This document shows positions 1-64,000 of a stretch of 64,000 bases of DNA, one piece after another. The stretch spans positions 27,992 to 91,991 of the forward strand of contig RDDZ01000039.1 of assembly GCA_003852775.1 (NCBI GenBank), read 5' to 3'. Made by a program: the position numbers and the translations under genes. Source of the DNA: Microbacteriaceae bacterium. GTDB lineage: Bacteria > Actinomycetota > Actinomycetes > Actinomycetales > Microbacteriaceae. The notes below the pieces were generated by a model. The model saw only the letters and a program-made list of their open reading frames with translations, had not been told where the DNA came from and did not search any database. Within the stretch, counting starts at the first letter, position 1; each line of letters starts with the position of its first letter.

Positions 1-142
1 TGCGGAAGCTCGCGGTGAAGACCTCGCCGTCGCGCGAGACGAGCTCGAGCACCTCGCTGTCGGGGAAGACGGAGGTGTAGAACCCGACCGCCTCCTCGAG
101 CCGGCCGGTGAACCACAGGAACGGCGTGATCTTCTGTGCCAT
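1..142 (-). CDS. VOC-family (glyoxalase/PhnB-like) protein, N-terminal part
   Basis: Only the first 47 codons lie in the window; the gene runs off the left edge. The N-terminus contains KITPFLWFTGRLEEAVGFY and then YTSVFPDSEVLEL, the typical first beta-alpha-beta module of PhnB/3-demethylubiquinone methyltransferase-like vicinal-oxygen-chelate proteins. These are small dimeric metal-binding cytoplasmic proteins whose substrates cannot be predicted from the fold. The ATG was chosen because the conserved motif begins four codons after it. The partner residues of the metal site lie outside the window, so only the fold can be named. Confidence 0.75.
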   Translation of the reverse strand, partial: MAQKITPFLWFTGRLEEAVGFYTSVFPDSEVLELVSRDGEVFTASFR

Positions 143-218
143 GAGGGCACCTCCACTCGATGTGTACGGTGTCCACATTCGCAGGGTCGCGCGCCTGCGT
201 CAAGGCCTCCCCGCGGGA

Positions 219-1838
219 TCAGAGCTCGAGCTCGGGGAACTCGCCCTCGTGCAGGACCTGGTAGTAGATCCAGACCTCCGTGAACACGACCGACGGGGTG
301 AGGATCTCGAACGTGACGGTCCCCTCCGGGCCGATGATCGCGCGCCCGCCGATCACGCCGTCGACCACACCGATCAGCTCGAAGCCGGGCGACCCGCTCA
401 CCTCGACGACGATGTGCAGGTAGCCGTCCTCGTAGTAGGAATACTCGCCCAGGAGGGAGAGGCTGCGGTCGGTCAACTCCGTCCCCGGCTCGCCGTCACC
501 CTCGCCGCCGCCGTCACCCTCGCCGCCGCCGTCACCGGGGTCGTCGCCGTCACCCGGGTCGTCGCCGTCACCCGGGTCGTCGCCGTCACCCGGGTCGCCA
601 TCGTCACCCGGGTCGCCGCCGCCCGACGGATCCGGAGGCGTGCCCGTGCCGTTCTGCGTCGGCAGCACCGCCGGAGGAGCCACCGGACGGGCCCGCTGCG
701 GGGGAGCCTCGTCGGCGTCGGGCGGTGGCGCCTCATCGACGGGGGCGGGCGTCTCCTCGACGGGCGCGGGGGTCTCCGGCACCCGCGCCGACTCCTGCAT
801 CTCGTCGGACGCCTCCGGCGTCTCGACCGGGGCCGCCGCCGACTCCGCCACAGCCGGCTGCCACGCGGTCGAGGCGAGCACGCCACCCGAGACCACGAGC
901 GATGCGGCGGCGATGCCGGCGATCGTCTTCGCGACCCCCACGGAGGCGAGCTTGCCCCCGATGCCGGACACATGGGAGCCCGGGGCGGCGGACGGCGCGC
1001 CGAAGGCGGTGGGCGGGGCGACCGCGGCACCGACGCCCGCGGAGACGACCCCGGGCATCGTCGCACCGCCGACGATGAGGGGCGGCAGCAGCAGCGCGAG
1101 ACGGCGGTTGACGTACCTCGCCTCGGCCACCGACTCCCGGCAGTGCTCGCACTCGGCGAGGTGCCTCGACGCGCGGCGCATGTCCCGGTTGGATGCGGTG
1201 CCGCGCACCACGGCACCCGCCCGTGTCGCGAACCACGCGCACTCCTCGGTCGCGCCCGGATGCAGGCGCAGGTGGGCCTGGATGTAGGCGTCGCGGAGCC
1301 CCTCGCGCGCTCGGAACGCGAGCTGCGCGACGGCGCCCGCCTTCAGGCCCAGGGTCGTCGCGAGCTCCGCCGTGGACAGCTCCTCGACCTCCGCGAGCCA
1401 GAGCACGTTCTGCCAGCGCTCCGGCAGCGCCGTGAACGCCTGCCGGGTGAGGTCGCGCTCCTCCCGGGTCGCACGGTCGTCGTCGGGCGAGACGGGCTCG
1501 AGGTGGCTCTCGAGGGCGTCGGAGGCATCCTCCCGGTTCCTCCTGCCCCACCCGGCGGCCACGTTCCGCACCGTCGTCATGAGGTACGCCCGGAAGGTCG
1601 CGATGGGGCCGCCGCCGCCGCGGATCGAGGCGAACAGGATGGTGAACGCCTCCTGCACGATGTCCTCGGCGTCGAAGGTTCGCGTCGCCTGCCGCGCGAC
1701 GCTCAGGGCGTTCGCGTAGTGTCTGTTCCACAGCTCACCGAACGCGGACTCGTCGCCCGACCGCGCCGCAGCGACGAGGTCCATGTCGGTGGGGTGGTCG
1801 AACGTGGATTCGCCGACCTTGTGGGTCGTCCGTCTCAT
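219..1838 (-). CDS. ECF-type sigma factor fused to zinc-finger, membrane and extracytoplasmic C-terminal regions
   Basis: A 539-residue protein. Residues about 20-100 form sigma-70 region 2 (AEDIVQEAFTILFASI), and about 130-190 form region 4 (TALPERWQNVLWLAEVEELS). A short H-x3-C-x2-C segment (HLAECEHC) follows, like an anti-sigma zinc finger. Two hydrophobic stretches come next (around LALLLPPLIVGGA and AGIAAASLVVSGG), then a Pro/Glu-rich linker, a DPGDGD repeat tract and an unrecognised domain of about 80 residues at the C-terminus. The architecture suggests a membrane-tethered sigma factor whose own tail senses an outside signal; ECF groups with fused extensions are known in Actinobacteria. 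The ATG at 1838 was preferred over the longer track ORF because a TATCCT -10-like box lies just upstream of it. No separate anti-sigma gene is adjacent. Confidence 0.8.
   Translation of the reverse strand: MRRTTHKVGESTFDHPTDMDLVAAARSGDESAFGELWNRHYANALSVARQATRTFDAEDIVQEAFTILFASIRGGGGPIATFRAYLMTTVRNVAAGWGRRNREDASDALESHLEPVSPDDDRATREERDLTRQAFTALPERWQNVLWLAEVEELSTAELATTLGLKAGAVAQLAFRAREGLRDAYIQAHLRLHPGATEECAWFATRAGAVVRGTASNRDMRRASRHLAECEHCRESVAEARYVNRRLALLLPPLIVGGATMPGVVSAGVGAAVAPPTAFGAPSAAPGSHVSGIGGKLASVGVAKTIAGIAAASLVVSGGVLASTAWQPAVAESAAAPVETPEASDEMQESARVPETPAPVEETPAPVDEAPPPDADEAPPQRARPVAPPAVLPTQNGTGTPPDPSGGGDPGDDGDPGDGDDPGDGDDPGDGDDPGDGGGEGDGGGEGDGEPGTELTDRSLSLLGEYSYYEDGYLHIVVEVSGSPGFELIGVVDGVIGGRAIIGPEGTVTFEILTPSVVFTEVWIYYQVLHEGEFPELEL
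491..620 (-). repeat. In-gene short tandem repeat encoding DPGDGD units
   Basis: An 18-bp unit (gtcgtcgccgtcacccgg on the + strand) occurs three times in a row, flanked by diverged copies. It encodes acidic Asp-Pro-Gly-Asp repeats in the linker between the membrane segments and the C-terminal domain of the sigma-factor fusion. The unit is a multiple of three, so copy-number change would alter linker length without shifting frame. Confidence 0.8.
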
Positions 1839-1941
1839 GGGGACAGGATAAGCCGCAATCTCGTTCTCGGTGCGATCACACCGCAGAACGTGATAAGCCC
1901 GAGACCGATCCGCCCCCGTGGGGTCACGCGCGACCGCACCG

Positions 1942-2343
1942 TCATCGCGCACCCCCGCGCCGATCGAGCACGAACAGGATCACTCCCCCGCCGGCCGCGG
2001 ATGCGACGCTGACGAGGGCGAGGGTCTCGACGCCCAGCGCTCTCGTCTCCTCCCGGACGCCGCCGAGAGGGTCGGCGGGCGCGTCGCTGGGAGGCGGAGC
2101 GACCCGCACGCGCGCCCGGCCCGTGATCCCGTCGAGACCCGCCTCGGCGCCCGCCATGTACCGACCCCGCGAAGGGGCCGACATCAGCTGCAGGGTGCCG
2201 ACGGACGCCGAGACCGGGTCGTCCCGCTCCGCGAGCGGCACGGCGCCTGGGCGCTTCGGGTGTTCCCAGGGCACGACCGGCGTCCCGGGGGATGACGTGA
2301 CCACGGGTGTCAGCTCGTCGAGCTCACGATGCGGTTCGATAGC
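1942..2343 (-). pseudogene. Probable 3' fragment of a membrane-anchored protein
   Basis: An open frame reads on upstream of the GTG used in the ORF track with no plausible start. It includes ELDELTPVVTSSPGTPVV and ends with a single hydrophobic C-terminal segment (ETLALVSVASAAGGGVILF) followed by DRRGGAR. This looks like the stalk and membrane anchor of a larger exported protein. The family is not recognised. Because neighbouring sequence up to 3540 is visibly decayed, this is more likely a remnant than a functional small gene. A coding small membrane protein from the internal GTG at 2304 is the alternative. Confidence 0.35.
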
Positions 2344-2439
2344 GCCGGCGGCCAGGGGACCAGACCTGGGGGAAGGGTCCGCACCGAGGCCGCCGGCACT
2401 TGCTGAGATGCGATCGCGGCGCGCCGATCACGCGGATTC

Positions 2440-3057
2440 CGAAACTATCTGGGCCCGACTCTGCGCCGGCACGACCGAACGGCTCGACCTCGACGCCGAG
2501 AACGACTCGGGGGCTGGACGCGCCGCGCGGCGGGCGGGTAGTCGGTCGCGATCTCGAGCGACGCCGAGGGTGCGCAGCTCGCGGGGTGCCGAGCAGGAAG
2601 TCGCCCGTCGGCCCGCACCGGTACGAGACGCGGTCGCCGATCGCCTGGAAGCCGAGCGGCGGGGTCTCGATCGCAGCGTCGAACGCGGGCGAGCGGTCGT
2701 TGAAGCGGATGCCCTCGGGCTCGACCTCCTCGCCGCCGAGCGCGATGGCGGGGTGCCAGTACGACGAGCGGTCGGCGGTGCTGTCGCACGAGGTCGCGTG
2801 CGCCTCGGGTGTCAGCTCGTCGAACTCGGACGTGACGCCACGACGGTTCCGTCGCAGAACTGGCCGGCGCTGTTGTTGTCCGCCCCGAGCATGAGGCACT
2901 GGCTCGTGACGTCGGCCGGGGTGTCGGTCGCGTAGGAGAGCCAGCCCGCGGCGCTCGCCGCGGTGGCGGGAAGGAGAGCGGTGGTGATCGCCGTTCCGAG
3001 CGCAAGCGCTGTCGCGCGGCGGATGGCGGTGCGGGCAGGACGGGTCATGCGGGTCAT
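2440..3057 (-). pseudogene. Frameshifted, internally deleted DUF1996-like secreted protein remnant
   Basis: A good signal peptide (TALALGTAITTALLPATAAS, after MTRMTRPARTA) starts at 3057 and is followed by a short mature segment with two cysteines (TSQCLMLGADNN). This frame stops at 2812. The continuing homology lies in another frame: TSCDSTADRSSYW, then ETPPLGFQAIGDRVSYRC, which resembles the middle of DUF1996 secreted proteins (an S-YW-PA pattern followed by a P-G motif). The conserved histidine-rich N-terminal part of DUF1996 is missing, so there is a deletion as well as a frame change. The domain assignment is from memory of the family pattern. Confidence 0.45.
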
Positions 3058-3194
3058 CCGGGATGCGGCCGTGGGGCCGCTGTGGTGGTGTCTCGTCACC
3101 ACAGTAGGGTTCGACGCCCCCCTGCACCGAGCGTTCAGTGCACCCGGTTTGGTTATATGACACGTCACAGATACGTTCGATCCTCCGCCGGAGA

Positions 3195-3373
3195 GGGGCG
3201 CCGCGACAGGGCCGGCAGGGGAGCGATCTGCGCTCGACGCGCTCCCGGGCGGGTGGCTCCTCCGCGCTCCACGAGTCGAGGAGCTCGACGAAGTGGCTCT
3301 TCGTCACGCCGAGGTGGGTCTGCATCGCACGGGCCGCGGCATCCGGGTCCTGCGCGCGGATGGCGTCGAGAAG
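3195..3373 (-). pseudogene. GntR-family FCD-domain C-terminal fragment
   Basis: The minus strand encodes LLDAIRAQDPDAAARAMQTH and LGVTKSHFVELL, matching the last helix pair of FCD effector domains (AI...D...A...M..HL). No DNA-binding domain precedes it. It is joined directly to a permease fragment near position 3375, so the open frame is a chimera of two decayed genes rather than a real fusion. Confidence 0.55.
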
Positions 3374-3375
3374 GG

Positions 3376-3535
3376 ATGATGGCCGACGAGTAGGTCGCGA
3401 TCGCGATGGTGCGGTTCGGGTCGCGCACCTCGCTGCGGTAGACGACGGTCGACTCGAAGCCGATGAACGAGGCGAGGGTGAACACCCTCCACGGGATCTC
3501 CGGGCCGCCGAGCAGCACGATGTCGCTGCTTAGAC
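3376..3535 (-). pseudogene. Amino-acid permease (APC family) internal fragment
   Basis: The minus strand reads FTLASFIGFESTVVYRSEVR followed by DPNRTIAIATYSS. This is the signature of an APC-family transporter loop and helix (FxGFEs...Y..E.rdP.rti..A). Both ends are missing: the upstream sequence has an in-frame stop and the downstream end abuts the FCD fragment. It marks a deletion-prone region between the sigma factor and the nucleotide reductase genes. Confidence 0.55.
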
Positions 3536-3565
3536 GTTCCTTTCGGGATCGGTCTACACGCTAGG

Positions 3566-3591
3566 CCAATGGGCCAATAGGCCCTGCATCG
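3566..3591. promoter_or_regulatory. GGCCAAT direct-repeat / GGGCCAATAGGCCC palindrome
   Basis: The stretch contains GGCCAAT twice, the second copy forming GGGCC-AATA-GGCCC. It lies just upstream of the permease/FCD remnants on their strand and may be a leftover GntR-type operator. No functional target remains visible. Confidence 0.3.
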
Positions 3592-3639
3592 CTGTGTTAC
3601 AGCGGCGTAAGACTTGTCCCGGACGTCTCGCGGACGACC

Positions 3640-3676
3640 AAGCGCCCCGCGCCGATCGGGATCGGGCGGGGCGCTT
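3640..3676 (-). terminator. Stem-loop downstream of nrdB
   Basis: AAGCGCCCCGC and GCGGGGCGCTT form a perfect 11-bp stem around a 15-nt loop, 19 nt past the nrdB stop codon. There is no clear T-tract, so this would be a stem-type terminator of the kind common in high-GC actinobacteria. Confidence 0.65.
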
Positions 3677-3694
3677 CGTGTGTGCTGCGGAGGC

Positions 3695-4696
3695 CTACTC
3701 CTTCGGGCGGTCGCCCGTCGACGCCTTCGCGTTCGCCTCGTACGAGGTGTTCGTCGACTCGAAGAAGTTGACGAGCTCGAGCGTGTCGTTCGCGGTCGCC
3801 ATCCACTTCGCGGGGTTCACGACGTTGTAGTGGGCGCCGAAGCCGAGCTCCTCGAGGCGGCGGTCCGCGAGGTACTTCACGTACTGGTTGATGTAGTTCG
3901 CGTTGAGGCCGAGGATGCCGTTCGGGAGCAGGTCGTTGTTGTACTGCTCCTCCATCTCGACCGCGTCGAGGATCATCTGCTTGATCTCGGCCGCGAACTC
4001 CGGCGTCTGCAGGTCGGGGTTCTCATCGAGCACCGTGAGGATCAGGTTGATGCCGAACTTGAGGTGCAGCGACTCGTCGCGCACGATCCAGTCGACGAGC
4101 GAGCCGAAGTTGCGCAGCAGGTTCCGTTGACGGAATGAGAGCGCCACCATGAAGCCCGAGTAGAACCAGATGCCCTCGAGGATGATGTTGTAGGCGATCA
4201 GGTTCCGGATGAAGTCCTGCTTGCCCTCGGTCGTCGTGATGTCGAGGGTCTCCTCGGTCATCCGCTTGATGAACTTGACCTCGAACTCCTCCTTACGCGC
4301 CATGGAGGGGATCTCGACGTGCGAGTTGTAGGCCTCGTTGCGGTCGATCGGGAACGTCTCGAGGACGTACTCGAACGACATGCAGTGGTTGGCCTCCTCC
4401 CACATCTGCTTCGCGAGGTAGAGGTGCGCCTCGGGGGCGTTCACATACGGGTACACGCCGAACGCGAGCGCCTTGTTGACGAGCAGCTCGTTCGGGTTGA
4501 AGTACGAGATGAGGAAGGTGACCGCGTGGCGCTCCTCGTCGGTCATCTTCTTGAAGTCGGCGAGGTCCTCGCCGAGCTGGATCTCGTTGGGGAACCAGGT
4601 GTTGGCGACCGCCTGGTCGTAGAGGTCCATCGCCCACTGGTAGGTGATGGGCTTGAGGAGGAGTCCTTCTTGAACTCCAGTCCCGAGGATGGCCAT
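3695..4696 (-). CDS. nrdB: Class I ribonucleotide reductase, small (beta) subunit
   Basis: A 333-residue subunit that houses the metal cofactor and radical for reduction of ribonucleotides to deoxyribonucleotides, pairing with the large subunit encoded upstream. Carboxylate/histidine ligand motifs are visible: KQMWEEANHCMSFEYVLE and WIVRDESLHLKFGINLI, with the helix carrying EGIWFYSGF between them. The start MAILGTG at 4696 follows an AAGGA ribosome site (ggaaggatacacacATG on the minus strand). The track ORF extends upstream into the intergenic hairpin and is too long. The C-terminus is Lys/Glu-rich. About 100 bp containing a strong hairpin separates it from nrdA. Confidence 0.95.
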   Translation of the reverse strand: MAILGTGVQEGLLLKPITYQWAMDLYDQAVANTWFPNEIQLGEDLADFKKMTDEERHAVTFLISYFNPNELLVNKALAFGVYPYVNAPEAHLYLAKQMWEEANHCMSFEYVLETFPIDRNEAYNSHVEIPSMARKEEFEVKFIKRMTEETLDITTTEGKQDFIRNLIAYNIILEGIWFYSGFMVALSFRQRNLLRNFGSLVDWIVRDESLHLKFGINLILTVLDENPDLQTPEFAAEIKQMILDAVEMEEQYNNDLLPNGILGLNANYINQYVKYLADRRLEELGFGAHYNVVNPAKWMATANDTLELVNFFESTNTSYEANAKASTGDRPKE

Positions 4697-4748
4697 GTGT
4701 GTATCCTTCCTGTACCACTCACGCCCGCCGGGTCCGGCGGCCGGGTGA

Positions 4749-4782
4749 GCGAGGCGGATGGGGGCCATCCCATCCGCCTCGC
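4749..4782 (-). terminator. Perfect 14-bp hairpin between nrdA region and nrdB
   Basis: GCGAGGCGGATGGG and CCCATCCGCCTCGC pair perfectly around a 6-nt loop. It lies after the stop of the CESC tail frame and 52 nt before the nrdB start. It could partly terminate or stabilise the nrdA transcript and so set the ratio of the two subunits. No T-tract follows. Confidence 0.6.
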
Positions 4783-4797
4783 ACTTCTCTCAGCTGG

Positions 4798-4878
4798 TTA
4801 CTGGCAGCTCTCGCACTGCAGTTCGTCCATGGGGTCGACGGGCACGGCGTACTCGTCGATGGCGGTGTAGCCGGTCAT
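4798..4878 (-). CDS. 26-codon frame encoding the CESC redox tail of the RNR large subunit
   Basis: This frame reads MTGYTAIDEYAVPVDPMDEL followed by QCESCQ and stop. Its ATG overlaps the nrdA stop (ATGA). A C-terminal cysteine pair is the part of class I RNR large subunits that re-reduces the active-site disulfide, and it should be on the end of the nrdA product. Here nrdA stops just before it, in a different frame. One extra G in the run of five G (ttcgggggcc) 12 nt upstream would restore a single continuous protein. The options are a real frameshift, a homopolymer sequencing error, ribosomal frameshifting, or a separately translated tail coupled to nrdA. There is no independent Shine-Dalgarno other than the G-run. 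Confidence 0.6.
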   Translation of the reverse strand: MTGYTAIDEYAVPVDPMDELQCESCQ

Positions 4879-7337
4879 GCGAGGCCCCCGAACCCGCGAC
4901 GCGGTGCGGCGGCGGGGGAAGCCGCCGGCGCCTCGGCGGCCGGGGCGGATGCGGCACCGAAGCCGCGCTTGGCGCCTCCCGCCGCGATCTCCTCTGCCTT
5001 GTTGACCTTGACGGTCGACTGCTCGGCCTGGTGACGGGGCTTCACGTGCAGGTAGTAGGTCGTCTTGACGCCCTTCTCCCACGCCTTGTAGTAGATGTCC
5101 ATCATGTCGCCGAGATCGCGCGTCTCGAGGTACATGTTGCGGCTGATCGCCTGGTCGATCCACTTCTGAGCGCGCGCCGCGACCTCGATGAAGGCGTACG
5201 GCGAGAGCTGGAAGCTCGTCTTGTAGACCTTCTTGAGCTCGTCGGGGATGTCGGCGATCACCTGGATGTCGCCCTGGCTGCGCAGCACCTGCTCGCGCAC
5301 CTTCTCCCAGATGCCGAGGCGCTGGAGGTCGGCGACGAGGTTGCGGTTCACCTCGAGGAACTTGCCGTTCGAGGTCGAGCGGCTGAAGATCTGGGCGAAC
5401 TGCGGGTCGAGGCCGGGCGTCGTGCCGGCGACGAGGCCGATGGACGCCGTGGGAGCGATCGCCATGAGCGTCGCGTTGCGCATGCCGCCCTTGACCTTCT
5501 CGCGCAGGCGGTCCCAGTCGAGGCGCATCGTGCGGTCGACCGTGATCGGCACGCCGCGGTCCTTCTCGGTGAGCTCGATCGAGTCGAACGGCACGAGGCC
5601 CTGCGACCAGCGCGAACCCTCGAAGTTGGCGTACGAGCCGCGCTCGCGGGCGAGATCGGCCGACTCGTCGATGGCCGCGTAGGAGACGTGCTCCATGATC
5701 TCGTCCATGAGGGCGTACGCCTCCTCGGACTCGTACGAGTAGCCGAACTTCTCGACGACGTCCGTGAAGCCCATGACGCCCAGGCCGATCGCGCGGTTCA
5801 TCTGGTTGGCGTGGTCCGCCTCGGCGACCGAGGACTCCGTGATGTCGATGAGGTTGTCGAGCTGGCGCACCGCGCTGCGCGCCGACTCCTCGATGAGGTC
5901 CCAGTCGAAGCCGAGGCCGCCGTTCTCGTCGACCTTGAGGTGGGTCGAGAGGTTGATCGAGGCGAGGTTGCAGACGGAGATGTTCTCGAGGTCCTGCGGG
6001 AGGCAGATCTCGGTGCAGAGGTTCGAGAGGTGGATCGTGCCCGTGTTGTTGTTGAGGGCGCGGTTGTTGATCGTGTCCTTCCAGGTGAGCCACGGGTGGC
6101 TCGTGGTCTGGAGCGACATGAGGATGTCCTTGAACTGCGAGCGCGCCGAGATCTTCTTGAACATGCGCAGCTGGCCGGCCTCGGCCATCGCGACGTACTC
6201 GGCGTAGCGCTTCGAGAACGCCTCGCCGTAGAGCTCGTTGAGGTCGGACACCTCAAGCGGGTCAAAGAGGTACCAGTCGTCGTCGGTCTGCACGCGCTTC
6301 ATGAACTCGTCCGAGATCCAGACGGCCGTGTTGGCGGTGCGGGTGCGGCGGTACGGGTCGCCGGAGTTCTGGCGGAGGTCGAGGAACTCGGGGAAGTCGA
6401 GGTGCCAGTTCTCCATGTAGAAGCACAGGGCGCCGAACTTCTTGCCGCCGCGGCTGACCGCGCGCAGCACCGAGTCGATCGTGTGCATGAAGGGGATGGG
6501 GCCCGTGCTCGTGGTGTTGTTCGAGCGGATGGGCGATCCCTGCGCACGGAGCTTGGTGACCGAGAGACCGATGCCGCCCGTGCCCTTCGTGAGCCACATG
6601 ACGTCGCGCACGCTCTTGGCGATGTGCTCGATGTCGTCGTGCATCTCCATGACGAAGCAGTTGGAGAGCTGCGGGTAGGCGGTACCCGCGTTGACGAGCG
6701 TCGAGCCGGCCGCGAGGTACTCGAGCTTCGACATCTTGTTGTAGAACTCGATCGCGTGGCTCGTGGGGTCGGCCTCGTTGAGCGAGAGACCCATCGCGAT
6801 GCGCATCCAGAAGAACTGCGGCACCTCGAGGGGCTCGCCGTTGCGGGCCTTGATGCCGTAGCGGTTGTTGAGCGTGACGACGCCGATGTACTTGAGGAGG
6901 CCGTCGCGGCTGGGCTCGAGGGCCGCGGCGAGGCGCTCGAGGTCGAAGAGCTCGGGGAAGCGAGAGTCGAGCAGGAGCTCCTCGACGCCGCGGTTGATGG
7001 CGCGGGCGAAGTGGGTGCGGTGGAGCTCCTTGAGCTCCTCGTCGGTCTCGTAGTCGCCGAGCACGCGCTTGTAGATGGTCTTGAGGAGGAGGCGCGCGGC
7101 GACGGTGTCGAACTGCGGGTCGTCCTTGACGTTCTGGAGCGCGACCTGGATGACGGCCTCGTCGAGCTGCTGCGTCGTGATGCCGTCGAACAGGGTGAGC
7201 TCGAGCTCCGACGCGATCTGGGTGACCCAGGTGATCTCCTCGGAGAGCCCCCGGCTCGCCTCCTCGATCGCCAGGTTGATCTTGTTGGCGTCGTACGGCT
7301 CGCGCTCTCCGTTGCGCTTCACGACGGTGATGGTCAC
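4875..7337 (-). CDS. nrdA: Class Ia ribonucleotide reductase, large (alpha) subunit
   Basis: An 820-residue catalytic subunit. The first 90 residues are an ATP-cone (VVKRNGEREPYDANKINLAI), the allosteric activity domain. The barrel follows, with substrate and disulfide cysteine regions (YPQLSNCFVMEMHDD, LCTEICLPQDLENISVCNLA), a nucleotide-specificity region, and PTASIGLVAGTTPGLDPQF near the end. The last 30 residues are a low-complexity Ala/Pro linker with RRGFGG, and the frame stops without the cysteine tail, which appears in the overlapping frame 4798-4878. The GTG start is supported by ggaggaaaggg upstream and by the conserved first residues; the track ORF is about 140 codons too long. The upstream region carries NrdR-like and DnaA-like boxes. 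Confidence 0.95.
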   Translation of the reverse strand: MTITVVKRNGEREPYDANKINLAIEEASRGLSEEITWVTQIASELELTLFDGITTQQLDEAVIQVALQNVKDDPQFDTVAARLLLKTIYKRVLGDYETDEELKELHRTHFARAINRGVEELLLDSRFPELFDLERLAAALEPSRDGLLKYIGVVTLNNRYGIKARNGEPLEVPQFFWMRIAMGLSLNEADPTSHAIEFYNKMSKLEYLAAGSTLVNAGTAYPQLSNCFVMEMHDDIEHIAKSVRDVMWLTKGTGGIGLSVTKLRAQGSPIRSNNTTSTGPIPFMHTIDSVLRAVSRGGKKFGALCFYMENWHLDFPEFLDLRQNSGDPYRRTRTANTAVWISDEFMKRVQTDDDWYLFDPLEVSDLNELYGEAFSKRYAEYVAMAEAGQLRMFKKISARSQFKDILMSLQTTSHPWLTWKDTINNRALNNNTGTIHLSNLCTEICLPQDLENISVCNLASINLSTHLKVDENGGLGFDWDLIEESARSAVRQLDNLIDITESSVAEADHANQMNRAIGLGVMGFTDVVEKFGYSYESEEAYALMDEIMEHVSYAAIDESADLARERGSYANFEGSRWSQGLVPFDSIELTEKDRGVPITVDRTMRLDWDRLREKVKGGMRNATLMAIAPTASIGLVAGTTPGLDPQFAQIFSRSTSNGKFLEVNRNLVADLQRLGIWEKVREQVLRSQGDIQVIADIPDELKKVYKTSFQLSPYAFIEVAARAQKWIDQAISRNMYLETRDLGDMMDIYYKAWEKGVKTTYYLHVKPRHQAEQSTVKVNKAEEIAAGGAKRGFGAASAPAAEAPAASPAAAPRRGFGGLA

Positions 7338-7462
7338 GTGATCCCTTTCCTCCCCGCGCAGCCTGTCCGCGCGCCCCGTACTCCGATGAAAAACCCTGGT
7401 GAGAACCGACCTCGACAGACCGTTCTCCAGCGTCGTTGCTCTCCCCCGGCCCGGAGGTTCCA

Positions 7463-7510
7463 CCACTATATATCGGGCCCCCGACACCGGGCCAACCCTA
7501 GATGTTGTGG
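7463..7510. promoter_or_regulatory. Two NrdR-like boxes spaced about three helical turns
   Basis: ccactatatatcggg (centre near 7470) and ccctagatgttgtgg (centre near 7502) resemble the AT-rich NrdR box core (CACTATATATAGTG type). Their centres are about 32 bp apart, the three-turn phasing expected for NrdR tetramer/filament binding. They lie 125-175 bp upstream of the nrdA start. The nrdR gene itself is not in this window. Confidence 0.6.
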
Positions 7511-7515
7511 GCGTG

Positions 7516-7564
7516 TCATCCACAGATGTGCATAACTTCACGAGTGTTATGCACATTTTCCACA
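7516..7564. promoter_or_regulatory. Cluster of four DnaA-box-like 9-mers upstream of nrdA
   Basis: TCATCCACA (7516-7524), TTATGCACA on the minus strand (7527-7535), TTATGCACA on the plus strand (7547-7555) and TTTTCCACA (7556-7564) match TTATNCACA exactly or with one mismatch. The two TTATGCACA copies also form a 9-bp inverted repeat (GTGCATAAC and GTTATGCAC, 9-nt spacer). DnaA control of nrd genes is established in E. coli; its use here is inference from the sites. Confidence 0.5.
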
Positions 7565-7610
7565 CCCTAGGAGTCGCATCCGACAGGGTCCCGCCGTCGC
7601 CCCTCGGCAC

Positions 7611-7616
7611 TAGGCT
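7611..7616 (+). promoter_or_regulatory. -10 box of the leaderless MFS gene
   Basis: TAGGCT lies 9 nt before the GTG start with no Shine-Dalgarno between, the layout of a leaderless transcript. Confidence 0.45.
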
Positions 7617-7625
7617 CGGAACGCC

Positions 7626-8840
7626 GTGAACGCCTATCTCGACCTGCTGCGCACCCGGGGAGTCGCCCGGGTCATCGCCGCGCAGCTGCTCGCCCGCTTC
7701 CCCGGCGGGATGCTGTCTCTCGGCTTCCTCATCCACATCGAGCACACCCTCCACTCATACGGCGCGGCCGGCCTCGTGCTCGCCGCGACGTCGATCGGCC
7801 AGGCGATCTCGGGCCCCGCCACGAGCCGGCTCATGGGCCGCTTCGGCATGCGCCCCGTGCTCACCCTCACGACCGCCGTATGCGCCGTCGCGATCTCGTT
7901 CATCGCGCTCGCCCCGGGCACGCTCCCCCTCTGGGCGTTCATGCTCACGGGCCTCATCGCGGGACTCAGCTACCCGCCCGTGCAGCCCGCCGTGCGCACG
8001 ATCTACCCCAAGATGGTCAACTCGCGGCAGCTCACGCCGCTGTTCTCGCTCGACGCCTCGGCCCAGGAGCTCATCTGGGTGCTCGGGCCCGTCGTCGTGA
8101 CCCTCGTGTCGCTGCAGGTCTCGAGCGTCCTCGGCATCCTGCTCTCGGTCTTCTTCCTCGTCGGCGGCGGCGCGTGGTTCATCGCCTCACCCGAGGTGGG
8201 GCGCGTGCGCATCCCGCGCTCCAAGCGCGCATTCGGCGTCGTGCTCAAGCGGCCCGCGGTGCTCCTGTCGACCGTCGTGGGCTTCCTGCTCGTCGGGGCG
8301 TGCGCGGCCGTCGAGGCAGGCGTCGTGTCGCACTTCGGCGAGGGAGGCCTCGAGGCGGGACTCGTGCTCGCGATCTTCTCGATCACCTCGCTCGCGGGCG
8401 GACTCGGCTTCGGCAACGTGCCGATCGGGCCGTGGGCGCTCGCCCGCCGTATGCTCATCGTCTTCGTCGGCTGCCTCGTCGCGGTGTGGGCGTTCGAGTT
8501 CTGGACCATCGCGGGAGCCCTCGCGATCGCCGGCGTCGGCATCGCACCCGCGCTCGCGGTCATGTTCACGGTCGTCTCGGCGAGCGTGAAGTTCTCCGAC
8601 ACGGCGGAGGCCTACGGCTGGATCGGCACCGGCCAGCTCATCGGCGCGGCGCTCGGCTCCGCGGTCGCCGGATTCCTCATCGACGACCTGGGGTCGCAGG
8701 GCGGGTTCATCGCGGCAGCGGCCTTCGGGCTGCTCGGGGCGATCGTGCCCGCGGTCTTCGTGCGCGCGCTGCCCGACCTGCGGGGTCGCGACGCGAGCCC
8801 GATCCCCGACACCGAGCCGGTGCCGGTCACGCCGAGCTGA
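7626..8840 (+). CDS. MFS transporter
   Basis: A 404-residue, 12-helix major facilitator with a loop after helix 2 containing SRLMGRFGMRPVLTL, the usual MFS motif A position. The N-terminus (GVARVIAAQLLARFPGGMLS) is typical of the bacterial drug/sugar-efflux-like MFS group whose substrates are mostly unknown. The C-terminus is a short cytosolic Pro-rich tail. It is divergent from nrdA, sharing a 288-bp spacer. The GTG start is accepted because a -10-like box sits 9 nt upstream and the conserved helix begins soon after. Confidence 0.8.
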   Translation: MNAYLDLLRTRGVARVIAAQLLARFPGGMLSLGFLIHIEHTLHSYGAAGLVLAATSIGQAISGPATSRLMGRFGMRPVLTLTTAVCAVAISFIALAPGTLPLWAFMLTGLIAGLSYPPVQPAVRTIYPKMVNSRQLTPLFSLDASAQELIWVLGPVVVTLVSLQVSSVLGILLSVFFLVGGGAWFIASPEVGRVRIPRSKRAFGVVLKRPAVLLSTVVGFLLVGACAAVEAGVVSHFGEGGLEAGLVLAIFSITSLAGGLGFGNVPIGPWALARRMLIVFVGCLVAVWAFEFWTIAGALAIAGVGIAPALAVMFTVVSASVKFSDTAEAYGWIGTGQLIGAALGSAVAGFLIDDLGSQGGFIAAAAFGLLGAIVPAVFVRALPDLRGRDASPIPDTEPVPVTPS

Positions 8841-8879
8841 GCGGCCTCCTCCCGACCGGACGACGCCCCGCCCCGGCGA

Positions 8880-9866
8880 CTACCAGCGTTCGTGGATGGC
8901 GGCGCGGAAGCGGCGGTCGTAGAGCTCGCGGACGGCGGCGCGGAAGCCCTCGCCGAGGTCGTCGACCGATCCCGCTGCCGCGTTCGACTCGGCCTGGGCG
9001 ACGTTGCGGGCGCCGGGGATGACGGTCGAGACGCCCGGGAGCTGCGCGACCCACGCGAGCGCGGCCGTCGCGGGGGCGAGCCCCGCATCCGCCGCGAGCT
9101 GCGAGAACTCGCGCGCCGCCTCGACGCCCTCGTCGTAGTCGACGCCCGAGAACGTCTCGCCCTGGTCGAAGGCCTCGCCGTGGCGGTTGAAGGTGCGGTG
9201 GTCGTTCTCGGCGAACGTCGTCTCGTGCGTGTAGCGGCCCGAGAGCAGGCCGCTCGCGAGCGGCACGCGCGCGATGATGCCGACGCCCGCCTTCTGCGCC
9301 GCGGGCAGCACCGCGTCGAGCGGCTTGAGACGGAACGCGTTGAGGATGATCTGCACCGTCGCGACGTGCGGACGGGCGATCGCCGTGAGCGCCTCGTCGA
9401 CCGTCTCGACGCTCACGCCGTAGTTCGCCATGACGCCCTCCTCGACGAGGGTGTCGAGGGCGTCGAACACGGCGCCGCTCGAGTAGACGGGGGTCGGCGG
9501 GCAGTGCAGCTGCACGAGGTCGAGCGTGTCGACGCCGAGGTTGCGGCGGCTGCGGTCGGTCCACGCGCGGAAGTTGTCCATGACGTAGTTCTCGGGCACC
9601 TGCGGCAGGCGGCGGCCCATCTTGGTCGCGACGGTGATGTCGACGCCGACGTTGTCGCGGCGCCACGCTCCGATGATCGACTCGCTGCGGCCGTCGCCGT
9701 AGACGTCGGCGGTGTCGAAGAAGGTGACGCCGGCCGCGAGGCTCGCGTCGAGCACGGCACGGGCGTCGGCCTCGCTCACCTCACCCCAGTCCGCGCCGAG
9801 CTGCCAGGTGCCGAGGCCGATGACGGAGACGTTGCGGCTGGTGCGGCCGAGGGAGTTGTGACGCAT
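8880..9866 (-). CDS. Aldo/keto reductase
   Basis: A 328-residue NADPH-dependent reductase of the AKR superfamily. The tetrad is visible: Asp and Tyr in TFFDTADVYG, Lys in ITVATKMGRR, and His in DLVQLHCPP. The cofactor segment STVIPGARNVAQAESN near the C-terminus matches the NADP phosphate-binding loop. The closest pattern is the YdhF/Tas-like group that acts on aldehydes or ketones of unknown identity. It follows the hydrolase gene by 9 bp on the same strand, so the two are probably co-transcribed. Confidence 0.9.
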   Translation of the reverse strand: MRHNSLGRTSRNVSVIGLGTWQLGADWGEVSEADARAVLDASLAAGVTFFDTADVYGDGRSESIIGAWRRDNVGVDITVATKMGRRLPQVPENYVMDNFRAWTDRSRRNLGVDTLDLVQLHCPPTPVYSSGAVFDALDTLVEEGVMANYGVSVETVDEALTAIARPHVATVQIILNAFRLKPLDAVLPAAQKAGVGIIARVPLASGLLSGRYTHETTFAENDHRTFNRHGEAFDQGETFSGVDYDEGVEAAREFSQLAADAGLAPATAALAWVAQLPGVSTVIPGARNVAQAESNAAAGSVDDLGEGFRAAVRELYDRRFRAAIHERW

Positions 9867-9875
9867 GCGACGAGC

Positions 9876-10664
9876 CTACGACCCGTCGTCGACGACGGCC
9901 GCCGCGACGGCGCGCGCGAGCCGCTTGCCGATCACGTGGTCGGCGCTGCGCACACGCGTGACCGTCACGCCGCGCAGCCGCTCCGCGATCCGGATGCCGC
10001 CGGGCGAGGTGAACTCGTCGAGCGTGCCCGTGACGATCTCGACCGGCATCCGCAGCGCCGCGAGGTCGCTGATCGTGGTCTGCGACTCGATCGTGTGCTC
10101 GAGGGACTTCACGAACGGCACCCACGTGCGCTCGTTGATGTCGAGGAACTTGGGGATCTGCAGCAGTCCCCCCACGATGCCGCCGTTGCGCAGGGTGAAC
10201 TCGCGGTTCTCGCGGATGTAGCGGTAGGCCTTGAGATAGAAGTCCTGCACGAGGCGGTCGCGGTCGCCCGACAGCGCGTCCGGGTCGACGTAGATCGGCG
10301 GGCTCACGAGCACGAGGCGCTTGACGCGCTTCGGGTTGCGGGCGGCGTAGCGCGTGGCGATGAGCGAGCCCATCGAGTGGCCGACGAGCACGAACGGCTC
10401 GCGGAGCTTGAGCGCGTCGATCGTGCGGGCGACCGCATCGACGTGCTCCTTGAGCGTGTACTCGGCGTCCTCGGGGATGGGCGACTCGCCGAACCCGAGC
10501 AGGTCGACGCAGATGCAGCGGTAGCGGTCGGCGAGCATCGGCACGACGAAGGTCCACGTGACCGAGGACGCCGCGATGCCGTGCAGGAACACGGCGACGG
10601 GACCCTCGCCCTCGTCGCGCGCGACGTGGAGCCGCGGCGCACGCCGGAACGGATTCCACCCCAT
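9876..10664 (-). CDS. Alpha/beta hydrolase
   Basis: A 262-residue serine hydrolase with the nucleophile elbow GHSMGS (near residue 96), an oxyanion segment FLHGIAASS, a catalytic Asp in TGTLDEF and a His in SADHVIG near the end. There is no signal peptide, so it is cytoplasmic. The lid region (residues 125-185) is of medium length, as in esterases and C-C hydrolases; the substrate cannot be inferred. It probably forms an operon with the downstream aldo/keto reductase. Confidence 0.85.
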   Translation of the reverse strand: MGWNPFRRAPRLHVARDEGEGPVAVFLHGIAASSVTWTFVVPMLADRYRCICVDLLGFGESPIPEDAEYTLKEHVDAVARTIDALKLREPFVLVGHSMGSLIATRYAARNPKRVKRLVLVSPPIYVDPDALSGDRDRLVQDFYLKAYRYIRENREFTLRNGGIVGGLLQIPKFLDINERTWVPFVKSLEHTIESQTTISDLAALRMPVEIVTGTLDEFTSPGGIRIAERLRGVTVTRVRSADHVIGKRLARAVAAAVVDDGS

Positions 10665-10713
10665 GCCCCGAGGCTAGCGGGGCATGGGGCGGTCGCCGGT
10701 CAGCCGCGGGGGG

Positions 10714-10911
10714 TCAGTCCTCGCGCAGCTTCTCCTTGTACTCGTTCTTCGCGTGCACGCGGTCGCGGTCGGCCTCGGCGCGCTTGACCTCGGCGTCGGC
10801 CTTCACCTCGTCGACCTTGTCGGAGATGCGCTCCTTGGTGTCCTCGGCCCAGCGGCCGACCTTCTCGCCGGTGGCCTCGGCCGCGTCCTTCGCGTCGTCC
10901 ATGAACCCCAT
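10714..10911 (-). CDS. Small hydrophilic, highly charged protein
   Basis: A 65-residue protein made almost entirely of charged helix (MGFMDDAKDAAEATGEKVGR onward) with no cysteine and no membrane segment. It resembles CsbD-like or other small stress-associated amphipathic proteins in composition, but no family can be assigned. The ATG at 10911 has a very strong ribosome site (gaggaggac), while the track start 19 codons upstream does not. It sits 49 bp before the hydrolase on the same strand. Confidence 0.7.
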   Translation of the reverse strand: MGFMDDAKDAAEATGEKVGRWAEDTKERISDKVDEVKADAEVKRAEADRDRVHAKNEYKEKLRED

Positions 10912-11030
10912 GTCGTCCTCCTCGTTGCAGGCGTGGCGCGGGGGCCGGTTCGCCGCCCGCACCTCCATGCAAGCGCGGCCTCGCCGGATGCGGCACGGGG
11001 TTGACAGCGCCCCCGCGGGCGCTCTCGCGT

Positions 11031-11060
11031 GACCGGATCGTGACCGGATGACGACCGGAT
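11031..11060. repeat. Three tandem GACCGGAT copies at 11-bp spacing
   Basis: GACCGGAT occurs at 11031, 11042 and 11053, exactly 11 bp apart, upstream of the DUF4349 gene. Direct repeats phased at one helical turn are how OmpR/PhoB-type response regulators bind, so this is a candidate operator. Confidence 0.55.
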
Positions 11061-11111
11061 CGTGGTGAAAGTTGGGTGGTGCTCGACTCCGCGGGTGCCT
11101 AGCGTGACGGC

Positions 11112-11963
11112 ATGAGGCACATCCCCCGCACAGCAGCCCTCGTCGCCGCCCTCGCCGCGGCGACCCTCGCCCTCAGCGGATGCTCGGCCGGCTTCACCGG
11201 ATCGACCGGCGCGTCCGACTCGGGAGGCGCCTCCCAGCTGGCGCCCCAGGCCGCCGACGGCGGCTCGCACGGCTCCGCCGACGAGGCCGCTAGCCCCGAG
11301 GATCGCGCGCTCGTCGTCACGGGCGAGATCACGGTGACCGCCGAGGACCCGATCGCCGCGGCCGCGAAGGCCACCGAGATCGCGGCATCCGTCGGCGGAC
11401 GCGTCGACGCGCGCACCGAGTACGCCCCGCGCGACGGTCAGGCCGGCAGCGCGACGCTCACGCTGCGCGTCCCCGCCGATCAGGTCGACGAGGTGCGGGC
11501 GCGCCTCGACGAGCTCGGGACCGTCGACCACACCGACTTCTCGACCGTCTCGGTCGGCGAGCGGCGACGCGACCTCGACAGCCGCATCACGACGCTCGAG
11601 GCGTCCATCGCGCGCTTCACCGCGTGGCTCGCGACGGCCGACACCACCGGCGACCTCATCTCGCTCGAGACGGCGATCGCGGAGCGCCGGGGTGAGCTCG
11701 AGCGGCTCCAGGCGGAGCAGCGCTCCCTCGAGGATCAGGTGGCGATGTCGACCATCACGCTCACCCTGCGGAGCGCGGCGCTCGCCCCCTCGGAGGGGCC
11801 CACCGACTTCTGGGAGGGACTCGCCACGGGCTGGAACGGGTTCGTCGGCTTCTGGTCGGGCGTCGCCGTGGCCCTCGGCGTCGCGCTCCCCTGGCTCGTG
11901 CTGCTCGGGATCGGCGCCGCGGTCGCCGTGGTGCTCGTGCGCCGCGCGGGCCGCACCGCATGA
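11112..11963 (+). CDS. DUF4349-family lipoprotein
   Basis: A 283-residue protein with a lipoprotein signal (LALSGCSAG lipobox, Cys near residue 24). A Ser/Gly-rich linker and the DUF4349 domain follow (RALVVTGEITVTAEDPIAAA, then SATLTLRVPADQVDEV). A coiled-coil stretch covers about residues 150-205 (RRGELERLQAEQRSLEDQV). One C-terminal membrane helix follows (VALGVALPWLVLLGIGAA) with a short basic tail. Anchored at both ends, it would lie on the outer face of the membrane. DUF4349 proteins have no established activity. It appears to be a single-gene unit behind three 11-bp repeats. Confidence 0.85.
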   Translation: MRHIPRTAALVAALAAATLALSGCSAGFTGSTGASDSGGASQLAPQAADGGSHGSADEAASPEDRALVVTGEITVTAEDPIAAAAKATEIAASVGGRVDARTEYAPRDGQAGSATLTLRVPADQVDEVRARLDELGTVDHTDFSTVSVGERRRDLDSRITTLEASIARFTAWLATADTTGDLISLETAIAERRGELERLQAEQRSLEDQVAMSTITLTLRSAALAPSEGPTDFWEGLATGWNGFVGFWSGVAVALGVALPWLVLLGIGAAVAVVLVRRAGRTA

Positions 11964-12020
11964 TCCCGGCCGACACGCCGCCACGATGTGGACGCTGTTC
12001 ACATGTCGGCGGTTTCCGGC

Positions 12021-12026
12021 TACCCT
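12021..12026 (+). promoter_or_regulatory. -10 box of the leaderless MFS gene at 12033
   Basis: TACCCT lies 6 nt before the GTG at 12033 with no ribosome site in between. This supports a leaderless start there rather than the track start at 11988. Confidence 0.45.
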
Positions 12027-12032
12027 GACGCG

Positions 12033-13424
12033 GTGCGCACCTTCCTCCAGGTGCTCGTCAACACGGGCATCGCCAACGTCACCACGAGCTACCTGTGGTT
12101 CGCCCTGACCTTCTGGGTGTACCTCGAGACGCGCTCCGTGCTCGCGACGGGCATCATCGGCGGCGCCTACATGCTGCTGCTCGCGCTCTTCTCGATGGTG
12201 TTCGGCACGATCGTCGACCGCCACCGCAAGCACCGCGTCATGGTGTTCGCGAGCATCGTGTCGCTCATCGCGTTCGGGGTCGCAGGCGGGCTCTACCTGC
12301 TCTACCCCGAGTCGCAGCTCGTCGACCTCGGCGGACCCGCGTTCTGGTTCTTCTCGACGATCATCCTCATCGGCGCCGTCGTCGAGAACATGCGCAACAT
12401 CGCGCTCTCCACGACCGTCACGCTCCTCGTGCCCGAGGAGCGCCACGCGAACGCGAACGGCATGGTCGGCACGGTGCAGGGCCTCGCGTTCACCGTCACG
12501 AGCGTCTTCAGCGGCCTCTCGATCGGGCTCCTCGGGATGGGCTGGACGCTCGCGATCGCCATCGTGCTCACGGCCGGGGCGCTCGTGCACCTGCTCTTCC
12601 TGCGGGTGCCCGAGGATGAGCCCGTGCGCGACCCGAACCGCACGGGCCTGCTCGACCTCCGGGGCAGCATCATCGCGGTCCGCGCGGCGACGGGCCTGTT
12701 CGCGCTCATCATCTTCTCGACGTTCAACAACCTCATCGGCGGCGTCTACATGGCGCTCATGGACCCCTACGGCCTCGAGCTCTTCCCGGTCGAGTGGTGG
12801 GGCGTCGTGCTCGGCGTCACGTCGACGGGCTTCATCGCGGGCGGGCTCTTCATCGCGAAGTTCGGGCTCGGCCGCAACCCCATCCGCACGATGCTCCTGC
12901 TCGTCATGGTGATGGGCCTGCTGGGCGCGTTCTTCACGATCCGCGACTGGTGGTGGCTCTACGCGGGCGGCATCTGGCTGTACATGATGCTCATCCCGGC
13001 GGTCGAGGCCTCGGAGCAGACGGTCATCCAGAAGGTCGTGCCGTTCCAGACGCAGGGGCGGGTCTTCGGCTTCGCGGCCGCGTTCGAGTCGGCCGCGGCG
13101 CCCATCACGGCGTTCCTCATCGCGCCCATCGCGGAGTTCCTGATCATCCCCTACATGGAGGCGGGGACGGGCCGCGAGACGTGGGGCTGGCTGCTCGGCG
13201 ACGGCGCGGCGCGCGGCATCGCATTCGTGTTCCTCGTCGCCGGTCTCGTCATGGTCGTCGCGGCGGCGCTCGCGTTCCTCACGCCGTCCTACCGTCACAT
13301 CTCGGGCCTCTACCTCCGCCAGCGCGAGTCGGTGCCCGCCGACGAGCTCGAGACCCCGCCCACGGCCCACGCCGCGCACGGCGGCGACACGACCACCCCG
13401 GCCGACGCCCCCGCCTCCGACTGA
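12033..13424 (+). CDS. MFS transporter, DHA3-like
   Basis: A 463-residue carrier beginning MRTFLQVLVNTGIANVTTSY. Twelve helices are visible, with GTIVDRHRKHRVMVFAS after helix 2. Unusual long soluble segments occur near residues 180-215 and at the C-terminus (His/Asp/Thr-rich). The pattern resembles EntS/tetracycline-type DHA3 exporters. The start at GTG 12033 removes 15 codons of the track ORF, which are not hydrophobic and overlap the -10 box. It converges on the hypothetical gene at 13483 through a palindrome. Confidence 0.8.
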   Translation: MRTFLQVLVNTGIANVTTSYLWFALTFWVYLETRSVLATGIIGGAYMLLLALFSMVFGTIVDRHRKHRVMVFASIVSLIAFGVAGGLYLLYPESQLVDLGGPAFWFFSTIILIGAVVENMRNIALSTTVTLLVPEERHANANGMVGTVQGLAFTVTSVFSGLSIGLLGMGWTLAIAIVLTAGALVHLLFLRVPEDEPVRDPNRTGLLDLRGSIIAVRAATGLFALIIFSTFNNLIGGVYMALMDPYGLELFPVEWWGVVLGVTSTGFIAGGLFIAKFGLGRNPIRTMLLLVMVMGLLGAFFTIRDWWWLYAGGIWLYMMLIPAVEASEQTVIQKVVPFQTQGRVFGFAAAFESAAAPITAFLIAPIAEFLIIPYMEAGTGRETWGWLLGDGAARGIAFVFLVAGLVMVVAAALAFLTPSYRHISGLYLRQRESVPADELETPPTAHAAHGGDTTTPADAPASD

Positions 13425-13428
13425 CCCC

Positions 13429-13484
13429 GAGGTGTCGCTTTCGGTCGGCCGGCGCTCGCGCCCGGCGACGGAAAGCGACACCTC
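13429..13484. repeat. Palindromic element between convergent genes
   Basis: GAGGTGTCGCTTTC and GAAAGCGACACCTC form perfect 14-bp arms around 28 nt of GC-rich sequence. It starts 5 nt after the MFS stop, and the stop of the opposite gene is formed inside its right edge. It probably terminates both transcripts and may be a mobile-type extragenic palindrome. Confidence 0.7.
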
Positions 13485-13899
13485 AGGTGACGGAGCGGAT
13501 GAGGGCGAGCACGGCCTCACCGTACGCCTCGGTCGCGTCCTCGGCCTCGAACACCCGGACCACGCCGCCGCGCTCCGTCGTGACGCGGTAGAGCGCGCCG
13601 GCGGCCCGCGGGATGCGCTCGAGCGAGCGGAACGAACCGCCCAGCAGGTCGCGAAGCTGCTCCTCGCGCGGGAGCCACAGGGCGTCGTCGAGGGCGACCG
13701 AGTCGAGCGCCCACTCCGTCGTCCCGTTGAAGCCGAGCACCGACCCCGTCGGGTAGTGGTGCGCCTCGATCGTCATGTCGCTCACGGTGAACACATCGCC
13801 CTCGAACTCGCCGCCCTCGATCTGGAAGGCGTCGCCCGAGACGGGCGTCCAGACGAGACCGGCCTCCCGCAGCTCGCGGGCCAGGCGCGTCGAGATCAT
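13483..13899 (-). CDS. Conserved hypothetical protein (often labelled CpaE-like)
   Basis: A 138-residue soluble protein with FNGTTEWALDSVALDDALWL and LPREEQLRDLLGGSF, a conserved pattern in actinobacterial proteins that databases sometimes call pilus assembly CpaE. It has no P-loop or receiver domain, so that label looks wrong. No catalytic motif is evident. Its final codon lies in the palindromic element shared with the convergent MFS gene. Confidence 0.75.
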   Translation of the reverse strand: MISTRLARELREAGLVWTPVSGDAFQIEGGEFEGDVFTVSDMTIEAHHYPTGSVLGFNGTTEWALDSVALDDALWLPREEQLRDLLGGSFRSLERIPRAAGALYRVTTERGGVVRVFEAEDATEAYGEAVLALIRSVT

Positions 13900-14065
13900 G
13901 CCCCCATCCTGCCCGCGCCCCGCGCCCGAGCGCTGGCCCCCGGCATCCGTCCCGGCTGCAATACGACGTCACGGAATGCAACGTCGGGTCGCATTGGGAC
14001 GCGCCTCCAGGTCGCGGTGACAGGATCGCTAGGCGCCGCGAGATCCGCGGCGGGAGGAGGAGCGC

Positions 14066-14647
14066 ATGAGCGGGACGATCCGCGTGGTGGGAGTCAGCGG
14101 AAGCCCCACCGACCCGTCGCGCACGACGGCGCTCGTGCGCCGCGTCGCGGAGGCGTTCGCCGACACCCTCGACGCGCAGGTCGAGATCATCGAGCTCGCG
14201 ACGGTGCTGCCGTCCCTCGCGGCGGGCGGCTACCGCCCGAACCTGGGACCGGCCGCGCAGGAGGCGCTTGAGGCCGTCGAGACGGCCGACCTGCTCGTGG
14301 TGGGATCACCCGCCTATCGCGCCACCTACTCCGGGCTCTTCAAGCTCTTCTTCGACTACGTCGGCCAGTACGCGCTCGTCGACACCCCGGTCGTGCTCAC
14401 GGCGACGGGCGGCTCCGACCGGCACGCGCTGCTCGTCGAGCACCAGATGCGGCCGCTGTTCGGGTTCTTCCAGGCGCTCACCCTGCCGCTCGGCATCTTC
14501 GCGAACGAGCGCGACTTCACCGACTACCGCGTGACGTCCGCCGACCTCGAGGAGCGCATCTCGACCTCGCTCTCGCGGGCCCTCCCGCTCGTGCGCAGCC
14601 AGCTCGCGGCGAACGCAGCGGCGCGGGAGCCCGTAGCGGTCGGCTGA
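14066..14647 (+). CDS. NADPH-dependent FMN reductase, MsuE-like
   Basis: A 193-residue flavodoxin-fold protein with the FMN phosphate loop GVSGSPTDPSRTTALV at the N-terminus. VVGSPAYRATYSGLFKLFFD follows in the middle, the hallmark of MsuE/SsuE-type reductases that deliver reduced flavin to two-component monooxygenases. Consistent with the family, TGGSDRHALLVEHQMRPLF occurs near residue 112. No monooxygenase gene is adjacent. The ATG is preceded by gggaggagg. Confidence 0.88.
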   Translation: MSGTIRVVGVSGSPTDPSRTTALVRRVAEAFADTLDAQVEIIELATVLPSLAAGGYRPNLGPAAQEALEAVETADLLVVGSPAYRATYSGLFKLFFDYVGQYALVDTPVVLTATGGSDRHALLVEHQMRPLFGFFQALTLPLGIFANERDFTDYRVTSADLEERISTSLSRALPLVRSQLAANAAAREPVAVG

Positions 14648-14657
14648 CGCCGGGGCG

Positions 14658-14915
14658 TCATCCCTCGGGGCAGTAGAGGAGTGTGCGCCCGTCGCTCACA
14701 CCCTTGGTGTGCTCGGTCATCGGATGCCCGCACAGGGGGCATCCGCGCTCGCGGGCGGGCGCGGGCGCCGGCTGGTCGTAGGGGCCGAGCGGCGGCGGTC
14801 CGAGCCACGGGAAAAGGCGGCGGTTGAGGCGGTTGAAGAAGCCGGAGCCGCCCGCGAAGTCGTTGCCGCGGCTGAAGCCGTCGGCGCGCTCGCCATCCGT
14901 TCGTGTCACAATCAT
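14658..14915 (-). CDS. Small zinc-ribbon-like hypothetical protein
   Basis: An 85-residue protein starting MIVTRTDGERADGF. A Pro-rich centre is followed by CPLCGHPM near residue 60 and a final cysteine in LLYCPEG, a probable C-x2-C...C metal knuckle. The function is unknown. It is divergent from the OhrR-like regulator, and its start codon overlaps the ATTAG-CTAAT operator, so it is probably a target of that regulator. An upstream in-frame ATG (14930) exists but would place translation across the operator. Confidence 0.65.
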   Translation of the reverse strand: MIVTRTDGERADGFSRGNDFAGGSGFFNRLNRRLFPWLGPPPLGPYDQPAPAPARERGCPLCGHPMTEHTKGVSDGRTLLYCPEG

Positions 14916-14927
14916 TAGTGTACTAAT
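14914..14927. promoter_or_regulatory. ATTAG-TGTA-CTAAT operator for the MarR/OhrR-like regulator
   Basis: Perfect 5-bp AT-rich arms stand out in a GC-rich spacer, centred between two divergent genes. On the plus side a TAGGAT -10-like box follows, 6 nt before the regulator ATG, so binding would block both promoters. Confidence 0.6.
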
Positions 14928-14947
14928 CAATTCCGTAGGATAGCTCC

Positions 14948-15382
14948 ATGGCCGACACCCCCGATCTGCTCGCCCTCGAGAACCAGGTGTGCTTCGCGCT
15001 CGCCGTGGCCTCCCGCGGCGTCAACGCGATCTACCGGCCGCTGCTCGAGCCGCTCGGGCTCACGCACCCGCAGTACCTCGTGATGCTCGCCCTGTGGGAG
15101 CGCAGCCCGCGCTCGGTGCGCGAGCTCGGCGAGGAGCTGCAGCTCGACCCCGCGACCCTGTCGCCCCTGCTCAAGCGGCTCGAGGCGCTCGGCTACGTCG
15201 CCCGTCGGCGCAGCGTCGACGACGAACGGGTGCTCGAGATCTCCACGACGGATGCCGGGGCCGCCCTGCGCGCGCAGGCCGAGACGATCCCGCCGCGCAT
15301 CGTCGAGCGGCTCGGCATGAGCCTCGACGAGCTCGACGGGCTGCGCACGGCACTGCACCGCGTGATCGCCGCCGCGCGCTGA
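14948..15382 (+). CDS. MarR-family regulator, OhrR-like
   Basis: A 144-residue winged-helix regulator. The N-terminus LENQVCFALAVASRGVNAIY has the cysteine at the position of the peroxide-sensing Cys of OhrR. HPQYLVMLALWER and LQLDPATLSPLLKRLEALGY are the recognition region, and SVDDERVLEISTT is the wing. OhrR proteins repress the organic hydroperoxide reductase gene ohr. No ohr is in the window, so the target here may be the divergent small zinc-ribbon gene. Sensing of organic peroxides is inferred from the Cys alone. Confidence 0.85.
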   Translation: MADTPDLLALENQVCFALAVASRGVNAIYRPLLEPLGLTHPQYLVMLALWERSPRSVRELGEELQLDPATLSPLLKRLEALGYVARRRSVDDERVLEISTTDAGAALRAQAETIPPRIVERLGMSLDELDGLRTALHRVIAAAR

Positions 15383-15405
15383 GCTGTAGCCGTTGCATTA
15401 GTGTG

Positions 15406-15427
15406 CGTCACACACTATGGTGTGACG
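15406..15427. promoter_or_regulatory. PadR operator overlapping its own -10 region
   Basis: CGTCACAC-actatg-GTGTGACG has perfect 8-bp arms. The spacer carries a TATGGT/ACTATG -10-like box, and the PadR ATG follows 1 nt after the right arm. It is probably an autoregulatory site. Confidence 0.65.
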
Positions 15428-15428
15428 T

Positions 15429-15764
15429 ATGTACGACGACGAGGTGCTCGCCACCCACCTGCAGGAGCTGAGGCGCGGCACGATCGTGCTCGCCTGCCTG
15501 CTGCTGCTCGCGAAGCCCGACTACGGCTACGCGCTCATCGAGGCGCTCGAGGAGCGCGGCTTTGCGACCGACGCCAACACCCTCTACCCCCTGCTGCGCC
15601 GGCTCGAGAAGCAGGGCCTACTCGTCTCCGAGTGGGACACGGGCGAGGCCCGGCCGCGCAAGTTCTACCGCACGAGCGAGGACGGCGCCGCCCTCGCGGA
15701 GCTGCTCACCGCCGAGTGGCGCTCGCTCGACACCGCATTCGACACCCTGAAGGACCGCTCATGA
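15429..15764 (+). CDS. PadR-family transcriptional regulator
   Basis: A 111-residue PadR regulator (winged helix then one C-terminal helix): LQELRRGTIVLACLLLLAK, YGYALIEALEERGF, and LYPLLRRLEKQGLLVSEW. The short version lacks a long effector domain, as is usual where PadR controls membrane genes next to it. The stop overlaps the start of the downstream HAAS-type membrane protein (ATGA), so the two are translated together. The transcript is probably leaderless. Confidence 0.9.
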   Translation: MYDDEVLATHLQELRRGTIVLACLLLLAKPDYGYALIEALEERGFATDANTLYPLLRRLEKQGLLVSEWDTGEARPRKFYRTSEDGAALAELLTAEWRSLDTAFDTLKDRS

Positions 15765-16708
15765 CCTCCACCCCCCTCACCGACCGGTACATCACCGCGG
15801 TCGTCCGCGGCGTTCCCGAGAAGCAGCGCACCGACCTCGAGAAGGAGCTGCGCGCATCCCTCGCCGACGCGATCGACGACCGGATGGCCGCGGGCGCCGA
15901 CGCGAAGACCGCCGAGCACGACGCGATCCTCGAGCTCGGGGACCCCATCGAGCTCACGGCCCGCTACACGGGACGCCCCCTCACCCTCATCGGCCCCGTG
16001 CTCTACGCCGACTGGCGGCGCCTGCTCACGGTGCTCGAGTTCATCGTCGTGCCGATCGTGTTCGCGGCCCTCGTGGTCGTCGGGATCGTGCGGGGCGACA
16101 CCCCGGGCGGCGTCATCGGCGGCGCCGTGTGGACCGCGTTCTCGGTCGCCGTGCAGCTCGCCTTCTGGGTGACGGCGACGTTCGCGCTCATCGAGCGCAC
16201 GCCCTCGATGGCCCGGAAGAAGCTCGTGCCGTGGACGCCCGACATGCTGCCCGAGACCTCGGCGAAGCTCACGAGCCGCACCGAGTTCGTCGTCGAGTCG
16301 ACACTCGCGGCGCTCGTCATCACGGCGCTCCTGCTCTCGCCCCTCGTGAGCCCCTTCACGGATGCGGACGGCACGCTCATCCCGTTCTTCGACCCGTGGA
16401 TCTGGCGGAGCTGGCTCATCGTGCCGCTCGTGGCCGTGCCGCTCCTGCAGGTGGGGGCGAACGCACTCAAGCTGCGCGGCCGGTGGACGCTTCCGCTCGC
16501 CGTCGGCGCGACCGCCGTCGACATCGCGGGCGCCGTCGTCATCATCGTGCTCGGCGCGACCGATCACCTCCTGAACCACGACTTCTTCGTCGCGGCGGGA
16601 TGGCCCCTCGAGGCCGTGGGCGTCGTCAACGTCGTCGTCATCGTCGTGGGCGCCCTCGCGATCGCCACCTCCGCGTGGGAGAACATCCGGTCGGTGCGCG
16701 CGGTCTGA
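15761..16708 (+). CDS. HAAS/DUF1700-like membrane protein
   Basis: A 315-residue protein. The first 75 residues are a soluble helical domain (RYITAVVRGVPEKQRTDLE, then DAILELGDPIELTARYTG) of the HAAS/DUF1700 type found next to PadR regulators. At least six membrane helices follow. This pairing is known as a regulator plus membrane effector of unknown role. The ATG overlapping the padR stop replaces the much longer track ORF, whose upstream part is out of phase with PadR. Confidence 0.8.
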   Translation: MTSTPLTDRYITAVVRGVPEKQRTDLEKELRASLADAIDDRMAAGADAKTAEHDAILELGDPIELTARYTGRPLTLIGPVLYADWRRLLTVLEFIVVPIVFAALVVVGIVRGDTPGGVIGGAVWTAFSVAVQLAFWVTATFALIERTPSMARKKLVPWTPDMLPETSAKLTSRTEFVVESTLAALVITALLLSPLVSPFTDADGTLIPFFDPWIWRSWLIVPLVAVPLLQVGANALKLRGRWTLPLAVGATAVDIAGAVVIIVLGATDHLLNHDFFVAAGWPLEAVGVVNVVVIVVGALAIATSAWENIRSVRAV

Positions 16709-16780
16709 GCCATCCCCCGCTGACCGGTCGGTTTCTGGCCCCAATACCCCGGAATGGGGCCGGAAACCGACCGGTCAGCG
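16707..16780. repeat. 74-bp palindromic element, copy 1
   Basis: It begins gag-C-catcccccgctgaccgg and ends accgaccggtcagcg. The arms CTGACCGGTCGGTTTC and GAAACCGACCGGTCAG pair perfectly, with an inner GGCCCCA / TGGGGCC stem. A second copy of equal length lies at 36906-36979. It starts in the DUF1700 stop codon and provides the stop codon of the convergent lactate dehydrogenase gene, so it sits exactly between two gene ends. Confidence 0.85.
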
Positions 16781-18019
16781 GGCGCGCGGGGTGAGGCGCT
16801 CGAGCTGGGTCACGTGGGCGGGCTCGAGCTCGGCGAGCGAGGAGGCGCCGAGCAGCTTCATGGTGCGCACGATCTCGCCCGTGAGGATCTCGATCGCGCG
16901 GTCGACGCCGGCGCGCCCACCCGCCATGAGCCCGTAGAGGTAGGCGCGGCCGATCATCGTGAACTTCGCCCCGAGCGCGACGGACGCCACGATGTCGGCG
17001 CCGTTCATGATGCCCGTGTCGATGCCGATCTCGACGTCGCCCCCGACCTCGCGCACGACCTCGGGCAGCAGATGGAACGGGATGGGCGCGCGGTCGAGCT
17101 GGCGGCCTCCGTGGTTCGAGAGCACGATGCCGTCGACGCCGAGCGAGGCGAGCGTCTTCGCGTCCTCGACGTTCTGCACGCCCTTGATGACGATCTTCCC
17201 CGGCCACATCTCGCGGATGATGTCGAGGTCGTCGAACGAGATCGTCGGGTCCATCGCCGCATCGAGCAGCTCGCCGACCGTGCCGCCCGTCGTCGAGAGC
17301 GAGGCGAACTCGAGCTTCGGCGTCGTGAGGAAGTCGAACCACCACCACGGGCGCGGGATGGCGTTGACGATGGTGCCGAGCGTCAGCTGCGGCGGGATCG
17401 AGAAGCCGTTGCGCTTGTCGCGCAGGCGCGCGCCCGCGACGGGGGTGTCGACCGTGAAGTGGAGCGTGTCGAAGCCGGCCGCGGCCGCGCGCTCGACGAG
17501 CCCGTACGAGATGTCGCGGTTGCGCATGACGTAGAGCTGGAACCAGTTGCGGCCGTGGGGGTTCGCGGCCTTGACGTCCTCGATCGAGGTCGTGCCGAGC
17601 GTCGAGAGGGTGAACGGGATGCCGGCCGCACCCGCCGCGCTCGCCCCCGCGATCTCGCCCTCCGTCTGCATGAGGCGAGTGAACCCGGCGGGCGCGATCG
17701 CGAACGGGTAGGCTGCGGGCCCGCCGAGGATCGTCGAGCTCGTGTCGACGTCGGTCGCGGGGCGCAGGATGCGGGGGCTGAACTCGACGTCCTCGAACGC
17801 CTGGCGGGCCCGCGCGAGCGAGAGCTCGCCCTCCGCGGCGCCGTCGGTGTAGTCGAACGCCGCCTTCGGGGTGCGGCGCTTGGCGATGTCGCGCAGGTCG
17901 TAGATCGTGAGCGCCTGGTCCAGGCGGCGCTTCTTGCCGTCGAGCTCGGGCTTCTTGAACTTCATCAGGTCGAGGATCTCGGCCGGACGGGGGAACTGGC
18001 GCTTGACCACCGAGGTCAC
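16775..18019 (-). CDS. lldD: FMN-dependent alpha-hydroxy-acid (L-lactate) dehydrogenase
   Basis: A 414-residue TIM-barrel flavoenzyme oxidising a 2-hydroxy acid, most likely L-lactate to pyruvate, at the membrane face. Motifs in order: [12 protein letters not shown] near the N-terminus, [57 protein letters not shown] with the FMN lysine, and [12 protein letters not shown] with the catalytic His. [12 protein letters not shown] and [13 protein letters not shown] bind the phosphate. The GTG start overlaps the stop of the upstream GntR regulator, so both form one operon. Other hydroxy acids such as glycolate or mandelate are possible. Confidence 0.92.
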
Positions 18020-18687
18020 CTTCCGTGTTGCGTGTCGAAGTGCGCGAGCAGGCGGTCGCGCGACGCGAGGATGTGGCTGCGGGTGAGGTGCTCGGCGAGC
18101 GCCGCGTCGCCCGCGGCGACGGCGTCGAGGATGCGCCCGTGCTCGGCGGCGACCTCGCGCGTCGAGCGCAGGCGGTGCGCGTCGACCTGGGCGAGCGCGA
18201 ACTCGATCTCACCCATGAGCTGATCGTGCAGCCGCGGCAGCCGCGTCGAGGGCGCGCCCTGCACGAGGGCGCGGTGGAACGCGAGGTCGATCGCCCAGTA
18301 TGAGGCGTCGGCCTCGAGTCCGAGCAGCCGCTCGTGGGCGGCGGATGCGTCGGCCGGCACGCGCGCGGTGCCCGCGAGCAGCTCGACGGCGGCCGACTCG
18401 ACGGCCGCGCGCGCCGCGAACAGGTCGGCGATGTCGTCGCGGCCGAGCCGCTTCACACGCGCCGCGTGGTGCGGTTCGCGCTCGAGAATGCCGTCGGAGA
18501 CGAGCCGGTCGATCGCGATGCGCGCAGTGGGCCGGGCGACGCCGAAGGTCTCCGACACGAGCGCCTCGGTCACGGCGCTGCCGGGCTCGACCGTGCCCGC
18601 GAGGATCGCGGTGCGGAGCGAGGCGACCACGGCATCCGGGCGCACGGCACCCGTGGCGCCCGCGCCCGCCGCATCCGTCGCTCCCAT
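18016..18687 (-). CDS. GntR-family regulator (FCD subfamily), lactate operon
   Basis: A 223-residue regulator with an N-terminal winged helix ([20 protein letters not shown]) and an all-helical FCD effector domain ([38 protein letters not shown]). FCD regulators of this type often respond to organic acids such as lactate. It is the first gene of the operon with lldD, and the GACAAT repeats immediately upstream of its ATG are a likely operator, so autoregulation is expected. Confidence 0.88.
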
Positions 18688-18693
18688 GATTGC

Positions 18694-18719
18694 CAGACAA
18701 TACCAGATTGTCAGACAAT
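18694..18719. promoter_or_regulatory. GntR operator with GACAAT half-sites
   Basis: GACAAT-accag-ATTGTC is an inverted repeat (18696-18712), followed by another GACAAT (18714-18719). It lies just upstream of the GntR start and is AT-rich in a GC-rich background. Confidence 0.6.
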
Positions 18720-18727
18720 TTGACCGT

Positions 18728-18799
18728 GGCGCAGCTGGAGCTGCGACCAGGCGGCGGGAGAAACAGCTCCCGCCGCGCGGTCACGGCTCCAGCTGCGCC
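18728..18799. repeat. Two-level palindrome downstream of glpX
   Basis: The outer arms GGCGCAGCTGGAGC / GCTCCAGCTGCGCC and inner arms GCGGCGGGAG / CTCCCGCCGC are perfect. It lies between the end of glpX and the promoter of the GntR gene on the same strand, so it may insulate the two units as a terminator. Confidence 0.65.
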
Positions 18800-18811
18800 G
18801 CGAACCCCCGG

Positions 18812-19789
18812 TTACTCCCAGCGAGCGGCTCGGTAGTCGGCCGTGATGCGGCGCACGGTGCCGGATGCTCCGCGCACGACGATCGACTCCGTGCGGATGA
18901 CGGGCCCCAGCTTGCGCACACCCTCGAGCAGGGCGCCGTCGGTCACGCCCGTCGCCACGAAGAAGGTGTTGTCGCCCTTCACGAGGTCGTCTGCCTCGTA
19001 GACGTGGTCGAAGAGCAGCCCCGCGGCCTCGCCGCGCTCGCGCTCCGCGTCGTCGCCCGCGACGAGCCGCCCCTGGATGAGGCCGCCGAGCGCCTTGACC
19101 GCGCACGCCGTCGCCACACCCTCCGGGCTGCCGCCGATCCCGACGCACATGTCGAGGTCGCCCTCGAGCGAGGCCGCCGCGATGCCGCCGCCGACGTCGC
19201 CGTCGAGCAGGAGCCGCACCCCGGCGCCCGCCGCGCGGATGTCGGCCACGAGCCCCTCGTGGCGCGGACGGTCGAGCACACCGACCGCGAGATCCCCGAC
19301 GCGCTTGCCCGAGGCCTTCGCGAGCGCGCGCAGGTTCTCTCCGATCGGGCGACGGATGTCGACGACGCCGACGCCCGCGGGTCCCGTCACGATCTTGTCC
19401 ATGTAGAACACGCTCGAGGCGTCGAGCATCGTGCCGCGGTCGGAGGCCGCGATCATCGAGATCGCGTTCGGCCGACCGGCCGCCGTGAGCGCCGTGCCGT
19501 CGATCGGGTCGACCGCGATGTCGCACTCCGGCCCGTCGCCCGTGCCCACGACCTCGCCGTTGAACAGCATGGGGGCCTTGTCCTTCTCCCCCTCGCCGAT
19601 CACGACGGTGCCGCGGAACGCGACCGTGCCGAGGAACGCGCGCATGGCGTCCACGGCCGCCTTGTCGGCCGCGTTCTTGTCGCCGTGGCCGATGAACGCG
19701 GAGGCGCGGATGGCGGCCGCCTCGGTCGCGCGGACGAGCTCGAGCGCGAGGTTGCGGTCGGGGACGGCGGTGCCGAGCACGAAGCTCAT
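18812..19789 (-). CDS. glpX: Class II fructose-1,6-bisphosphatase
   Basis: A 325-residue metal-dependent phosphatase of the gluconeogenic route. VVIGEGEKDKAPMLFNGE and ECDIAVDPIDGTALTAAGR are the metal-binding signatures, and GRPNAISMIAAS follows. The class II type is the normal form in Actinobacteria. The start MSFVLGTAVPDRNLALELVR overlaps the stop of pckG (ATGA), so the two gluconeogenic enzymes are translationally coupled. The track ORF that extends to 20740 in this frame is a shadow of pckG. Confidence 0.93.
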   Translation of the reverse strand: MSFVLGTAVPDRNLALELVRATEAAAIRASAFIGHGDKNAADKAAVDAMRAFLGTVAFRGTVVIGEGEKDKAPMLFNGEVVGTGDGPECDIAVDPIDGTALTAAGRPNAISMIAASDRGTMLDASSVFYMDKIVTGPAGVGVVDIRRPIGENLRALAKASGKRVGDLAVGVLDRPRHEGLVADIRAAGAGVRLLLDGDVGGGIAAASLEGDLDMCVGIGGSPEGVATACAVKALGGLIQGRLVAGDDAERERGEAAGLLFDHVYEADDLVKGDNTFFVATGVTDGALLEGVRKLGPVIRTESIVVRGASGTVRRITADYRAARWE

Positions 19790-21618
19790 GCGACCGCCTT
19801 CGTCGACGTGGACGCCCCGAGCCGCTCGCGCAGGCCGGCGAGCTGGCGGCGGATGGCGTCCGGCAGCCTGTCGCCGAACTGCTCGAGGAAGGCCTCGGTG
19901 TCGTCGGCCTCGGCGAGCAGCGCCTTCTCGTCGATGCGGAACAGCTCCTGCCACTCCTCGTCGGTGACGCCCGCCGCACGGTAGTCGATGCCGCCGACCG
20001 ACGGCACCTTGCCGAGCGGGGTCTCGGACGCGGACGCCTCGCCGACGATGCGCTCGATGATCCACGCGAGCACGCGGCCGTTCTCGCCGAAGCCCGGCCA
20101 CAGCCAGTTGCCCTCGGCGTCCTTGCGGAACCAGTTGACCTGGTAGACCGCGGGCACGCCGCCCGTGCGACGCAGACGCTGCCCGACCTCGAGCCAGTGC
20201 TGGAAGTAGTCGCCCATGTTGTAGCCGCAGAAGGGCAGCATCGCGAAGGGGTCGCGGCGCAGCTCGCCGAGGGCGCCCTCGGCCGCGGCTGTGCGCTCCG
20301 ACGCGATCGTCGCGCCGAGGAACACGCCGTGCTCCCAGTCGCGGGCCTCCACGACGAGCGGCACGTTCGTGGCGCGCCGCCCGCCGAAGATGATCGCGTC
20401 GATCGGCACGCCGTTCGGGTCGTCCCAGTCGGGAGCGATGGAGGGGCACTGGGATGCCCGGACCGTGAAGCGCGAGTTGGGGTGGGCGGCGGGGCTGCCG
20501 CTCGAGGGGGTCCAGGGCTCGCCCCGCCAGTCGATGAGACCCTCGGGCGGGGTCGAGCTCAGGCCCTCCCACCAGACGTCGCCGTCGGGGCGGAGCGCCA
20601 CGTTCGTGAAGATCGTGTTGCCCCACAGCGTGTCGATCGCGGTCGGGTTCGTGTCGGGTCCCGTCCCGGGGGCGACGCCGAAGAACCCGGCCTCGGGGTT
20701 GATGGCGCGCAGGCGGCCGTCGGAGCCGGGCGCGAGCCACGCGATGTCGTCACCGAGGGTCTCGATCTCCCAGCCGGGGAGGCTCGAGCGCAGCATCGCG
20801 AAGTTGGTCTTGCCGCACGCCGAGGGGAACGCCGCGGCGATGTGGAAGCCGCGTCCGCGCGGGTCGGTCACGCGCAGGAGCAGCATGTGCTCGGCGAGCC
20901 AGCCCTCGTCGCGCGCCATGACGGATGCGATGCGCAGCGCGAAGGACTTCTTCGCGAGGATCGCGTTGCCGCCGTACGCCGAGCCGAACGACATGATCTC
21001 GCGCGTCTCGGGGAAGTGGCAGATGTACTTGACCGGGTTGGAGGGCCACGCCACGTCCTCCTGGCCGGGCTCGAGCGGGGCGCCGACGGAGTGCAGCGCG
21101 GGGACCCAGCGGGCGCCCGCGCGGATGCGCTCGAGCACGGGGTCGCCGACGCGCGTCATGATCGACATCGACGCGACGACGTACGCCGAGTCGGTGAGCT
21201 GCACGCCGTAGCGCGACAGGGTGCCGCCCACCGGCCCCATCGAGAACGGCAGGACGTACATCGTGCGTCCGCGCATCGACCCCGCGAAGAGCTCGCGCAG
21301 CTCGGCGCGCATGGCGTCCGGCTCGCGCCAGTTGTTGGTGGGGCCGGCGTCCTCCTCGCGCTCCGAGCAGATGAAGGTGCGCGACTCGACGCGCGCGACG
21401 TCGTCGGGGTCGCTGCGGGCCAGGAAGCTGTAGGGCCGCAGCTCGGCGTTGAGGCGGATGATGCGCCCCTCGTCGACCATCTCGCGGAGGAGCCCGTCGA
21501 GCTGCGCACGCGAGCCGTCGATCCACACGACGCGATCGGGCTGGAGCAGTTCGACGTTCTCGGCGATCCACTCGTCGAGCGAGCGGACCGGGGCGACGGG
21601 CGTGGGCGACGCTGCCAT
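19786..21618 (-). CDS. pckG: Phosphoenolpyruvate carboxykinase (GTP)
   Basis: A 610-residue enzyme converting oxaloacetate and GTP to PEP, the first committed gluconeogenic step. The kinase-1a loop AAFPSACGKTNFAML contains the reactive cysteine. Also visible are LGDDIAWLAPGSDGRLRAIN, GTGPDTNPTAIDTLWGN and SQCPSIAPDWDDPNGVP. The start MAASPTPVAPVRSL at 21618 has a strong AGGAGG site 5 nt upstream; the track start lies 35 codons upstream through the promoter. It is divergent from the RamB-like regulator, and an AATTTCG-aa-CGAAATT operator lies between. Confidence 0.95.
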   Translation of the reverse strand: MAASPTPVAPVRSLDEWIAENVELLQPDRVVWIDGSRAQLDGLLREMVDEGRIIRLNAELRPYSFLARSDPDDVARVESRTFICSEREEDAGPTNNWREPDAMRAELRELFAGSMRGRTMYVLPFSMGPVGGTLSRYGVQLTDSAYVVASMSIMTRVGDPVLERIRAGARWVPALHSVGAPLEPGQEDVAWPSNPVKYICHFPETREIMSFGSAYGGNAILAKKSFALRIASVMARDEGWLAEHMLLLRVTDPRGRGFHIAAAFPSACGKTNFAMLRSSLPGWEIETLGDDIAWLAPGSDGRLRAINPEAGFFGVAPGTGPDTNPTAIDTLWGNTIFTNVALRPDGDVWWEGLSSTPPEGLIDWRGEPWTPSSGSPAAHPNSRFTVRASQCPSIAPDWDDPNGVPIDAIIFGGRRATNVPLVVEARDWEHGVFLGATIASERTAAAEGALGELRRDPFAMLPFCGYNMGDYFQHWLEVGQRLRRTGGVPAVYQVNWFRKDAEGNWLWPGFGENGRVLAWIIERIVGEASASETPLGKVPSVGGIDYRAAGVTDEEWQELFRIDEKALLAEADDTEAFLEQFGDRLPDAIRRQLAGLRERLGASTSTKAVA

Positions 21619-21693
21619 GGTGTCCTCCTGTAAGAATCGGCGTGATTCCACTCTGGAGCGCCTCTCGGGACAATGGGGTCCGCCAGCGGTGGA

Positions 21694-21709
21694 AATTTCG
21701 AACGAAATT
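21694..21709. promoter_or_regulatory. AATTTCG-aa-CGAAATT inverted repeat
   Basis: Perfect 7-bp arms with a 2-bp spacer lie 17 bp before the RamB-like start and about 75 bp upstream of pckG. It is a plausible operator for the divergent regulator. Confidence 0.6.
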
Positions 21710-21725
21710 GCCATATCGTGCATTC

Positions 21726-23159
21726 ATGCCTGATCTCTCGACACTGGGACAGCGGATGCGCCACTTCCGCACCGCCGCGGGCCTCACGCTCGGCGAGCTC
21801 GGCGACGCCGTGGGGGTGTCGGCGAGCCAGCTCTCCCTCATGGAGAACGGCAAGCGCGAGCCGCGCCTGTCGCTGCTGTCCTCGATCGCCGAGCACCTCG
21901 GCATCCCCGTCGCGGAGCTCCTCGACGACGCTCCCCCGTCGGCCCGGGCGGCCCTCGAGATCGAGCTCGAGCGCGCGCAGTCGGGAGCGCTCTACGCCGA
22001 GCTCGGCCTCCCCGCGGTGCGGCCCGGGCGCTCGATGCCCGACGAGGTGCTCGAGGCGCTCGTCGGCCTGCACCGCGAGCTCGACCGCCGCTCGCGCGAG
22101 AAGATCGCCACCCCCGAGGAGGCGCGCCGCGCCAACACGGAGCTGCGCGCCCGCATGCGCGAGGCCGACAACCACATCCCCGAGATCGAGGAGCTCGCCG
22201 AGGGCGTCATGCGCGACGTCGGCTACGACGGCGGCGCCGTGACCCACCGCCAGGTCGCGCTCATCGCGCAGCGGCTCGGCTTCGAGCTCGTGCACGTGCA
22301 CGACCTGCCGCACTCGGCGCGCTCGGTGACCGACCTCGAGAACGGCCGCATCTACCTGCCGCCGGCGTCGATCCCCGGCGGCCACGGCCTCCGCTCGATG
22401 GCCCTGCAGGCCATCGCCCACCGCTTGCTCGAGCACGAGCCTCCGCGCGACTACGCCGAGTTCCTGCAGCAGCGGCTCGAGATCAACTACTTCGCGGCCG
22501 CGTGCCTCATGCCGCGCGCGCACGCCGTGCGCCACCTCGCGCAGGCGAAGAACGACCGCGACATCGCGATCGAGGACTTCCGCGACGCGTTCGGCGTCAC
22601 GCACGAGGCCGCCGCCCTGCGGTTCACGAACCTCGCGACGGCGCACCTCGACATGCGCGTGCACTTCCTGCGCGTCGGCGACGACGGCGCGGTCGCGAAG
22701 GCCTACGAGAACGACGGGTTGCGGCTGCCCAAGGACGTGACGGGCGGCGTCGAGGGCCAGATCGTGTGCCGGTACTGGGCCGCCCGCACGGCCTTCGCCC
22801 GCACGAACCGCACGACCGAGTTCTACCAGTACACCGACACCCCGGAGGGCACCTTCTTCGAGTCGACCCAGACGGGCACGAGCGCGACCGACGAGTTCTC
22901 GATCACGATCGGCGTGCCGTTCAACGAGTCGAAGTGGTTCCGCGGGCGCGAGGCGACGCGGCGCGAGCAGTCACGCTGCCCCGACGCGAGCTGCTGCAAG
23001 CGCCCTCCGGCCGAGCTCGCGTCGCGCTGGGCGGGCAAGGCCTGGACGAGCGCGAAGGTGCACGCGCACATCTTCAGCCCGCTGCCCTCCGGCACCTACC
23101 CGGGCGTCGACGACCGCGAGCTGTACGAGTTCCTCGAGGCGCACCGCGCGAGCGACTGA
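21726..23159 (+). CDS. RamB/PrpR-like XRE-family regulator of acyl-CoA/acetate metabolism
   Basis: A 477-residue protein with an N-terminal XRE helix-turn-helix (LTLGELGDAVGVSASQLSLM), a central ImmA/IrrE-like peptidase-fold domain (LAHRLLEHEPP type: ALQAIAHRLLEHEPPRDYAE), and a cysteine-containing C-terminal region (CPDASCCKRP). Length and domain order match RamB of Corynebacterium and PrpR of Mycobacterium, which control acetate or propionate use. Location beside pckG-glpX fits control of gluconeogenic carbon flow. The start MPDLSTLG at 21726 is chosen because the HTH begins immediately after; the track start would read through the operator. Confidence 0.88.
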   Translation: MPDLSTLGQRMRHFRTAAGLTLGELGDAVGVSASQLSLMENGKREPRLSLLSSIAEHLGIPVAELLDDAPPSARAALEIELERAQSGALYAELGLPAVRPGRSMPDEVLEALVGLHRELDRRSREKIATPEEARRANTELRARMREADNHIPEIEELAEGVMRDVGYDGGAVTHRQVALIAQRLGFELVHVHDLPHSARSVTDLENGRIYLPPASIPGGHGLRSMALQAIAHRLLEHEPPRDYAEFLQQRLEINYFAAACLMPRAHAVRHLAQAKNDRDIAIEDFRDAFGVTHEAAALRFTNLATAHLDMRVHFLRVGDDGAVAKAYENDGLRLPKDVTGGVEGQIVCRYWAARTAFARTNRTTEFYQYTDTPEGTFFESTQTGTSATDEFSITIGVPFNESKWFRGREATRREQSRCPDASCCKRPPAELASRWAGKAWTSAKVHAHIFSPLPSGTYPGVDDRELYEFLEAHRASD

Positions 23160-23163
23160 CGGG

Positions 23164-23198
23164 GGTTTCGACACGCGCCCTTCGGGCGCTACTCAACC
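23164..23198. repeat. GGTTTCGACACGC...GCTACTCAACC structured repeat, copy 1
   Basis: The fixed flanks enclose a stem GCGCCC-TTC-GGGCGC. It is the first of three copies in the spacer after the RamB-like gene. Confidence 0.85.
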
Positions 23199-23207
23199 CG
23201 CGTGCGC

Positions 23208-23240
23208 GGTTTCGACACGCGGCTTCGCCGCTACTCAACC
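23208..23240. repeat. Structured repeat, copy 2
   Basis: The same flanks and orientation as copy 1, but the stem is GCGGC-TTC-GCCGC. The stem has changed on both sides while keeping pairing. Confidence 0.85.
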
Positions 23241-23264
23241 GGCGAGGGGCGCGGCGGACCAGCC

Positions 23265-23300
23265 GGTTGAGTAGCCCGCGCCAGCGGGCGTGTCGAAACC
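23265..23300. repeat. Structured repeat, copy 3 (inverted)
   Basis: The reverse orientation, GGTTGAGTAGC...GTGTCGAAACC, with stem GCCCGC-gcca-GCGGGC. Copies 2 and 3 face each other and could also pair as a large cruciform. Confidence 0.85.
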
Positions 23301-23304
23301 GCCC

Positions 23305-24024
23305 TCACCGCGTCTCGGCGGCGGGAATCGGCGTGCGGAAGATGCGCCCCATCCACAGCCAGACGAGCACCCCCGTCACGACCGTCACCACGACCGCGCC
23401 GATCGTCGTGAGGGCGATCGAGAGCGCCGCGTTGCCGAGCACCTGAGAGACCGTGCGCGCCGAGCTGAAGATGAGCCCCGTGAGCGCCCCGACGGTCGCC
23501 GAGAGCACGCTCGCGATCACGAGCCCCACCGCGAGCCCGAACCCGGTCACGTAGCCGGGGCGGTCGACCCGGTGCGCACGCAGCACGAAGAAGCTGACGA
23601 GGCATCCGGCCACGACGAACACGGCGCCGACGATCGCGAAACCGGCGGTCACGCCGCCGAGGGCCGCGGGATCGATGTCGCCGAGGGTCGAGTTGGCGTC
23701 CTTCGCCGCGGCGCTTCCGCTCAGGATGTTCGCCACCACGACGACGAGCGTGCGGATGACGGTGCTCAGGTACCAGACTCCGAGCGGCACTGCCAGCAGC
23801 ACGGCGCCGAGGGTCACGAGCGGGAGGGTGAGGGCCCCGGCGATGACGGTGCCGCGGCGGGCCTTCTTCTGCGCCGCGGCGGCAGGATCGGGAGATGTGT
23901 CGCCCTGTTTCTTCGCGGGCGACCCGGTCGACGCAGACGCGGATCCCGCGGTCGCGGTCGTCTTCGCGGACGCCGCAGGCGCCGATCGTGCGGGCTGCTC
24001 GGGGGATGCGGTGGTCTCGCTCAT
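23305..24024 (-). CDS. Four-helix membrane protein of unknown function
   Basis: A 239-residue protein. The first 55 residues are an Ala/Thr/Ser-rich cytosolic tail. Four hydrophobic helices follow (AGALTLPLVTLGAVLLAVPL; VTAGFAIVGAVFVVAGCLVS; GFGLAVGLVIASVLSATVGA; TTIGAVVVTVVTGVLVWLWM). No family motif is recognised. The start MSETTASP at 24024 is chosen because the upstream extension in the track is Arg-rich shadow coding. It converges on the RamB-like gene across the repeat cluster. Confidence 0.7.
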   Translation of the reverse strand: MSETTASPEQPARSAPAASAKTTATAGSASASTGSPAKKQGDTSPDPAAAAQKKARRGTVIAGALTLPLVTLGAVLLAVPLGVWYLSTVIRTLVVVVANILSGSAAAKDANSTLGDIDPAALGGVTAGFAIVGAVFVVAGCLVSFFVLRAHRVDRPGYVTGFGLAVGLVIASVLSATVGALTGLIFSSARTVSQVLGNAALSIALTTIGAVVVTVVTGVLVWLWMGRIFRTPIPAAETR

Positions 24025-24137
24025 CGCACCATCATGCCCCGCGAGGCGCCGCGAGACGAGGGCCGGGTGCGCATCCTCCGGGCGTGCGCCACGGGAAGTC
24101 GCGCGACGACGCGCGGCCACGTCATAGGGTGGCCCCC

Positions 24138-24737
24138 ATGGCCCGCACCCCCGCCCCCGACGACGACCTCGCCCCCGCGGTCGCCTCCATCGGCGACGCC
24201 GTCAAGGCGGCTCGCAAGCGACTGGGACTCACCGTGCAGGCGCTCGCCGAGCGTGCGGGCGTGAGCTTCGGCCTCGTGAGCGAGCTGGAGCGCGGGCTCG
24301 GCAACCCCTCCCTCCAGTCGCTGCAGCGCCTCGCCTCGGCGCTCGGGGTCCCGGTCGCCCAACTGCTCGACGAGCCGGCGAGCGAGCTCGCGCTCGTGCC
24401 CGCCGACCGGCGCCACCGTCTTCCGACGACACCCGACGACCCGCCCTCGCGGCAGGCGGTGCGGGAGCTGCTGACCCCGCGCGGCGAGTCGATGCTGCAG
24501 CTCATCCGCTCGACCCTGCCCGTGGGCTTCAGCAACGAGGACCGCCCGTTCCGGCACATCGGCACGGAGTCGGTGACGGTCGAGAGCGGGGTGCTCGTGG
24601 TCGCGCAGGGCGCCAAGCGGGTGATCGCCCGGGCGGGTGACACGGTGACCTACGGGTGCTCCACACCCCACTGGTGGGCGAACGGGCACGACGCGCCGAC
24701 CGTGGTGCTCGGCGCCGTCACTCCGTTCGAACGCTAG
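24138..24737 (+). CDS. XRE-family regulator with cupin domain
   Basis: A 199-residue regulator with an N-terminal HTH (LTVQALAERAGVSFGLVSEL) and a C-terminal small beta-barrel cupin (residues about 110-195, STLPVGFSNEDRPF, HWWANGHD). This class senses small ligands such as amino acids, polyamines or sugars. A TAGGGT -10-like box lies 8 nt before the ATG, suggesting a leaderless transcript. Its TAG stop overlaps the TAG stop of the convergent DUF1028 gene within GCTAGC, so the two may be mutually exclusive transcripts. Confidence 0.85.
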   Translation: MARTPAPDDDLAPAVASIGDAVKAARKRLGLTVQALAERAGVSFGLVSELERGLGNPSLQSLQRLASALGVPVAQLLDEPASELALVPADRRHRLPTTPDDPPSRQAVRELLTPRGESMLQLIRSTLPVGFSNEDRPFRHIGTESVTVESGVLVVAQGAKRVIARAGDTVTYGCSTPHWWANGHDAPTVVLGAVTPFER

Positions 24738-25432
24738 CTCCGGGCGGGTCCCTCCGCGGATTCGCGGGGCGTCTCGGGGTCGAGCAGCGCGGCGCGGCGC
24801 AGCTCGACGAGGCGGGCCAGCTCGTCGAGGGGATCGGGGTGGTCGTCCACCCGGAGGTCGACGTCGAGCTCCGGAGGGAAGGTGCGCTCGCCGCCGATGC
24901 GGGCCACCTGCACGGCCGCGCTCTGCCTGCCGCGCCGATCGCCGCCCGCACGGTCGGCGGCTGCGAGCGCGGCGACGAGTCGCGCGGCGAAGCCGACCGC
25001 CTCATCCCCGGGACCGACGGGATCCTCGAGCACGCCGAACTCGTCGATGAGGGCGTCGAGCACCTCCGGTCCTGTGAGCAGGTTGCCGACCGCCACGGCG
25101 TCCGCGTCGACGAGCTCGCCGGCCCAGGCGGAGGCACGCTCGCCGGTCCATGCGGCGGCCGGGCCGTCGAGGGGCAGCGCCGACACCTGGCGGAGCGCGG
25201 ATCCGCCGTCCCACGACGGCACCCGGCCGACCGCGGCGGGCGCGCTGTCGCCGGCCGCGAGCGCGTCGAGCAGTCGTCCACGCAGGGCGCGGTTGGTCCA
25301 TGCCTGGCTGGCGACGGCGCCGACCGCGGGGTCGATCGCGATCGTCGCGTTGCCGACGGCGAGGGAGCGGCTCGCGGTGGCCGCCCCGATGAGTCCGCGC
25401 TCGGGGTCACGGGCGAGCAGCGTGAACGTCAC
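24734..25432 (-). CDS. DUF1028 family protein
   Basis: A 232-residue protein beginning MTFTLLARDPERGLIGAATA (GTG start), followed by SLAVGNATIAIDPAVGAVAS and SAPAAVGRVPSWDGGSALRQ. This is the DUF1028 pattern, for which an Ntn-hydrolase-like fold has been reported, as I recall, but no proven reaction. In other genomes such genes often sit beside peptide transporters and peptidases, and here it is divergent from a peptide-type ABC importer. A hydrolytic step on the imported substrate is a reasonable inference only. The track start 31 codons upstream lacks homology. Confidence 0.78.
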   Translation of the reverse strand: MTFTLLARDPERGLIGAATASRSLAVGNATIAIDPAVGAVASQAWTNRALRGRLLDALAAGDSAPAAVGRVPSWDGGSALRQVSALPLDGPAAAWTGERASAWAGELVDADAVAVGNLLTGPEVLDALIDEFGVLEDPVGPGDEAVGFAARLVAALAAADRAGGDRRGRQSAAVQVARIGGERTFPPELDVDLRVDDHPDPLDELARLVELRRAALLDPETPRESAEGPARS

Positions 25433-25527
25433 GAGGGCTCCGGGCGGGTGCGGCTCATGTGACGATCCTGTTTCATCCGACCGTCCGCGCTTGTCATCCA
25501 CGCATCCGGTGTTCATACTGATCAAAT

Positions 25528-25543
25528 CATCAGCAAACTGATG
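25528..25543. promoter_or_regulatory. CATCAG-caaa-CTGATG inverted repeat in the importer promoter region
   Basis: Perfect 6-bp arms with a 4-nt spacer in an AT-rich stretch between the DUF1028 gene and the importer. It is a candidate operator for the neighbouring cupin regulator or another factor. Confidence 0.5.
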
Positions 25544-25603
25544 TTAGCCCGTAACGTACCAGCACCACCCCACCTGCCCCGTTCATCACACGATTGGTCG
25601 CAC

Positions 25604-27130
25604 ATGAACCGACGCATTCCCCTCCTCGCAACGGCGGCGGCGGTCGCCCTCGCCCTCGCCGGATGCACCACCGGCACGGGCGTCGACCTGGGCGGCTCCT
25701 CATCCGGGGCCACCTTCGTCGCCGCGATCGGCGGCGAGCCGGACCAGCTCGACCCGCACAAGACCAGCTCCTACTTCTCCTTCGAGGTACTCGAGAACGT
25801 GTTCGACACCCTCGTGCAGCCCGACGACCAGCTCCAGATGGAGCCCGCCCTCGCCACCAGCTGGGAGACCTCCGACGACCAGCTCACCTGGACCTTCCAC
25901 CTGCGTGACGACGTGACCTTCCAGGACGGATCGGCGTTCACCGCCGCCGACGTCGTCTACTCCTACGAGCGCATCATCGACGAGAACCTCTCCAACGCCT
26001 GGAAGTTCTCCTCGGTGGCGAGCGTGACCGCCTCCGACGACACGACCGTCGTCATCACGCTCACGCAGCCGACCCCGAACCTGCTGTCGAACCTCGGCGG
26101 ATTCAAGGGCATGGCGATCGTGCAGAAGAAGAACGTCGAGGACGGCGACATCGCGACCGCGCCCATCGGCACCGGCCCCTACCAGCTCACCGAGTACGTC
26201 GCCGGCGACCACATCACCCTCACCGCCAACCCCGACTACTGGGGCGGCGCGCCGAAGATCGAGACCATCGAGTACAAGTTCATCTCCGAGCCGGCCACCG
26301 CACTCGCCGCCCTCAAGAGCGGCGAGATCCAGTGGACGGATGTCGTGCCGCCCCAGCAGGTCGACTCGCTCGAGGATGACAGCTCGATCAGCGTCGGCGT
26401 GACGCCCTCGAGCGACTACTGGTACCTCGCGCTCAACGAAGCGAAGGCACCGTGGAACGACGTGAAGGTGCGCCAGGCGATCGCCTACGCGATCGACCGC
26501 ACCGCGATCATCCAGGCAGTCAGCTACGGCACCGCGCAGGCCAACCAGCTCGCGATCCCCGAGGCGAGCGCCTGGTACACGGAGTACGACACCTACCCGC
26601 AGACCGCCGACCTCGACACCGCCAAGCAGCTCCTGGCGGAGGCCGGGTACACGGGCGGCACGCTCGACATGCTCGCCACGAGCGACTACCCGGAGACGGT
26701 GACGGCCGCGCAGATCATCGCCTCGAACCTCGAGCCGCTCGGCATCACGGTCAACATCCGTCAGCCCGACTTCTCGACCTGGCTCGACGAGCAGAACAGC
26801 GGCAACTTCGACATGCTCATGATGGGCTGGCTCGGCAACATCGACCCCGACGACTTCTACTACGCGCAGCACCACACGGACGGCTCCAGCAACGCGCAGA
26901 AGTACTCCAACGCCGAGGTCGACGCCTTCCTCGACGCGGGACGGGTCGAGACCGACCAGGACAAGCGGAAGGACGACTACGCCCAGGCGGCGAAGATCAT
27001 CGCCGACGAGGCCAGCTACATCTACCTCTACAACCCGGCGGTCATCCAGATCTGGTCGCCGAAGCTCGAGGGGTATGAGGCGCGCGCCGACCGCGCGATC
27101 CGCTTCAAGGACGCGAGCCTCGCGAAGTAG
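25604..27130 (+). CDS. ABC importer substrate-binding lipoprotein (peptide/opine family)
   Basis: A 508-residue SBP_bac_5 family protein. The lipobox ALAGCTTG places the lipid-modified Cys near residue 21. EPDQLDPHKTSSYFSFEVLE, TWTFHLRDDVTFQDGSAFTA and APIGTGPYQL follow, the standard order of DppA/OppA-type binding proteins. It captures oligopeptides or similar substrates outside the membrane for the permeases and ATPase encoded downstream. The ATG at 25604 is followed at once by the signal peptide (MNRRIPLLATAAAVALALAG); the track start is 21 codons upstream. Confidence 0.92.
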   Translation: MNRRIPLLATAAAVALALAGCTTGTGVDLGGSSSGATFVAAIGGEPDQLDPHKTSSYFSFEVLENVFDTLVQPDDQLQMEPALATSWETSDDQLTWTFHLRDDVTFQDGSAFTAADVVYSYERIIDENLSNAWKFSSVASVTASDDTTVVITLTQPTPNLLSNLGGFKGMAIVQKKNVEDGDIATAPIGTGPYQLTEYVAGDHITLTANPDYWGGAPKIETIEYKFISEPATALAALKSGEIQWTDVVPPQQVDSLEDDSSISVGVTPSSDYWYLALNEAKAPWNDVKVRQAIAYAIDRTAIIQAVSYGTAQANQLAIPEASAWYTEYDTYPQTADLDTAKQLLAEAGYTGGTLDMLATSDYPETVTAAQIIASNLEPLGITVNIRQPDFSTWLDEQNSGNFDMLMMGWLGNIDPDDFYYAQHHTDGSSNAQKYSNAEVDAFLDAGRVETDQDKRKDDYAQAAKIIADEASYIYLYNPAVIQIWSPKLEGYEARADRAIRFKDASLAK

Positions 27131-27139
27131 CATCCCCGC

Positions 27140-27180
27140 AGCGGATCGGGGAGGTCGCCCCGCGGCCTCCCCGATCCGCT
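27140..27180 (+). terminator. 15-bp hairpin between binding protein and permease genes
   Basis: AGCGGATCGGGGAGG and CCTCCCCGATCCGCT pair perfectly around 11 nt. In ABC importers such an intercistronic hairpin usually stabilises or partly terminates the upstream message so that the binding protein is made in excess. Confidence 0.65.
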
Positions 27181-27220
27181 CATCGCTCGTCAGCACCCAC
27201 ACCCGCGAAGGAGGGCATCG

Positions 27221-28186
27221 ATGAGGATCTCCCCCGCACCCGTGCTCCGCTTCCTCGGACTGCGGCTGCTGTCCTCGGCGATCGTGCTGCTCGGCGTGAT
27301 CGTCGTCGTGTTCGCCCTCGTACACCTCGTGCCCGGAGACCCGGTGCGGCTGGCGCTCGGCACCCGGTACAGCCCGGAGGCGTACCAGGCGCTCCGCGAG
27401 GCGTCCGGGCTCGACCGCCCCCTCCTCGTGCAGTTCTTCTCCTACGTCGGCAACGCCCTCACCGGCAACCTCGGCGTCAGCTTCCGCAACGGCGGCACCG
27501 TGACCGACATCCTGCTCGGCCGGCTGCCCGCCACGGTGTCGCTCGCGCTCGTGGGCATCGTCATCGCCCTCGTGATCGCGCTGCCCGCCGGCATCTGGTC
27601 GGCGCTGCGCGAGGGACGGGTGAGCGACATCATCGTGCGGCTCACGAGCCAGCTCGGCGTCTCGGTGCCCGACTTCTGGCTCGGGATGCTGCTCATCACC
27701 CTCTTCTCCTCCGTACTGCGGGTGCTGCCGTCGAGCGGATACGCCCCCGCGGGAGAGGACCCGCTGGGCTGGCTCCAGCACGTGATCCTTCCGGGGCTCA
27801 CGGTCGGACTCATCGCCGGCGCGATCATGACCCGCTACATCCGCGCCGCCGTGGTCGACGTCGCCGGGGCGGGCTTCGTGCGCACCGCGGTCTCCAAGGG
27901 GCTGCCCGGCCGGATCGTCACCTTCCGGCACATCCTGCGCAACGCGCTCGTGCCCGTGCTCACGATCGCCGGCATCCAACTGGCCACGATCCTCGGCGGC
28001 GTGATCGTCGTCGAGGTGGTGTTCGCCTGGCCGGGTCTGGGGAGGCTCGTCTACGACTCCGTCGCCGCGCGCGACTACCCCGTCATCCAGGGCGCGATCC
28101 TGCTGATTGCCGCCATGTTCCTGCTCATCAACCTGATCGTCGACGTGCTCTACGCCCTCGTCGACCCCCGCATCCGGCTGGCCTGA
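27221..28186 (+). CDS. ABC peptide-type permease, DppB-like
   Basis: A 321-residue inner-membrane permease with six helices. The N-terminal FALVHLVPGDPVRLALG is the DppB hallmark, and the ATPase-contact EAA loop lies near AGFVRTAVSKGLPGRIVTFR. The start has a gaaggagg site. It is followed by the second permease 17 bp later, so one heterodimeric channel is encoded. Confidence 0.92.
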   Translation: MRISPAPVLRFLGLRLLSSAIVLLGVIVVVFALVHLVPGDPVRLALGTRYSPEAYQALREASGLDRPLLVQFFSYVGNALTGNLGVSFRNGGTVTDILLGRLPATVSLALVGIVIALVIALPAGIWSALREGRVSDIIVRLTSQLGVSVPDFWLGMLLITLFSSVLRVLPSSGYAPAGEDPLGWLQHVILPGLTVGLIAGAIMTRYIRAAVVDVAGAGFVRTAVSKGLPGRIVTFRHILRNALVPVLTIAGIQLATILGGVIVVEVVFAWPGLGRLVYDSVAARDYPVIQGAILLIAAMFLLINLIVDVLYALVDPRIRLA

Positions 28187-28203
28187 GAAACGGAGAGGAA
28201 CGG

Positions 28204-29118
28204 ATGACGCAGACCACCCCGGCCGCGGAGCCCGCCGCCCTCACGGGCGCGCCGGCCCAGCAGCGCCTGCCCGCGTGGCGGCTGCTCGCCGCCAACCCGC
28301 TGACGCTGGCGAGCGCCATCGTGCTCGCGGTGATCGTGCTGCTCGCGCTCCTCGGGCCGTTCATCTCGCCGTACGGCATCAACGAGATCGACGTGTCGAG
28401 GCAGCTGCAGCCGCCGAGCGCCGCGCACTGGTTCGGAACCGACGACCTCGGCCGCGACATCCTCTCGCGCGTGCTGCACGCGATCGGCATCTCGCTGCTC
28501 ATCGCCGTCTGCGCCGTCACCTTCGCCTTCCTCGTGGGGGTCGCCTTCGGCACCGTCGCGGGGTACGCGGGCGGCATCGTCGACATGGTCATCTCGCGGG
28601 TCACCGACGTGCTGTTCGCGTTCCCGGTGCTGCTGCTCGCGCTCGCGATCGTCGCGATCTTCCAGCCGGGACTCGTCACCACGGTCGTCGCGATCGGCAT
28701 CGTCTACACGCCGATCTTCGCCCGGATCGCGCGTGGCAGCGCCCTCTCGGTGCGCAGCTCGCCGTTCGTGCAGGTGTCGCAGACGATGGGCACGCCCGCG
28801 CGCACGATCCTGCTTCGACACGTGCTGCCGAACATCACGGGTCCGCTCATCGTGCAGACCTCGCTCTCGCTCGCCTTCGCGATCCTGTCCGAGGCGGCGC
28901 TGTCATTCCTCGGCCTCGGCATCCAACCGCCGACGCCGTCCCTCGGCGGGATGCTGTTCGCCGCGCAGGGGTTCCTGGCCCAGGCCTGGTGGATGAGCGT
29001 CTTCCCGGGCGTGACGATCCTCGTGACGGCCCTCGCCTTCAACCTCATCGGAGACGGGTTGCGCGACGTGCTCGACCCGCGCCAGCGCAGCCTCATCGAG
29101 GCCAGGAGGTCGCGATGA
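28204..29118 (+). CDS. ABC peptide-type permease, DppC-like
   Basis: A 304-residue permease. SAAHWFGTDDLGRDILSRVL is the DppC signature, and the EAA loop is near SPFVQVSQTMGTPARTILLR. Its N-terminus is a 25-residue Pro/Ala-rich cytosolic tail. Its stop overlaps the start of the fused ATPase gene (ATGA). Confidence 0.92.
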   Translation: MTQTTPAAEPAALTGAPAQQRLPAWRLLAANPLTLASAIVLAVIVLLALLGPFISPYGINEIDVSRQLQPPSAAHWFGTDDLGRDILSRVLHAIGISLLIAVCAVTFAFLVGVAFGTVAGYAGGIVDMVISRVTDVLFAFPVLLLALAIVAIFQPGLVTTVVAIGIVYTPIFARIARGSALSVRSSPFVQVSQTMGTPARTILLRHVLPNITGPLIVQTSLSLAFAILSEAALSFLGLGIQPPTPSLGGMLFAAQGFLAQAWWMSVFPGVTILVTALAFNLIGDGLRDVLDPRQRSLIEARRSR

Positions 29119-30731
29119 CCGCCCCCATCCTCCGGGTCGACGAGCTCACGGTGTCGATCGGGCGCCACGACATCGTGCGCGGGGTCTCCTTCGCGGTAGA
29201 GGCAGGCGGCACGCTCGGCATCGTGGGCGAGTCCGGCTCCGGCAAGTCGATGACCGTGCTCGCGGCCACCGGGCTCATCGACGCCCCCGGCCGCCGCGTC
29301 GGCGGATCCAGCCTGCTCGCGGGGGCGGACGGCACCCCGATCCAGCTGGTCGACGCACCGCCGAAGCGTCTGCGCTCGGTGCACGGCGACCGGGTGGGCT
29401 TCGTGTTCCAGGACCCCTCCACCTCGCTCAACCCGCTGCTCACGATCGGCAGGCAGATCGCCGAGCCGCTGGAGGTGCACCGGCGGATGACCCGCAGACA
29501 GGCGGCGGCGCGGGCGGTCGAGCTGCTCGAGGCGGTCGGCATCCCGAACCCGGCGGATCGCGTGGACGCGTACCCGCACCAGCTCTCCGGCGGCCAGCGC
29601 CAGCGCGCCATGATCGCGATCGCGCTCGCCTGCGACCCCGCGCTGCTCGTGGCCGACGAGCCGACCACCGCGCTCGACGTCACCACGCAGGCGCAGATCA
29701 TCGAACTGGTCCGCGCCCTGCAGCACAACCGCGGCACGGCCGTCGTGTGGATCAGCCACGACCTCGGCGTGATCGGGCAGGTGGCCGACGAGGTCACCGT
29801 GCTGCGGGCGGGGCGCGCCGTGGAGCAGCGGCCGATCCTCGACGTCTACGAGCGCCCGCACGACGCGTACACGAAGGAGCTGCTCGCCGCCCGACCGCGC
29901 GTCGTCGCGGGCGCGGGCCCCACCCCCGTCGCCGGGGCCGAGCCGCTTCTCGAGGTGCGACAGCTCGACGTGCGCTTCTCGATCTCCACCCCCACCGGCA
30001 GGCGGCAGATCCACGCCGTCGACGACGTGTCGTTCACGGTGCGCCGCGGCACCACGACGGCGATCGTCGGCGAATCGGGCTCAGGCAAGTCGACGGTGGC
30101 CAATGTGCTGACCCGCCTCGTCGAGCCGCGCTCGGGCAGCGCGACGCTCGGCGGACGGGACGTGCTGCACGGCCCCCGTGCCGACCGGCGGCGCATCGCG
30201 ATGGTCTTCCAGGACCCCTTCGCCTCCCTCGACCCGCGGCGTACCGTGGGGGACACCGTCGAGGAGCCCCTGCGCGTGCACGGGCTCGCGGGGGATTCGA
30301 CCGGCCGCCGGGCACGTGTCGAGGAGCTACTCGGTCTGGTGGACCTGGATCCCGGACTCCGCACCCGGTACCCGCACGAGCTCTCGGGCGGGCAGCGGCA
30401 GCGCGTCTCGATCGCGCGCGCCCTCGCCCTCGAGCCCGAGCTGGTGATCCTCGACGAGGCGACGGCGTCACTGGACGTGTCGATCCAGAAGCGGGTGCTC
30501 GCGCTGCTGCGTCGCCTGCAGGAGCGGAGTGGTCTCACCTTCCTGTTCATCGCGCACGACCTCGCGATCGTGCAGGAGATGAGCCACGACGTCGTGGTGA
30601 TGCAGCACGGGCGCGTCGTGGAGTCGGCCCCGGCACCCGAGCTGTTCGCGGACCCCCGGGAGGACTACACGCGCCGCCTGCTCGAGGCCGTCCCACCGGA
30701 GCTCCCGCGCGCCGCACGCGCGGAGTGGTGA
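29115..30731 (+). CDS. Fused double ATPase of the peptide-type ABC importer (DppD-DppF)
   Basis: A 538-residue protein with two complete nucleotide-binding domains. The first domain has Walker A GESGSGKSMT near residue 39, signature SGGQRQRAMIAIAL and Walker B LLVADEP. The second domain has Walker A GESGSGKSTVAN near 320, signature [14 protein letters not shown] and Walker B LVILDEA. Each domain also has the C-terminal segment typical of oligopeptide transporters. The fusion replaces separate DppD and DppF subunits, a known arrangement. The start at the ATG overlapping the permease stop replaces the much longer track ORF, whose first part is a shadow of dppC. Confidence 0.93.
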   Translation: MTAPILRVDELTVSIGRHDIVRGVSFAVEAGGTLGIVGESGSGKSMTVLAATGLIDAPGRRVGGSSLLAGADGTPIQLVDAPPKRLRSVHGDRVGFVFQDPSTSLNPLLTIGRQIAEPLEVHRRMTRRQAAARAVELLEAVGIPNPADRVDAYPHQLSGGQRQRAMIAIALACDPALLVADEPTTALDVTTQAQIIELVRALQHNRGTAVVWISHDLGVIGQVADEVTVLRAGRAVEQRPILDVYERPHDAYTKELLAARPRVVAGAGPTPVAGAEPLLEVRQLDVRFSISTPTGRRQIHAVDDVSFTVRRGTTTAIVGESGSGKSTVANVLTRLVEPRSGSATLGGRDVLHGPRADRRRIAMVFQDPFASLDPRRTVGDTVEEPLRVHGLAGDSTGRRARVEELLGLVDLDPGLRTRYPHELSGGQRQRVSIARALALEPELVILDEATASLDVSIQKRVLALLRRLQERSGLTFLFIAHDLAIVQEMSHDVVVMQHGRVVESAPAPELFADPREDYTRRLLEAVPPELPRAARAEW

Positions 30732-30740
30732 GCGGGGCCC

Positions 30741-31748
30741 TCAGCCGATCGCACTCGACTCGCGCACCACGAGCTCGGGTTGGAACACGACCTGCCGGGG
30801 GGCGAGGCCGGGATCGTCCGCCTCCTCGAGCAGGATGCGCAGCGCGGTCTGCCCGATGAGGCGACTCGGCTGGCGGATCGAGCTGAGCGGCACGACGGTC
30901 GCGGCGGCGAAGTCGATGTCGTCGTAGCCCACGATCGCGACGTCCTCGGGCACGCGCACCTCGCCGCGCATGACGAGCGCCTGCAGCAGCCCGACGGCGA
31001 GCAGGTCGTTGGCGGCGAACACCGCGTCGGGGCGTTCGGAGGCCGGTCGCGCAGCGAGCGCCTCCCCCATCCGCCGCCCCTCGAGCACGGAGAGCGCCGT
31101 GCCCTCGAGCACCTCGAGCGTCGCATCCGGCACCGCGGCGACGGCGTCGCGCGCGCCCGCGAGACGGTCGGCGACCTGACGGATGGCGAGCGGACCCGCG
31201 ACGAACGCGACGCGGCGGCGGCCCTGCTCGAGCAGGTGGGTCACGGCCGTGCGGCCGCCCGCATGGTCGTCGACCGACACCGAGCTCAGCACGTCGTCCT
31301 CCGCCATGCGGTCGACGAGCACGACGGGTGTGCCGAGCGCGCGCAGTCGCTCGAGGCGTTCCCGGATGTCGCCGAGGGGCGAGACGAGCACGCCGCGGAC
31401 GCGCTGCTCCTCGAAGAGGTCGAGGTAGGCGGCCTCGCGCTCGGGCTTCTCGTCGCTGTCGCCGAGCAGCACGGCGACGCCGTGCTCGGCCGCCTCGTCC
31501 TCGGCGCCGCGGGCGATGTCGGTGAAGAAGGGGTTGCGCGCATCGAGCACGACGAGCCCGACGGAGCTCGAGCGTCCGGCGCGCAGCTGGCGGGCGGCGT
31601 CGTTGCGCACGTAGCCGAGCTCGCGGATGGCATCGTGCACACGGCCGACCACGGCATCCGAGACCCGGTCGGGGCGGTTGAGAACGTTCGAGACGGTTCC
31701 GACGGAGACGCCGGCGCGCTCGGCCACGTCGCGGATCGAGACCGCCAT
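30741..31748 (-). CDS. LacI-family regulator of the rhamnose operon
   Basis: A 335-residue repressor: helix-turn-helix SIRDVAERAGVSVGTVSNVL, hinge helix RNDAARQLRAGRSSSVG, and a periplasmic-binding-protein-like effector domain with VFAANDLLAVGLLQA. It is divergent from rhaI, with a LacI-type operator TGAATCGTTTCA between them, so rhamnose or a rhamnose phosphate is the likely effector. It converges within 9 bp on the ABC importer ATPase gene. Confidence 0.9.
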   Translation of the reverse strand: MAVSIRDVAERAGVSVGTVSNVLNRPDRVSDAVVGRVHDAIRELGYVRNDAARQLRAGRSSSVGLVVLDARNPFFTDIARGAEDEAAEHGVAVLLGDSDEKPEREAAYLDLFEEQRVRGVLVSPLGDIRERLERLRALGTPVVLVDRMAEDDVLSSVSVDDHAGGRTAVTHLLEQGRRRVAFVAGPLAIRQVADRLAGARDAVAAVPDATLEVLEGTALSVLEGRRMGEALAARPASERPDAVFAANDLLAVGLLQALVMRGEVRVPEDVAIVGYDDIDFAAATVVPLSSIRQPSRLIGQTALRILLEEADDPGLAPRQVVFQPELVVRESSAIG

Positions 31749-31822
31749 CGGCTCCCCTTCCCCTCACGTGGTCACGCGGTTGCGACACTAGCGGACGACT
31801 TGACCTCCGCCGGGGCGCGCCC

Positions 31823-31851
31823 TACTGTAGCCCTGATGGTGAATCGTTTCA
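31823..31851 (+). promoter_or_regulatory. rha promoter -10 box and LacI-type operator
   Basis: TACTGT (31823-31828) is a -10 candidate. TGAATCGTTTCA (31840-31851) follows 11 bp later, a TGAA..CG..TTCA palindrome of the LacI-family type lying over the expected transcript start. Confidence 0.65.
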
Positions 31852-31871
31852 ACGACGAGACAGTAGGAAAC

Positions 31872-33038
31872 ATGACCGACCTCACCGCGATCGCGCCCCT
31901 CCTCGACGAGCAGGCCATCGAGCTCCCGTCCTGGGCCTTCGGCAACTCCGGCACCCGCTTCAAGGTGTTCGCGCAGCCCGGCGTGCCGCGCGACCCCTAC
32001 GAGAAGATCTCCGACGCCGCGCAGGTGCACCGCCACACGGGCCTCGCGCCGACGGTCGCGCTGCACATCCCGTGGGACAAGGTCGACGACTACACCGACC
32101 TCGCCCGCCACGCCGAGGAGAACGGCGTCGCGCTCGGCACCATCAACTCCAACACCTTCCAGGACGACGTCTACAAGCTCGGCTCGCTCACCCACAGCGA
32201 CCCCGCCATTCGACAGAAGGCCATCGACCACCACTTCGAGTGCATCGACATCATGCACGCGACCGGCAGCCGCGACCTCAAGATCTGGCTCGCCGACGGC
32301 ACCAACTACCCGGGCCAGGACGACATCCGCGGCCGCCAGGATCGCCTCGCCGACTCGCTCGCGAAGATCTACGAGCGCCTCGGCGACGAGCAGCGCCTCG
32401 TGCTCGAGTACAAGTTCTTCGAGCCGGCGTTCTACCACACCGATGTTCCGGACTGGGGCACGGCCTACGCGCAGGTGGCCGCCCTCGGCGAGCGCGCCGT
32501 CGTGTGCCTCGACACGGGCCACCACGCGCCCGGCACCAACATCGAGTTCATCGTCATGCAGCTGCTGCGCCTCGGTCGCCTCGGCTCGTTCGACTTCAAC
32601 TCGCGCTTCTACGCCGACGACGACCTCATCGTGGGGGCGGCCGACCCGTTCCAGCTCTTCCGCATCATCTTCGAGGTCGTGCGCGGCGGCGGCTACGGCC
32701 GCGACTCCGACGTCGCGTTCATGCTCGACCAGTGCCACAACATCGAGGACAAGATCCCCGGTCAGATCCGCAGCGTGCTCAACGTGCAGGAGATGACGGC
32801 GCGCGCGCTGCTCGTCGACCGCGAGGCGCTCGCCGCCGCGCAGGCCGCGGGCGACGTGCTCGCTGCGAACGGCATCCTCATGGACGCCTTCTACACGGAT
32901 GTGCGCCCCGGCCTCGCCGCGTACCGCGAGGCGAAGGGCCTCGCGGGCGACCCCATGGCCGCGTACGCGGCGTCGGGCTACGCGCAGAGCATCATCGACG
33001 GTCGCCAGGGCGGCGCGCAGGCGGGTTGGGGGGCCTGA
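31872..33038 (+). CDS. rhaI: L-rhamnose isomerase (RhaI type)
   Basis: A 388-residue TIM-barrel enzyme converting L-rhamnose to L-rhamnulose. It resembles the Pseudomonas-type isomerase rather than E. coli RhaA. Metal-site segments are visible: LVLEYKFFEPAFYHTDVP, VCLDTGHHAPGTNIEFIV and SFDFNSRFYADDDLIVGAAD. The start MTDLTAIAPLLDEQ follows gtaggaa. It is the first gene of the operon, and the mutarotase follows after 4 bp. Confidence 0.92.
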   Translation: MTDLTAIAPLLDEQAIELPSWAFGNSGTRFKVFAQPGVPRDPYEKISDAAQVHRHTGLAPTVALHIPWDKVDDYTDLARHAEENGVALGTINSNTFQDDVYKLGSLTHSDPAIRQKAIDHHFECIDIMHATGSRDLKIWLADGTNYPGQDDIRGRQDRLADSLAKIYERLGDEQRLVLEYKFFEPAFYHTDVPDWGTAYAQVAALGERAVVCLDTGHHAPGTNIEFIVMQLLRLGRLGSFDFNSRFYADDDLIVGAADPFQLFRIIFEVVRGGGYGRDSDVAFMLDQCHNIEDKIPGQIRSVLNVQEMTARALLVDREALAAAQAAGDVLAANGILMDAFYTDVRPGLAAYREAKGLAGDPMAAYAASGYAQSIIDGRQGGAQAGWGA

Positions 33039-33042
33039 CCCC

Positions 33043-33399
33043 ATGGCACGGCCGGCGGTGCAGCGGGTGTGCTTCCAGCTGCAGGTGAAGCCCGAGCGGA
33101 TGGCGGAGTACGTCGAGCGGCACCGCGCCGTGTGGCCCGACATGCTGCGCGCGATCGCGGACGCCGGGCGACGCAACTACTCCCTCTTCCTGCGGGAGGA
33201 CGGCCTGCTCATCGGCTACTACGAGACCGACGACGACGCCGCATCCACCGCCGCGCTCGCCGCGGACCCGCGCACGGCCGCGTGGGAGGCCGAGGCCGCC
33301 GACTTCTTCGCCGCGCTCCCCGGCGCCCGCCCCGACCAGGGCGCGCCGCAGCTCACCGAGGTCTTCCACCTCGAGGACCAGCTCGCCGCCCTCACCTGA
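33043..33399 (+). CDS. rhaM: L-rhamnose mutarotase
   Basis: A 118-residue dimeric ferredoxin-like-fold protein interconverting the anomers of rhamnose to feed the isomerase. Family motifs are FQLQVKPERMAEYVERHRAV, WPDMLRAIADAGRRNYSLFL and LIGYYETDDD. It lies 4 bp after rhaI and 30 bp before the aldolase gene. Confidence 0.92.
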   Translation: MARPAVQRVCFQLQVKPERMAEYVERHRAVWPDMLRAIADAGRRNYSLFLREDGLLIGYYETDDDAASTAALAADPRTAAWEAEAADFFAALPGARPDQGAPQLTEVFHLEDQLAALT

Positions 33400-33429
33400 C
33401 GATCACGACCGAGACAGAGGACCCTCCCC

Positions 33430-35466
33430 ATGACGAACCCCACCGTCGAGCAGCTCATCGCGCGCAGCAATCGCCTGGGCGCGAACCCGGCCAACACCAA
33501 CTACGCGGGCGGCAACACCTCCGCGAAGGGCACCGCGAAGGATCCCGTCACGGGAGTGGACGTCGAGCTGCTGTGGGTCAAGGGTTCGGGCGGCGACCTC
33601 GGCACGCTCACCGAGAAGGGGCTCGCTGTGCTGCTCCTCGACCGGATGCGCGCTCTCGTCGACGTCTACCCGGGCGTCGAGCGCGAGGATGAGATGGTCG
33701 CAGCCTTCGACTACTGCCTCTTCGGCACGGGCGGTGCCGCGCCGTCGATCGACACGGCTATGCACGGCCTCGTCGACGCCGCGCATGTCGACCACCTGCA
33801 TCCCGACTCGGGCATCGCCTTCGCGACAGCGAAAGACGGCGAGAAGCTCACGAAGAAGGCTTTCGGCGACAAGGTCGTGTGGGTGCCCTGGCGACGCCCC
33901 GGCTTCCAGCTCGGCCTTGACATCGCGGCGATCAAGCGCGACAACCCGCAGGCCGTGGGCTGCATCCTCGGCGGACACGGCATCACGGCGTGGGGCGACA
34001 CGAGCGACGAGGCCGAGAGGAACAGCCTCTGGATCATCGAGACGGCGCAGAAGTACCTCGATGCGAAGGGCAAGAAGAACCCCTTCGGCAAGACCGTCAA
34101 GAAGAACGCGGCGCTCCCCGAGGCGGAGCGCCGCGAGAAGGCCGCCGCGCTCTTCCCGACGATCCGCGGCCTCGCGAGTCACGACAAGCCCATGGTCGGT
34201 CACTTCACCGACGACCCGCGCGTGCTCGACTTCCTCGCATCCGAGAAGGCTCCCGCCCTCGCGGCGCTCGGCACGAGTTGCCCCGACCACTTCTTGCGCA
34301 CGAAGGTCAAGCCGATGCTGCTCGACCTGCCGGCGAACGCATCCGTCGAGGACTCGATCGCGCGCCTGCGCGAGCTGCATGAGGCCTACCGCGCCGACTA
34401 CACGGCGTACTACGAGAAGCACGCGACAGCCGACGCGCCCGCGATGCGCGGCGCCGACCCGGCGATCGTGCTCGTGCCGGGTGTCGGCATGTTCAGCTTC
34501 GGCGCGACCAAGCAGACGGCCCGGGTAGCGGGTGAGTTCTACCTCAACGCCATCAACGTCATGCGGGGCGCCGAGTCCATCTCCTCCTACACGCCCATCT
34601 CCGACGCCGAGAAGTTCCGCATCGAGTACTGGGCGCTCGAGGAGGCGAAGCTGCAGCGCATGCCGAAGCCGAAGTCGCATGCGACGCGCGTCGCCTTCGT
34701 GACGGGCGCCGCATCCGGCATCGGCAAGGCCATCGCGACCCGCCTCGCCGCGGAGGGCGCGTGCGTCGTCATCGCCGACCTCGACGCCTCGAAGGCCCAG
34801 GCCGCCGCGGCCGAACTCGGCAACGCGGATGTCGCGATCGGCGTCCAGGTCGACGTGACCGACGCCGAGCAGGTCGAGGCGGCGATCGCGGATGCCGTGC
34901 TCGCCTTCGGAGGCGTCGACCTCGTCGTCAACAACGCAGGCATCTCGCTCTCGAAGCCGCTGCTCGAGACCACCGAGAAGGACTGGGACCTGCAGCACGA
35001 CATCATGGCGAAGGGCTCGTTCCTCGTGGCGAAGGCTGCGGCGCGCGTGCTCATCGAGCAGGGCATGGGCGGCGACATTGTCTACATCGCGTCGAAGAAC
35101 GCTGTGTTCGCGGGCCCCAACAACATCGCCTACTCGGCGACGAAGGCCGACCAGGCCCACCAGGTGCGCCTCCTCGCGGTCGAGCTCGGCGAGCACGGCG
35201 TGCGCGTCAATGGGGTCAACCCCGACGGCGTCGTGCGCGGCTCGGGCATCTTCGCCTCCGGATGGGGCGCGAACCGCGCGAAGACGTACGGCATCCCCGA
35301 GGACGACCTCGGCAAGTTCTACGCGCAGCGCACGATCCTCAAGCGCGAGGTGCTGCCCGACAACGTCGCGAACGCGGTCGCCGCCATCACGGGCCCCGAC
35401 TTCTCGCACACGACGGGTCTGCACATCCCGGTCGACGCGGGTGTCGCCGCGGCGTTCCTGCGGTAG
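33430..35466 (+). CDS. rhaD: Bifunctional rhamnulose-1-phosphate aldolase / short-chain dehydrogenase
   Basis: A 678-residue fusion. Residues 1 to about 410 are a class II aldolase/adducin-type domain cleaving rhamnulose-1-phosphate to DHAP and L-lactaldehyde (MHGLVDAAHVDHLHPDSG zinc histidines; GGHGITAWGD). Residues about 420-678 are an NAD-dependent short-chain dehydrogenase (VAFVTGAASGIGKAIATRLA; VNNAGISL; AYSATKADQ) that would oxidise the lactaldehyde. This RhaE/W-type fusion is known in rhamnose operons of Rhizobium and actinobacteria. It is preceded by the mutarotase and followed by the kinase after 6 bp. Confidence 0.93.
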   Translation: MTNPTVEQLIARSNRLGANPANTNYAGGNTSAKGTAKDPVTGVDVELLWVKGSGGDLGTLTEKGLAVLLLDRMRALVDVYPGVEREDEMVAAFDYCLFGTGGAAPSIDTAMHGLVDAAHVDHLHPDSGIAFATAKDGEKLTKKAFGDKVVWVPWRRPGFQLGLDIAAIKRDNPQAVGCILGGHGITAWGDTSDEAERNSLWIIETAQKYLDAKGKKNPFGKTVKKNAALPEAERREKAAALFPTIRGLASHDKPMVGHFTDDPRVLDFLASEKAPALAALGTSCPDHFLRTKVKPMLLDLPANASVEDSIARLRELHEAYRADYTAYYEKHATADAPAMRGADPAIVLVPGVGMFSFGATKQTARVAGEFYLNAINVMRGAESISSYTPISDAEKFRIEYWALEEAKLQRMPKPKSHATRVAFVTGAASGIGKAIATRLAAEGACVVIADLDASKAQAAAAELGNADVAIGVQVDVTDAEQVEAAIADAVLAFGGVDLVVNNAGISLSKPLLETTEKDWDLQHDIMAKGSFLVAKAAARVLIEQGMGGDIVYIASKNAVFAGPNNIAYSATKADQAHQVRLLAVELGEHGVRVNGVNPDGVVRGSGIFASGWGANRAKTYGIPEDDLGKFYAQRTILKREVLPDNVANAVAAITGPDFSHTTGLHIPVDAGVAAAFLR

Positions 35467-35472
35467 GCGGGC

Positions 35473-36897
35473 ATGGCATCCGGCACGAGCGTCGGCACCG
35501 TCGCCGCCGTGGACCTCGGCGCGACGAGCGGCCGCGTCATCCTCGGTCACCTCGACGACGGCGCGCTGCGCCTCGAGGAGGTCGCCCGTTTCGCGAACGC
35601 GCCCGTGCGCACGCCCGACGGGCTGCACTGGTCGATCACCGAGCTGTACCGCGACGTCGTCGAGGGCCTCGCGGAGGGCGTGCGCCGCTCCCCCGGCCTG
35701 CTCTCGATCGGTATCGACTCGTGGGCCGTCGACTACGCGCTCCTGCGCGACGGACGGATGCTGGGCGAGCCGTACTCGTACCGCGACGACCGCAACCTCG
35801 CGGCCGTCGACGTCGTGCACGATCGCGTGCCGGCATCCGAGCTGTATGCACGCAACGGCCTGCAGCACCTGCCGTTCAACACGCTCTTCCAGCTCACGGC
35901 CGACCGGCTCGCGGGCTCGCTCGACCGCGCCGACAGCTTCCTGCTGATCCCCGACCTGCTCGCCTTCTGGCTCACCGGGCGCCAGGTCGCCGAGCGCACG
36001 AACGCGTCGACGACGGGCCTCGTCGAGGTCTCGACCGGCCGCTGGGACACCGCGCTCATGGAGCGGCTCGACATCCCCGCGCACCTCGCACGCGCCCTCG
36101 TGGACCCCGGCACCGTGCTCGGCCCGCTGCTGCCGAGCGCGCTGCGCGGCACGGGGAAGACGGATGCGGTCGTCACGGCCGTCGGCTCGCACGACACCGC
36201 CTCCGCGGTCGTCGCGGTGCCGTCGACCGACCGCGACGTCGCCTACATCTCGTGCGGCACGTGGTCGCTCGTGGGCGTCGAGCTCGACCGGCCCGTCGTG
36301 AGCGAGGCGAGCCGGCTGGCGGGCTTCACGAACGAGGGCGGCGTCGACGGGTGCGTGCGCTACCTGCACAACGTCATGGGCCTGTGGCTGCTGTCGGAGT
36401 CGGTGCGCGAGTGGGAGAAGTCCGGCGAGCGCATCGAGCTCGCCGAGCTGCTCGCGGCCGCCGAGCAGGTCACGGGCGAGGTGCCGGTGTTCGACGCCGA
36501 CGACCCCGTGTTCCTCGCGCCGGGCGGCATGCCCGAGCGGATCGCGGCGTGGTTCGCCGAGCGCGGGATGCGGGCGCCGGCTTCGCGGGCCGAGCTCGTG
36601 CGCTCGATCCTGGTGAGCCTCGCCGAGGCGTACGCGGTGAACATCCGCCGCGCCTCCGAGCTCTCGGGGGTCGAGGTCCGCACCGTGCATCTGGTCGGCG
36701 GCGGCTCGCAGAACGCGCTGCTGTGCCGCCTCACCGCAGAGGCGACGGGCCTGCCCGTCGTCGCGGGTCCCGTGGAGGCGACGGCGATCGGCAACGTGCT
36801 CGTGCAGGCGCGCGCACACGGGCTCGTCACGGGGTCGCTCGAGGATCTCCGCGCCCTCGTCGCCCGCTCGTTCCCCGTCACCCGCTACGAGCCCTGA
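35473..36897 (+). CDS. rhaB: Rhamnulokinase
   Basis: A 474-residue FGGY-family sugar kinase phosphorylating L-rhamnulose. AAVDLGATSGRVILGHL is the N-terminal phosphate loop, LSIGIDSWAVDYALL a family signature, and SCGTWSLVGVELDRPV and HLVGGGSQNALLCRLTAEAT are the C-terminal ATP region. The enzyme completes the pathway with the genes upstream. Its stop lies 9 bp before the second 74-bp palindromic element. Confidence 0.93.
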   Translation: MASGTSVGTVAAVDLGATSGRVILGHLDDGALRLEEVARFANAPVRTPDGLHWSITELYRDVVEGLAEGVRRSPGLLSIGIDSWAVDYALLRDGRMLGEPYSYRDDRNLAAVDVVHDRVPASELYARNGLQHLPFNTLFQLTADRLAGSLDRADSFLLIPDLLAFWLTGRQVAERTNASTTGLVEVSTGRWDTALMERLDIPAHLARALVDPGTVLGPLLPSALRGTGKTDAVVTAVGSHDTASAVVAVPSTDRDVAYISCGTWSLVGVELDRPVVSEASRLAGFTNEGGVDGCVRYLHNVMGLWLLSESVREWEKSGERIELAELLAAAEQVTGEVPVFDADDPVFLAPGGMPERIAAWFAERGMRAPASRAELVRSILVSLAEAYAVNIRRASELSGVEVRTVHLVGGGSQNALLCRLTAEATGLPVVAGPVEATAIGNVLVQARAHGLVTGSLEDLRALVARSFPVTRYEP

Positions 36898-36905
36898 CGG
36901 GGCCC

Positions 36906-36979
36906 GAGTCATCCCTCGCTGACTGGTCGGTTTCTCGCCCTAAACCGCCGGAATGGGGCGAGAAACCGACCGGTCAGCG
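36906..36979. repeat. 74-bp palindromic element, copy 2
   Basis: It starts gag-T-catccctcgctgactgg and ends with the same accgaccggtcagcg as the copy at 16707-16780. The inner part differs (CTCGCCCTAAACCGCC), keeping GCCCC/GGGGC-like pairing with a mismatch. It sits between the convergent rhaB and rhamnosidase genes. The last 13 codons and stop of the rhamnosidase lie inside it. Confidence 0.85.
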
Positions 36980-39507
36980 CACGTGAACTCGTGCACGCCT
37001 GAGCCGACCTCGTGGCGGGTGCCGTCGGGCAGCTCGACCTCGCAGCGGGCCGACACCGGCACCTCGACCCGGAGCGTGAAGATGCCGCCGTCGATCGTCC
37101 ACGACGAGCTCGCCGTACCGTACGGCGTGCGCACGCTCCCCCGCGCCCACGTGAGCCCGCCACCCGGCAGCGGCCGCACGCGGAACCGGCGGTAGCCGCC
37201 CTCGATCGGCTCGAGACCCGCGATGCGGCGGTACATCCAGTCACCCACCGCGCCCGCGGCGTAGTGGTTGAACGACACCATGCCGCCCGTGTCCTCGCCC
37301 GTCTGCAGGTCGGCCGTGTTGACCGTGCCGTCGGGGCGCAGCGCGTCCCAACGCTCCCAGATCGTCGTGCCGCCCGACTCGACCATGTAGAGCCACGACG
37401 GGCACGAGGTCTGCAGGAGCAGCTCGTAGGCGTCGTCGAGCCGCCCGCTGTCCGAGAGCGCGAAGAGGATGAACGGCGTGCCCGTGAACCCGGTCTGCAG
37501 GTGCCCGCCCGCGTCGCGGATGAGGCGCACGAGGTTCTCGGCCATCCGCTCGGTCTCGGCACCCGCGGTCATGCCGAAGGCGAGCGGCAGCACGTAGCCC
37601 GTCTGGAACTCGGTGCCGAGGGTGCCCGCGCCGTCGGTGAAGACGTTGCGGTACGCCCGGATGACGCGCTCGCGTTCCGCGCGGAAGCGGCGGGCGTCGG
37701 CGTCCTCCCCGAGCAGCTCCGCGATCCGCGCGACGATCCCGTAGGAGTTCGCGAGATACGCCGTCGCGACCCAGCGTCCGCGGCGGAGCCAGCCCTTCAC
37801 ATCCGTGTCGGGCGCGGTCCAATCGCCGAAGTGGAACAGGAGGCGCCAGATGCGGCGCCGGTCGGGCCGCACCGAAAAGAGGCTCGCCCACCACGCCGCC
37901 GCCTCGAGGAAGCGGCGCATGGTCGGGTACTGGCGCCGCAGCATCCCGAGGTCGCCGCGCGCGAGGTACTCCGCCCACGGCGCGAGCACGCACACGTCGC
38001 CCCACGCGGCGGTCGCGACGACCGGGAACGGGTTGCCGGCCCGCGGCACGACCATGGGGATGCCGCCCCCGCGCGACTGCTCGGCGTTCACGTCGCGCAG
38101 CCACTTGCCGAGGAAGCGGCCCATGTCGAAGTTGTACGACGCGGTCGACGCGAACACGGCGTAGTCGCCCGTCCAGCCCTCGCGCTCGTCGCGCTGCGGG
38201 CAGTCGGTCGGGATGTCGACGAAGTTCGAGCGGCCACCCCAGCGGATCGCCGACTGCAGCCGGTTCAGCCGCTCGTCGGAGGCCGCGAACTCGCCCGTGT
38301 CCTCGAGGTCGGAGTGCAGCACGAGCGCCTCGAGCTCGAGGTCGGCGGGGTCGATGCCCGTGACGCCCACGTAGCGGAAGCCCATGTAGGTGAAGCGCGG
38401 CGAGTAGGTCTGCTCGCCGTCGACGCACGTGTAGGTGGCCGTCGCCTTCGCAGTGCGCAGCGACTTCACGAAGAGCTCGCCGTCGACCGTCACCTCCGCG
38501 TGCCGGAACACGACCGTCTGCCCGCGAGAGCCGCGGATGCGCGCGCGCACGACGCCCGCGAAGTTCTGCCCGAGGTCGTAGACGAGCTCGCCGCTCGGGG
38601 CGACGGTCTGCGCGACGGGCCGCAGCACCTCCTGCGCCCGCACGGGCTGCCCGTAGTCGGCGAGGAGTCGCGGACGCCCCGCGGGCTCCCCCGCGAGCGC
38701 CGCCGCCCGCCAGGTCTGCTGCTCGGGCGTCACCGTCGCGTCGAACGTCTCGCCGTCGTACCACTCGGCCATCCGCACGGGCCCGTCGGTGCTGACCTCC
38801 CAGTCGGGGCCGGTCGCGATCGTCTCGATCGTGCCGTCATCGTAGGCGAGGTGCAGCTCGAGGAGGAGGGCCTGGCGGTCGGCGTAGATGCGGTTCTTGC
38901 GCTTGTGGGTGAAGGATCCGACGGCCCACCCGCCCGCGACGGTCGCGGTGAGGGTCGCGTCGGAGGAGACGAGCCCGGTCACGTCGTACGTCTGGTACTG
39001 CAGCTGGTGGCGGTACGAGGTGAAGCCGGGCGCGAACCAGCGGTCGCCGACCTTGCGCCCGTCGAGCTCCAGCTCGTAGACCCCGAGCGCGGTCGCCTCG
39101 ATCCACGCGCGGCGCAGGCCGGGCCGCGCGGCCACCCGCGTGCGGAACACCATGGGCACGGGCGAGGCGTCCTTCGGGGTGCGGTACGCGGCATCCGTGA
39201 TCCAGCGCGCGGTCCACGGCGCTCCGAGACGGCCCGTGCGGAACGTCGCGGTCGCCTCGGCGGTCTCGCCGCTCGTGCCCGTCGCGACGACGTGCACGGT
39301 GTACTCGGTGCGCGGCTCGAGCGGCCCGCCGTAGACGGTCCCGAGCTGGTCGCGCGTCTCGACGCTCCAGCCGCCCGAGGTGATGCGCGCGTGGGCCAGC
39401 TCCTCCCCCGGCACGTCGGACTCGAGCGCGAACGCGATGCGCGGCGGCTCGTCCGTCACCAGCCCCGCCGCGAGCCCGTCGAGGGTGAGCGACGCGATCC
39501 GTATCAC
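36940..39507 (-). CDS. Alpha-L-rhamnosidase (GH78)
   Basis: An 855-residue protein releasing terminal alpha-L-rhamnose from plant glycosides or polysaccharides. Beta-sandwich domains fill the first 340 residues (EPRTEYTVHVVATGTSGETA; WIEATALGVYELELDGRKVG). The (alpha/alpha)6 catalytic domain follows, with the general acid in DCPQRDEREGWTGDYAVF and the base region GGTTIWERWDAL. There is no signal peptide, so the action is intracellular, on imported oligosaccharides. The GTG start overlaps the GH3 stop. The C-terminus CADRSVSRPIPAV is read from the palindromic element, so the native C-terminus was probably replaced. Confidence 0.92.
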   Translation of the reverse strand: MIRIASLTLDGLAAGLVTDEPPRIAFALESDVPGEELAHARITSGGWSVETRDQLGTVYGGPLEPRTEYTVHVVATGTSGETAEATATFRTGRLGAPWTARWITDAAYRTPKDASPVPMVFRTRVAARPGLRRAWIEATALGVYELELDGRKVGDRWFAPGFTSYRHQLQYQTYDVTGLVSSDATLTATVAGGWAVGSFTHKRKNRIYADRQALLLELHLAYDDGTIETIATGPDWEVSTDGPVRMAEWYDGETFDATVTPEQQTWRAAALAGEPAGRPRLLADYGQPVRAQEVLRPVAQTVAPSGELVYDLGQNFAGVVRARIRGSRGQTVVFRHAEVTVDGELFVKSLRTAKATATYTCVDGEQTYSPRFTYMGFRYVGVTGIDPADLELEALVLHSDLEDTGEFAASDERLNRLQSAIRWGGRSNFVDIPTDCPQRDEREGWTGDYAVFASTASYNFDMGRFLGKWLRDVNAEQSRGGGIPMVVPRAGNPFPVVATAAWGDVCVLAPWAEYLARGDLGMLRRQYPTMRRFLEAAAWWASLFSVRPDRRRIWRLLFHFGDWTAPDTDVKGWLRRGRWVATAYLANSYGIVARIAELLGEDADARRFRAERERVIRAYRNVFTDGAGTLGTEFQTGYVLPLAFGMTAGAETERMAENLVRLIRDAGGHLQTGFTGTPFILFALSDSGRLDDAYELLLQTSCPSWLYMVESGGTTIWERWDALRPDGTVNTADLQTGEDTGGMVSFNHYAAGAVGDWMYRRIAGLEPIEGGYRRFRVRPLPGGGLTWARGSVRTPYGTASSSWTIDGGIFTLRVEVPVSARCEVELPDGTRHEVGSGVHEFTCADRSVSRPIPAV

Positions 39508-41945
39508 GCGCCGCCCCCCGCCTTCCGGCCCCGGCGGAACGCCCGCAGCGCGCGGATCGGGTGCCCGGCCGCGAGCAGCTCGATCCCCTCGGCGGTGCTG
39601 TAGGTGAACGCACCGCCCGACGACATGGCGAGCGAGCGCATCGACGCCGACGGCATCATCCGCCACAGGAAGTAGCTGTTCTTGAGACGGATGTCGCGCT
39701 CGAGCGAGTCGGGCAGCGCGAGGGCCTCGCGGTAGGGCTTCGCGACGGCGCCGATGATGGCACGCGAGATGATCCGCCCGAAGAGCGTGCGCCGGGCGTC
39801 GCCGAGCCGCATCTCCATGTGGAGCCGACCGTGGCGCGGCTCCTCGGGCACCGGCCGACCGAGGAGGGCCGGGAACGAGGCCGGGATGGCCACGGGCGGC
39901 GCCGCGTAGTCGCGGTCGACCTCGGCCGGATACGGCGAGCGCGAGGTCGCGTGGCCGGTAACCGTGAGCGGCAGGCGGGCGCGGATGTCGGCGGCCGACG
40001 CCGCGAGGAGCACCTCGTAGTCGCCGTCCTCGAGCACCCAGTCGTGACGCTCGACGTCCCAGTAGGCGAGGTCGGCGAGCGCGAACTCGAGGCGGACGGG
40101 GGCCTCGCCTCCCGCGGGCACGCGCACCTTCGCGAAGGCGCGCAGCTCCTTCTCCGCCTTGAACACCGCGCTCGGGGCGTTCCGCACGTAGAGCTGCACG
40201 ACCTCGGCGCCGTCGCGGGCGCCCGTGTTGGCGACCGTCGCGGTCACGACGACGCGGTCGCCGTCGATCTCGAGCACCGCGTCCCGGTACGCGAAGGTCG
40301 TGTACGAGAGGCCGTGGCCGAACGGGTAGGCGAGCGGTGTGCCCGCGGCGTCGTAGAAGCGGTAGCCCACGTAGATCGACTCGGCGTACCGCGCGATCGC
40401 CCCGCGGTCGTAGTCGGCGTGGGCGCTCGTGTCCTCGACGCGGAACGGCCAGCTCTCCGCGAGGCGGCCGCTCGGGTCCGCCTCGCCGAACAGCAGGGCC
40501 GCGGCGGCCTCCCCTCCCCGCATGCCGGGCAGGTTCATGAGCAGCACCGAAGCGAGGCGGTCGGAGCTCGGCACCGCCACGGGCGCCCCCGCGAACAGCA
40601 CGAGCACGACGCGGGCCCCCTGATCGAGCAGCGCCTCGACGAGCGCCACCTGGTTGCTCGCGAGGCCGAGGTGCGTGCGGTCGAAGCCCTCGCTCTCCTC
40701 GAGGTCGGTGAGCCCGCCGAAGAACAGCACGGTGTCGGCGGCACGGGCGGCTTCGAGCGCGGCCGTCTCGAGCTCCGCGTCGCGCTCCTCGCGCATCGAG
40801 CGGAACCCCGGCTCGTAGCGGTAGGAGATGCCGCGGGCGTCGAAGGCGTCGCGCGGCGTCACGACGCTCGGCGGGTTGATGAGCGACGAGCCCGCACCCT
40901 GGAACCGCATCCGCTCGAAGAACTCGCCCACGACGAGGAGGGACCCGGATGCCGCGTCGAGCGGGAGCGTGCCGTCGTTCGCGAGCAGCACGGCGCCCTC
41001 GGTCGCGATCTCGCGCGCGAGCTCGGCGTGCGCCTCCGCGTGGTAGGGAAGCGCCTCGCGCTCGGGGTGGCGCGCGACGAGCTCGAGCACGCGCGCGACG
41101 GAGGTGTCGAGCACGTCGAGCGGCAGCGCTCCCGACCGCACCGCCTCGCGCAGGCTCTCGCGGTTGTGGGGCACCGATCCCGGCATGTCGAGGTCGCAGC
41201 CGGCGGCCACGCCCGCGACGCGGTCGTGGGTGGCGCCCCAGTCGGTCATCACGAGACCGTCGAAGCCCCACTCCTCGCGCAGGATGCCCGTGAGCAGCTC
41301 GCGGTTCTCCGAGGCGAAGGTGCCGTTGACCTGGTTGTAGGAGCACATGACCGTCTCCGGCCGCGCCTCCTTCACGACGCGCTCGAAGGCGCGCAGGTAG
41401 ATCTCCCGCAGGGCGCGCTCGTCGACGACGCTGTCGCCCACGAAGCGGTAGTCCTCGTTCGAGTTGGCGGCGAAGTGCTTGACCGAGGCGCCGACGCCCT
41501 GCGACTGCATACCGCGCACGACGGCGCTGCCGAAGACGCCCGAGACGAGCGGATCCTCGGAGAAGTACTCGAAGTCGCGGCCGCACAGCGGGCTGCGCTT
41601 GATGTTGACGCCGGGTGCGAGCAGCACGTCGACGCCGAGAGCGCGGCACTCCGCGCCGATCGCGACGCCCATCCGCTCGGCGAGCTCGGGGTTCCAGGTG
41701 CTCCCGAGGGTGACCGAGGTCGGGAACGCGGTCGAGTGCTCGTTGTCGGAGATCCCGAACCCGCCCGCCGACTCCCGCACCTTCCGCACGCCGTGCGGGC
41801 CGTCGGTGAGGAAGAGCGAACGGATGCCGAGACGCGGCACGGGGTGCGTGCGCCACGACTCGAGCCCCTCGAGCAGCAGCAGCTTCTCGTCGAGCGTGAG
41901 CTCGGCGAGCTGCTCGTCGACCGTCGTCGCCACGGCCTGCGTCAT
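39504..41945 (-). CDS. Glycoside hydrolase family 3 beta-glycosidase
   Basis: An 813-residue retaining glycosidase. The GH3 N-terminal barrel has KHFAANSNEDYR and the nucleophile region GFDGLVMTDWGATHDRVAGV. The GH3 C-terminal domain follows (TDTVLFFGGLTD-like AADTVLFFGGLTDLEESEGF), then a fibronectin-III-like domain (about residues 570-640). A final 140-residue extension carries a helical RMMPSASMRSLAMSSGGAF segment. No signal peptide is present. It probably works with the rhamnosidase on the same imported glycoside. The start overlaps the MFS stop; the track ORF extends into the MFS shadow. Confidence 0.92.
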   Translation of the reverse strand: MTQAVATTVDEQLAELTLDEKLLLLEGLESWRTHPVPRLGIRSLFLTDGPHGVRKVRESAGGFGISDNEHSTAFPTSVTLGSTWNPELAERMGVAIGAECRALGVDVLLAPGVNIKRSPLCGRDFEYFSEDPLVSGVFGSAVVRGMQSQGVGASVKHFAANSNEDYRFVGDSVVDERALREIYLRAFERVVKEARPETVMCSYNQVNGTFASENRELLTGILREEWGFDGLVMTDWGATHDRVAGVAAGCDLDMPGSVPHNRESLREAVRSGALPLDVLDTSVARVLELVARHPEREALPYHAEAHAELAREIATEGAVLLANDGTLPLDAASGSLLVVGEFFERMRFQGAGSSLINPPSVVTPRDAFDARGISYRYEPGFRSMREERDAELETAALEAARAADTVLFFGGLTDLEESEGFDRTHLGLASNQVALVEALLDQGARVVLVLFAGAPVAVPSSDRLASVLLMNLPGMRGGEAAAALLFGEADPSGRLAESWPFRVEDTSAHADYDRGAIARYAESIYVGYRFYDAAGTPLAYPFGHGLSYTTFAYRDAVLEIDGDRVVVTATVANTGARDGAEVVQLYVRNAPSAVFKAEKELRAFAKVRVPAGGEAPVRLEFALADLAYWDVERHDWVLEDGDYEVLLAASAADIRARLPLTVTGHATSRSPYPAEVDRDYAAPPVAIPASFPALLGRPVPEEPRHGRLHMEMRLGDARRTLFGRIISRAIIGAVAKPYREALALPDSLERDIRLKNSYFLWRMMPSASMRSLAMSSGGAFTYSTAEGIELLAAGHPIRALRAFRRGRKAGGGA

Positions 41946-43228
41946 CGCACCCCCTTGATGAAGCGGGTCGTGAGCGCCACGCCGAGGGCGAGCACGGCGC
42001 CGCCGATGAAGAGCGCCGTGTAGTTCGTCGAGTCCGCCGATCCGGCCATGAGGAGGGCGGCGCCGGCGAGCGGGGCGAGGGCGGTCGAGAGCGTCGCGGC
42101 GAGGTTGTAGATCGACATCCAGCGACCCGCCTGGTCGCGCTGCGGCACGAGGTCGCTCGCCATGGCGACGTCGACCGACCCGAACATGCCCGCGGCGCCG
42201 AGGATGAAGAGCACGGCCGCGAAGAACATCCCGAACCCGTCGGTGAACGCCATGAGGCCGAGACCCACGGCCGACAGCCCCGCTGCGAGGTAGATGAACA
42301 CCTTGCGGCGCTTGAGCTTGTCGGAGAGCATCCCCGACACGACGGCGAACGTCATGGTCACGAGGATGCCGATCCCGCCGACGAGCGCGAGCTTGCCGCC
42401 CGCCTCCTCGGCCGTGAAGCCGAGGCGGTCGATGACGAAGTAGAGCTGGTAGGTGGAGAGGAACGCGAGCGCGACCTGCATGAGCAGCTTGCCGACCCAG
42501 AGGAACGAGAAGTCGGGGTAGCGGCGCGGATTGAACACGAGGCTGCGGAAGGTCTCGGCGACGGTCGTGCGCGGGAGCTCGATGATGGGCTCGCGCACCG
42601 CGAGCATGAACACGACGCCGAGCACGGCGAAGGCCGCGACGGGCACGAGGAACAGCAGCAGGAGGTCCTGCGTGAGCAGGCCGCCGATGGAGTAGCCGAG
42701 CACGCCGCCGAGCTGGGTCGCGACGCCGATGATCGCGCCGACGGTGCCGCGCTGCGCCTTGGGCACGCGCTCCGCGACGACGGGCGCGATGGCCGCGGCG
42801 TTGGCGGCGCCCGCGAGCGACACGACACCCCAGCCGAGCAGCAGCACGGGCACCGAGTCGGCGAGCGCGACGATCGACGAGCCGAGCGCGAGGGTCGCGA
42901 GACCGCCGATGAGCCACGGGCGACGACGGCCGATGCGCGTGCGCGTGCGGTCGCTCAGCACCCCCGCGATGGGGCCCGCGACGACGCCGACGATCGCCCC
43001 GACCGTCGTCACGATCGCGAGCACGGCGACCTTGTCGTCGGGGGCGATGACACCGATCTTGTAGGGCAGGCTGAAGAGCGCGGGCATCATGACCGTGAGG
43101 TAGAGCCCGAAGTTCAGGAGGCCGTAGAGGGTGAGGAAGAGTCCCCCGACCTTCTTCTGCGGCTCGGGCGCCTCGGTGGCGGCGGATGCGGGGTTCGGCG
43201 CGGCGGGGACCGGGCTCTCGATGGTCAT
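41942..43228 (-). CDS. MFS sugar transporter
   Basis: A 428-residue 12-helix carrier. VLSDRTRTRIGRRRPWLIGG is the loop typical of glycoside-pentoside-hexuronide and similar sugar symporters. It begins with a 25-residue Pro/Ala-rich cytosolic tail. It is the first gene of an operon with the GH3 and GH78 enzymes, so it probably imports rhamnosides or beta-glucosides. A LacI-type palindrome lies just upstream. Confidence 0.88.
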   Translation of the reverse strand: MTIESPVPAAPNPASAATEAPEPQKKVGGLFLTLYGLLNFGLYLTVMMPALFSLPYKIGVIAPDDKVAVLAIVTTVGAIVGVVAGPIAGVLSDRTRTRIGRRRPWLIGGLATLALGSSIVALADSVPVLLLGWGVVSLAGAANAAAIAPVVAERVPKAQRGTVGAIIGVATQLGGVLGYSIGGLLTQDLLLLFLVPVAAFAVLGVVFMLAVREPIIELPRTTVAETFRSLVFNPRRYPDFSFLWVGKLLMQVALAFLSTYQLYFVIDRLGFTAEEAGGKLALVGGIGILVTMTFAVVSGMLSDKLKRRKVFIYLAAGLSAVGLGLMAFTDGFGMFFAAVLFILGAAGMFGSVDVAMASDLVPQRDQAGRWMSIYNLAATLSTALAPLAGAALLMAGSADSTNYTALFIGGAVLALGVALTTRFIKGVR

Positions 43229-43249
43229 GTCGACTCCATTGTCGGGTTG

Positions 43250-43278
43250 TCCCGCGCGCGGGAACTAGCGCGCGCTAG
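43250..43278 (-). promoter_or_regulatory. CTAGCGCGCGCTAG operator with adjacent TCCCGCGCGCGGGA palindrome
   Basis: CTAGCGCGCGCTAG (43265-43278) is a perfect 14-bp palindrome, and TCCCGCGCGCGGGA (43250-43263) is another immediately downstream on the transcribed strand. A TACGCT -10-like box lies just 5' of the first. The upstream LacI regulator is the likely ligand. Confidence 0.6.
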
Positions 43279-43329
43279 CTCAGCGTAGGCGACCATCCGC
43301 CCTCGCGCAAGGCGGCCGCGCGGCGGCGC

Positions 43330-44304
43330 TCAGCTGGTCTCACGCCGCACGACCTCGCTCGTCGCCTCGGGGCCCACGGCGGGGGCCTCCGCGCCCGACA
43401 CGCGGCTGAGGGCGAGATCGGCGAGGAACCGCCCGAGCCCCGCCGTGTCGACGCGCACGCTCGACAGCGCCGGCACGAGCAGGCGCGCGACCGGCGAGTC
43501 GTCGTGACCCACGATTGCGAGCTCGTCGGGCACGGCGACCCCCTGCCGCAGCGCCGCACCGAGCACGAGCGCCGCGACGTCGTCGTTGTACGCGACGACC
43601 CCGTCGACTCCCGCCGCGACCCACTCCGCCACCCGTGCGGCGGCATCCGTCTCGTCGAGGTCGGCGAATGCGGCGAGCGGCTCGCCCGCGAGCTCACGGT
43701 GCGTCGCGTCGGCGAGCGCGCGGCGCTGGGCGACGAGTCCGGCGAGGCGCGCATCCGTCGTTCCCGCGAACGCGATGCGACGGCGGCCGCGCTCGAGTAG
43801 GTGCGCGACCTGCAGGCGCGGGCCGTCGGCGAAGTGCAGCTCGTCGGCGACGACGGCCTCGTCGCGGCCCGGGATGATCGTCGCCGCCCCCGTCGCGCGG
43901 ATGGCGTCGAACTGCTCGTCGGGGATGGGCGCGAGCGCGAACACGACGTCGGGCGCGAGGCTCTCCCACAGCGGAACGGCCTGGCCGCCCGGATGCGGCG
44001 TCATCGTCACGAGCGAGTAGCCCGCCCGGTCGAGCACGAGCGCCGCCTCGTCGAGGTGCGTGCGCATGCTGTACTCCATGGGCCAGTCGGGCAAGAGCGC
44101 GAGCACGATGTGGCTGCGTCCGCTCGCGAGCGCGCGGGCCGCCGTGTGCGGCCGGTAGCCGAGCCGCTTCGCCTCCGCGAGCACGCGCTCGCGCGTCGCC
44201 CCCGAGATCGTCTGGCCCGGGGTGTCGTTGAGCACGAACCCGACCGTCGCGCGCGACAGGCCGAGCGAGCGGGCCACATCCGCCGCCGTTACCCGCTTGC
44301 CCAC
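43330..44304 (-). CDS. LacI-family regulator of the glycoside operon
   Basis: A 324-residue repressor with helix-turn-helix TAADVARSLGLSRATVGFVL, hinge PHTAARALASGRSHIVLALL, and an effector domain with VAYNDDVAALVLGAALRQG. The first residues MGKRVTA set the start. It is encoded upstream of the MFS-GH3-GH78 operon on the same strand, with the palindromic operator between, so it probably represses that operon in the absence of glycoside. Confidence 0.88.
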   Translation of the reverse strand: MGKRVTAADVARSLGLSRATVGFVLNDTPGQTISGATRERVLAEAKRLGYRPHTAARALASGRSHIVLALLPDWPMEYSMRTHLDEAALVLDRAGYSLVTMTPHPGGQAVPLWESLAPDVVFALAPIPDEQFDAIRATGAATIIPGRDEAVVADELHFADGPRLQVAHLLERGRRRIAFAGTTDARLAGLVAQRRALADATHRELAGEPLAAFADLDETDAAARVAEWVAAGVDGVVAYNDDVAALVLGAALRQGVAVPDELAIVGHDDSPVARLLVPALSSVRVDTAGLGRFLADLALSRVSGAEAPAVGPEATSEVVRRETS

Positions 44305-44328
44305 GTCGTCACGATACCTTCAGCCGAG

Positions 44329-44400
44329 GAGCGTCCGCGCACCGGCATCCCACCCGCGCGCCGACGACGGAAACCGATGCCGCGCGGTGCGCGGACGCTC
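44329..44400. repeat. Long palindrome between ADH end and LacI start
   Basis: GAGCGTCCGCGCACCG and CGGTGCGCGGACGCTC form perfect 16-bp arms. An inner GGCATC / GATGCC pair lies closer to the loop. It follows the alcohol dehydrogenase stop by 14 nt on that strand's downstream side and precedes nothing conserved. It is a candidate terminator or extragenic palindrome. Confidence 0.7.
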
Positions 44401-44414
44401 GTCTCAGGGGGCGG

Positions 44415-45458
44415 TCACCAGATGAAGACCGCCTTCTCCGTCTCGCGCCTGTCGAAGGCGGCGAACGCCTCGGCGGCGTCCTCGAGCGGGAATCGATGGC
44501 TGATGAGCTTCTCGATCGGGATGTCGTGCTCGACGACGAACGCGACGATCTCGTCCCAGAGGGTGCGCGGGAAGTACCAGCCGCCGATGAGGGTGAGCTG
44601 CTTGTGGATCAGGTGCTCGCTGGGGTTGATCTCGGCCGACTGCGACTCGCCCACGTAGGCGACCCGGCCGAGCTTGGCCGCGGCGTCGAGCGCGCCGCGC
44701 TGGGCACGCGGGTTGCCGGAGCACTCGATCACGACGTCCGCGCCCGCACCGCCGGTCTCACGTGCGATGCCCGCAACCATGTCCTCCTGCGAGCTGTCGA
44801 CGACCGCGTCGGCACCCAGCGAGCGGGCGTGCTCGAGACGGGTGTCGAGCACGTCGACCGCGATCACGCGCGCGCCGCGGGCCTTCGCGATGAGCACGGC
44901 GGCCGACCCCATCGGGCCCATGCCGACGACCGCGACGACGTCGCCGGGGCCGACGCCGAGGGTGCGCTGGGTCGCGTACTGCGTGCCGACCATGTCGGTC
45001 AGCACCGCGCCGGCCTCGAAGCTCATGGCCTCGGGCAAGGGAAGCGCGTTGTGCGCCGGGATCGTGAAGTACTCCGCGTCGCCTCCGTCGACGTCGAAGC
45101 CGAAGCAGCGCCACCCCGGGGTCAGCATGAGATAGCCGCGCTGCCCGAGCGGATGCCGCTCGTCGCCGATGGCGAGGTAGCCCGCGACGCGGTCGCCCAC
45201 GGCGACCCCGGTCACGCCCTCGCCGAGCGCGACCACGACCCCGGCCGCCTCGTGTCCGGGCACCCGGCGGTCGTCGCCCGTGCGCACCGCCCCCAGCACC
45301 GGATTGCCGTGGTAGATCGTCATGTCGCTGCGGCAGATCGCGGATGCGCGGGTCTGCACGAGCACCTCCCCCGGCCCCGGTGTCGGTACCGGGCGGTCCA
45401 CGACATCCGCCGTCCCGTCGCCCGACATCAGCACGGCCCGCATGGTCGTCGCGGTCAT
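44415..45458 (-). CDS. Zinc-type MDR alcohol/polyol dehydrogenase
   Basis: A 347-residue NAD(P)-dependent dehydrogenase. The catalytic zinc Cys is in ASAICRSDMTIYHG and the His in PGHEAAGVVVALGEG, with the Rossmann loop VVGMGPMGSAAVLIA. The structural zinc lobe with four cysteines is absent (region ERHPLGQRG), as in some sugar and polyol dehydrogenases. It is the last gene of the AnmK-like operon and overlaps the upstream oxidoreductase gene. Its substrate may be an intermediate of that pathway. Confidence 0.88.
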   Translation of the reverse strand: MTATTMRAVLMSGDGTADVVDRPVPTPGPGEVLVQTRASAICRSDMTIYHGNPVLGAVRTGDDRRVPGHEAAGVVVALGEGVTGVAVGDRVAGYLAIGDERHPLGQRGYLMLTPGWRCFGFDVDGGDAEYFTIPAHNALPLPEAMSFEAGAVLTDMVGTQYATQRTLGVGPGDVVAVVGMGPMGSAAVLIAKARGARVIAVDVLDTRLEHARSLGADAVVDSSQEDMVAGIARETGGAGADVVIECSGNPRAQRGALDAAAKLGRVAYVGESQSAEINPSEHLIHKQLTLIGGWYFPRTLWDEIVAFVVEHDIPIEKLISHRFPLEDAAEAFAAFDRRETEKAVFIW

Positions 45459-46459
45459 GGTCTGATCACCTGTCCTTCCTCGATGGATCTCTGCACGGCG
45501 AAGGCGAGCTCGGCGGCGCGCAGCCCCGCTCCGCCGTCGACGAACGCGCGGCCTCGGCCGCGGACGGCGTCGACGAACGCGCCGACCGTCGCCTCGTAGA
45601 GGTCGACCCCCGCGACGGGGACCTCGCGCTCACCCGCGGCGTCGCGCAGCACCACCCGCGCGACAGGATCCTGGGCGAGCAGCTCCTCCGCCCAGATCGA
45701 GCCCTCCGTACCGAGCACCTCGACGCCGCTCGCGGCGTGCGGGGTCGTGAAGCCGTCGTGAAGCGTCACGAGCACCTCGCCCTCGTAGCGCACGACGGAG
45801 GCGACCGCATCCGGTGCGCCGCCACCCCATCCGCCCTGTCGCACCGCGAGCGCGCTCACCTCGAGCGGCCTGCGGGGGGCGAGGAGCGCGTCGACGAGCG
45901 AGGCGTCGTGCGGGGTGAGGTCGGCGACGACGCCAGCACCCGGCCCGTCGCCGATCCGCCAGGTGCGTAGGAACTCGGGCAGCAGCTTCGCGTGCTCCAC
46001 CCGCACCGCGCGCAGCTCGCCGATCGCACCGTCCGCGACGAGCTCGCGCACGATGCGGAACGCGGCGGATGCCACGAGGTGGTGGTCGACCGCGAGCACG
46101 ACCCCGGCGGCGGCGCACGCCGCGACGATCGCGCGCGCGTCGTCCAGCCGGTCGGCCATCGGCTTCTCGAGCAGCACGTGCAGCCCGCGGGCCGCCGCGG
46201 CCTCGCTCGCCGCCCGGTGCCGCTCGTTCGAGGTGCCGATGTACACCGCGTCGACCTCGCCGTCGGCGAGCGCGTCGATCGACGACACGACCCGCGGGAT
46301 GCCGTGCTCCGCCGCGTAGGCGGCGCCGTGGGCGGCATCCGAGCTCACGAGCGCGGCGACCGACTGGCCCGTCGCCCGCAGGGCGGGGATCACCCGGTCG
46401 GCGGCGATCCAGCTGGCCCCGACGACGGCCCAGCGCAGCGGCTCTGCGACTTCCGTCAT
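45455..46459 (-). CDS. Gfo/Idh/MocA-family oxidoreductase
   Basis: A 334-residue NAD(P)-dependent sugar oxidoreductase. Rossmann region WAVVGASWIAADRVIPALRA, family motif LHVLLEKPMADRLDDARAIV, and the active-site helix DHHLVASAAFRIV. Its place in an operon with an anhydrosugar-type kinase and an importer fits oxidation of a sugar ring carbon. Levoglucosan dehydrogenase belongs to this family, but so do inositol and many other sugar dehydrogenases. It overlaps the permease gene upstream and the dehydrogenase downstream. Confidence 0.88.
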   Translation of the reverse strand: MTEVAEPLRWAVVGASWIAADRVIPALRATGQSVAALVSSDAAHGAAYAAEHGIPRVVSSIDALADGEVDAVYIGTSNERHRAASEAAAARGLHVLLEKPMADRLDDARAIVAACAAAGVVLAVDHHLVASAAFRIVRELVADGAIGELRAVRVEHAKLLPEFLRTWRIGDGPGAGVVADLTPHDASLVDALLAPRRPLEVSALAVRQGGWGGGAPDAVASVVRYEGEVLVTLHDGFTTPHAASGVEVLGTEGSIWAEELLAQDPVARVVLRDAAGEREVPVAGVDLYEATVGAFVDAVRGRGRAFVDGGAGLRAAELAFAVQRSIEEGQVIRP

Positions 46460-47298
46460 CGGTACGACCCCGCGATGAGGCCCTTCACGAAGAAGCGTCC
46501 GAGGAAGATGTAGGCGATGAGCGTCGGCACGGCGGCGATGAGCGCGCCCGCCATCACCACGTTCCAGTCGACGGAGGTGGTGCCCGAGAGGTTGTTGAGG
46601 GCGACCGTCACCGGTTGCAGCGTGCTGCTCGGGATCACGACGAGGCCGAACAGGAAGTCGTTCCAGATGTTGGTGAACTGGAAGATCGCGCACACCACGA
46701 ACCCGGGAGCCGACAACGGCAGGAAGATGCTGAGGTAGGTGCGCACGACCCCGGCGCCGTCGATCGACGCCGCCTCGACGAGCTCGTTCGGGATGCCGAC
46801 GTAGTAGTTGCGGAAGATGAGCGTCGTGATCGGCAGACCGTAGATGACGTGGGTGAGGATGAGCCCCGGCATCGTGCCGTACAGCCCGACCGACTGCAGG
46901 AACTGCACGAGCGGCACGAGGATCGCCTGGAACGGGATGTACATGCCGACGAGGATCACGACGAATGCCACGTTCGACCAGCGGAAGCGGATCTTCGACA
47001 GCAGGAACCCGTTGATCGAGCCGATCATCGAGGAGATGATCGTCGCCGGGATCACGAGCACGACGCTGTTGAGCATGTTGGGGCTGATGCGCTCCCACGC
47101 GGTCGCGAGACCCGAGAAGTCGATGACCTGCGGCAGCAGCCACATGCCGTCGATCCCCGCGTCGCGCGCGGGCTTGAGGCTCGCGGTGACCATGACGTAC
47201 AGCGGCAGCAGGAACGCGAGCGCGAAGAGCGCCAGGATGACGTAGCGGGCGATGGCACCCCCCACGCGACGGGGGGCGCGGGTGACGATGGCGGACAT
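46456..47298 (-). CDS. Carbohydrate ABC permease, MalG-like
   Basis: A 280-residue permease with six helices. The ATPase-contact EAA loop is ELVEAASIDGAGVVRTYLSI. The start overlaps the stop of the other permease by one base (TGATG). No ATPase gene is in this operon, so a shared MsiK-type ATPase elsewhere in the genome must energise the importer. Confidence 0.92.
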   Translation of the reverse strand: MSAIVTRAPRRVGGAIARYVILALFALAFLLPLYVMVTASLKPARDAGIDGMWLLPQVIDFSGLATAWERISPNMLNSVVLVIPATIISSMIGSINGFLLSKIRFRWSNVAFVVILVGMYIPFQAILVPLVQFLQSVGLYGTMPGLILTHVIYGLPITTLIFRNYYVGIPNELVEAASIDGAGVVRTYLSIFLPLSAPGFVVCAIFQFTNIWNDFLFGLVVIPSSTLQPVTVALNNLSGTTSVDWNVVMAGALIAAVPTLIAYIFLGRFFVKGLIAGSYR

Positions 47299-48353
47299 CA
47301 GGCGTCCTCTCGGGCGTAGGTGCGCGCCAGGTAGGGCACGACGACGACGGACACCAGCACGAGCATCACGATGGATGCGGCCGCCCCGATGTTGTAGTTG
47401 AGGGCGCGGAACATCTGGTCGTAGACGAAGATGCCCGGGATGTCGGTGGCGAAGCCCGGCCCGCTGCCGACCATCGCGTAGAAGAGGTCGAAGCTCTTGA
47501 GGGCGACGTGGCCGAGCAGCACGAGGGCGATGACGATCGTGGGCCGCAGCAGCGGGAAGGTGATGTTCCAGAAGCCGCGCCAGGCACCGGCGCCGTCGAC
47601 GCGCGAGGCCTCCTTGATCTCTTCCGGGATGCCGCCGAGTCCGGCGAGGAACATCGCCATCGCGAACCCGGAGAGCTGCCACGAGGCGGCGACGACGACG
47701 GGGATGAGGGCGAGCGGGATCCCGAGCTGCGCCTGCAGGAAGTCGGCGGCCCCCGGGAAGACGGCGGCGATGAGGTCGTTGACGCTGCCGGCGACGGTGG
47801 GGTCGGTGATCCAGCCGGGCTTGAGGGGTTCGCCGGTGACCGATTGGTACAGCCCCGAGACGCCGGAGGCTTGCAACAGGAGGTTGATGCCGGTCTCGGG
47901 GGTGAAGATCCAGCGCCACACGACACCGGTCACGATGAACGACAGTGCGTAGGGGAGGAGGTAGATGGAGCGGAAGAGCCCCGACGCGCGCACCGTCTTG
48001 TCGACGATGAGGGCGAGCACCATGCCGACCACGACCGAGACGACGAGCACCGCGATCGTGAAGATGATGATGTTGCGCAGGCTCGCCTGGAACCGCGGCG
48101 TCGCCATCAGCTCGGCGTAGTTGTCGAGGAGGCCCGGGGTCGCGGTGAGGTCGCGGTTGAGCGGGTTGTAGTCCTTCGACACCGAGACCCGCAGGGTGAA
48201 GGCGATGAAGCCGTAGACGAAGATGCCGACGACGAGCAGGGTCGGCGCGAACAGTGCGGCCGCGAGGGTGCGGCGGCCGCGGTGGAGTCGGGACCCGGAG
48301 GCCCGGCGGATGCTGCTCCGCCGGACCCCCAGGGATGTTGCCGTGTCAGCCAT
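47298..48353 (-). CDS. Carbohydrate ABC permease, MalF-like
   Basis: A 351-residue permease. A 30-residue Arg-rich cytosolic start is followed by six helices, with the EAA loop EEIKEASRVDGAGAWRGFWN. It pairs with the permease downstream. Its start overlaps the binding-protein stop by 8 bases. Confidence 0.92.
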   Translation of the reverse strand: MADTATSLGVRRSSIRRASGSRLHRGRRTLAAALFAPTLLVVGIFVYGFIAFTLRVSVSKDYNPLNRDLTATPGLLDNYAELMATPRFQASLRNIIIFTIAVLVVSVVVGMVLALIVDKTVRASGLFRSIYLLPYALSFIVTGVVWRWIFTPETGINLLLQASGVSGLYQSVTGEPLKPGWITDPTVAGSVNDLIAAVFPGAADFLQAQLGIPLALIPVVVAASWQLSGFAMAMFLAGLGGIPEEIKEASRVDGAGAWRGFWNITFPLLRPTIVIALVLLGHVALKSFDLFYAMVGSGPGFATDIPGIFVYDQMFRALNYNIGAAASIVMLVLVSVVVVPYLARTYAREDA

Positions 48354-49623
48354 TGGCCGCCGCCACCATGGACGCGGTGAACTGCGAGGTGTCGCCGCTC
48401 GCGTTGAACTGCGTGATCGCGTCGTAGAACGCCTGCTGCATCGCGGGCGGGTTCGACTGCCCGAAGGTCAGCGACTGCAGGATCTGCGCGCTCTTGTACG
48501 CCTCCGCGAACTGCTGCTGGTACGCGCCCAGCGAGGAGACGTCGGCGTCGAGCCGCGGCGGGATCTGGCCCTTGATCTTCTGGTAGGCCAGCTGCACCTC
48601 GGTGGAGCCCGCGACCTTCACGAAGTCCTCGGCGTTGGTGGTGTCCTTGAGCGCCGAGCTGATCACCCACACGTCGGAGACGTTGAGGATGTTGCCCTCG
48701 GTGCCCGGGTAGTACACCCAGCCGAAGTCGGTGCCGTCCTTGGCGCCCGCCTTCAGGAACTCGCCGTAGGCGGAGTCGACGAGCGGCAGGAACAGGCAGC
48801 CGCCGTCGGCGAAGCGTCCCGCGCTCTGGTCCCAGGTGAGGGCCGTGTGGTCGGAGTTCGCGTTGTCGACGATGTACTGGTAGTCCTTCAGCGCATCCAC
48901 CACGGCGTCGTCGTCCCAGGACAGCTTGCCGGAGGTGAGCTCACGCCATCCGTCCGCACCGAGGTGCGAGATGATAGCCGACTCGACGATCTCGCCCGTC
49001 GTGAACGGGTCCTTGTCGCCGAGGCAGATCGGGTCGACCCCGCCCGCCTTCGCCGCCGCGACGCCCTTCTGGAAGTCGTCCCAGCTGAGGGTGTCGCCGA
49101 CCTCGACGCCGAGCTTCGCCGCGACGTTCTTGTTCCACCAGACGACGTTCATCTGGTTGATGCCGAACGGGACGCCGTAAATCTTGCCGTCGACGGTGAG
49201 GGAGTCGATGACGTCCTTCGGGTAGACGTCCTTCCAGCCCTCCTCCTCGAACAGCGGCGTGAGGTCCTTGAGCAGGCCCTCGTTCGCGTAGGTGGCGAGG
49301 TTGGCGCCGGGGTGCGCCTGCCAGACGTCGGGCGCGTCGTTGCCGGCGATCCGCGACTGGAGCACCTGGGCGGCGTTGGAGCCGCCGCCGCCCGACACGG
49401 CGCCGTTCTCGACCGAGACGTCCGGGTACTGGGACCGGAACTCGTCGAAGACGGCGTTGAGGGCGTCGGCCTCCGACCCGGAGGTCAGGTAGGAGAACAC
49501 CTCGAGCTTCGAGCTGTCTCCCCCGTCACCTCCCGTCGGGGCGCACGCCGCGAGCAGGGCGAGGGACACCCCGCCCGCGACGATCGCCGCGAGGCGACGG
49601 CGTGCTGTATTTTTCGTGCGCAT
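48346..49623 (-). CDS. Carbohydrate-binding ABC lipoprotein
   Basis: A 425-residue solute-binding protein of the sugar-binding family 1. The lipobox LALLAACAPTGG places the Cys near residue 27. FSYLTSGSEADALNAVFDEF and GVPFGINQMNVVWWNKNVAA are the conserved region, and many Trp and Tyr residues line the presumed pocket. It binds the sugar outside and passes it to the permeases. The start MRTKNTARRR is chosen at the signal peptide, with an aaggag site upstream. It sits 37 bp after the kinase gene. Confidence 0.92.
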   Translation of the reverse strand: MRTKNTARRRLAAIVAGGVSLALLAACAPTGGDGGDSSKLEVFSYLTSGSEADALNAVFDEFRSQYPDVSVENGAVSGGGGSNAAQVLQSRIAGNDAPDVWQAHPGANLATYANEGLLKDLTPLFEEEGWKDVYPKDVIDSLTVDGKIYGVPFGINQMNVVWWNKNVAAKLGVEVGDTLSWDDFQKGVAAAKAGGVDPICLGDKDPFTTGEIVESAIISHLGADGWRELTSGKLSWDDDAVVDALKDYQYIVDNANSDHTALTWDQSAGRFADGGCLFLPLVDSAYGEFLKAGAKDGTDFGWVYYPGTEGNILNVSDVWVISSALKDTTNAEDFVKVAGSTEVQLAYQKIKGQIPPRLDADVSSLGAYQQQFAEAYKSAQILQSLTFGQSNPPAMQQAFYDAITQFNASGDTSQFTASMVAAANG

Positions 49624-49660
49624 GTGAATCTCCTTTGACACTCGGGGCGCGGGTTGTGGT

Positions 49661-50872
49661 TCAGGTGAGGCGGGCGGCGCGCGGCGGCAGCACGAGCTTG
49701 CCGAGCACGCCGAAGCGGTGGGCACCGCTCGCCGCCGGGATGTTGTCGCCGATCGATCGCTTCGTGGCGAACGCGAGGGTGGCGAACTTGATGGCCTCCT
49801 TGTAGGGGGCAGGCAGGCCGACCTCGTCGGAGACGACGATGCGGATGCCGCCGGGCAGGGTCTGCTCGATGAGGCGCAGCATGGTCGCGTTGCGCACCCC
49901 GCCGCCGCTGGTGATGAGGGTGTCGATGCCGTAGTCGGCCGGCACGTTGTCGACGAACGACTTCGCGATGGCGGATGCCGAGAACTGGGTGAGCGTCGCG
50001 ACGACGTCCTCGGGACCGAGGTGCGCGTAGCGGTCGATCATGGTCTCCGCGTACTCGGCTCCGAAGTCGAGCCGCCAGGCGCAGCGCGGGATATCGCGCG
50101 CGAAGAAGGGGTGCTCGAGCAGTTCGGCGAGCATGGCCTGGTCGACGATGCCGGATGCCGCGACGGCGCCGTCGGCGTCGTACTCGCGTCCGAAGAAGCG
50201 CCGCATCGCGTGGTCGATCATGACGTTGCCCGGGCCGCAGTCGAACGCCTTCATGCGCGAGCGGTCGGCGTCGGCGACCTGGATGTTGGAGATGCCGCCG
50301 ATGTTGAGGGTGCCGATGGGCCGCCCCTCGTGACGGAAGGCGATGAAGTCGAGGAACTGCATGAGCGGCGCACCGGTGCCGCCGAGCGCGTGGTCGACGG
50401 GTCGGTACTGGGTGACCACCGGCACGTCGGTGTGCACCGCGACGACGCCGGGCTCGCCGAGCTGCAGCCCGCACGCGTACCCGCCCGTCGTCCACTTCTC
50501 CCACGGGAGGGCATCGGCGGGCACCGTCGCCATGAGGTGGTGCTCGGGCGGCTCCTGGTAGACGGTCTGGCCGTCGTAGCCGATGACGTCGACATCGTCC
50601 GGGGCGAGGCCGTGCTTCTCCATGAGCTGCTTCGCGGCGTGCGCGAAGACGGCGCCGACGACGTAGTTGAGCCGCGTCAGCTCGAACACGCTGAGCTCGT
50701 TGGCGAACACCGCGAGCACCTGCCGCTGGATGTCGGCGGGCCAGTCGATCGACAGCCCGTCGACATATCGCGGCGGGGTCGGCAGGCCGTCCGCGCCCTC
50801 CTCGAGCTCGATGAGAACGGCGTCGACCCCGTCGAACGAGGATCCGCTGTTCAGTCCGATCGCGTATGCCAC
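49661..50872 (-). CDS. AnmK-family anhydrosugar kinase, levoglucosan-kinase-like motif
   Basis: A 403-residue ASKHA-fold kinase of the AnmK family, which hydrolyses and phosphorylates 1,6-anhydro sugars. Matches: phosphate loop GLNSGSSFDGVD, DVIGYDGQTVYQEP, DHALGGTGAPL with the catalytic Asp, LNIGGISNIQ, FDCGPGNVMIDH and TSGGGVRNATM. AnmK proteins for anhydro-MurNAc usually read GxMSGTSLDG; here it is NSGSSFDG, closer to my recollection of levoglucosan kinase. Context is a dedicated sugar importer and two dehydrogenases rather than cell-wall recycling genes. So a dietary anhydrosugar is more likely than peptidoglycan turnover, but the substrate is unproven. Confidence 0.85.
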   Translation of the reverse strand: MAYAIGLNSGSSFDGVDAVLIELEEGADGLPTPPRYVDGLSIDWPADIQRQVLAVFANELSVFELTRLNYVVGAVFAHAAKQLMEKHGLAPDDVDVIGYDGQTVYQEPPEHHLMATVPADALPWEKWTTGGYACGLQLGEPGVVAVHTDVPVVTQYRPVDHALGGTGAPLMQFLDFIAFRHEGRPIGTLNIGGISNIQVADADRSRMKAFDCGPGNVMIDHAMRRFFGREYDADGAVAASGIVDQAMLAELLEHPFFARDIPRCAWRLDFGAEYAETMIDRYAHLGPEDVVATLTQFSASAIAKSFVDNVPADYGIDTLITSGGGVRNATMLRLIEQTLPGGIRIVVSDEVGLPAPYKEAIKFATLAFATKRSIGDNIPAASGAHRFGVLGKLVLPPRAARLT

Positions 50873-50905
50873 TGGTGCTCCCTGCTGTGTTGTCGTACGC
50901 CCGGC

Positions 50906-51928
50906 TCAGTGCCGGGGTGCGGTGGATTGACGGATGATGAGGTCGGGGCGGATGGCGAGGTGCTCGGTGACCTCGCGCCCCTCGGTGACGATCTCGGCGA
51001 TGAGGCGACCCGCCTCGCGTCCGATCTGCTCGATGTGCTGGTCGACGACGGTGACGCTCGGCGAGAGCAGCTCCGCCCACTCGAACTCGTCGAAGCCGAC
51101 GACGGAGACCGACTCCGGCACGGAGAGGCCCTCGTCACGGAGCGCCCGCAGCACACCGTGCAGCAGGGGCGTGTTGCTCGCGTAGATGGCGTCGAAGGAG
51201 CCGGACCCGACCTCGGCGAGGTGGCCGCGCATCGCCGCGTAGGCCCCCTCGGCGGTGTTCTCGGACTCGACGGTCGTGACCGACATCCCGAGGCGCGAGG
51301 CGGCGTCCCGGAATCCCGCCTCGCGGGGCAGTCGCGTGTTCCAGTCGGCGGGGAAGCCGAGGAACACCGCGTTGCGGTGGCCGAGTCCGGCGAGGTGCTC
51401 GGCGACGAGCTCTCCCGCGAGACGGTTGTCGCATCCCACGAACGGGCACGGCTCCGCGGCGGCGGGCGGAAGCGAGTCGACGAAGACGAGCGGGATGTCC
51501 CACTCGCGGATGGCGCGCAGGCTGCTCTCGCCGAGCGAGTAGGTGGCGACGATGAGTGCGACCCGCTGCTGCAGGAGGGCGGAGACGGACTCGCGCTCGA
51601 GCTCCGCGTTGTAGACACCGCCGCGCATCGCATCGTTGGTGACGGCGTGCAGCCCGTACTGCTGCAGCACGCCGTCGATGCCCTGCACGAGCATCGAGTA
51701 GTACTGGTTGCGTCCGCTCGCGGTCATGACGCCGACGGTGCTGCTGGTCTGCCCCTTGAGGTTGGCGGCGAGCACGTTGGTCACGTAGCCCATCTCGTCG
51801 GCCGTGCGGATGACCATCTCGCGGGTCTCGTCGGAGACCCCGGCCTTGCCTGCGAGCGCCTGCGAGACCGTGTACGTGGACACTCCGGCGCGCGCGCTCA
51901 CGTCCTTCAGGGTGATGCGTCGAGCCAC
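50906..51928 (-). CDS. LacI-family regulator of the AnmK-like operon
   Basis: A 340-residue repressor. The N-terminal TLKDVSARAGVSTYTVSQAL is the helix-turn-helix, VLAANLKGQTSSTVG the hinge, and YASNTPLLHGVLRALRDEG part of the ligand domain. It heads the operon. The palindrome CCTAAACGATTAGG 16 bp before its start is the probable operator, so it represses itself and all downstream genes. Confidence 0.88.
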   Translation of the reverse strand: MARRITLKDVSARAGVSTYTVSQALAGKAGVSDETREMVIRTADEMGYVTNVLAANLKGQTSSTVGVMTASGRNQYYSMLVQGIDGVLQQYGLHAVTNDAMRGGVYNAELERESVSALLQQRVALIVATYSLGESSLRAIREWDIPLVFVDSLPPAAAEPCPFVGCDNRLAGELVAEHLAGLGHRNAVFLGFPADWNTRLPREAGFRDAASRLGMSVTTVESENTAEGAYAAMRGHLAEVGSGSFDAIYASNTPLLHGVLRALRDEGLSVPESVSVVGFDEFEWAELLSPSVTVVDQHIEQIGREAGRLIAEIVTEGREVTEHLAIRPDLIIRQSTAPRH

Positions 51929-51943
51929 GGTGCTCCGGCCTTT

Positions 51944-51957
51944 CCTAAACGATTAGG
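51944..51957 (-). promoter_or_regulatory. LacI operator CCTAAACGATTAGG
   Basis: CCTAA and TTAGG arms with an ACGA centre, an AT-rich LacI-type site in the promoter of the seven-gene operon. Confidence 0.65.
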
Positions 51958-52022
51958 GTGAGTGAAATGACGATAGCCCGGCGCCGCGACGTTCGTCAAG
52001 TCGCCCCCTCGCGACACGCTGC

Positions 52023-53198
52023 TCACGACTCCCGGACGCCCGCTCGCGGGGCGCCCACCGACCCCGCGACGACCACCACCACCGCGACCATGACGAGCAC
52101 CACGACGATCGCACCCCGCAGACCGATCACATCCCCGAGGGTGCCGAGCAGCGGCGGCCCGACGAGGAAGGCCAGGTAGCCCGTCGTCACGACCTGCCCA
52201 ACCCGGCGCTCGGGATCGGCCGCGCCATCGGCCGCCGCCGAGATCGCGATAGGGAAGCCGACGGATGCGCCGATCCCCCAGATCAGCGCGGCGCCGACCG
52301 CGAACGCGGGAACCGGCGAGGCCACCACGAGCAGCAGCCCGGTGACCGCGAGCACCGCGCAGGCGCGCAGCACCGCGACCCGCCCGAAGCGCATGATGGC
52401 TGCCGGGCCGGCGAAGCGGCCCGCCGCCATCGCCGCGGCGAAGCCGAGGTAGGCGAGCGCGCCCACCGCTGCGTCCACCCCGTGCCCGTCGACCATCACA
52501 AGTGGGAGCCAGTCGTTGGCCGTCCCCTCGCCGAACGCCATCCCGAGCACAACGACGCCGATGAGCACGATCCGCCGGTCGACACGATCGCGTGCCCCCG
52601 AGCCCCCGCCCTCCAGAGTGGGCCCGGTGCGCGCCGGGAGCGCCCGCACCGCGAGCACCGCGGGCGCGAGCAGCACGAGGAGCACGCCACCGAGGTGCAC
52701 CCCCAGTGGCACACCACCGGCGTCCATCGCGAAGCCGACGGCCGCACCGAGAACCGTGCCGATGCTGAAGCCCGCGTGCAGGGTCGAGAGCAGCGGCTTG
52801 CCGGTGTCCACCTCGAGCCGGGCGCCCTCGGTGTTGATGCCAACCTCGGATGCGCCCATCCCCCAGCCGAAGCACAGGAGCCCAAGGAAGGCCGGCACCC
52901 CGAGCGCGAGCGCGCCGGCGAGTGCGAGGAGCGCCGCCCCGAGGAGGATCGCCGTCGAACTCGCGAGCACCGCGCGTCGCGCGCCCCACCGACGGGTCAG
53001 GTGTGCCGAGAGCAGGATGCCCGCCATCGAGCCGATCGAGAGCCCGAGCAGGATGAGCCCCATCCCGAGCACGTCGGTCCCGGCGGCGTCTCGGAACGCC
53101 GGGGTACGCGTCACCCAGCTCGAGAGCACGACGCCAGGAAGGCCGAAGAGGAAGAACAAAGCCACCCAGCGGCGGCGGAGATCAGCGGGGTGCGACAT
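52023..53198 (-). CDS. MFS transporter (YbjJ-like)
   Basis: A 391-residue 12-helix carrier beginning MSHPADLRRRWVALFFLFGL. The motif A loop is SAHLTRRWGARRAVLASST, and EGTANDWLPLVMVDG lies between the two halves. Substrates of this group are unknown. The internal ATG at 53198 is favoured over 53216, whose codon overlaps the TAAACGTTTA palindrome and promoter; an agcagg site precedes it. If the message is leaderless, the first ATG is possible. Confidence 0.8.
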   Translation of the reverse strand: MSHPADLRRRWVALFFLFGLPGVVLSSWVTRTPAFRDAAGTDVLGMGLILLGLSIGSMAGILLSAHLTRRWGARRAVLASSTAILLGAALLALAGALALGVPAFLGLLCFGWGMGASEVGINTEGARLEVDTGKPLLSTLHAGFSIGTVLGAAVGFAMDAGGVPLGVHLGGVLLVLLAPAVLAVRALPARTGPTLEGGGSGARDRVDRRIVLIGVVVLGMAFGEGTANDWLPLVMVDGHGVDAAVGALAYLGFAAAMAAGRFAGPAAIMRFGRVAVLRACAVLAVTGLLLVVASPVPAFAVGAALIWGIGASVGFPIAISAAADGAADPERRVGQVVTTGYLAFLVGPPLLGTLGDVIGLRGAIVVVLVMVAVVVVVAGSVGAPRAGVRES

Positions 53199-53215
53199 TG
53201 CGCCTGCTTTCGACA

Positions 53216-53225
53216 TAAACGTTTA
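53216..53225 (-). promoter_or_regulatory. TAAACGTTTA palindrome at the MFS promoter
   Basis: A perfect 10-bp LacI-type palindrome sharing the AAACG core with the operator at 51944. It may put this MFS gene under the same LacI regulator. Confidence 0.5.
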
Positions 53226-53236
53226 GCATCGGAGGC

Positions 53237-53863
53237 TAGCACCCGAAACGCCCGCGCAGCGCCTCCCGCCGGGAGCGCCACGTCGCCGCGTCGCTCGAGG
53301 TCGGTCGCTCCGCCGTGCGCGAGGCGCTCGCCGCGCTCGAGGTGCTCGGCGTCGTCGACGTGCGCCCCGGATCCGGCACCTACCTGCGCTCCGCGACGAG
53401 CGAGTTGCTCCCCCAGAGCCTCAGCTGGGGCATCCTGATCGGCCAGCGCTCCACCGAGGAACTGGTCGAGGTGCGCGGCGCGCTCGAGATCTACGCGGCG
53501 CGGCTCGCCGCCGAGCGCATGACGGCGGATGCCGCCGCCCGGCTCGACGCGCACCTCGCCGACATGGCCGCCCACATCGACGGCCTGCCCGCGTTCGTCG
53601 AGGCCGACCTCCAGTTCCACCTCGAGCGCGCGCACGCCACCGGCAACAGCGTGCTCGTCGACCTGCTGCAGATCATCCGCTCACTGCTGCGCGTCTGGGT
53701 CGACCGCGCCGTCGAGGACGTCGAGCACGCCCGCACGGCGCTCGCCGAGCACACGGCGGTGCGCGACGCCATCCGCACGGGCGACGGCGCCGGCGCCGCG
53801 TCGGCGATGGCCGCCCACATGCTCACCGCAGGCCGCCGCCTCGCGGCGGCCAACCGCCCCTAG
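53237..53863 (+). pseudogene. GntR/FCD regulator, N-terminally truncated and frameshifted
   Basis: From SLEVGRSAVREALAALEVLG onward the frame is an intact FCD regulator (SWGILIGQRSTEELVEVRGA; AVRDAIRTGDGAGAASAMAA). Before that, RLPP is in another phase: ctcccgccgggagcgc has one extra G relative to an expected LPPER. Only about 12 codons of the first wing remain upstream, and the rest of the helix-turn-helix is missing. It is paralogous to the intact regulator at 55004. Confidence 0.65.
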
Positions 53864-53991
53864 CCACCCAGTACGGCGCCCAGGGCGAGGACGCCGAGGG
53901 CGCCACCACCGGGGGCCGGTCGTCGCACGTGATCGTGTTGGGCAGCCCCCCAGCTCGCCACCCACGGCCCGGTCGTGCCGCCGCCGTCGCA

Positions 53992-54465
53992 TCACGAGCG
54001 GCCGGAGCGCCGCTTGTTGTAGACGTCGAACGCGACCGCGAGCAGCAGCACGAGACCCTTGACGGCCTGCTGCCACTCGATGCCGATGCCCATGATCGAC
54101 ATGCCGTTGTTGAGCACGCCGATGATGAGACCGCCGATGATGGCGCCGCCGATCGTGCCGACACCGCCCTGGACGGCCGCGCCGCCGATGAAGGCCGCAG
54201 AGATGGCCTCGAGCTCGAAGCCGTCACCGGCCTTGGGGCCCGCGAGGTTGAGGCGGGCCGTGAAGATGAGGCCGGCGAGCGCGGCGAGCACGCCCATGTT
54301 GACGAACAGCCAGAAGTCGACCCGACGCGTCTTGATGCCCGAGAGCTCGGCCGCGTGGCGGTTGCCGCCGATCGCGTAGATGTGGCGGCCGAACACCGTG
54401 CGGTTCATGACGATGCCGTAGATGAGCACGAGGGCGGCGAGCACGATGAGCGTGAGCTCGCTGCG
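53992..54465 (-). pseudogene. Sugar ABC permease (XylH/RbsC-like), C-terminal half only
   Basis: The minus strand reads MNRTVFGRHIYAIGGNRHAA, then ELSGIKTRRVDFWLF and GVGTIGGAIIGGLIIGVLNN, ending with FDVYNKRRSGRS. This is the conserved C-terminal part of xylose/ribose-type ABC permeases. The N-terminal half is missing: homology ends near 54465, where a different fragment on the opposite strand begins. No ATPase or binding protein remains nearby. Confidence 0.75.
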
Positions 54466-54870
54466 GTCCGCGAGGCCGCGCGCGCCGCTCTCGAGGCGCA
54501 TCCGGATGCCGCCGCGTCCGACGCGTTCGACGCCGCGCTCCCCGCGCCCCGGCTGCGCAGCGACGGCGCACCGCGACCCGTCAAGCTCGCCGAGCTCGAC
54601 CGCGCCGTGTACGCCTACCTCGACCTGTGCACGCGGATCGGCGTCTCCCCCGCCGTGCCCGCGCGCGCGGCGGGGGCGGTCGCGCTCGGGCGGGCCGCAT
54701 CCGCGCCCACCGAGATCCGCGCCGTCATCGCGGGGCACAGCATCCGGGCCACGGATGCCGACTGGAGCTTCGGCCGCGGCCCCGTGCTCGAGGACACGGC
54801 GGCGGCCCTGCTCGACTTCCTCGGCGGCCGCTCCCTCCGTGCGCCGCGTCCCCCCTCCCCGCTGAATGAG
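54466..54870 (+). pseudogene. 3' fragment of an unidentified gene
   Basis: The plus frame reads ALEAHPDAAASDAFDAALPA, then VYAYLDLCTRIGVSPAVP and IRAVIAGHSIRATDADWSF. This is convincing protein sequence, with a globular, Ala-rich character, but it has no start codon or 5' part and no in-frame stop before the repeat at 54893. The family is not recognised. It abuts the permease fragment head to head. Confidence 0.5.
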
Positions 54871-54892
54871 CACCGCCGGCACCCTCCCCGCT

Positions 54893-54927
54893 GGTTGAGT
54901 AGCGCCCGCAGGGCGCGTGTCGAAACC
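54893..54927. repeat. Structured repeat, copy 4 (inverted)
   Basis: GGTTGAGTAGC...GTGTCGAAACC with stem GCGCCC-GCA-GGGCGC, the same family as the three copies at 23164-23300. It lies between the gene remnants and the intact GntR gene. Confidence 0.85.
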
Positions 54928-55003
54928 AGCCCCCGCGATACCCATCCGTCCACCCCCAGACGGGCGCTCCCCCTTTGTCGCACGACGTTGCTACCGTGGC
55001 GTC

Positions 55004-55741
55004 ATGCCGGCGTACCCGAGCAGCGACGCGCATCTGATCTGCGATGCGCTCGTTCCGCTGGCGCCCGGCAGCGGGGCGTCGGCCGTCACGTCGCGCCTGC
55101 TCGAGCTCTTCACGAGCGGATCGATCGCGCCCGGCACGCGCCTCCCTCCCGAGCGGCGCCTCGCCGAGGTGCTCGCCGTGAGCCGGTCTGCTGTGCGCGA
55201 GGCCCTCGCGACGCTCGACACCCTCGGCGTCGTCGAGACGCGTCCCGGCGCGGGCACCTTCCTGCGCTCGCAGCGCAGCGCCGTGCTGCCGGAGAGCATC
55301 CGCTGGAGCATGCTCGTGGGCGAGCGCGACCTCGAGGAGCTCGTCGAGCTGCGCAGCGCGCTCGAGATCCACGCGGCGTGGCTCGCGGCCGAGCGCGCCC
55401 CGGCGGCGACCGCCGCACGCCTCTCCCCGCACCTCGACCGCGCGGCGGCGAACCTCGACGACCTCGGCGTCTTCATCGACGCCGACCGCGAGTTCCACCG
55501 CGAGCTCGCGCGCGCGACGGGCAACACCACGCTGCAAGACCTGCTCGACATCACGCACGGCCTGCTCCGCTCGCTCGCGGGCGGCACCCCCGAGGCCCGC
55601 CGCCTCGCGGGCATCGCGCTCGACGAGCACCGCGCCGTGCTCACGGCGATCGCGTCGGGCGACCCCGAGGCCGCGTCGGCGGCCATGCGATCGCACATGC
55701 GCACGGCGGCGCAGTTGCTACGGGCCGAGGCGGCCGCGTGA
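55004..55741 (+). CDS. GntR-family regulator (FCD), sugar-kinase operon
   Basis: A 245-residue regulator. HTH/wing TRLPPERRLAEVLAVSRSAV, then an FCD domain (LVELRSALEIHAAWLAAERA; FHRELARATGNTTLQDLLD). The ATG at 55004 follows a TACCGT -10-like box by 6 nt. Its TGA overlaps the start of the PfkB kinase gene (GTGA), so the two form an operon and the kinase substrate may be the effector. Confidence 0.88.
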   Translation: MPAYPSSDAHLICDALVPLAPGSGASAVTSRLLELFTSGSIAPGTRLPPERRLAEVLAVSRSAVREALATLDTLGVVETRPGAGTFLRSQRSAVLPESIRWSMLVGERDLEELVELRSALEIHAAWLAAERAPAATAARLSPHLDRAAANLDDLGVFIDADREFHRELARATGNTTLQDLLDITHGLLRSLAGGTPEARRLAGIALDEHRAVLTAIASGDPEAASAAMRSHMRTAAQLLRAEAAA

Positions 55742-56577
55742 CCCGCATCCGCGTCGTCGGCCCCGCATCCTGGAACCGCATGGTCGTGCTCGATGCGCTG
55801 CCCCAGCCCGTGCCGCACATGGAGTTCGCGCGCGACTGGTTCGACACGCTCGGCGGTACCTCGGCGGGCAAGGCACTGCACCTCGCGGCGCTCGGTCGCG
55901 ACGTCGTGCTCGACGCGCTCGTGGGCCCCGACGAGGCGGGCGCGCGCATCCGCGAGGCCCTCGTGCGTGGCGGCGTCGAGGCGCGGCTGCACCGGGCGGC
56001 GCGCAGCGAGCAGCACCTCAACCTCATGACGCCCGCGGGCGAGCGGCTCTCCCTCTACCTCGCGACGCCCGACGAGCCCGCGCCCGAGGCATCCGATCCC
56101 GCCGCGCTCGCGGATGCCGACCTCGCCGTCGTCGACCTCGCGCCACGCGGCGCCGAGCTGCTGCCCGCGGCGCGCGAGGCGGGCATCCCCGTGTGGACCG
56201 ACCTGCACGACTACGACGGCGAGAGCGCGTTCCACCGCCCGTTCCTCGAGGCGGCCGAGGCGGTGTTCATGAACGCCGACCGCACGGACGACCCGTGGGC
56301 GCTGCTCGCCCGCTGCATCGACGCGGGCCCGCGCATCGCCGTGTGCACGCTCGGGGCCGATGGCGCGATCGCGCTCGACGCCGACGGGCGGCGCTGGTCG
56401 GCGGATGCAGCCCTCGCGACCGTCGTCGACACGAACGGCGCGGGCGATGCGTTCTTCGCGGGATTCCTCGACGCGCACCTGTCGGGAGCGGATGTCGGGC
56501 GGAGCCTCGAGGCGGGCGCGCGCCAGGCGGTCCAGGCCCTCGCCACGCGGCACCTGCATCCGTCGCTCGGCGACTGA
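55738..56577 (+). CDS. PfkB-family carbohydrate kinase
   Basis: A 279-residue ribokinase-fold kinase. The N-terminal substrate glycine motif is FDTLGGTSAGKALHLAALG, and the C-terminal ATP/catalytic motif is VVDTNGAGDAFFAGFLDAHL with the catalytic Asp. WTDLHDYDGESAFHRPFLEA lies between. The substrate could be ribose, 2-keto-3-deoxysugar or another sugar. The nearby XylH-like permease fragment suggests the cassette once had an importer. The GTG start overlapping the regulator stop is chosen over the much longer track ORF, which runs through the remnants. Confidence 0.88.
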   Translation: MTRIRVVGPASWNRMVVLDALPQPVPHMEFARDWFDTLGGTSAGKALHLAALGRDVVLDALVGPDEAGARIREALVRGGVEARLHRAARSEQHLNLMTPAGERLSLYLATPDEPAPEASDPAALADADLAVVDLAPRGAELLPAAREAGIPVWTDLHDYDGESAFHRPFLEAAEAVFMNADRTDDPWALLARCIDAGPRIAVCTLGADGAIALDADGRRWSADAALATVVDTNGAGDAFFAGFLDAHLSGADVGRSLEAGARQAVQALATRHLHPSLGD

Positions 56578-56691
56578 CGCGCCCCCGACGGCCGGGACAC
56601 CGCCCGGCCCCACTCCCAGGCCGTTCCCACACCCCGTTGCTAGCCTGGCGCGCGCGCCGAGCACCCCCCATCGGTCGGCGTCGGATCGCCT

Positions 56692-57405
56692 ATGACGAAG
56701 ACCACCCCGGTTCACCGCATGCTCCGCGAGAGGCTCGACGCCTCCCGCGCGAGCAGCCGAACGCGCGGCGCCCTCGTCGGAGCGGCCATCCTCGTGAGCT
56801 TCGGCTTCATCGCGACCTTCTCGCTCGCGCCTCCCGCGCCGCAGAGCGAGGCCGCGTCGATCGCCGCCTACGCGGCCGAGCACGCGCAGGACGTCGACGT
56901 CTCGACCGTCGCGGCGAAGCAGCACCTCGAGGCGACGGGCGCCGTCGAGCGCGACGAGTACGACGCCACCGACGGCGAGGAGACCTTCATCGCGGGCGGC
57001 ACGAACCACGACTGGGCGAAGCTCGTGCTGCTCTACGCGGGCTTCCCCGTCAACGACGTCAACGTGACGGTCGTCACGCGGTGGATGCGCCAGGAGAACT
57101 ACGTCGACAGCTGGTGGACGCGCAACAACCCGCTCAACAACGGATGGGGCGCGAGCTACGGCCCCGGCGGCACGGGCCGCAACGTCGACCTCGTCGCCGC
57201 CGCCCGCAACGCCGCCGACGCGCTCCTGCGCAACCGCGGCTACGCCGCCATCCGCGCGGCCTTCATGGACGGCACCGACACCGCCGCGATCGAGCGCGCG
57301 ATCTGGGCGTCGCCGTGGGCCTCGGGCCACTACGCGAACGGCTCGCACTGGCACTACAACCCGGTGCCCGTCGTGCCCGCGCCCCGCTCAGCCTGGGGCC
57401 GCTAG
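56692..57405 (+). CDS. Secreted lysozyme-like protein
   Basis: A 237-residue protein with an N-terminal membrane/signal segment (GALVGAAILVSFGFIATFSL, residues about 25-45). A lysozyme-fold-like region contains RWMRQENYVDSWWTRNNPLN and the end SHWHYNPVPVV. A Glu in RQEN followed by an NNPLN pattern is typical of lysozyme-superfamily proteins of actinobacteria, so the Glu may be the acid in glycan cleavage. It is probably exported or membrane-anchored, acting on peptidoglycan. A TAGCCT -10-like box lies about 45 nt upstream. No other cell-wall gene is adjacent. Confidence 0.65.
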   Translation: MTKTTPVHRMLRERLDASRASSRTRGALVGAAILVSFGFIATFSLAPPAPQSEAASIAAYAAEHAQDVDVSTVAAKQHLEATGAVERDEYDATDGEETFIAGGTNHDWAKLVLLYAGFPVNDVNVTVVTRWMRQENYVDSWWTRNNPLNNGWGASYGPGGTGRNVDLVAAARNAADALLRNRGYAAIRAAFMDGTDTAAIERAIWASPWASGHYANGSHWHYNPVPVVPAPRSAWGR

Positions 57406-57499
57406 CGCAATTCAACGGCCCCGCAGACGCCGGGAACGAACGGCCCGCGGTCTGGCATGCAGCGCGCTCCCACTTCTGTGGGCCGCTCCATACGTAGGC

Positions 57500-58762
57500 T
57501 CAGCCTGCTTCGTCCCGCTCCTCGTTCCATGCCACGGAGACGCAGAGCCCCCCGCCCGGCTGCGGCTGGATGTAAAGGGTCGCATGGTGGGCCTCGGCGA
57601 TGGCGTGGACGATGGACAGTCCGAGTCCGTACCCGTGCCCGTCCGCGTGCGAGGTGCGAACGCGGTCGAGACGCCGGAACGGCTCGAGCAGGGCGTCGAC
57701 GGACTCCTCGGGGACGGTGTCTCCTGTGTTGGTGATCTTGAGCTCGACCATCTCGTTGCTGGTACTGGTGCTGATGTGCACGGAGCCGCCGGGGCGGTTG
57801 TAGCGGATCGCGTTGTCGAGCAGGTTTGCTATGAGGCGCTCGATCAGCCGGGGGTCGCCGACCACGGATGCGGGCGAGAGCTTGGCATCGAGCGTGAGGT
57901 TCTGTTGTTTCGCGGGCGATTGACTGTGGGCCACGCAGTCACGAACGAGGGAGGCGAGATCGACGGGTTCGGAACTGCGGACACCGGCCTGTCCTCTCGC
58001 GAGAGTGAGTAGCGCGTCGATGATCTGCTCCTGCTGTGCACCGGCCGCGAGCACACGTTCGTGGGCGGCGCGCAGGGATTCGATCGTGGCGCCTGGGTCG
58101 TCCAGAGCGACTTGGGCCACTGTTCGCTGCCGGGCGAGCGGTGTGCGGAGCTCGTGCGACGCGTTGGCCACGAAGATGCGTTGAGCCCTGAACGAGCCCT
58201 CCAATCGCGTGAGCAGGCTGTCGATCGTGTCGCCGAGTTCGGTGAGCTCGTCTCGGGGGCCATCCAGGGAGAGGCGTTCGTCGAGGTTCTCAGCGGTGAT
58301 ACGTCGTGTCGTCGCCGTGATGGCGCGGAGAGGGCGCAGCGCTCTGGTGGCGACGATCCAGCCGAGCACGACCGAGACCAACGTCATGATGCCCAGCGCG
58401 ATCGCGGATTGGCCGAGCAGCGTGAGCATCCGCTGGGTGTGCTGCTGCGCCGCGTGGTCGCGAAGCTCGGCGGGGTCGAGACCCGGAGGCGTCAGCCCTG
58501 GGCCGTCGCCCGTCGTCTCCGGCTGACCGAGCGGCGGAGCACCGTCGAGGTCGACGTCGACGACCACCCCGGTGCCGTCGGGCTGGACAAGAGTGAGCGA
58601 CTCCGATCGGGTCGTCTGGTCGACAAGACCATAGGTGATCGCGAGCATTGTCGCGCCGCAAGCCAGAAAGAGAACCGCGTAGAGCGCGGTGAGTCGCGCC
58701 CTGATCGGCAGTCGAAAGTGCCTCGACCGGGGACGTGGACGGCCGCGAGGTCCAGTCCTCAC
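57500..58762 (-). CDS. Sensor histidine kinase
   Basis: A 420-residue kinase. Membrane helix 1 is ALYAVLFLACGATMLAITYG, an extracytoplasmic loop of about 80 residues is Pro/Asp-rich, and helix 2 is LGIMTLVSVVLGWIVAT. HAMP follows, then the HisKA domain with FVANASHELRTPLARQ (His near residue 205) and the HATPase region LLDNAIRYNRPGG with GYGLGLSIV. The GTG start overlaps the response-regulator stop. The loop would sense a membrane-active compound if it controls the adjacent export operon. Confidence 0.93.
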   Translation of the reverse strand: MRTGPRGRPRPRSRHFRLPIRARLTALYAVLFLACGATMLAITYGLVDQTTRSESLTLVQPDGTGVVVDVDLDGAPPLGQPETTGDGPGLTPPGLDPAELRDHAAQQHTQRMLTLLGQSAIALGIMTLVSVVLGWIVATRALRPLRAITATTRRITAENLDERLSLDGPRDELTELGDTIDSLLTRLEGSFRAQRIFVANASHELRTPLARQRTVAQVALDDPGATIESLRAAHERVLAAGAQQEQIIDALLTLARGQAGVRSSEPVDLASLVRDCVAHSQSPAKQQNLTLDAKLSPASVVGDPRLIERLIANLLDNAIRYNRPGGSVHISTSTSNEMVELKITNTGDTVPEESVDALLEPFRRLDRVRTSHADGHGYGLGLSIVHAIAEAHHATLYIQPQPGGGLCVSVAWNEERDEAG

Positions 58763-59421
58763 GAGAGGATCACCCGGTAGCCGGACCTTGCGACGGTCTC
58801 GATCACGGGTGGATCGCCTAGTTTGGCCCGCAGTCTGCTCACTGTGATCTTGACGGCGTTGGTGAAGGGATCGGCGTTCTCGTCCCAGACACGTTCAAGG
58901 AGTTCCTCGGCAGAGACCGTGCGTCCCCCGGCCGTCACCAGCAGCTCGAGCACCCCGAACTCCTTTGGTGTCAGATCTTGCGGTTTATCGTGTCGGAATG
59001 CTCGTCGCCTGGCGGTGTCGACGACCAAGTCGCCGACGCGCAGCGCCGGAGGGTGCGCAGGCTGGGAGCGCCGCGCCAGTGCGCCAATCCGGGCAACGAG
59101 GACCTCGAAATCGAATGGCTTGGCGAGGTAGTCGTCGGCGCCCAGATACAGGCCGTCCACCAGGTCACCCGCGGAGCCCGCCGCCGTGAGCATGAGGATC
59201 CGACTGCGACTGCCTTTTTCCACCAGCCGCGCGCAGACATCGTCGCCATGCATGGAGGGTAAGTCTCTGTCTAGGACGATCACGTCGTAGTCGTTCAGCT
59301 CGGCCCGTTCGAGACCCGAAGAGCCGTCGTAGGCGACGTCCACGGCCATGTTCCGACGCCGCAGCCCGATGGTCACGGCATCCGCCAACTCTGTGTCGTC
59401 GTCGATCACCAAGATCCGCAT
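58759..59421 (-). CDS. OmpR/PhoB-type response regulator
   Basis: A 220-residue regulator. The receiver domain begins MRILVIDDDTELADAVTIGL, and the phospho-acceptor Asp is in DYDVIVLDRDLPSM. A C-terminal winged helix has KPQDLTPKEFGVLELLVTAG and FTNAVKITVSRLRAKLGDPP. The start at 59421 is at the conserved MRIL; the track start 16 codons upstream is not conserved. The GGTTTC direct repeats just upstream are a likely binding site. Confidence 0.93.
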   Translation of the reverse strand: MRILVIDDDTELADAVTIGLRRRNMAVDVAYDGSSGLERAELNDYDVIVLDRDLPSMHGDDVCARLVEKGSRSRILMLTAAGSAGDLVDGLYLGADDYLAKPFDFEVLVARIGALARRSQPAHPPALRVGDLVVDTARRRAFRHDKPQDLTPKEFGVLELLVTAGGRTVSAEELLERVWDENADPFTNAVKITVSRLRAKLGDPPVIETVARSGYRVILS

Positions 59422-59443
59422 GCATCCAGGATGCGCCCGATCC

Positions 59444-59460
59444 GGTTTCGGAGCGGTTTC
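59444..59460. promoter_or_regulatory. GGTTTC direct repeats at 11-bp spacing
   Basis: GGTTTC at 59444 and at 59455 fit tandem binding by an OmpR-type regulator, between the regulator gene and the divergent export operon. Confidence 0.55.
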
Positions 59461-59574
59461 ACCACCCAAGTGTGGAAGCCCATAAGACCCAACGCGGTCC
59501 CGCGCAGCGATACCTCCCCGAAACCACGGCGGTCCTAGAAACGGAGCATCACCGAACCGAAAGGACTCACCGAC

Positions 59575-60153
59575 ATGACCAGATCAACATCGTCGGCACG
59601 GACGCGTGCGCAAGCGCGCGGCGCAGTCTTGGCCGCATTGACCGTTGCTCTTCTTCTCACCGGGTGCGCGCCAGACAGCGGATCACCGTCGGGTGACGAC
59701 TCCGCAGGGGGAAGCACTCCAGCTGGAGCCGCAGACGCAGTGGCCTACGCGCAGTGCATGCGCGACAGTGGCGTTCCCGGCTTCCCCGACCCGGACTCGG
59801 ACGGCGGGTTCGACGTCGTCGCGGACGAACTCGGGGTCCCGATCGACTCGGACCAGTACCGGAACGCGGAGCAGACCTGCACACCGCTGCTGCCTACCCA
59901 GGGTTCCCACGTGCAGGACGAGGACTACCAGGCTGTGCTGCGGTACGCGCAGTGCATGCGCGACGAGGGCGTGCCCGGCTACCCGGACCCGCCGGCACCC
60001 GCACAGGGACCAGACACCAAGCGCGGGGACAGTGGCGACGGCGCCGCCATCGACCCCAACTCACCGCAATTCCAGGCCGCACACGAAGCCTGCAAGAGCC
60101 TGCTGCCCGGTGGTGGCGAGGAGCCGGGCATGACGGAAGGCAACGCACCGTGA
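59575..60153 (+). CDS. Lipoprotein with duplicated YAQCMR motif
   Basis: A 192-residue lipoprotein. The lipobox [13 protein letters not shown] gives the lipid Cys near residue 31. Two similar halves follow, carrying [20 protein letters not shown] and [16 protein letters not shown], with further cysteines (EQTCTPLL and HEACKSLL) that could make a disulfide in each half. It is encoded first in the exporter operon. Such proteins recur with HlyD/MacB-type operons in Actinobacteria, but their job is unknown. Confidence 0.85.
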
Positions 60154-61286
60154 CTACGACGGACGCACCCCCTCCCGCGGACGATCTGGTGATTCCGGAG
60201 CGGTCACGCGGCACCCACCGCCGGCGCCGGATCATCGTGGCAGCAGCCGTCATCGTCATCCTCGCCACCGGCGGCGGTGTCCTCACCGCAACCCTCTGGC
60301 ATCCCTCAAACCCAGCCCCGGCGGCTTCCGCCCCCACACCCGCGACAGCAGCAGTCGAACGTCGGACCGTCGCCGCACAGCAGCAGGTCAGCGGGACCCT
60401 TGGCTATGCGGGCGATCTCGATGTGATCGGTCAGCTCTCCGGAACGATCACCGCGCTCCCGACGCCCGGCACCGTCGTCGAACCGGGCGGCATCTTGTAT
60501 CGCGTCGACGGCAAACCGGTCGTCCTGCTCGCAGGCGACACCCCGGCCTGGCGCGCATTCGAGTGGGGAACAACCGGAGTCGACGCCCAGCAACTGAACG
60601 CGGCCCTGGTCACGCTCGGCTATGCCGACGGCCTCGACATCGACCCCGAATGCGATCAGATCACCTGGCGCAGCCAGCAAGCCATCAAGAGATTCCAAGC
60701 CGCCTTCGGATTGCGAGAGTCTGGCACGCTCGACTTCGGACAAGTGGTGTTCCTGCCCAGCGCCGTGCGCGTCACGGCGACATCGGCGACCCTCGGCGCG
60801 CCCGCCGTGGCAGGGCAAACCATCATCGAGGGAACCTCCACCACGCCGCAGGTCGAGGCCGAAGTACCCGTCTCGCTCCTCGCTCACGTCAAAGTGGGCG
60901 ATGCCGTGGCCGTCACCCTTCCCGACCTCACCACCGCATCCGGCACTGTCACCGACGTCGGCGCGGTCGCCACCCAGAAAGAGAGCGGCTCCGCAACCGT
61001 CCCGGTGCGCGCGGCCCTCACAGATCCGGGCACCGCCGCAGGCCTGGACCAGGCACCGGTGCTCGTCGCGATCACGACCGAGACCGTCGAGGACGTGCTG
61101 ACCGTCCCCGTCACCGCCCTTCTCGCTCTCTCGGGCAGCGAATACGCGGTCGAAGTGATCGACACCGGCGGCGACAGCCACCTTGTCACCGTCGAGCTCG
61201 GCCTGTTCGACAGCGCCGGCGGACTCGTCCAAGTCTCCGGCGACGGCCTTCGCGTCGGCCAGCGAGTCGTGGTGCCCGCAGCATGA
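60150..61286 (+). CDS. Periplasmic adaptor-like protein with peptidoglycan-binding-like domain
   Basis: A 378-residue protein. One N-terminal membrane helix ([20 protein letters not shown]). A HlyD-like barrel-sandwich region begins near [20 protein letters not shown] peptidoglycan-binding-like module (residues about 145-195) follows, with [19 protein letters not shown] and [15 protein letters not shown]. It then returns to the adaptor fold ([18 protein letters not shown]). Such proteins link the ABC permease to the cell envelope in the Gram-positive MacB-type systems. The GTG start overlaps the lipoprotein stop; the longer track ORF is a shadow. Confidence 0.88.
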
Positions 61287-61984
61287 CCCCCGTCATCGAG
61301 CTGACCGGCGTGACACGCACCTACCCCGGCGAACCGCCGGTTGCCGCCCTCCGCGGCGTCGACCTCACCATCGAGCCGGGAGAACTCGTCGGCATCGTCG
61401 GCCCCTCCGGATCCGGAAAGACGACACTGCTGCAGATCATGGGCACCCTCGACCGACCCACGGCCGGAAAGGTTCGTGTCGCGGGCCGTGACACCTCCGA
61501 CCTCGACGACCGGCAACTCTCCACCCTCCGTTCAGCGCGCATCGGATTCGTCTTCCAACAGTTCTTCCTGGACGAGCACCAGAGCGTGCTCGACAACGTC
61601 GCCGACGGACTCCTGTACGCGGGAACCCCAGCCAGCACCCGCCGCAGGCTAGGGCGCGAAGCGCTGACACAGGTCGGCCTCGATCACAGGACCGACGCTC
61701 TTCCCTCGCAGCTGTCCGGAGGCCAGCGGCAACGCGTCGCGATCGCCCGAGCCCTCATCGGCGAACCGGACATCGTCCTCGCGGACGAACCCACCGGAAA
61801 CCTCGACAGCACCACGGGGAACGCGATCCTCGCCTTGCTCGACGCCCTCAATCGGCGCGGCACCACCATCGTGGTGATCACCCACGACCTCGCCATCGCC
61901 GCCCGCCTGCCCAGGCGCGTCGAGATCCTCGATGGCCGCATCGTCAGCGACACCATCCAGGACCACCCCAAGGAGAACGCATGA
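61283..61984 (+). CDS. ABC exporter ATPase, MacB/LolD-like
   Basis: A 233-residue ATPase. Walker [17 protein letters not shown]-loop [12 protein letters not shown], signature [15 protein letters not shown], Walker [13 protein letters not shown], and His-loop [10 protein letters not shown]. Sequence features are those of the MacB/FtsE/LolD group, which power extrusion rather than import. The ATG overlaps the adaptor stop, and its own stop overlaps the permease start. Confidence 0.94.
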
Positions 61985-63186
61985 CCACCGACGACGACCT
62001 CTCGCCCCGCCGGCTGCGCCCACGGGACGTGCTCCGCGTCAGCAGCATCGGCATCAGAACCCGCAAAGTCCGCGCCGCGCTCTCCGCCCTAGGGATCGCG
62101 ATCGGTACCGCATCAATCGTCGGCGTCCTCGGACTCTCCTCCTCGTCGCAGGCAGGACTGCTCGCCGAGATCGACTCGCTCGGCACCAATCTCCTCACCG
62201 TCAGCACCGGGCGCGACCTCTCCGGCGACGCGGCCGCCCTCCCGGTCGATGCGCCAGACCGGATCGGTCGGATCGCCGACGTGACCGACGTCGAGTCCAC
62301 CGCAGCGATCGACATCCCCATCTACCGCAACCCGTTCATCCCCGCCGTCAACACCAACAGTCTCGCTCTACGCGCCGCCACCCCGGGACTGCCCGACGCG
62401 ATCGGCGCTGCAATCGCCCACGGCGACTTCCTCAACCCCGCCACCGAACAGCTTCCCGTCGTGGTCCTCGGCTCCACCGCGGCACGGCGCCTCGGCATCG
62501 CCAGCGTCCACCCGGGAGCGCGCCTCTGGATCGACCAGCAATGGTTCTCCATCGCCGGCATCCTGGCCCCGGCAACCCTGGCGCCCGAGATCGACTCCTC
62601 CGTGCTCGTCGGGTTCGCCGCCGCCCAGGACTACCTCGGCTTCGATGGACACCCCACCACGATCTACGTGCGCACAGACACCGAACAAGTCGCTGTGGTT
62701 CACGCCCTCCTCGCCCGCACCGCGAACCCCGAGAACCCCAACGAAGTCGCCGTCAGCCGCCCGTCCGACGCCCTCCTCGCCCGCGCCCAGGCAGAGAGCG
62801 CCCTGAACTCGCTGCTCCTCGGACTCGGGGCCATCTCACTCCTGGTCGGAACCGTCGGCGTCGCCAACACCATGATCGTCTCGGTTCTCGAACGGCGTGG
62901 CGAGATCGGCCTGCGCCGCGCACTCGGCGCCACCAGAGGACACATCCGCACCCAGTTCTTCAACGAGGCGATCCTGCTTTCACTCATAGGAGGCGTCACC
63001 GGGGTCCTAGTCGGAGCACTCGCGACCGTCGTCTACGCGACCAGCAAAGGCTGGCTCGTCGTCATCCCGCCGCTCGCCTGGACCGGCGGGCTCGGCTCCG
63101 CACTGGTCATCGGAGCCATCGCAGGCCTTCTCCCTGCCATACGTGCTGCGCGTATGTCACCGACCGAGGCGCTGTGGGCCTCGTAA
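61981..63186 (+). CDS. ABC exporter permease, MacB/FtsX-like
   Basis: A 401-residue permease with the MacB topology: one N-terminal helix ([20 protein letters not shown]), a 200-residue extracytoplasmic domain, and three C-terminal helices ([20 protein letters not shown] onward). [19 protein letters not shown] is the family coupling loop. With the adaptor and ATPase it would extrude a peptide, antibiotic or lipid from the membrane. The two-component system transcribed divergently likely controls the unit. After the stop there is no further gene. Confidence 0.93.
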
Positions 63187-63298
63187 CAAGCGACGCCAGG
63201 CGATTGGGCGCAGGATCCAACTCGCTGTCGGCTTCTCGAGCGGCTGAGCACCGGACCAAGCCGTTCCGGCGATGCGCCCGTGGCGGACAGCCTGGCAT

Positions 63299-63822
63299 CT
63301 AGCGAACCTGCGCGAGTGCTCGGACGGCCGCTACAGCCTGTCGCGGTGTCACACCATTGCCGAGCGCAGTGAGCTGTTGAGCGTGCGTGAGCCCGTACTC
63401 AGAGTCGGTGACCCATCCCTCGCTCAGGCCCATCAGCCATTCCACGAACGCCGGAGCGGGAGCGGGTCCGCGCTCGTTCAGGATCGGAGGGGCTGGAGCG
63501 GGCCTGCCGGTGATGCGCTCCCATCGGGCGATGGCTCCGGCGTAGCGTCCCCAGCGTCGAAGAACTCCTCAATCAGCGCGAACGCCGCCTCCGGGGAGGG
63601 CTGGCGTCCGCGCCGAGTCACGAGGTCGATCACCTGATGGCTGAGCGCGATCGTGCCGCGACGCGCCTTGACCTGCACCAGCGTCTCGCCACCCCTGGCG
63701 GAGTCCGAGGCCAGCGGAGTGCGGAACAGCGCGTCGAGCGAGGACGAAAATGCGGAACCGGGGATGCGGTGCGCCGATGGCGGAAGCGGGAAGGCCGATC
63801 CATTGCGCGTCGTAACGGAGGT
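63299..63822 (-). pseudogene. Phage-type DNA cytosine methyltransferase, C-terminal fragment
   Basis: The minus strand ends WGRYAGAIARWERI, FVEWLMGLSEGWVTDSEYGL and LTALGNGVTPRQAVAAVRAL, a typical end of phage and mobile C5-methyltransferases. An earlier part, LFRTPLASDSARGGETLVQV and IALSHQVIDLVTRRGR, is in a different reading phase, so there is a frameshift near 63550. The N-terminal catalytic half is missing and replaced at 63823 by IS481-like sequence. The methyltransferase is inactive here. Confidence 0.65.
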
Positions 63823-63901
63823 CGGCGCATTAGCGTGAGTCACGAAGACCTCCGTGTCGACGGTTTGAGTGTGGTAATCCACATCGTCCACGGAGGTCTT
63901 C
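63823..63901 (-). mobile_element. IS481-like 5' end remnant with inverted repeat
   Basis: The minus strand starts with GAAGACCTCCGTG, repeated inverted 45 nt later (63889-63901 and 63844-63856). VTHANAP follows, matching my memory of the first residues of many actinobacterial IS481 transposases (MTHANAPL). Homology stops there and passes into the methyltransferase fragment, so only the left end is present. Confidence 0.45.
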
Positions 63902-63940
63902 GCCTACCTCAGGCGTTCACCACGTGTCGGGGAAGAGCAA

Positions 63941-64000
63941 CTAGATGTACCGGGTCATCACGTTGGTGCCAGTCGGGTGATCGGCGGGTGGCCTCCGAGG
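63941..64000 (-). mobile_element. IS481-like transposase 3' end, partial
   Basis: Entering from the right edge, the minus strand reads LGGHPPITRL in one phase and TNVMTRYI-stop in the neighbouring phase. This looks like the end of an IS481-type integrase-fold transposase (LGG.PP..R pattern) carrying a small frame error. The gene continues beyond the window. Followed within 40 nt by the other IS481-like end, it suggests two copies or a tandem insertion. Confidence 0.4.

Follow-up and report, generated by a model that had tools for sequence, protein, structure and literature searches.

The window analyzed here, a 64,000-nt stretch of a draft Microbacteriaceae genome (G000; 2.79 Mb in 158 contigs), carries four copies of a short palindromic element, three of which fill the junction between two convergent genes:

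Positions 21756..23159, + strand: gene for an XRE-type HTH regulator, convergent neighbour, with its stop codon 4 nt before copy 1.
Positions 23164..23198, + strand: element copy 1, GGTTTCGACACGC-GCCC-TTC-GGGC-GCTACTCAACC.
Positions 23208..23240, + strand: element copy 2, GGTTTCGACACGC-GGC-TTC-GCC-GCTACTCAACC.
Positions 23265..23300, - strand: element copy 3, GGTTTCGACACGC-CCGC-TGGC-GCGG-GCTACTCAACC.
Positions 23305..23817, - strand: convergent neighbour gene with no Pfam family, its stop codon 4 nt from copy 3.
Positions 54893..54927, - strand: element copy 4, single and with an extended outer arm, GCTGGTTTCGACACGC-GCCC-TGC-GGGC-GCTACTCAACCAGC.

Four copies with these flanks and stems had been described in the first-pass annotation, and all were recovered at these positions; copies 2 and 3 form an inverted dimer with a spacer of 24 nt. 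Near copy 4, an ABC permease gene (53992-54501, - strand) matches only the C-terminal half of PF02653 (profile positions 136-269) and is apparently a truncated remnant. A search of the whole draft found 32 exact copies of the form GGTTTCGACACGC-N-GCTACTCAACC, and looser patterns found 34 (two bases trimmed per end), 39 (core only) and 43 (degenerate flanks), with no match to a reversed-pattern control. Among 400 genomes of the family, the repeats occurred in 153, which bears out the earlier statement that such strings abound in Microbacteriaceae, but their presence is patchy within genera: copy number ranges from 0 to 671 per genome, and the congeners G001 and G007 have none. The flanks had also been called fixed, and this holds within one species but not between species, where they differ and themselves covary. 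An Rfam 15 search with the element gave no match at the gathering score, the only hit being a sub-threshold CRISPR-repeat (17.6 vs. 45 bits), and a literature text search for the letters of the repeat returned only primers and unrelated sequence.

The proposal that a hairpin rather than a sequence is conserved was strongly supported, as covariation extends to the inner stem, the outer arms and one internal-loop pair. All stem cells in the 22 distinct G000 copies were standard pairs, and each of the three variable stem pairs changes on both sides (CG/GC/AU/UA). The stem covariation score was 0.629 compared to a shuffled mean of 0.142, with none of 500 shuffles as high and slid versions reaching at most 0.125. 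A large collection of copies without compensatory stem changes would have refuted the proposal; such changes were present in the collected copies, and this refutation therefore did not materialize. Across species the element takes the general form ARM-TCGA-N-stem-loop-N'-CTC-ARM', with flank variants that differ by species (TCGAC..GCTAC in G000, G002 and G067; TCGAT..GCTAC in G003; TCGAG..GCTCC in G016). Around the nuclease genes described below, the N/N' pair was T-A in 135 cases, C-G in 109, G-C in 48 and anything else in 26, and the arms were GGTT, GGTC, GGCT, CCCT, GATC or GATT, each with the matching complement. The constant part is the bulge motif, TCGA against CTC, and the rest of the helix is exchangeable. 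Most G000 and G002 copies have additional outer pairs, GCT/AGC or GGT/ACC (81-84% paired).

Among 302 elements, Watson-Crick pairs made up 944 of the 988 stem cells, and 158 of 186 triloops read TNC. With its closing pair, the TNC loop reads C-GNA-G on the other strand, which is an exceptionally stable, DNA-specific hairpin loop, and the near-constant TNC/GNA triloop hints at folding of DNA rather than RNA. As a clue to which strand folds, wobble pairs were counted on the TCGA/CTC strand of these elements; G-T pairs exceeded A-C pairs by 30 to 9, but this excess may reflect one inherited subfamily, while the TNC loops appear as GNA triloops on the other strand. Dimers less than 120 bp apart in G000 and G002 comprised 17 inverted pairs of the (+ -) type and 12 of the (- +) type. 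Two head-to-tail arrays of three elements in G002 (L099:6613-6727 and L105:8585-8756; periods of 40 bp and about 70 bp) are read as local tandem amplification.

To place the copies relative to gene ends, genes were called by a simple codon-usage method in 41 stretches from G000 and G002. These stretches were picked around copies, which biases overall density upward without favouring any junction type. Copies were present at 32 of the 72 convergent, 13 of the 278 codirectional and 1 of the 79 divergent junctions, so that they are concentrated between convergent genes (32/72 vs. 14/357 for all other junctions, p = 8e-18). Convergent gaps are typically about 145 nt long with copies and 40 nt without, and the distance from stop codon to element is commonly about 10 nt. 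The junction in the window measures 145 nt between stop codons, whereas its counterpart in locus L110 of MAG 72-143 (89% DNA identity) reads TGA-GCCT-TCA, with the stop codons 4 nt apart and no element. Other element-bearing junctions compare similarly with their empty orthologs in MAG 72-143 (G423, also G008) and Homoserinibacter gongjuensis (G424, also G004), namely 103 nt vs. 10 and 10, 165 nt vs. 9 and 3, respectively, and 144 nt vs. 10 in G423. Several orthologous junctions in H. gongjuensis instead hold that species' own TCGAG..GCTCC variant. The empty junctions and the species-specific variants at the same junctions indicate that elements come and go, and no target duplication or other target-site signature was evident at the compared junctions. 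Some copies lie within genes. One sits inside a long Lhr-like helicase frame of G000 (contig C126, L083:4025-4059) and four inside an Lhr-like helicase frame of G002 (L100:6517-10076), both frames apparently not being closed; further intragenic elements occur in ileS (L085:12103) and in two more genes (L101, L109).

A search for a linked endonuclease, which the first-pass annotation had suggested, led to a GIY-YIG gene, present in relatives only and missing from the draft that contains the window. In G002, seven copies surround an open reading frame of about 95 amino acids with a GIY-YIG domain (PF01541, E = 1.5e-12), whose nearest relatives in the PDB are the UPF0213 proteins 1zg2 and 1ywl. 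Homologs were detected in 92 of the 400 family genomes (95 with a profile search), including 65 of 99 genomes with at least five copies vs. 27 of 301 others (p = 4e-28). Since this association ignores kinship, a within-genus comparison was made of all 25 identifiable genera with both gene states; gene-bearing species had more copies in 17 genera, fewer in 3 and equal numbers in 5 (permutation p = 5e-5). Elements lay within about 250 nt of the gene on both sides at 70 of 90 loci, on one side at 16 and on neither at 4, compared to no both-sided cases in dinucleotide shuffles and 14 of 175 pieces more than 600 nt away that held an element. The variant beside the gene was the genome's own dispersed variant where checked (H. 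gongjuensis and MAG 72-143), and bracketing by own-variant elements was observed in most repeat-rich relatives. Among the members examined, no such bracketing was seen at Bacillus yazA or at UPF0213-type genes of the housekeeping kind from outside the family.

On a tree of 89 nucleases, arm labels changed 30 times vs. 49 when shuffled (minimum of 44 in 300 shuffles), and N/N' labels changed 23 times vs. 37 (minimum of 30). The repeat variant tracks the nuclease clade on this tree, which rests on few columns and has many weak forks. Paralogous nucleases within one genome (G002, G003, G005 and G067) carry different repeat variants. The active-site pattern is conserved, with Y2, Y12, R22, H26 and E59 invariant in A2. 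Nuclease genes with stops or split in two frames were found at G005 C3:688806, G004 C1:1054621, G383 C1:3335404, G370 C2:82521, G417 C1:3511258 and G289 C42:22058; recurrent decay of this kind fits a selfish gene. In G006, locus L223 is orthologous to L222, L232 and L250, with the nuclease gene reversed and another repeat variant.

No GIY gene of this type was found in the G000 draft even at E = 1, and a missed gene cannot be excluded because copies lie at contig ends (C1, C8 and C10). The repeat-GIY-repeat site of G002 is present on contig 136 of G000 with flanks 90-94% identical and the same two stem types, but without the gene. Two other relatives also have repeats without a nuclease gene at that site, so that insertion of the gene into a repeat site in G002 is no less likely than a loss. 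Either G000 lost the nuclease, or it never had it, or the gene is unassembled; the elements were kept.

We consider it probable, with appreciable doubt remaining, that the repeats belong to a REP/REPIN-like element, as its non-autonomous copies, and that the small GIY-YIG nuclease is the partner of this element. This explanation builds on the observed compensation in arms, N/N' and stems, the inverted dimers, gain and loss at convergent junctions, the bracketing of the GIY-YIG gene, its co-occurrence with the repeats, the match between repeat variant and nuclease clade, and the lack of Y1 transposases in repeat-rich genomes. Each element is predicted to fold as one DNA strand, with an outer arm, an asymmetric TCGA/CTC bulge, a freely varying inner stem and a triloop. 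The nuclease would use bulge and arm to recognize the folded single strand and would nick it, for example at replication forks, although there are no cleavage data. Host repair or template switching at the nick may then copy or insert elements, stems would drift because pairing alone is read, and most insertions that persist would be those in the gaps directly following stop codons. GIY-YIG enzymes hydrolyze DNA, and no DNA-joining activity is known for them; insertion would thus depend on as yet unspecified steps by the host. A driving role of the nuclease in the spread of the repeats is likewise an inference, and the direction of cause is the main gap, as the gene is missing from 23 of the 77 genomes with at least 10 copies (G000 and 22 others, including G076 with 671 copies).

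These 23 genomes would be accommodated if the GIY-YIG gene were a passenger, or a homing gene, with existing repeats as its insertion sites. Slippage during replication, recombination or template switching would then multiply the repeats and also produce the compensatory stem changes. This alternative is favoured by the inverted gene in G006, by the local tandem copies and by three relatives that have repeats but no gene where G002 has its nuclease, a pattern suggestive of a gene that landed in a repeat. Against it stand the within-genus link between the gene and copy number and the match of repeat variants to nuclease clades, and we regard it as unlikely without dismissing it. The nuclease and its target could instead benefit the host, with repeats marking chromosomal DNA, the enzyme acting on incoming or replicating single strands, and selection rather than self-spread keeping the copies. 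The parallel would be Neisseria Ssn/NTS and natural transformation, where the same kind of gene/repeat pairing occurs and a GIY gene is bracketed by dRS3-like repeats; the conserved active site is also in keeping with a host function. A selfish element agrees better with the patchy presence within genera, the wide span of copy numbers, the precise empty sites and the decay of nuclease genes, and a host-serving system seems to us improbable. The occupancy of convergent junctions so soon after stop codons would suit 3'-end transcription terminators or mRNA stabilizers of convergent genes. The hairpins, however, have no T-run and end in GCTACTCAACC, many convergent and orthologous junctions have 3-10 nt and no hairpin, both orientations occur, the two congeners lack copies altogether, and the bracketed nuclease gene is left unexplained. 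An intrinsic terminator was accordingly judged unlikely, and this class of explanation retains very little plausibility.

Repeats of the REP type are among the commonest small bacterial repeats, and we know of an accepted enzyme (RAYT) only for their GTAG class. The window's elements share the REPIN-type trait of a short extragenic imperfect palindrome in many copies, often as inverted dimers. They resemble GTAG-tagged REPs and REPINs, which have the RAYT transposase (PMC2817692, PMC3116915, PMC3733652), in the bulged palindrome, the GTAG foot of the window's species (GGTTGA-GTAG-C), though not of the element family throughout, the inverted dimers and the patchy high copy number, and the RAYT system in the bracketing of a partner gene by repeats. 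Mobilization by a RAYT (Y1) transposase would account for the GTAG at the hairpin foot, the dimers, the extragenic location and the copy number (PMC3733652). In contrast, a linked transposase, the other partner that had been suggested, did not emerge: Y1_Tnp (PF01797) was found neither in any of the 77 repeat-rich genomes (at least 10 copies) nor in other genomes of the genus, and the one family genome in which that search detected PF01797 (G019) has no repeats. The tag is not fixed either, being GGAG or GCAG elsewhere in the same element family. A RAYT partner was thus rejected, and this explanation, which would require a RAYT that PF01797 does not detect, is barely tenable; unlike the GTAG systems, the present one apparently has a GIY-YIG nuclease as its partner.

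For the CGTC-tagged REPs, among them dRS3 and RPE, no dedicated transposase is apparent, and what, if anything, mobilizes them was left open (PMC3733652). Like these, the present elements are short palindromes with dimers, a location after genes and no RAYT, and some CGTC REPs bracket GIY-YIG genes; unlike them, the conserved motif is TCGA/CTC rather than CGTC, and Actinobacteria are absent from that survey (PMC3733652). An unpaired CGTC (TGTC, CCTC) end tag is absent, since the ends are complementary arms and the unpaired motif is TCGA/CTC. Integron attC sites were considered because they too are bulged, structure-read hairpins, but the outer ends lack the attC orientation. The UPF0213 proteins noted above are the nearest solved relatives, but the housekeeping-type members examined are unflanked by elements. 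The closest characterized system we take to be Neisseria Ssn/NTS, in which a GIY-YIG single-strand nuclease is reportedly specific for the repeated NTS, work attributed to Chenal, Veyrier and coworkers in Nat Commun in 2025. Both systems have a small GIY-YIG nuclease and a cognate repeat in very many copies (here in relatives, not in the G000 draft), and one Neisseria GIY gene in this analysis was bracketed by dRS3-like repeats. They differ in sequence (here a TCGA/CTC bulge with freely covarying arms and stem), in the actinobacterial host and in the gain and loss at junctions, and there are no data here on single-strand specificity. If that account is right, the kind is known, and the present system is an actinobacterial variant with added evidence of mobility and coevolution. 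No paper in the literature collection searched names both GIY-YIG and repetitive extragenic palindromic.

Beyond the family, loci were few and picked by protein similarity, without an exhaustive count. In distant members of the phylum, inverted repeats, mostly of the GTCATTNCGAG or GTCATYCTGAGC type, lie near eight GIY genes that belong to another subtype. GIY genes are bracketed by ATTCCCGC..GCGGGAATGACGG in Neisseria gonorrhoeae, by GTCATCCCCGCG..CGCGGGGATCC in Azospirillum lipoferum and by GTCATCCCAGGG..CCCTGGGATCC in Rhizobium sp. CIAT894, and similar repeats lie near GIY genes in Novosphingobium, Sinorhizobium, Planktothrix, Methylobacterium, Sphingomonas (upstream only) and Spirosoma. 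Several of these taxa are listed with CGTC REPs (PMC3733652), and the repeats flanking the related nucleases of Neisseria, Azospirillum and Rhizobium are of the CGTC type. The data point to GIY-YIG partners for such repeats in Actinobacteria, and bracketing of the same kind is seen in Proteobacteria, Cyanobacteria and Bacteroidota.

A wider reading, which we offer tentatively and hold to be somewhat short of an even prospect, is that GIY-YIG nucleases mobilize a superfamily of palindromic repeats comprising the TCGA/CTC family of Microbacteriaceae and the CGTC REPs, that the enzyme reads the bulge in a folded strand, that enzyme and repeat coevolve as lock and key, and that together they make a single-strand mobile element without a transposase. 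Because the bulge would be what is read, arms and stems would be free to vary while paired. If true, a large class of 'orphan' bacterial repeats gains a partner enzyme. There are natural sets of enzyme/target pairs with specificity readable from sequence; the question is therefore open to direct testing, and such enzymes may be useful as single-strand-specific nucleases.

On Planktothrix agardhii plasmid p1 (L346), the repeat-flanked GIY-YIG gene is part of a defence cluster, with a type IIL restriction enzyme on one side and DISARM drmA on the other. Two PLSDB entries of about 2.17 Mb labelled as plasmids, NZ_CP119140.1 and NZ_CP119142.1, are evidently Neisseria gonorrhoeae chromosomes.
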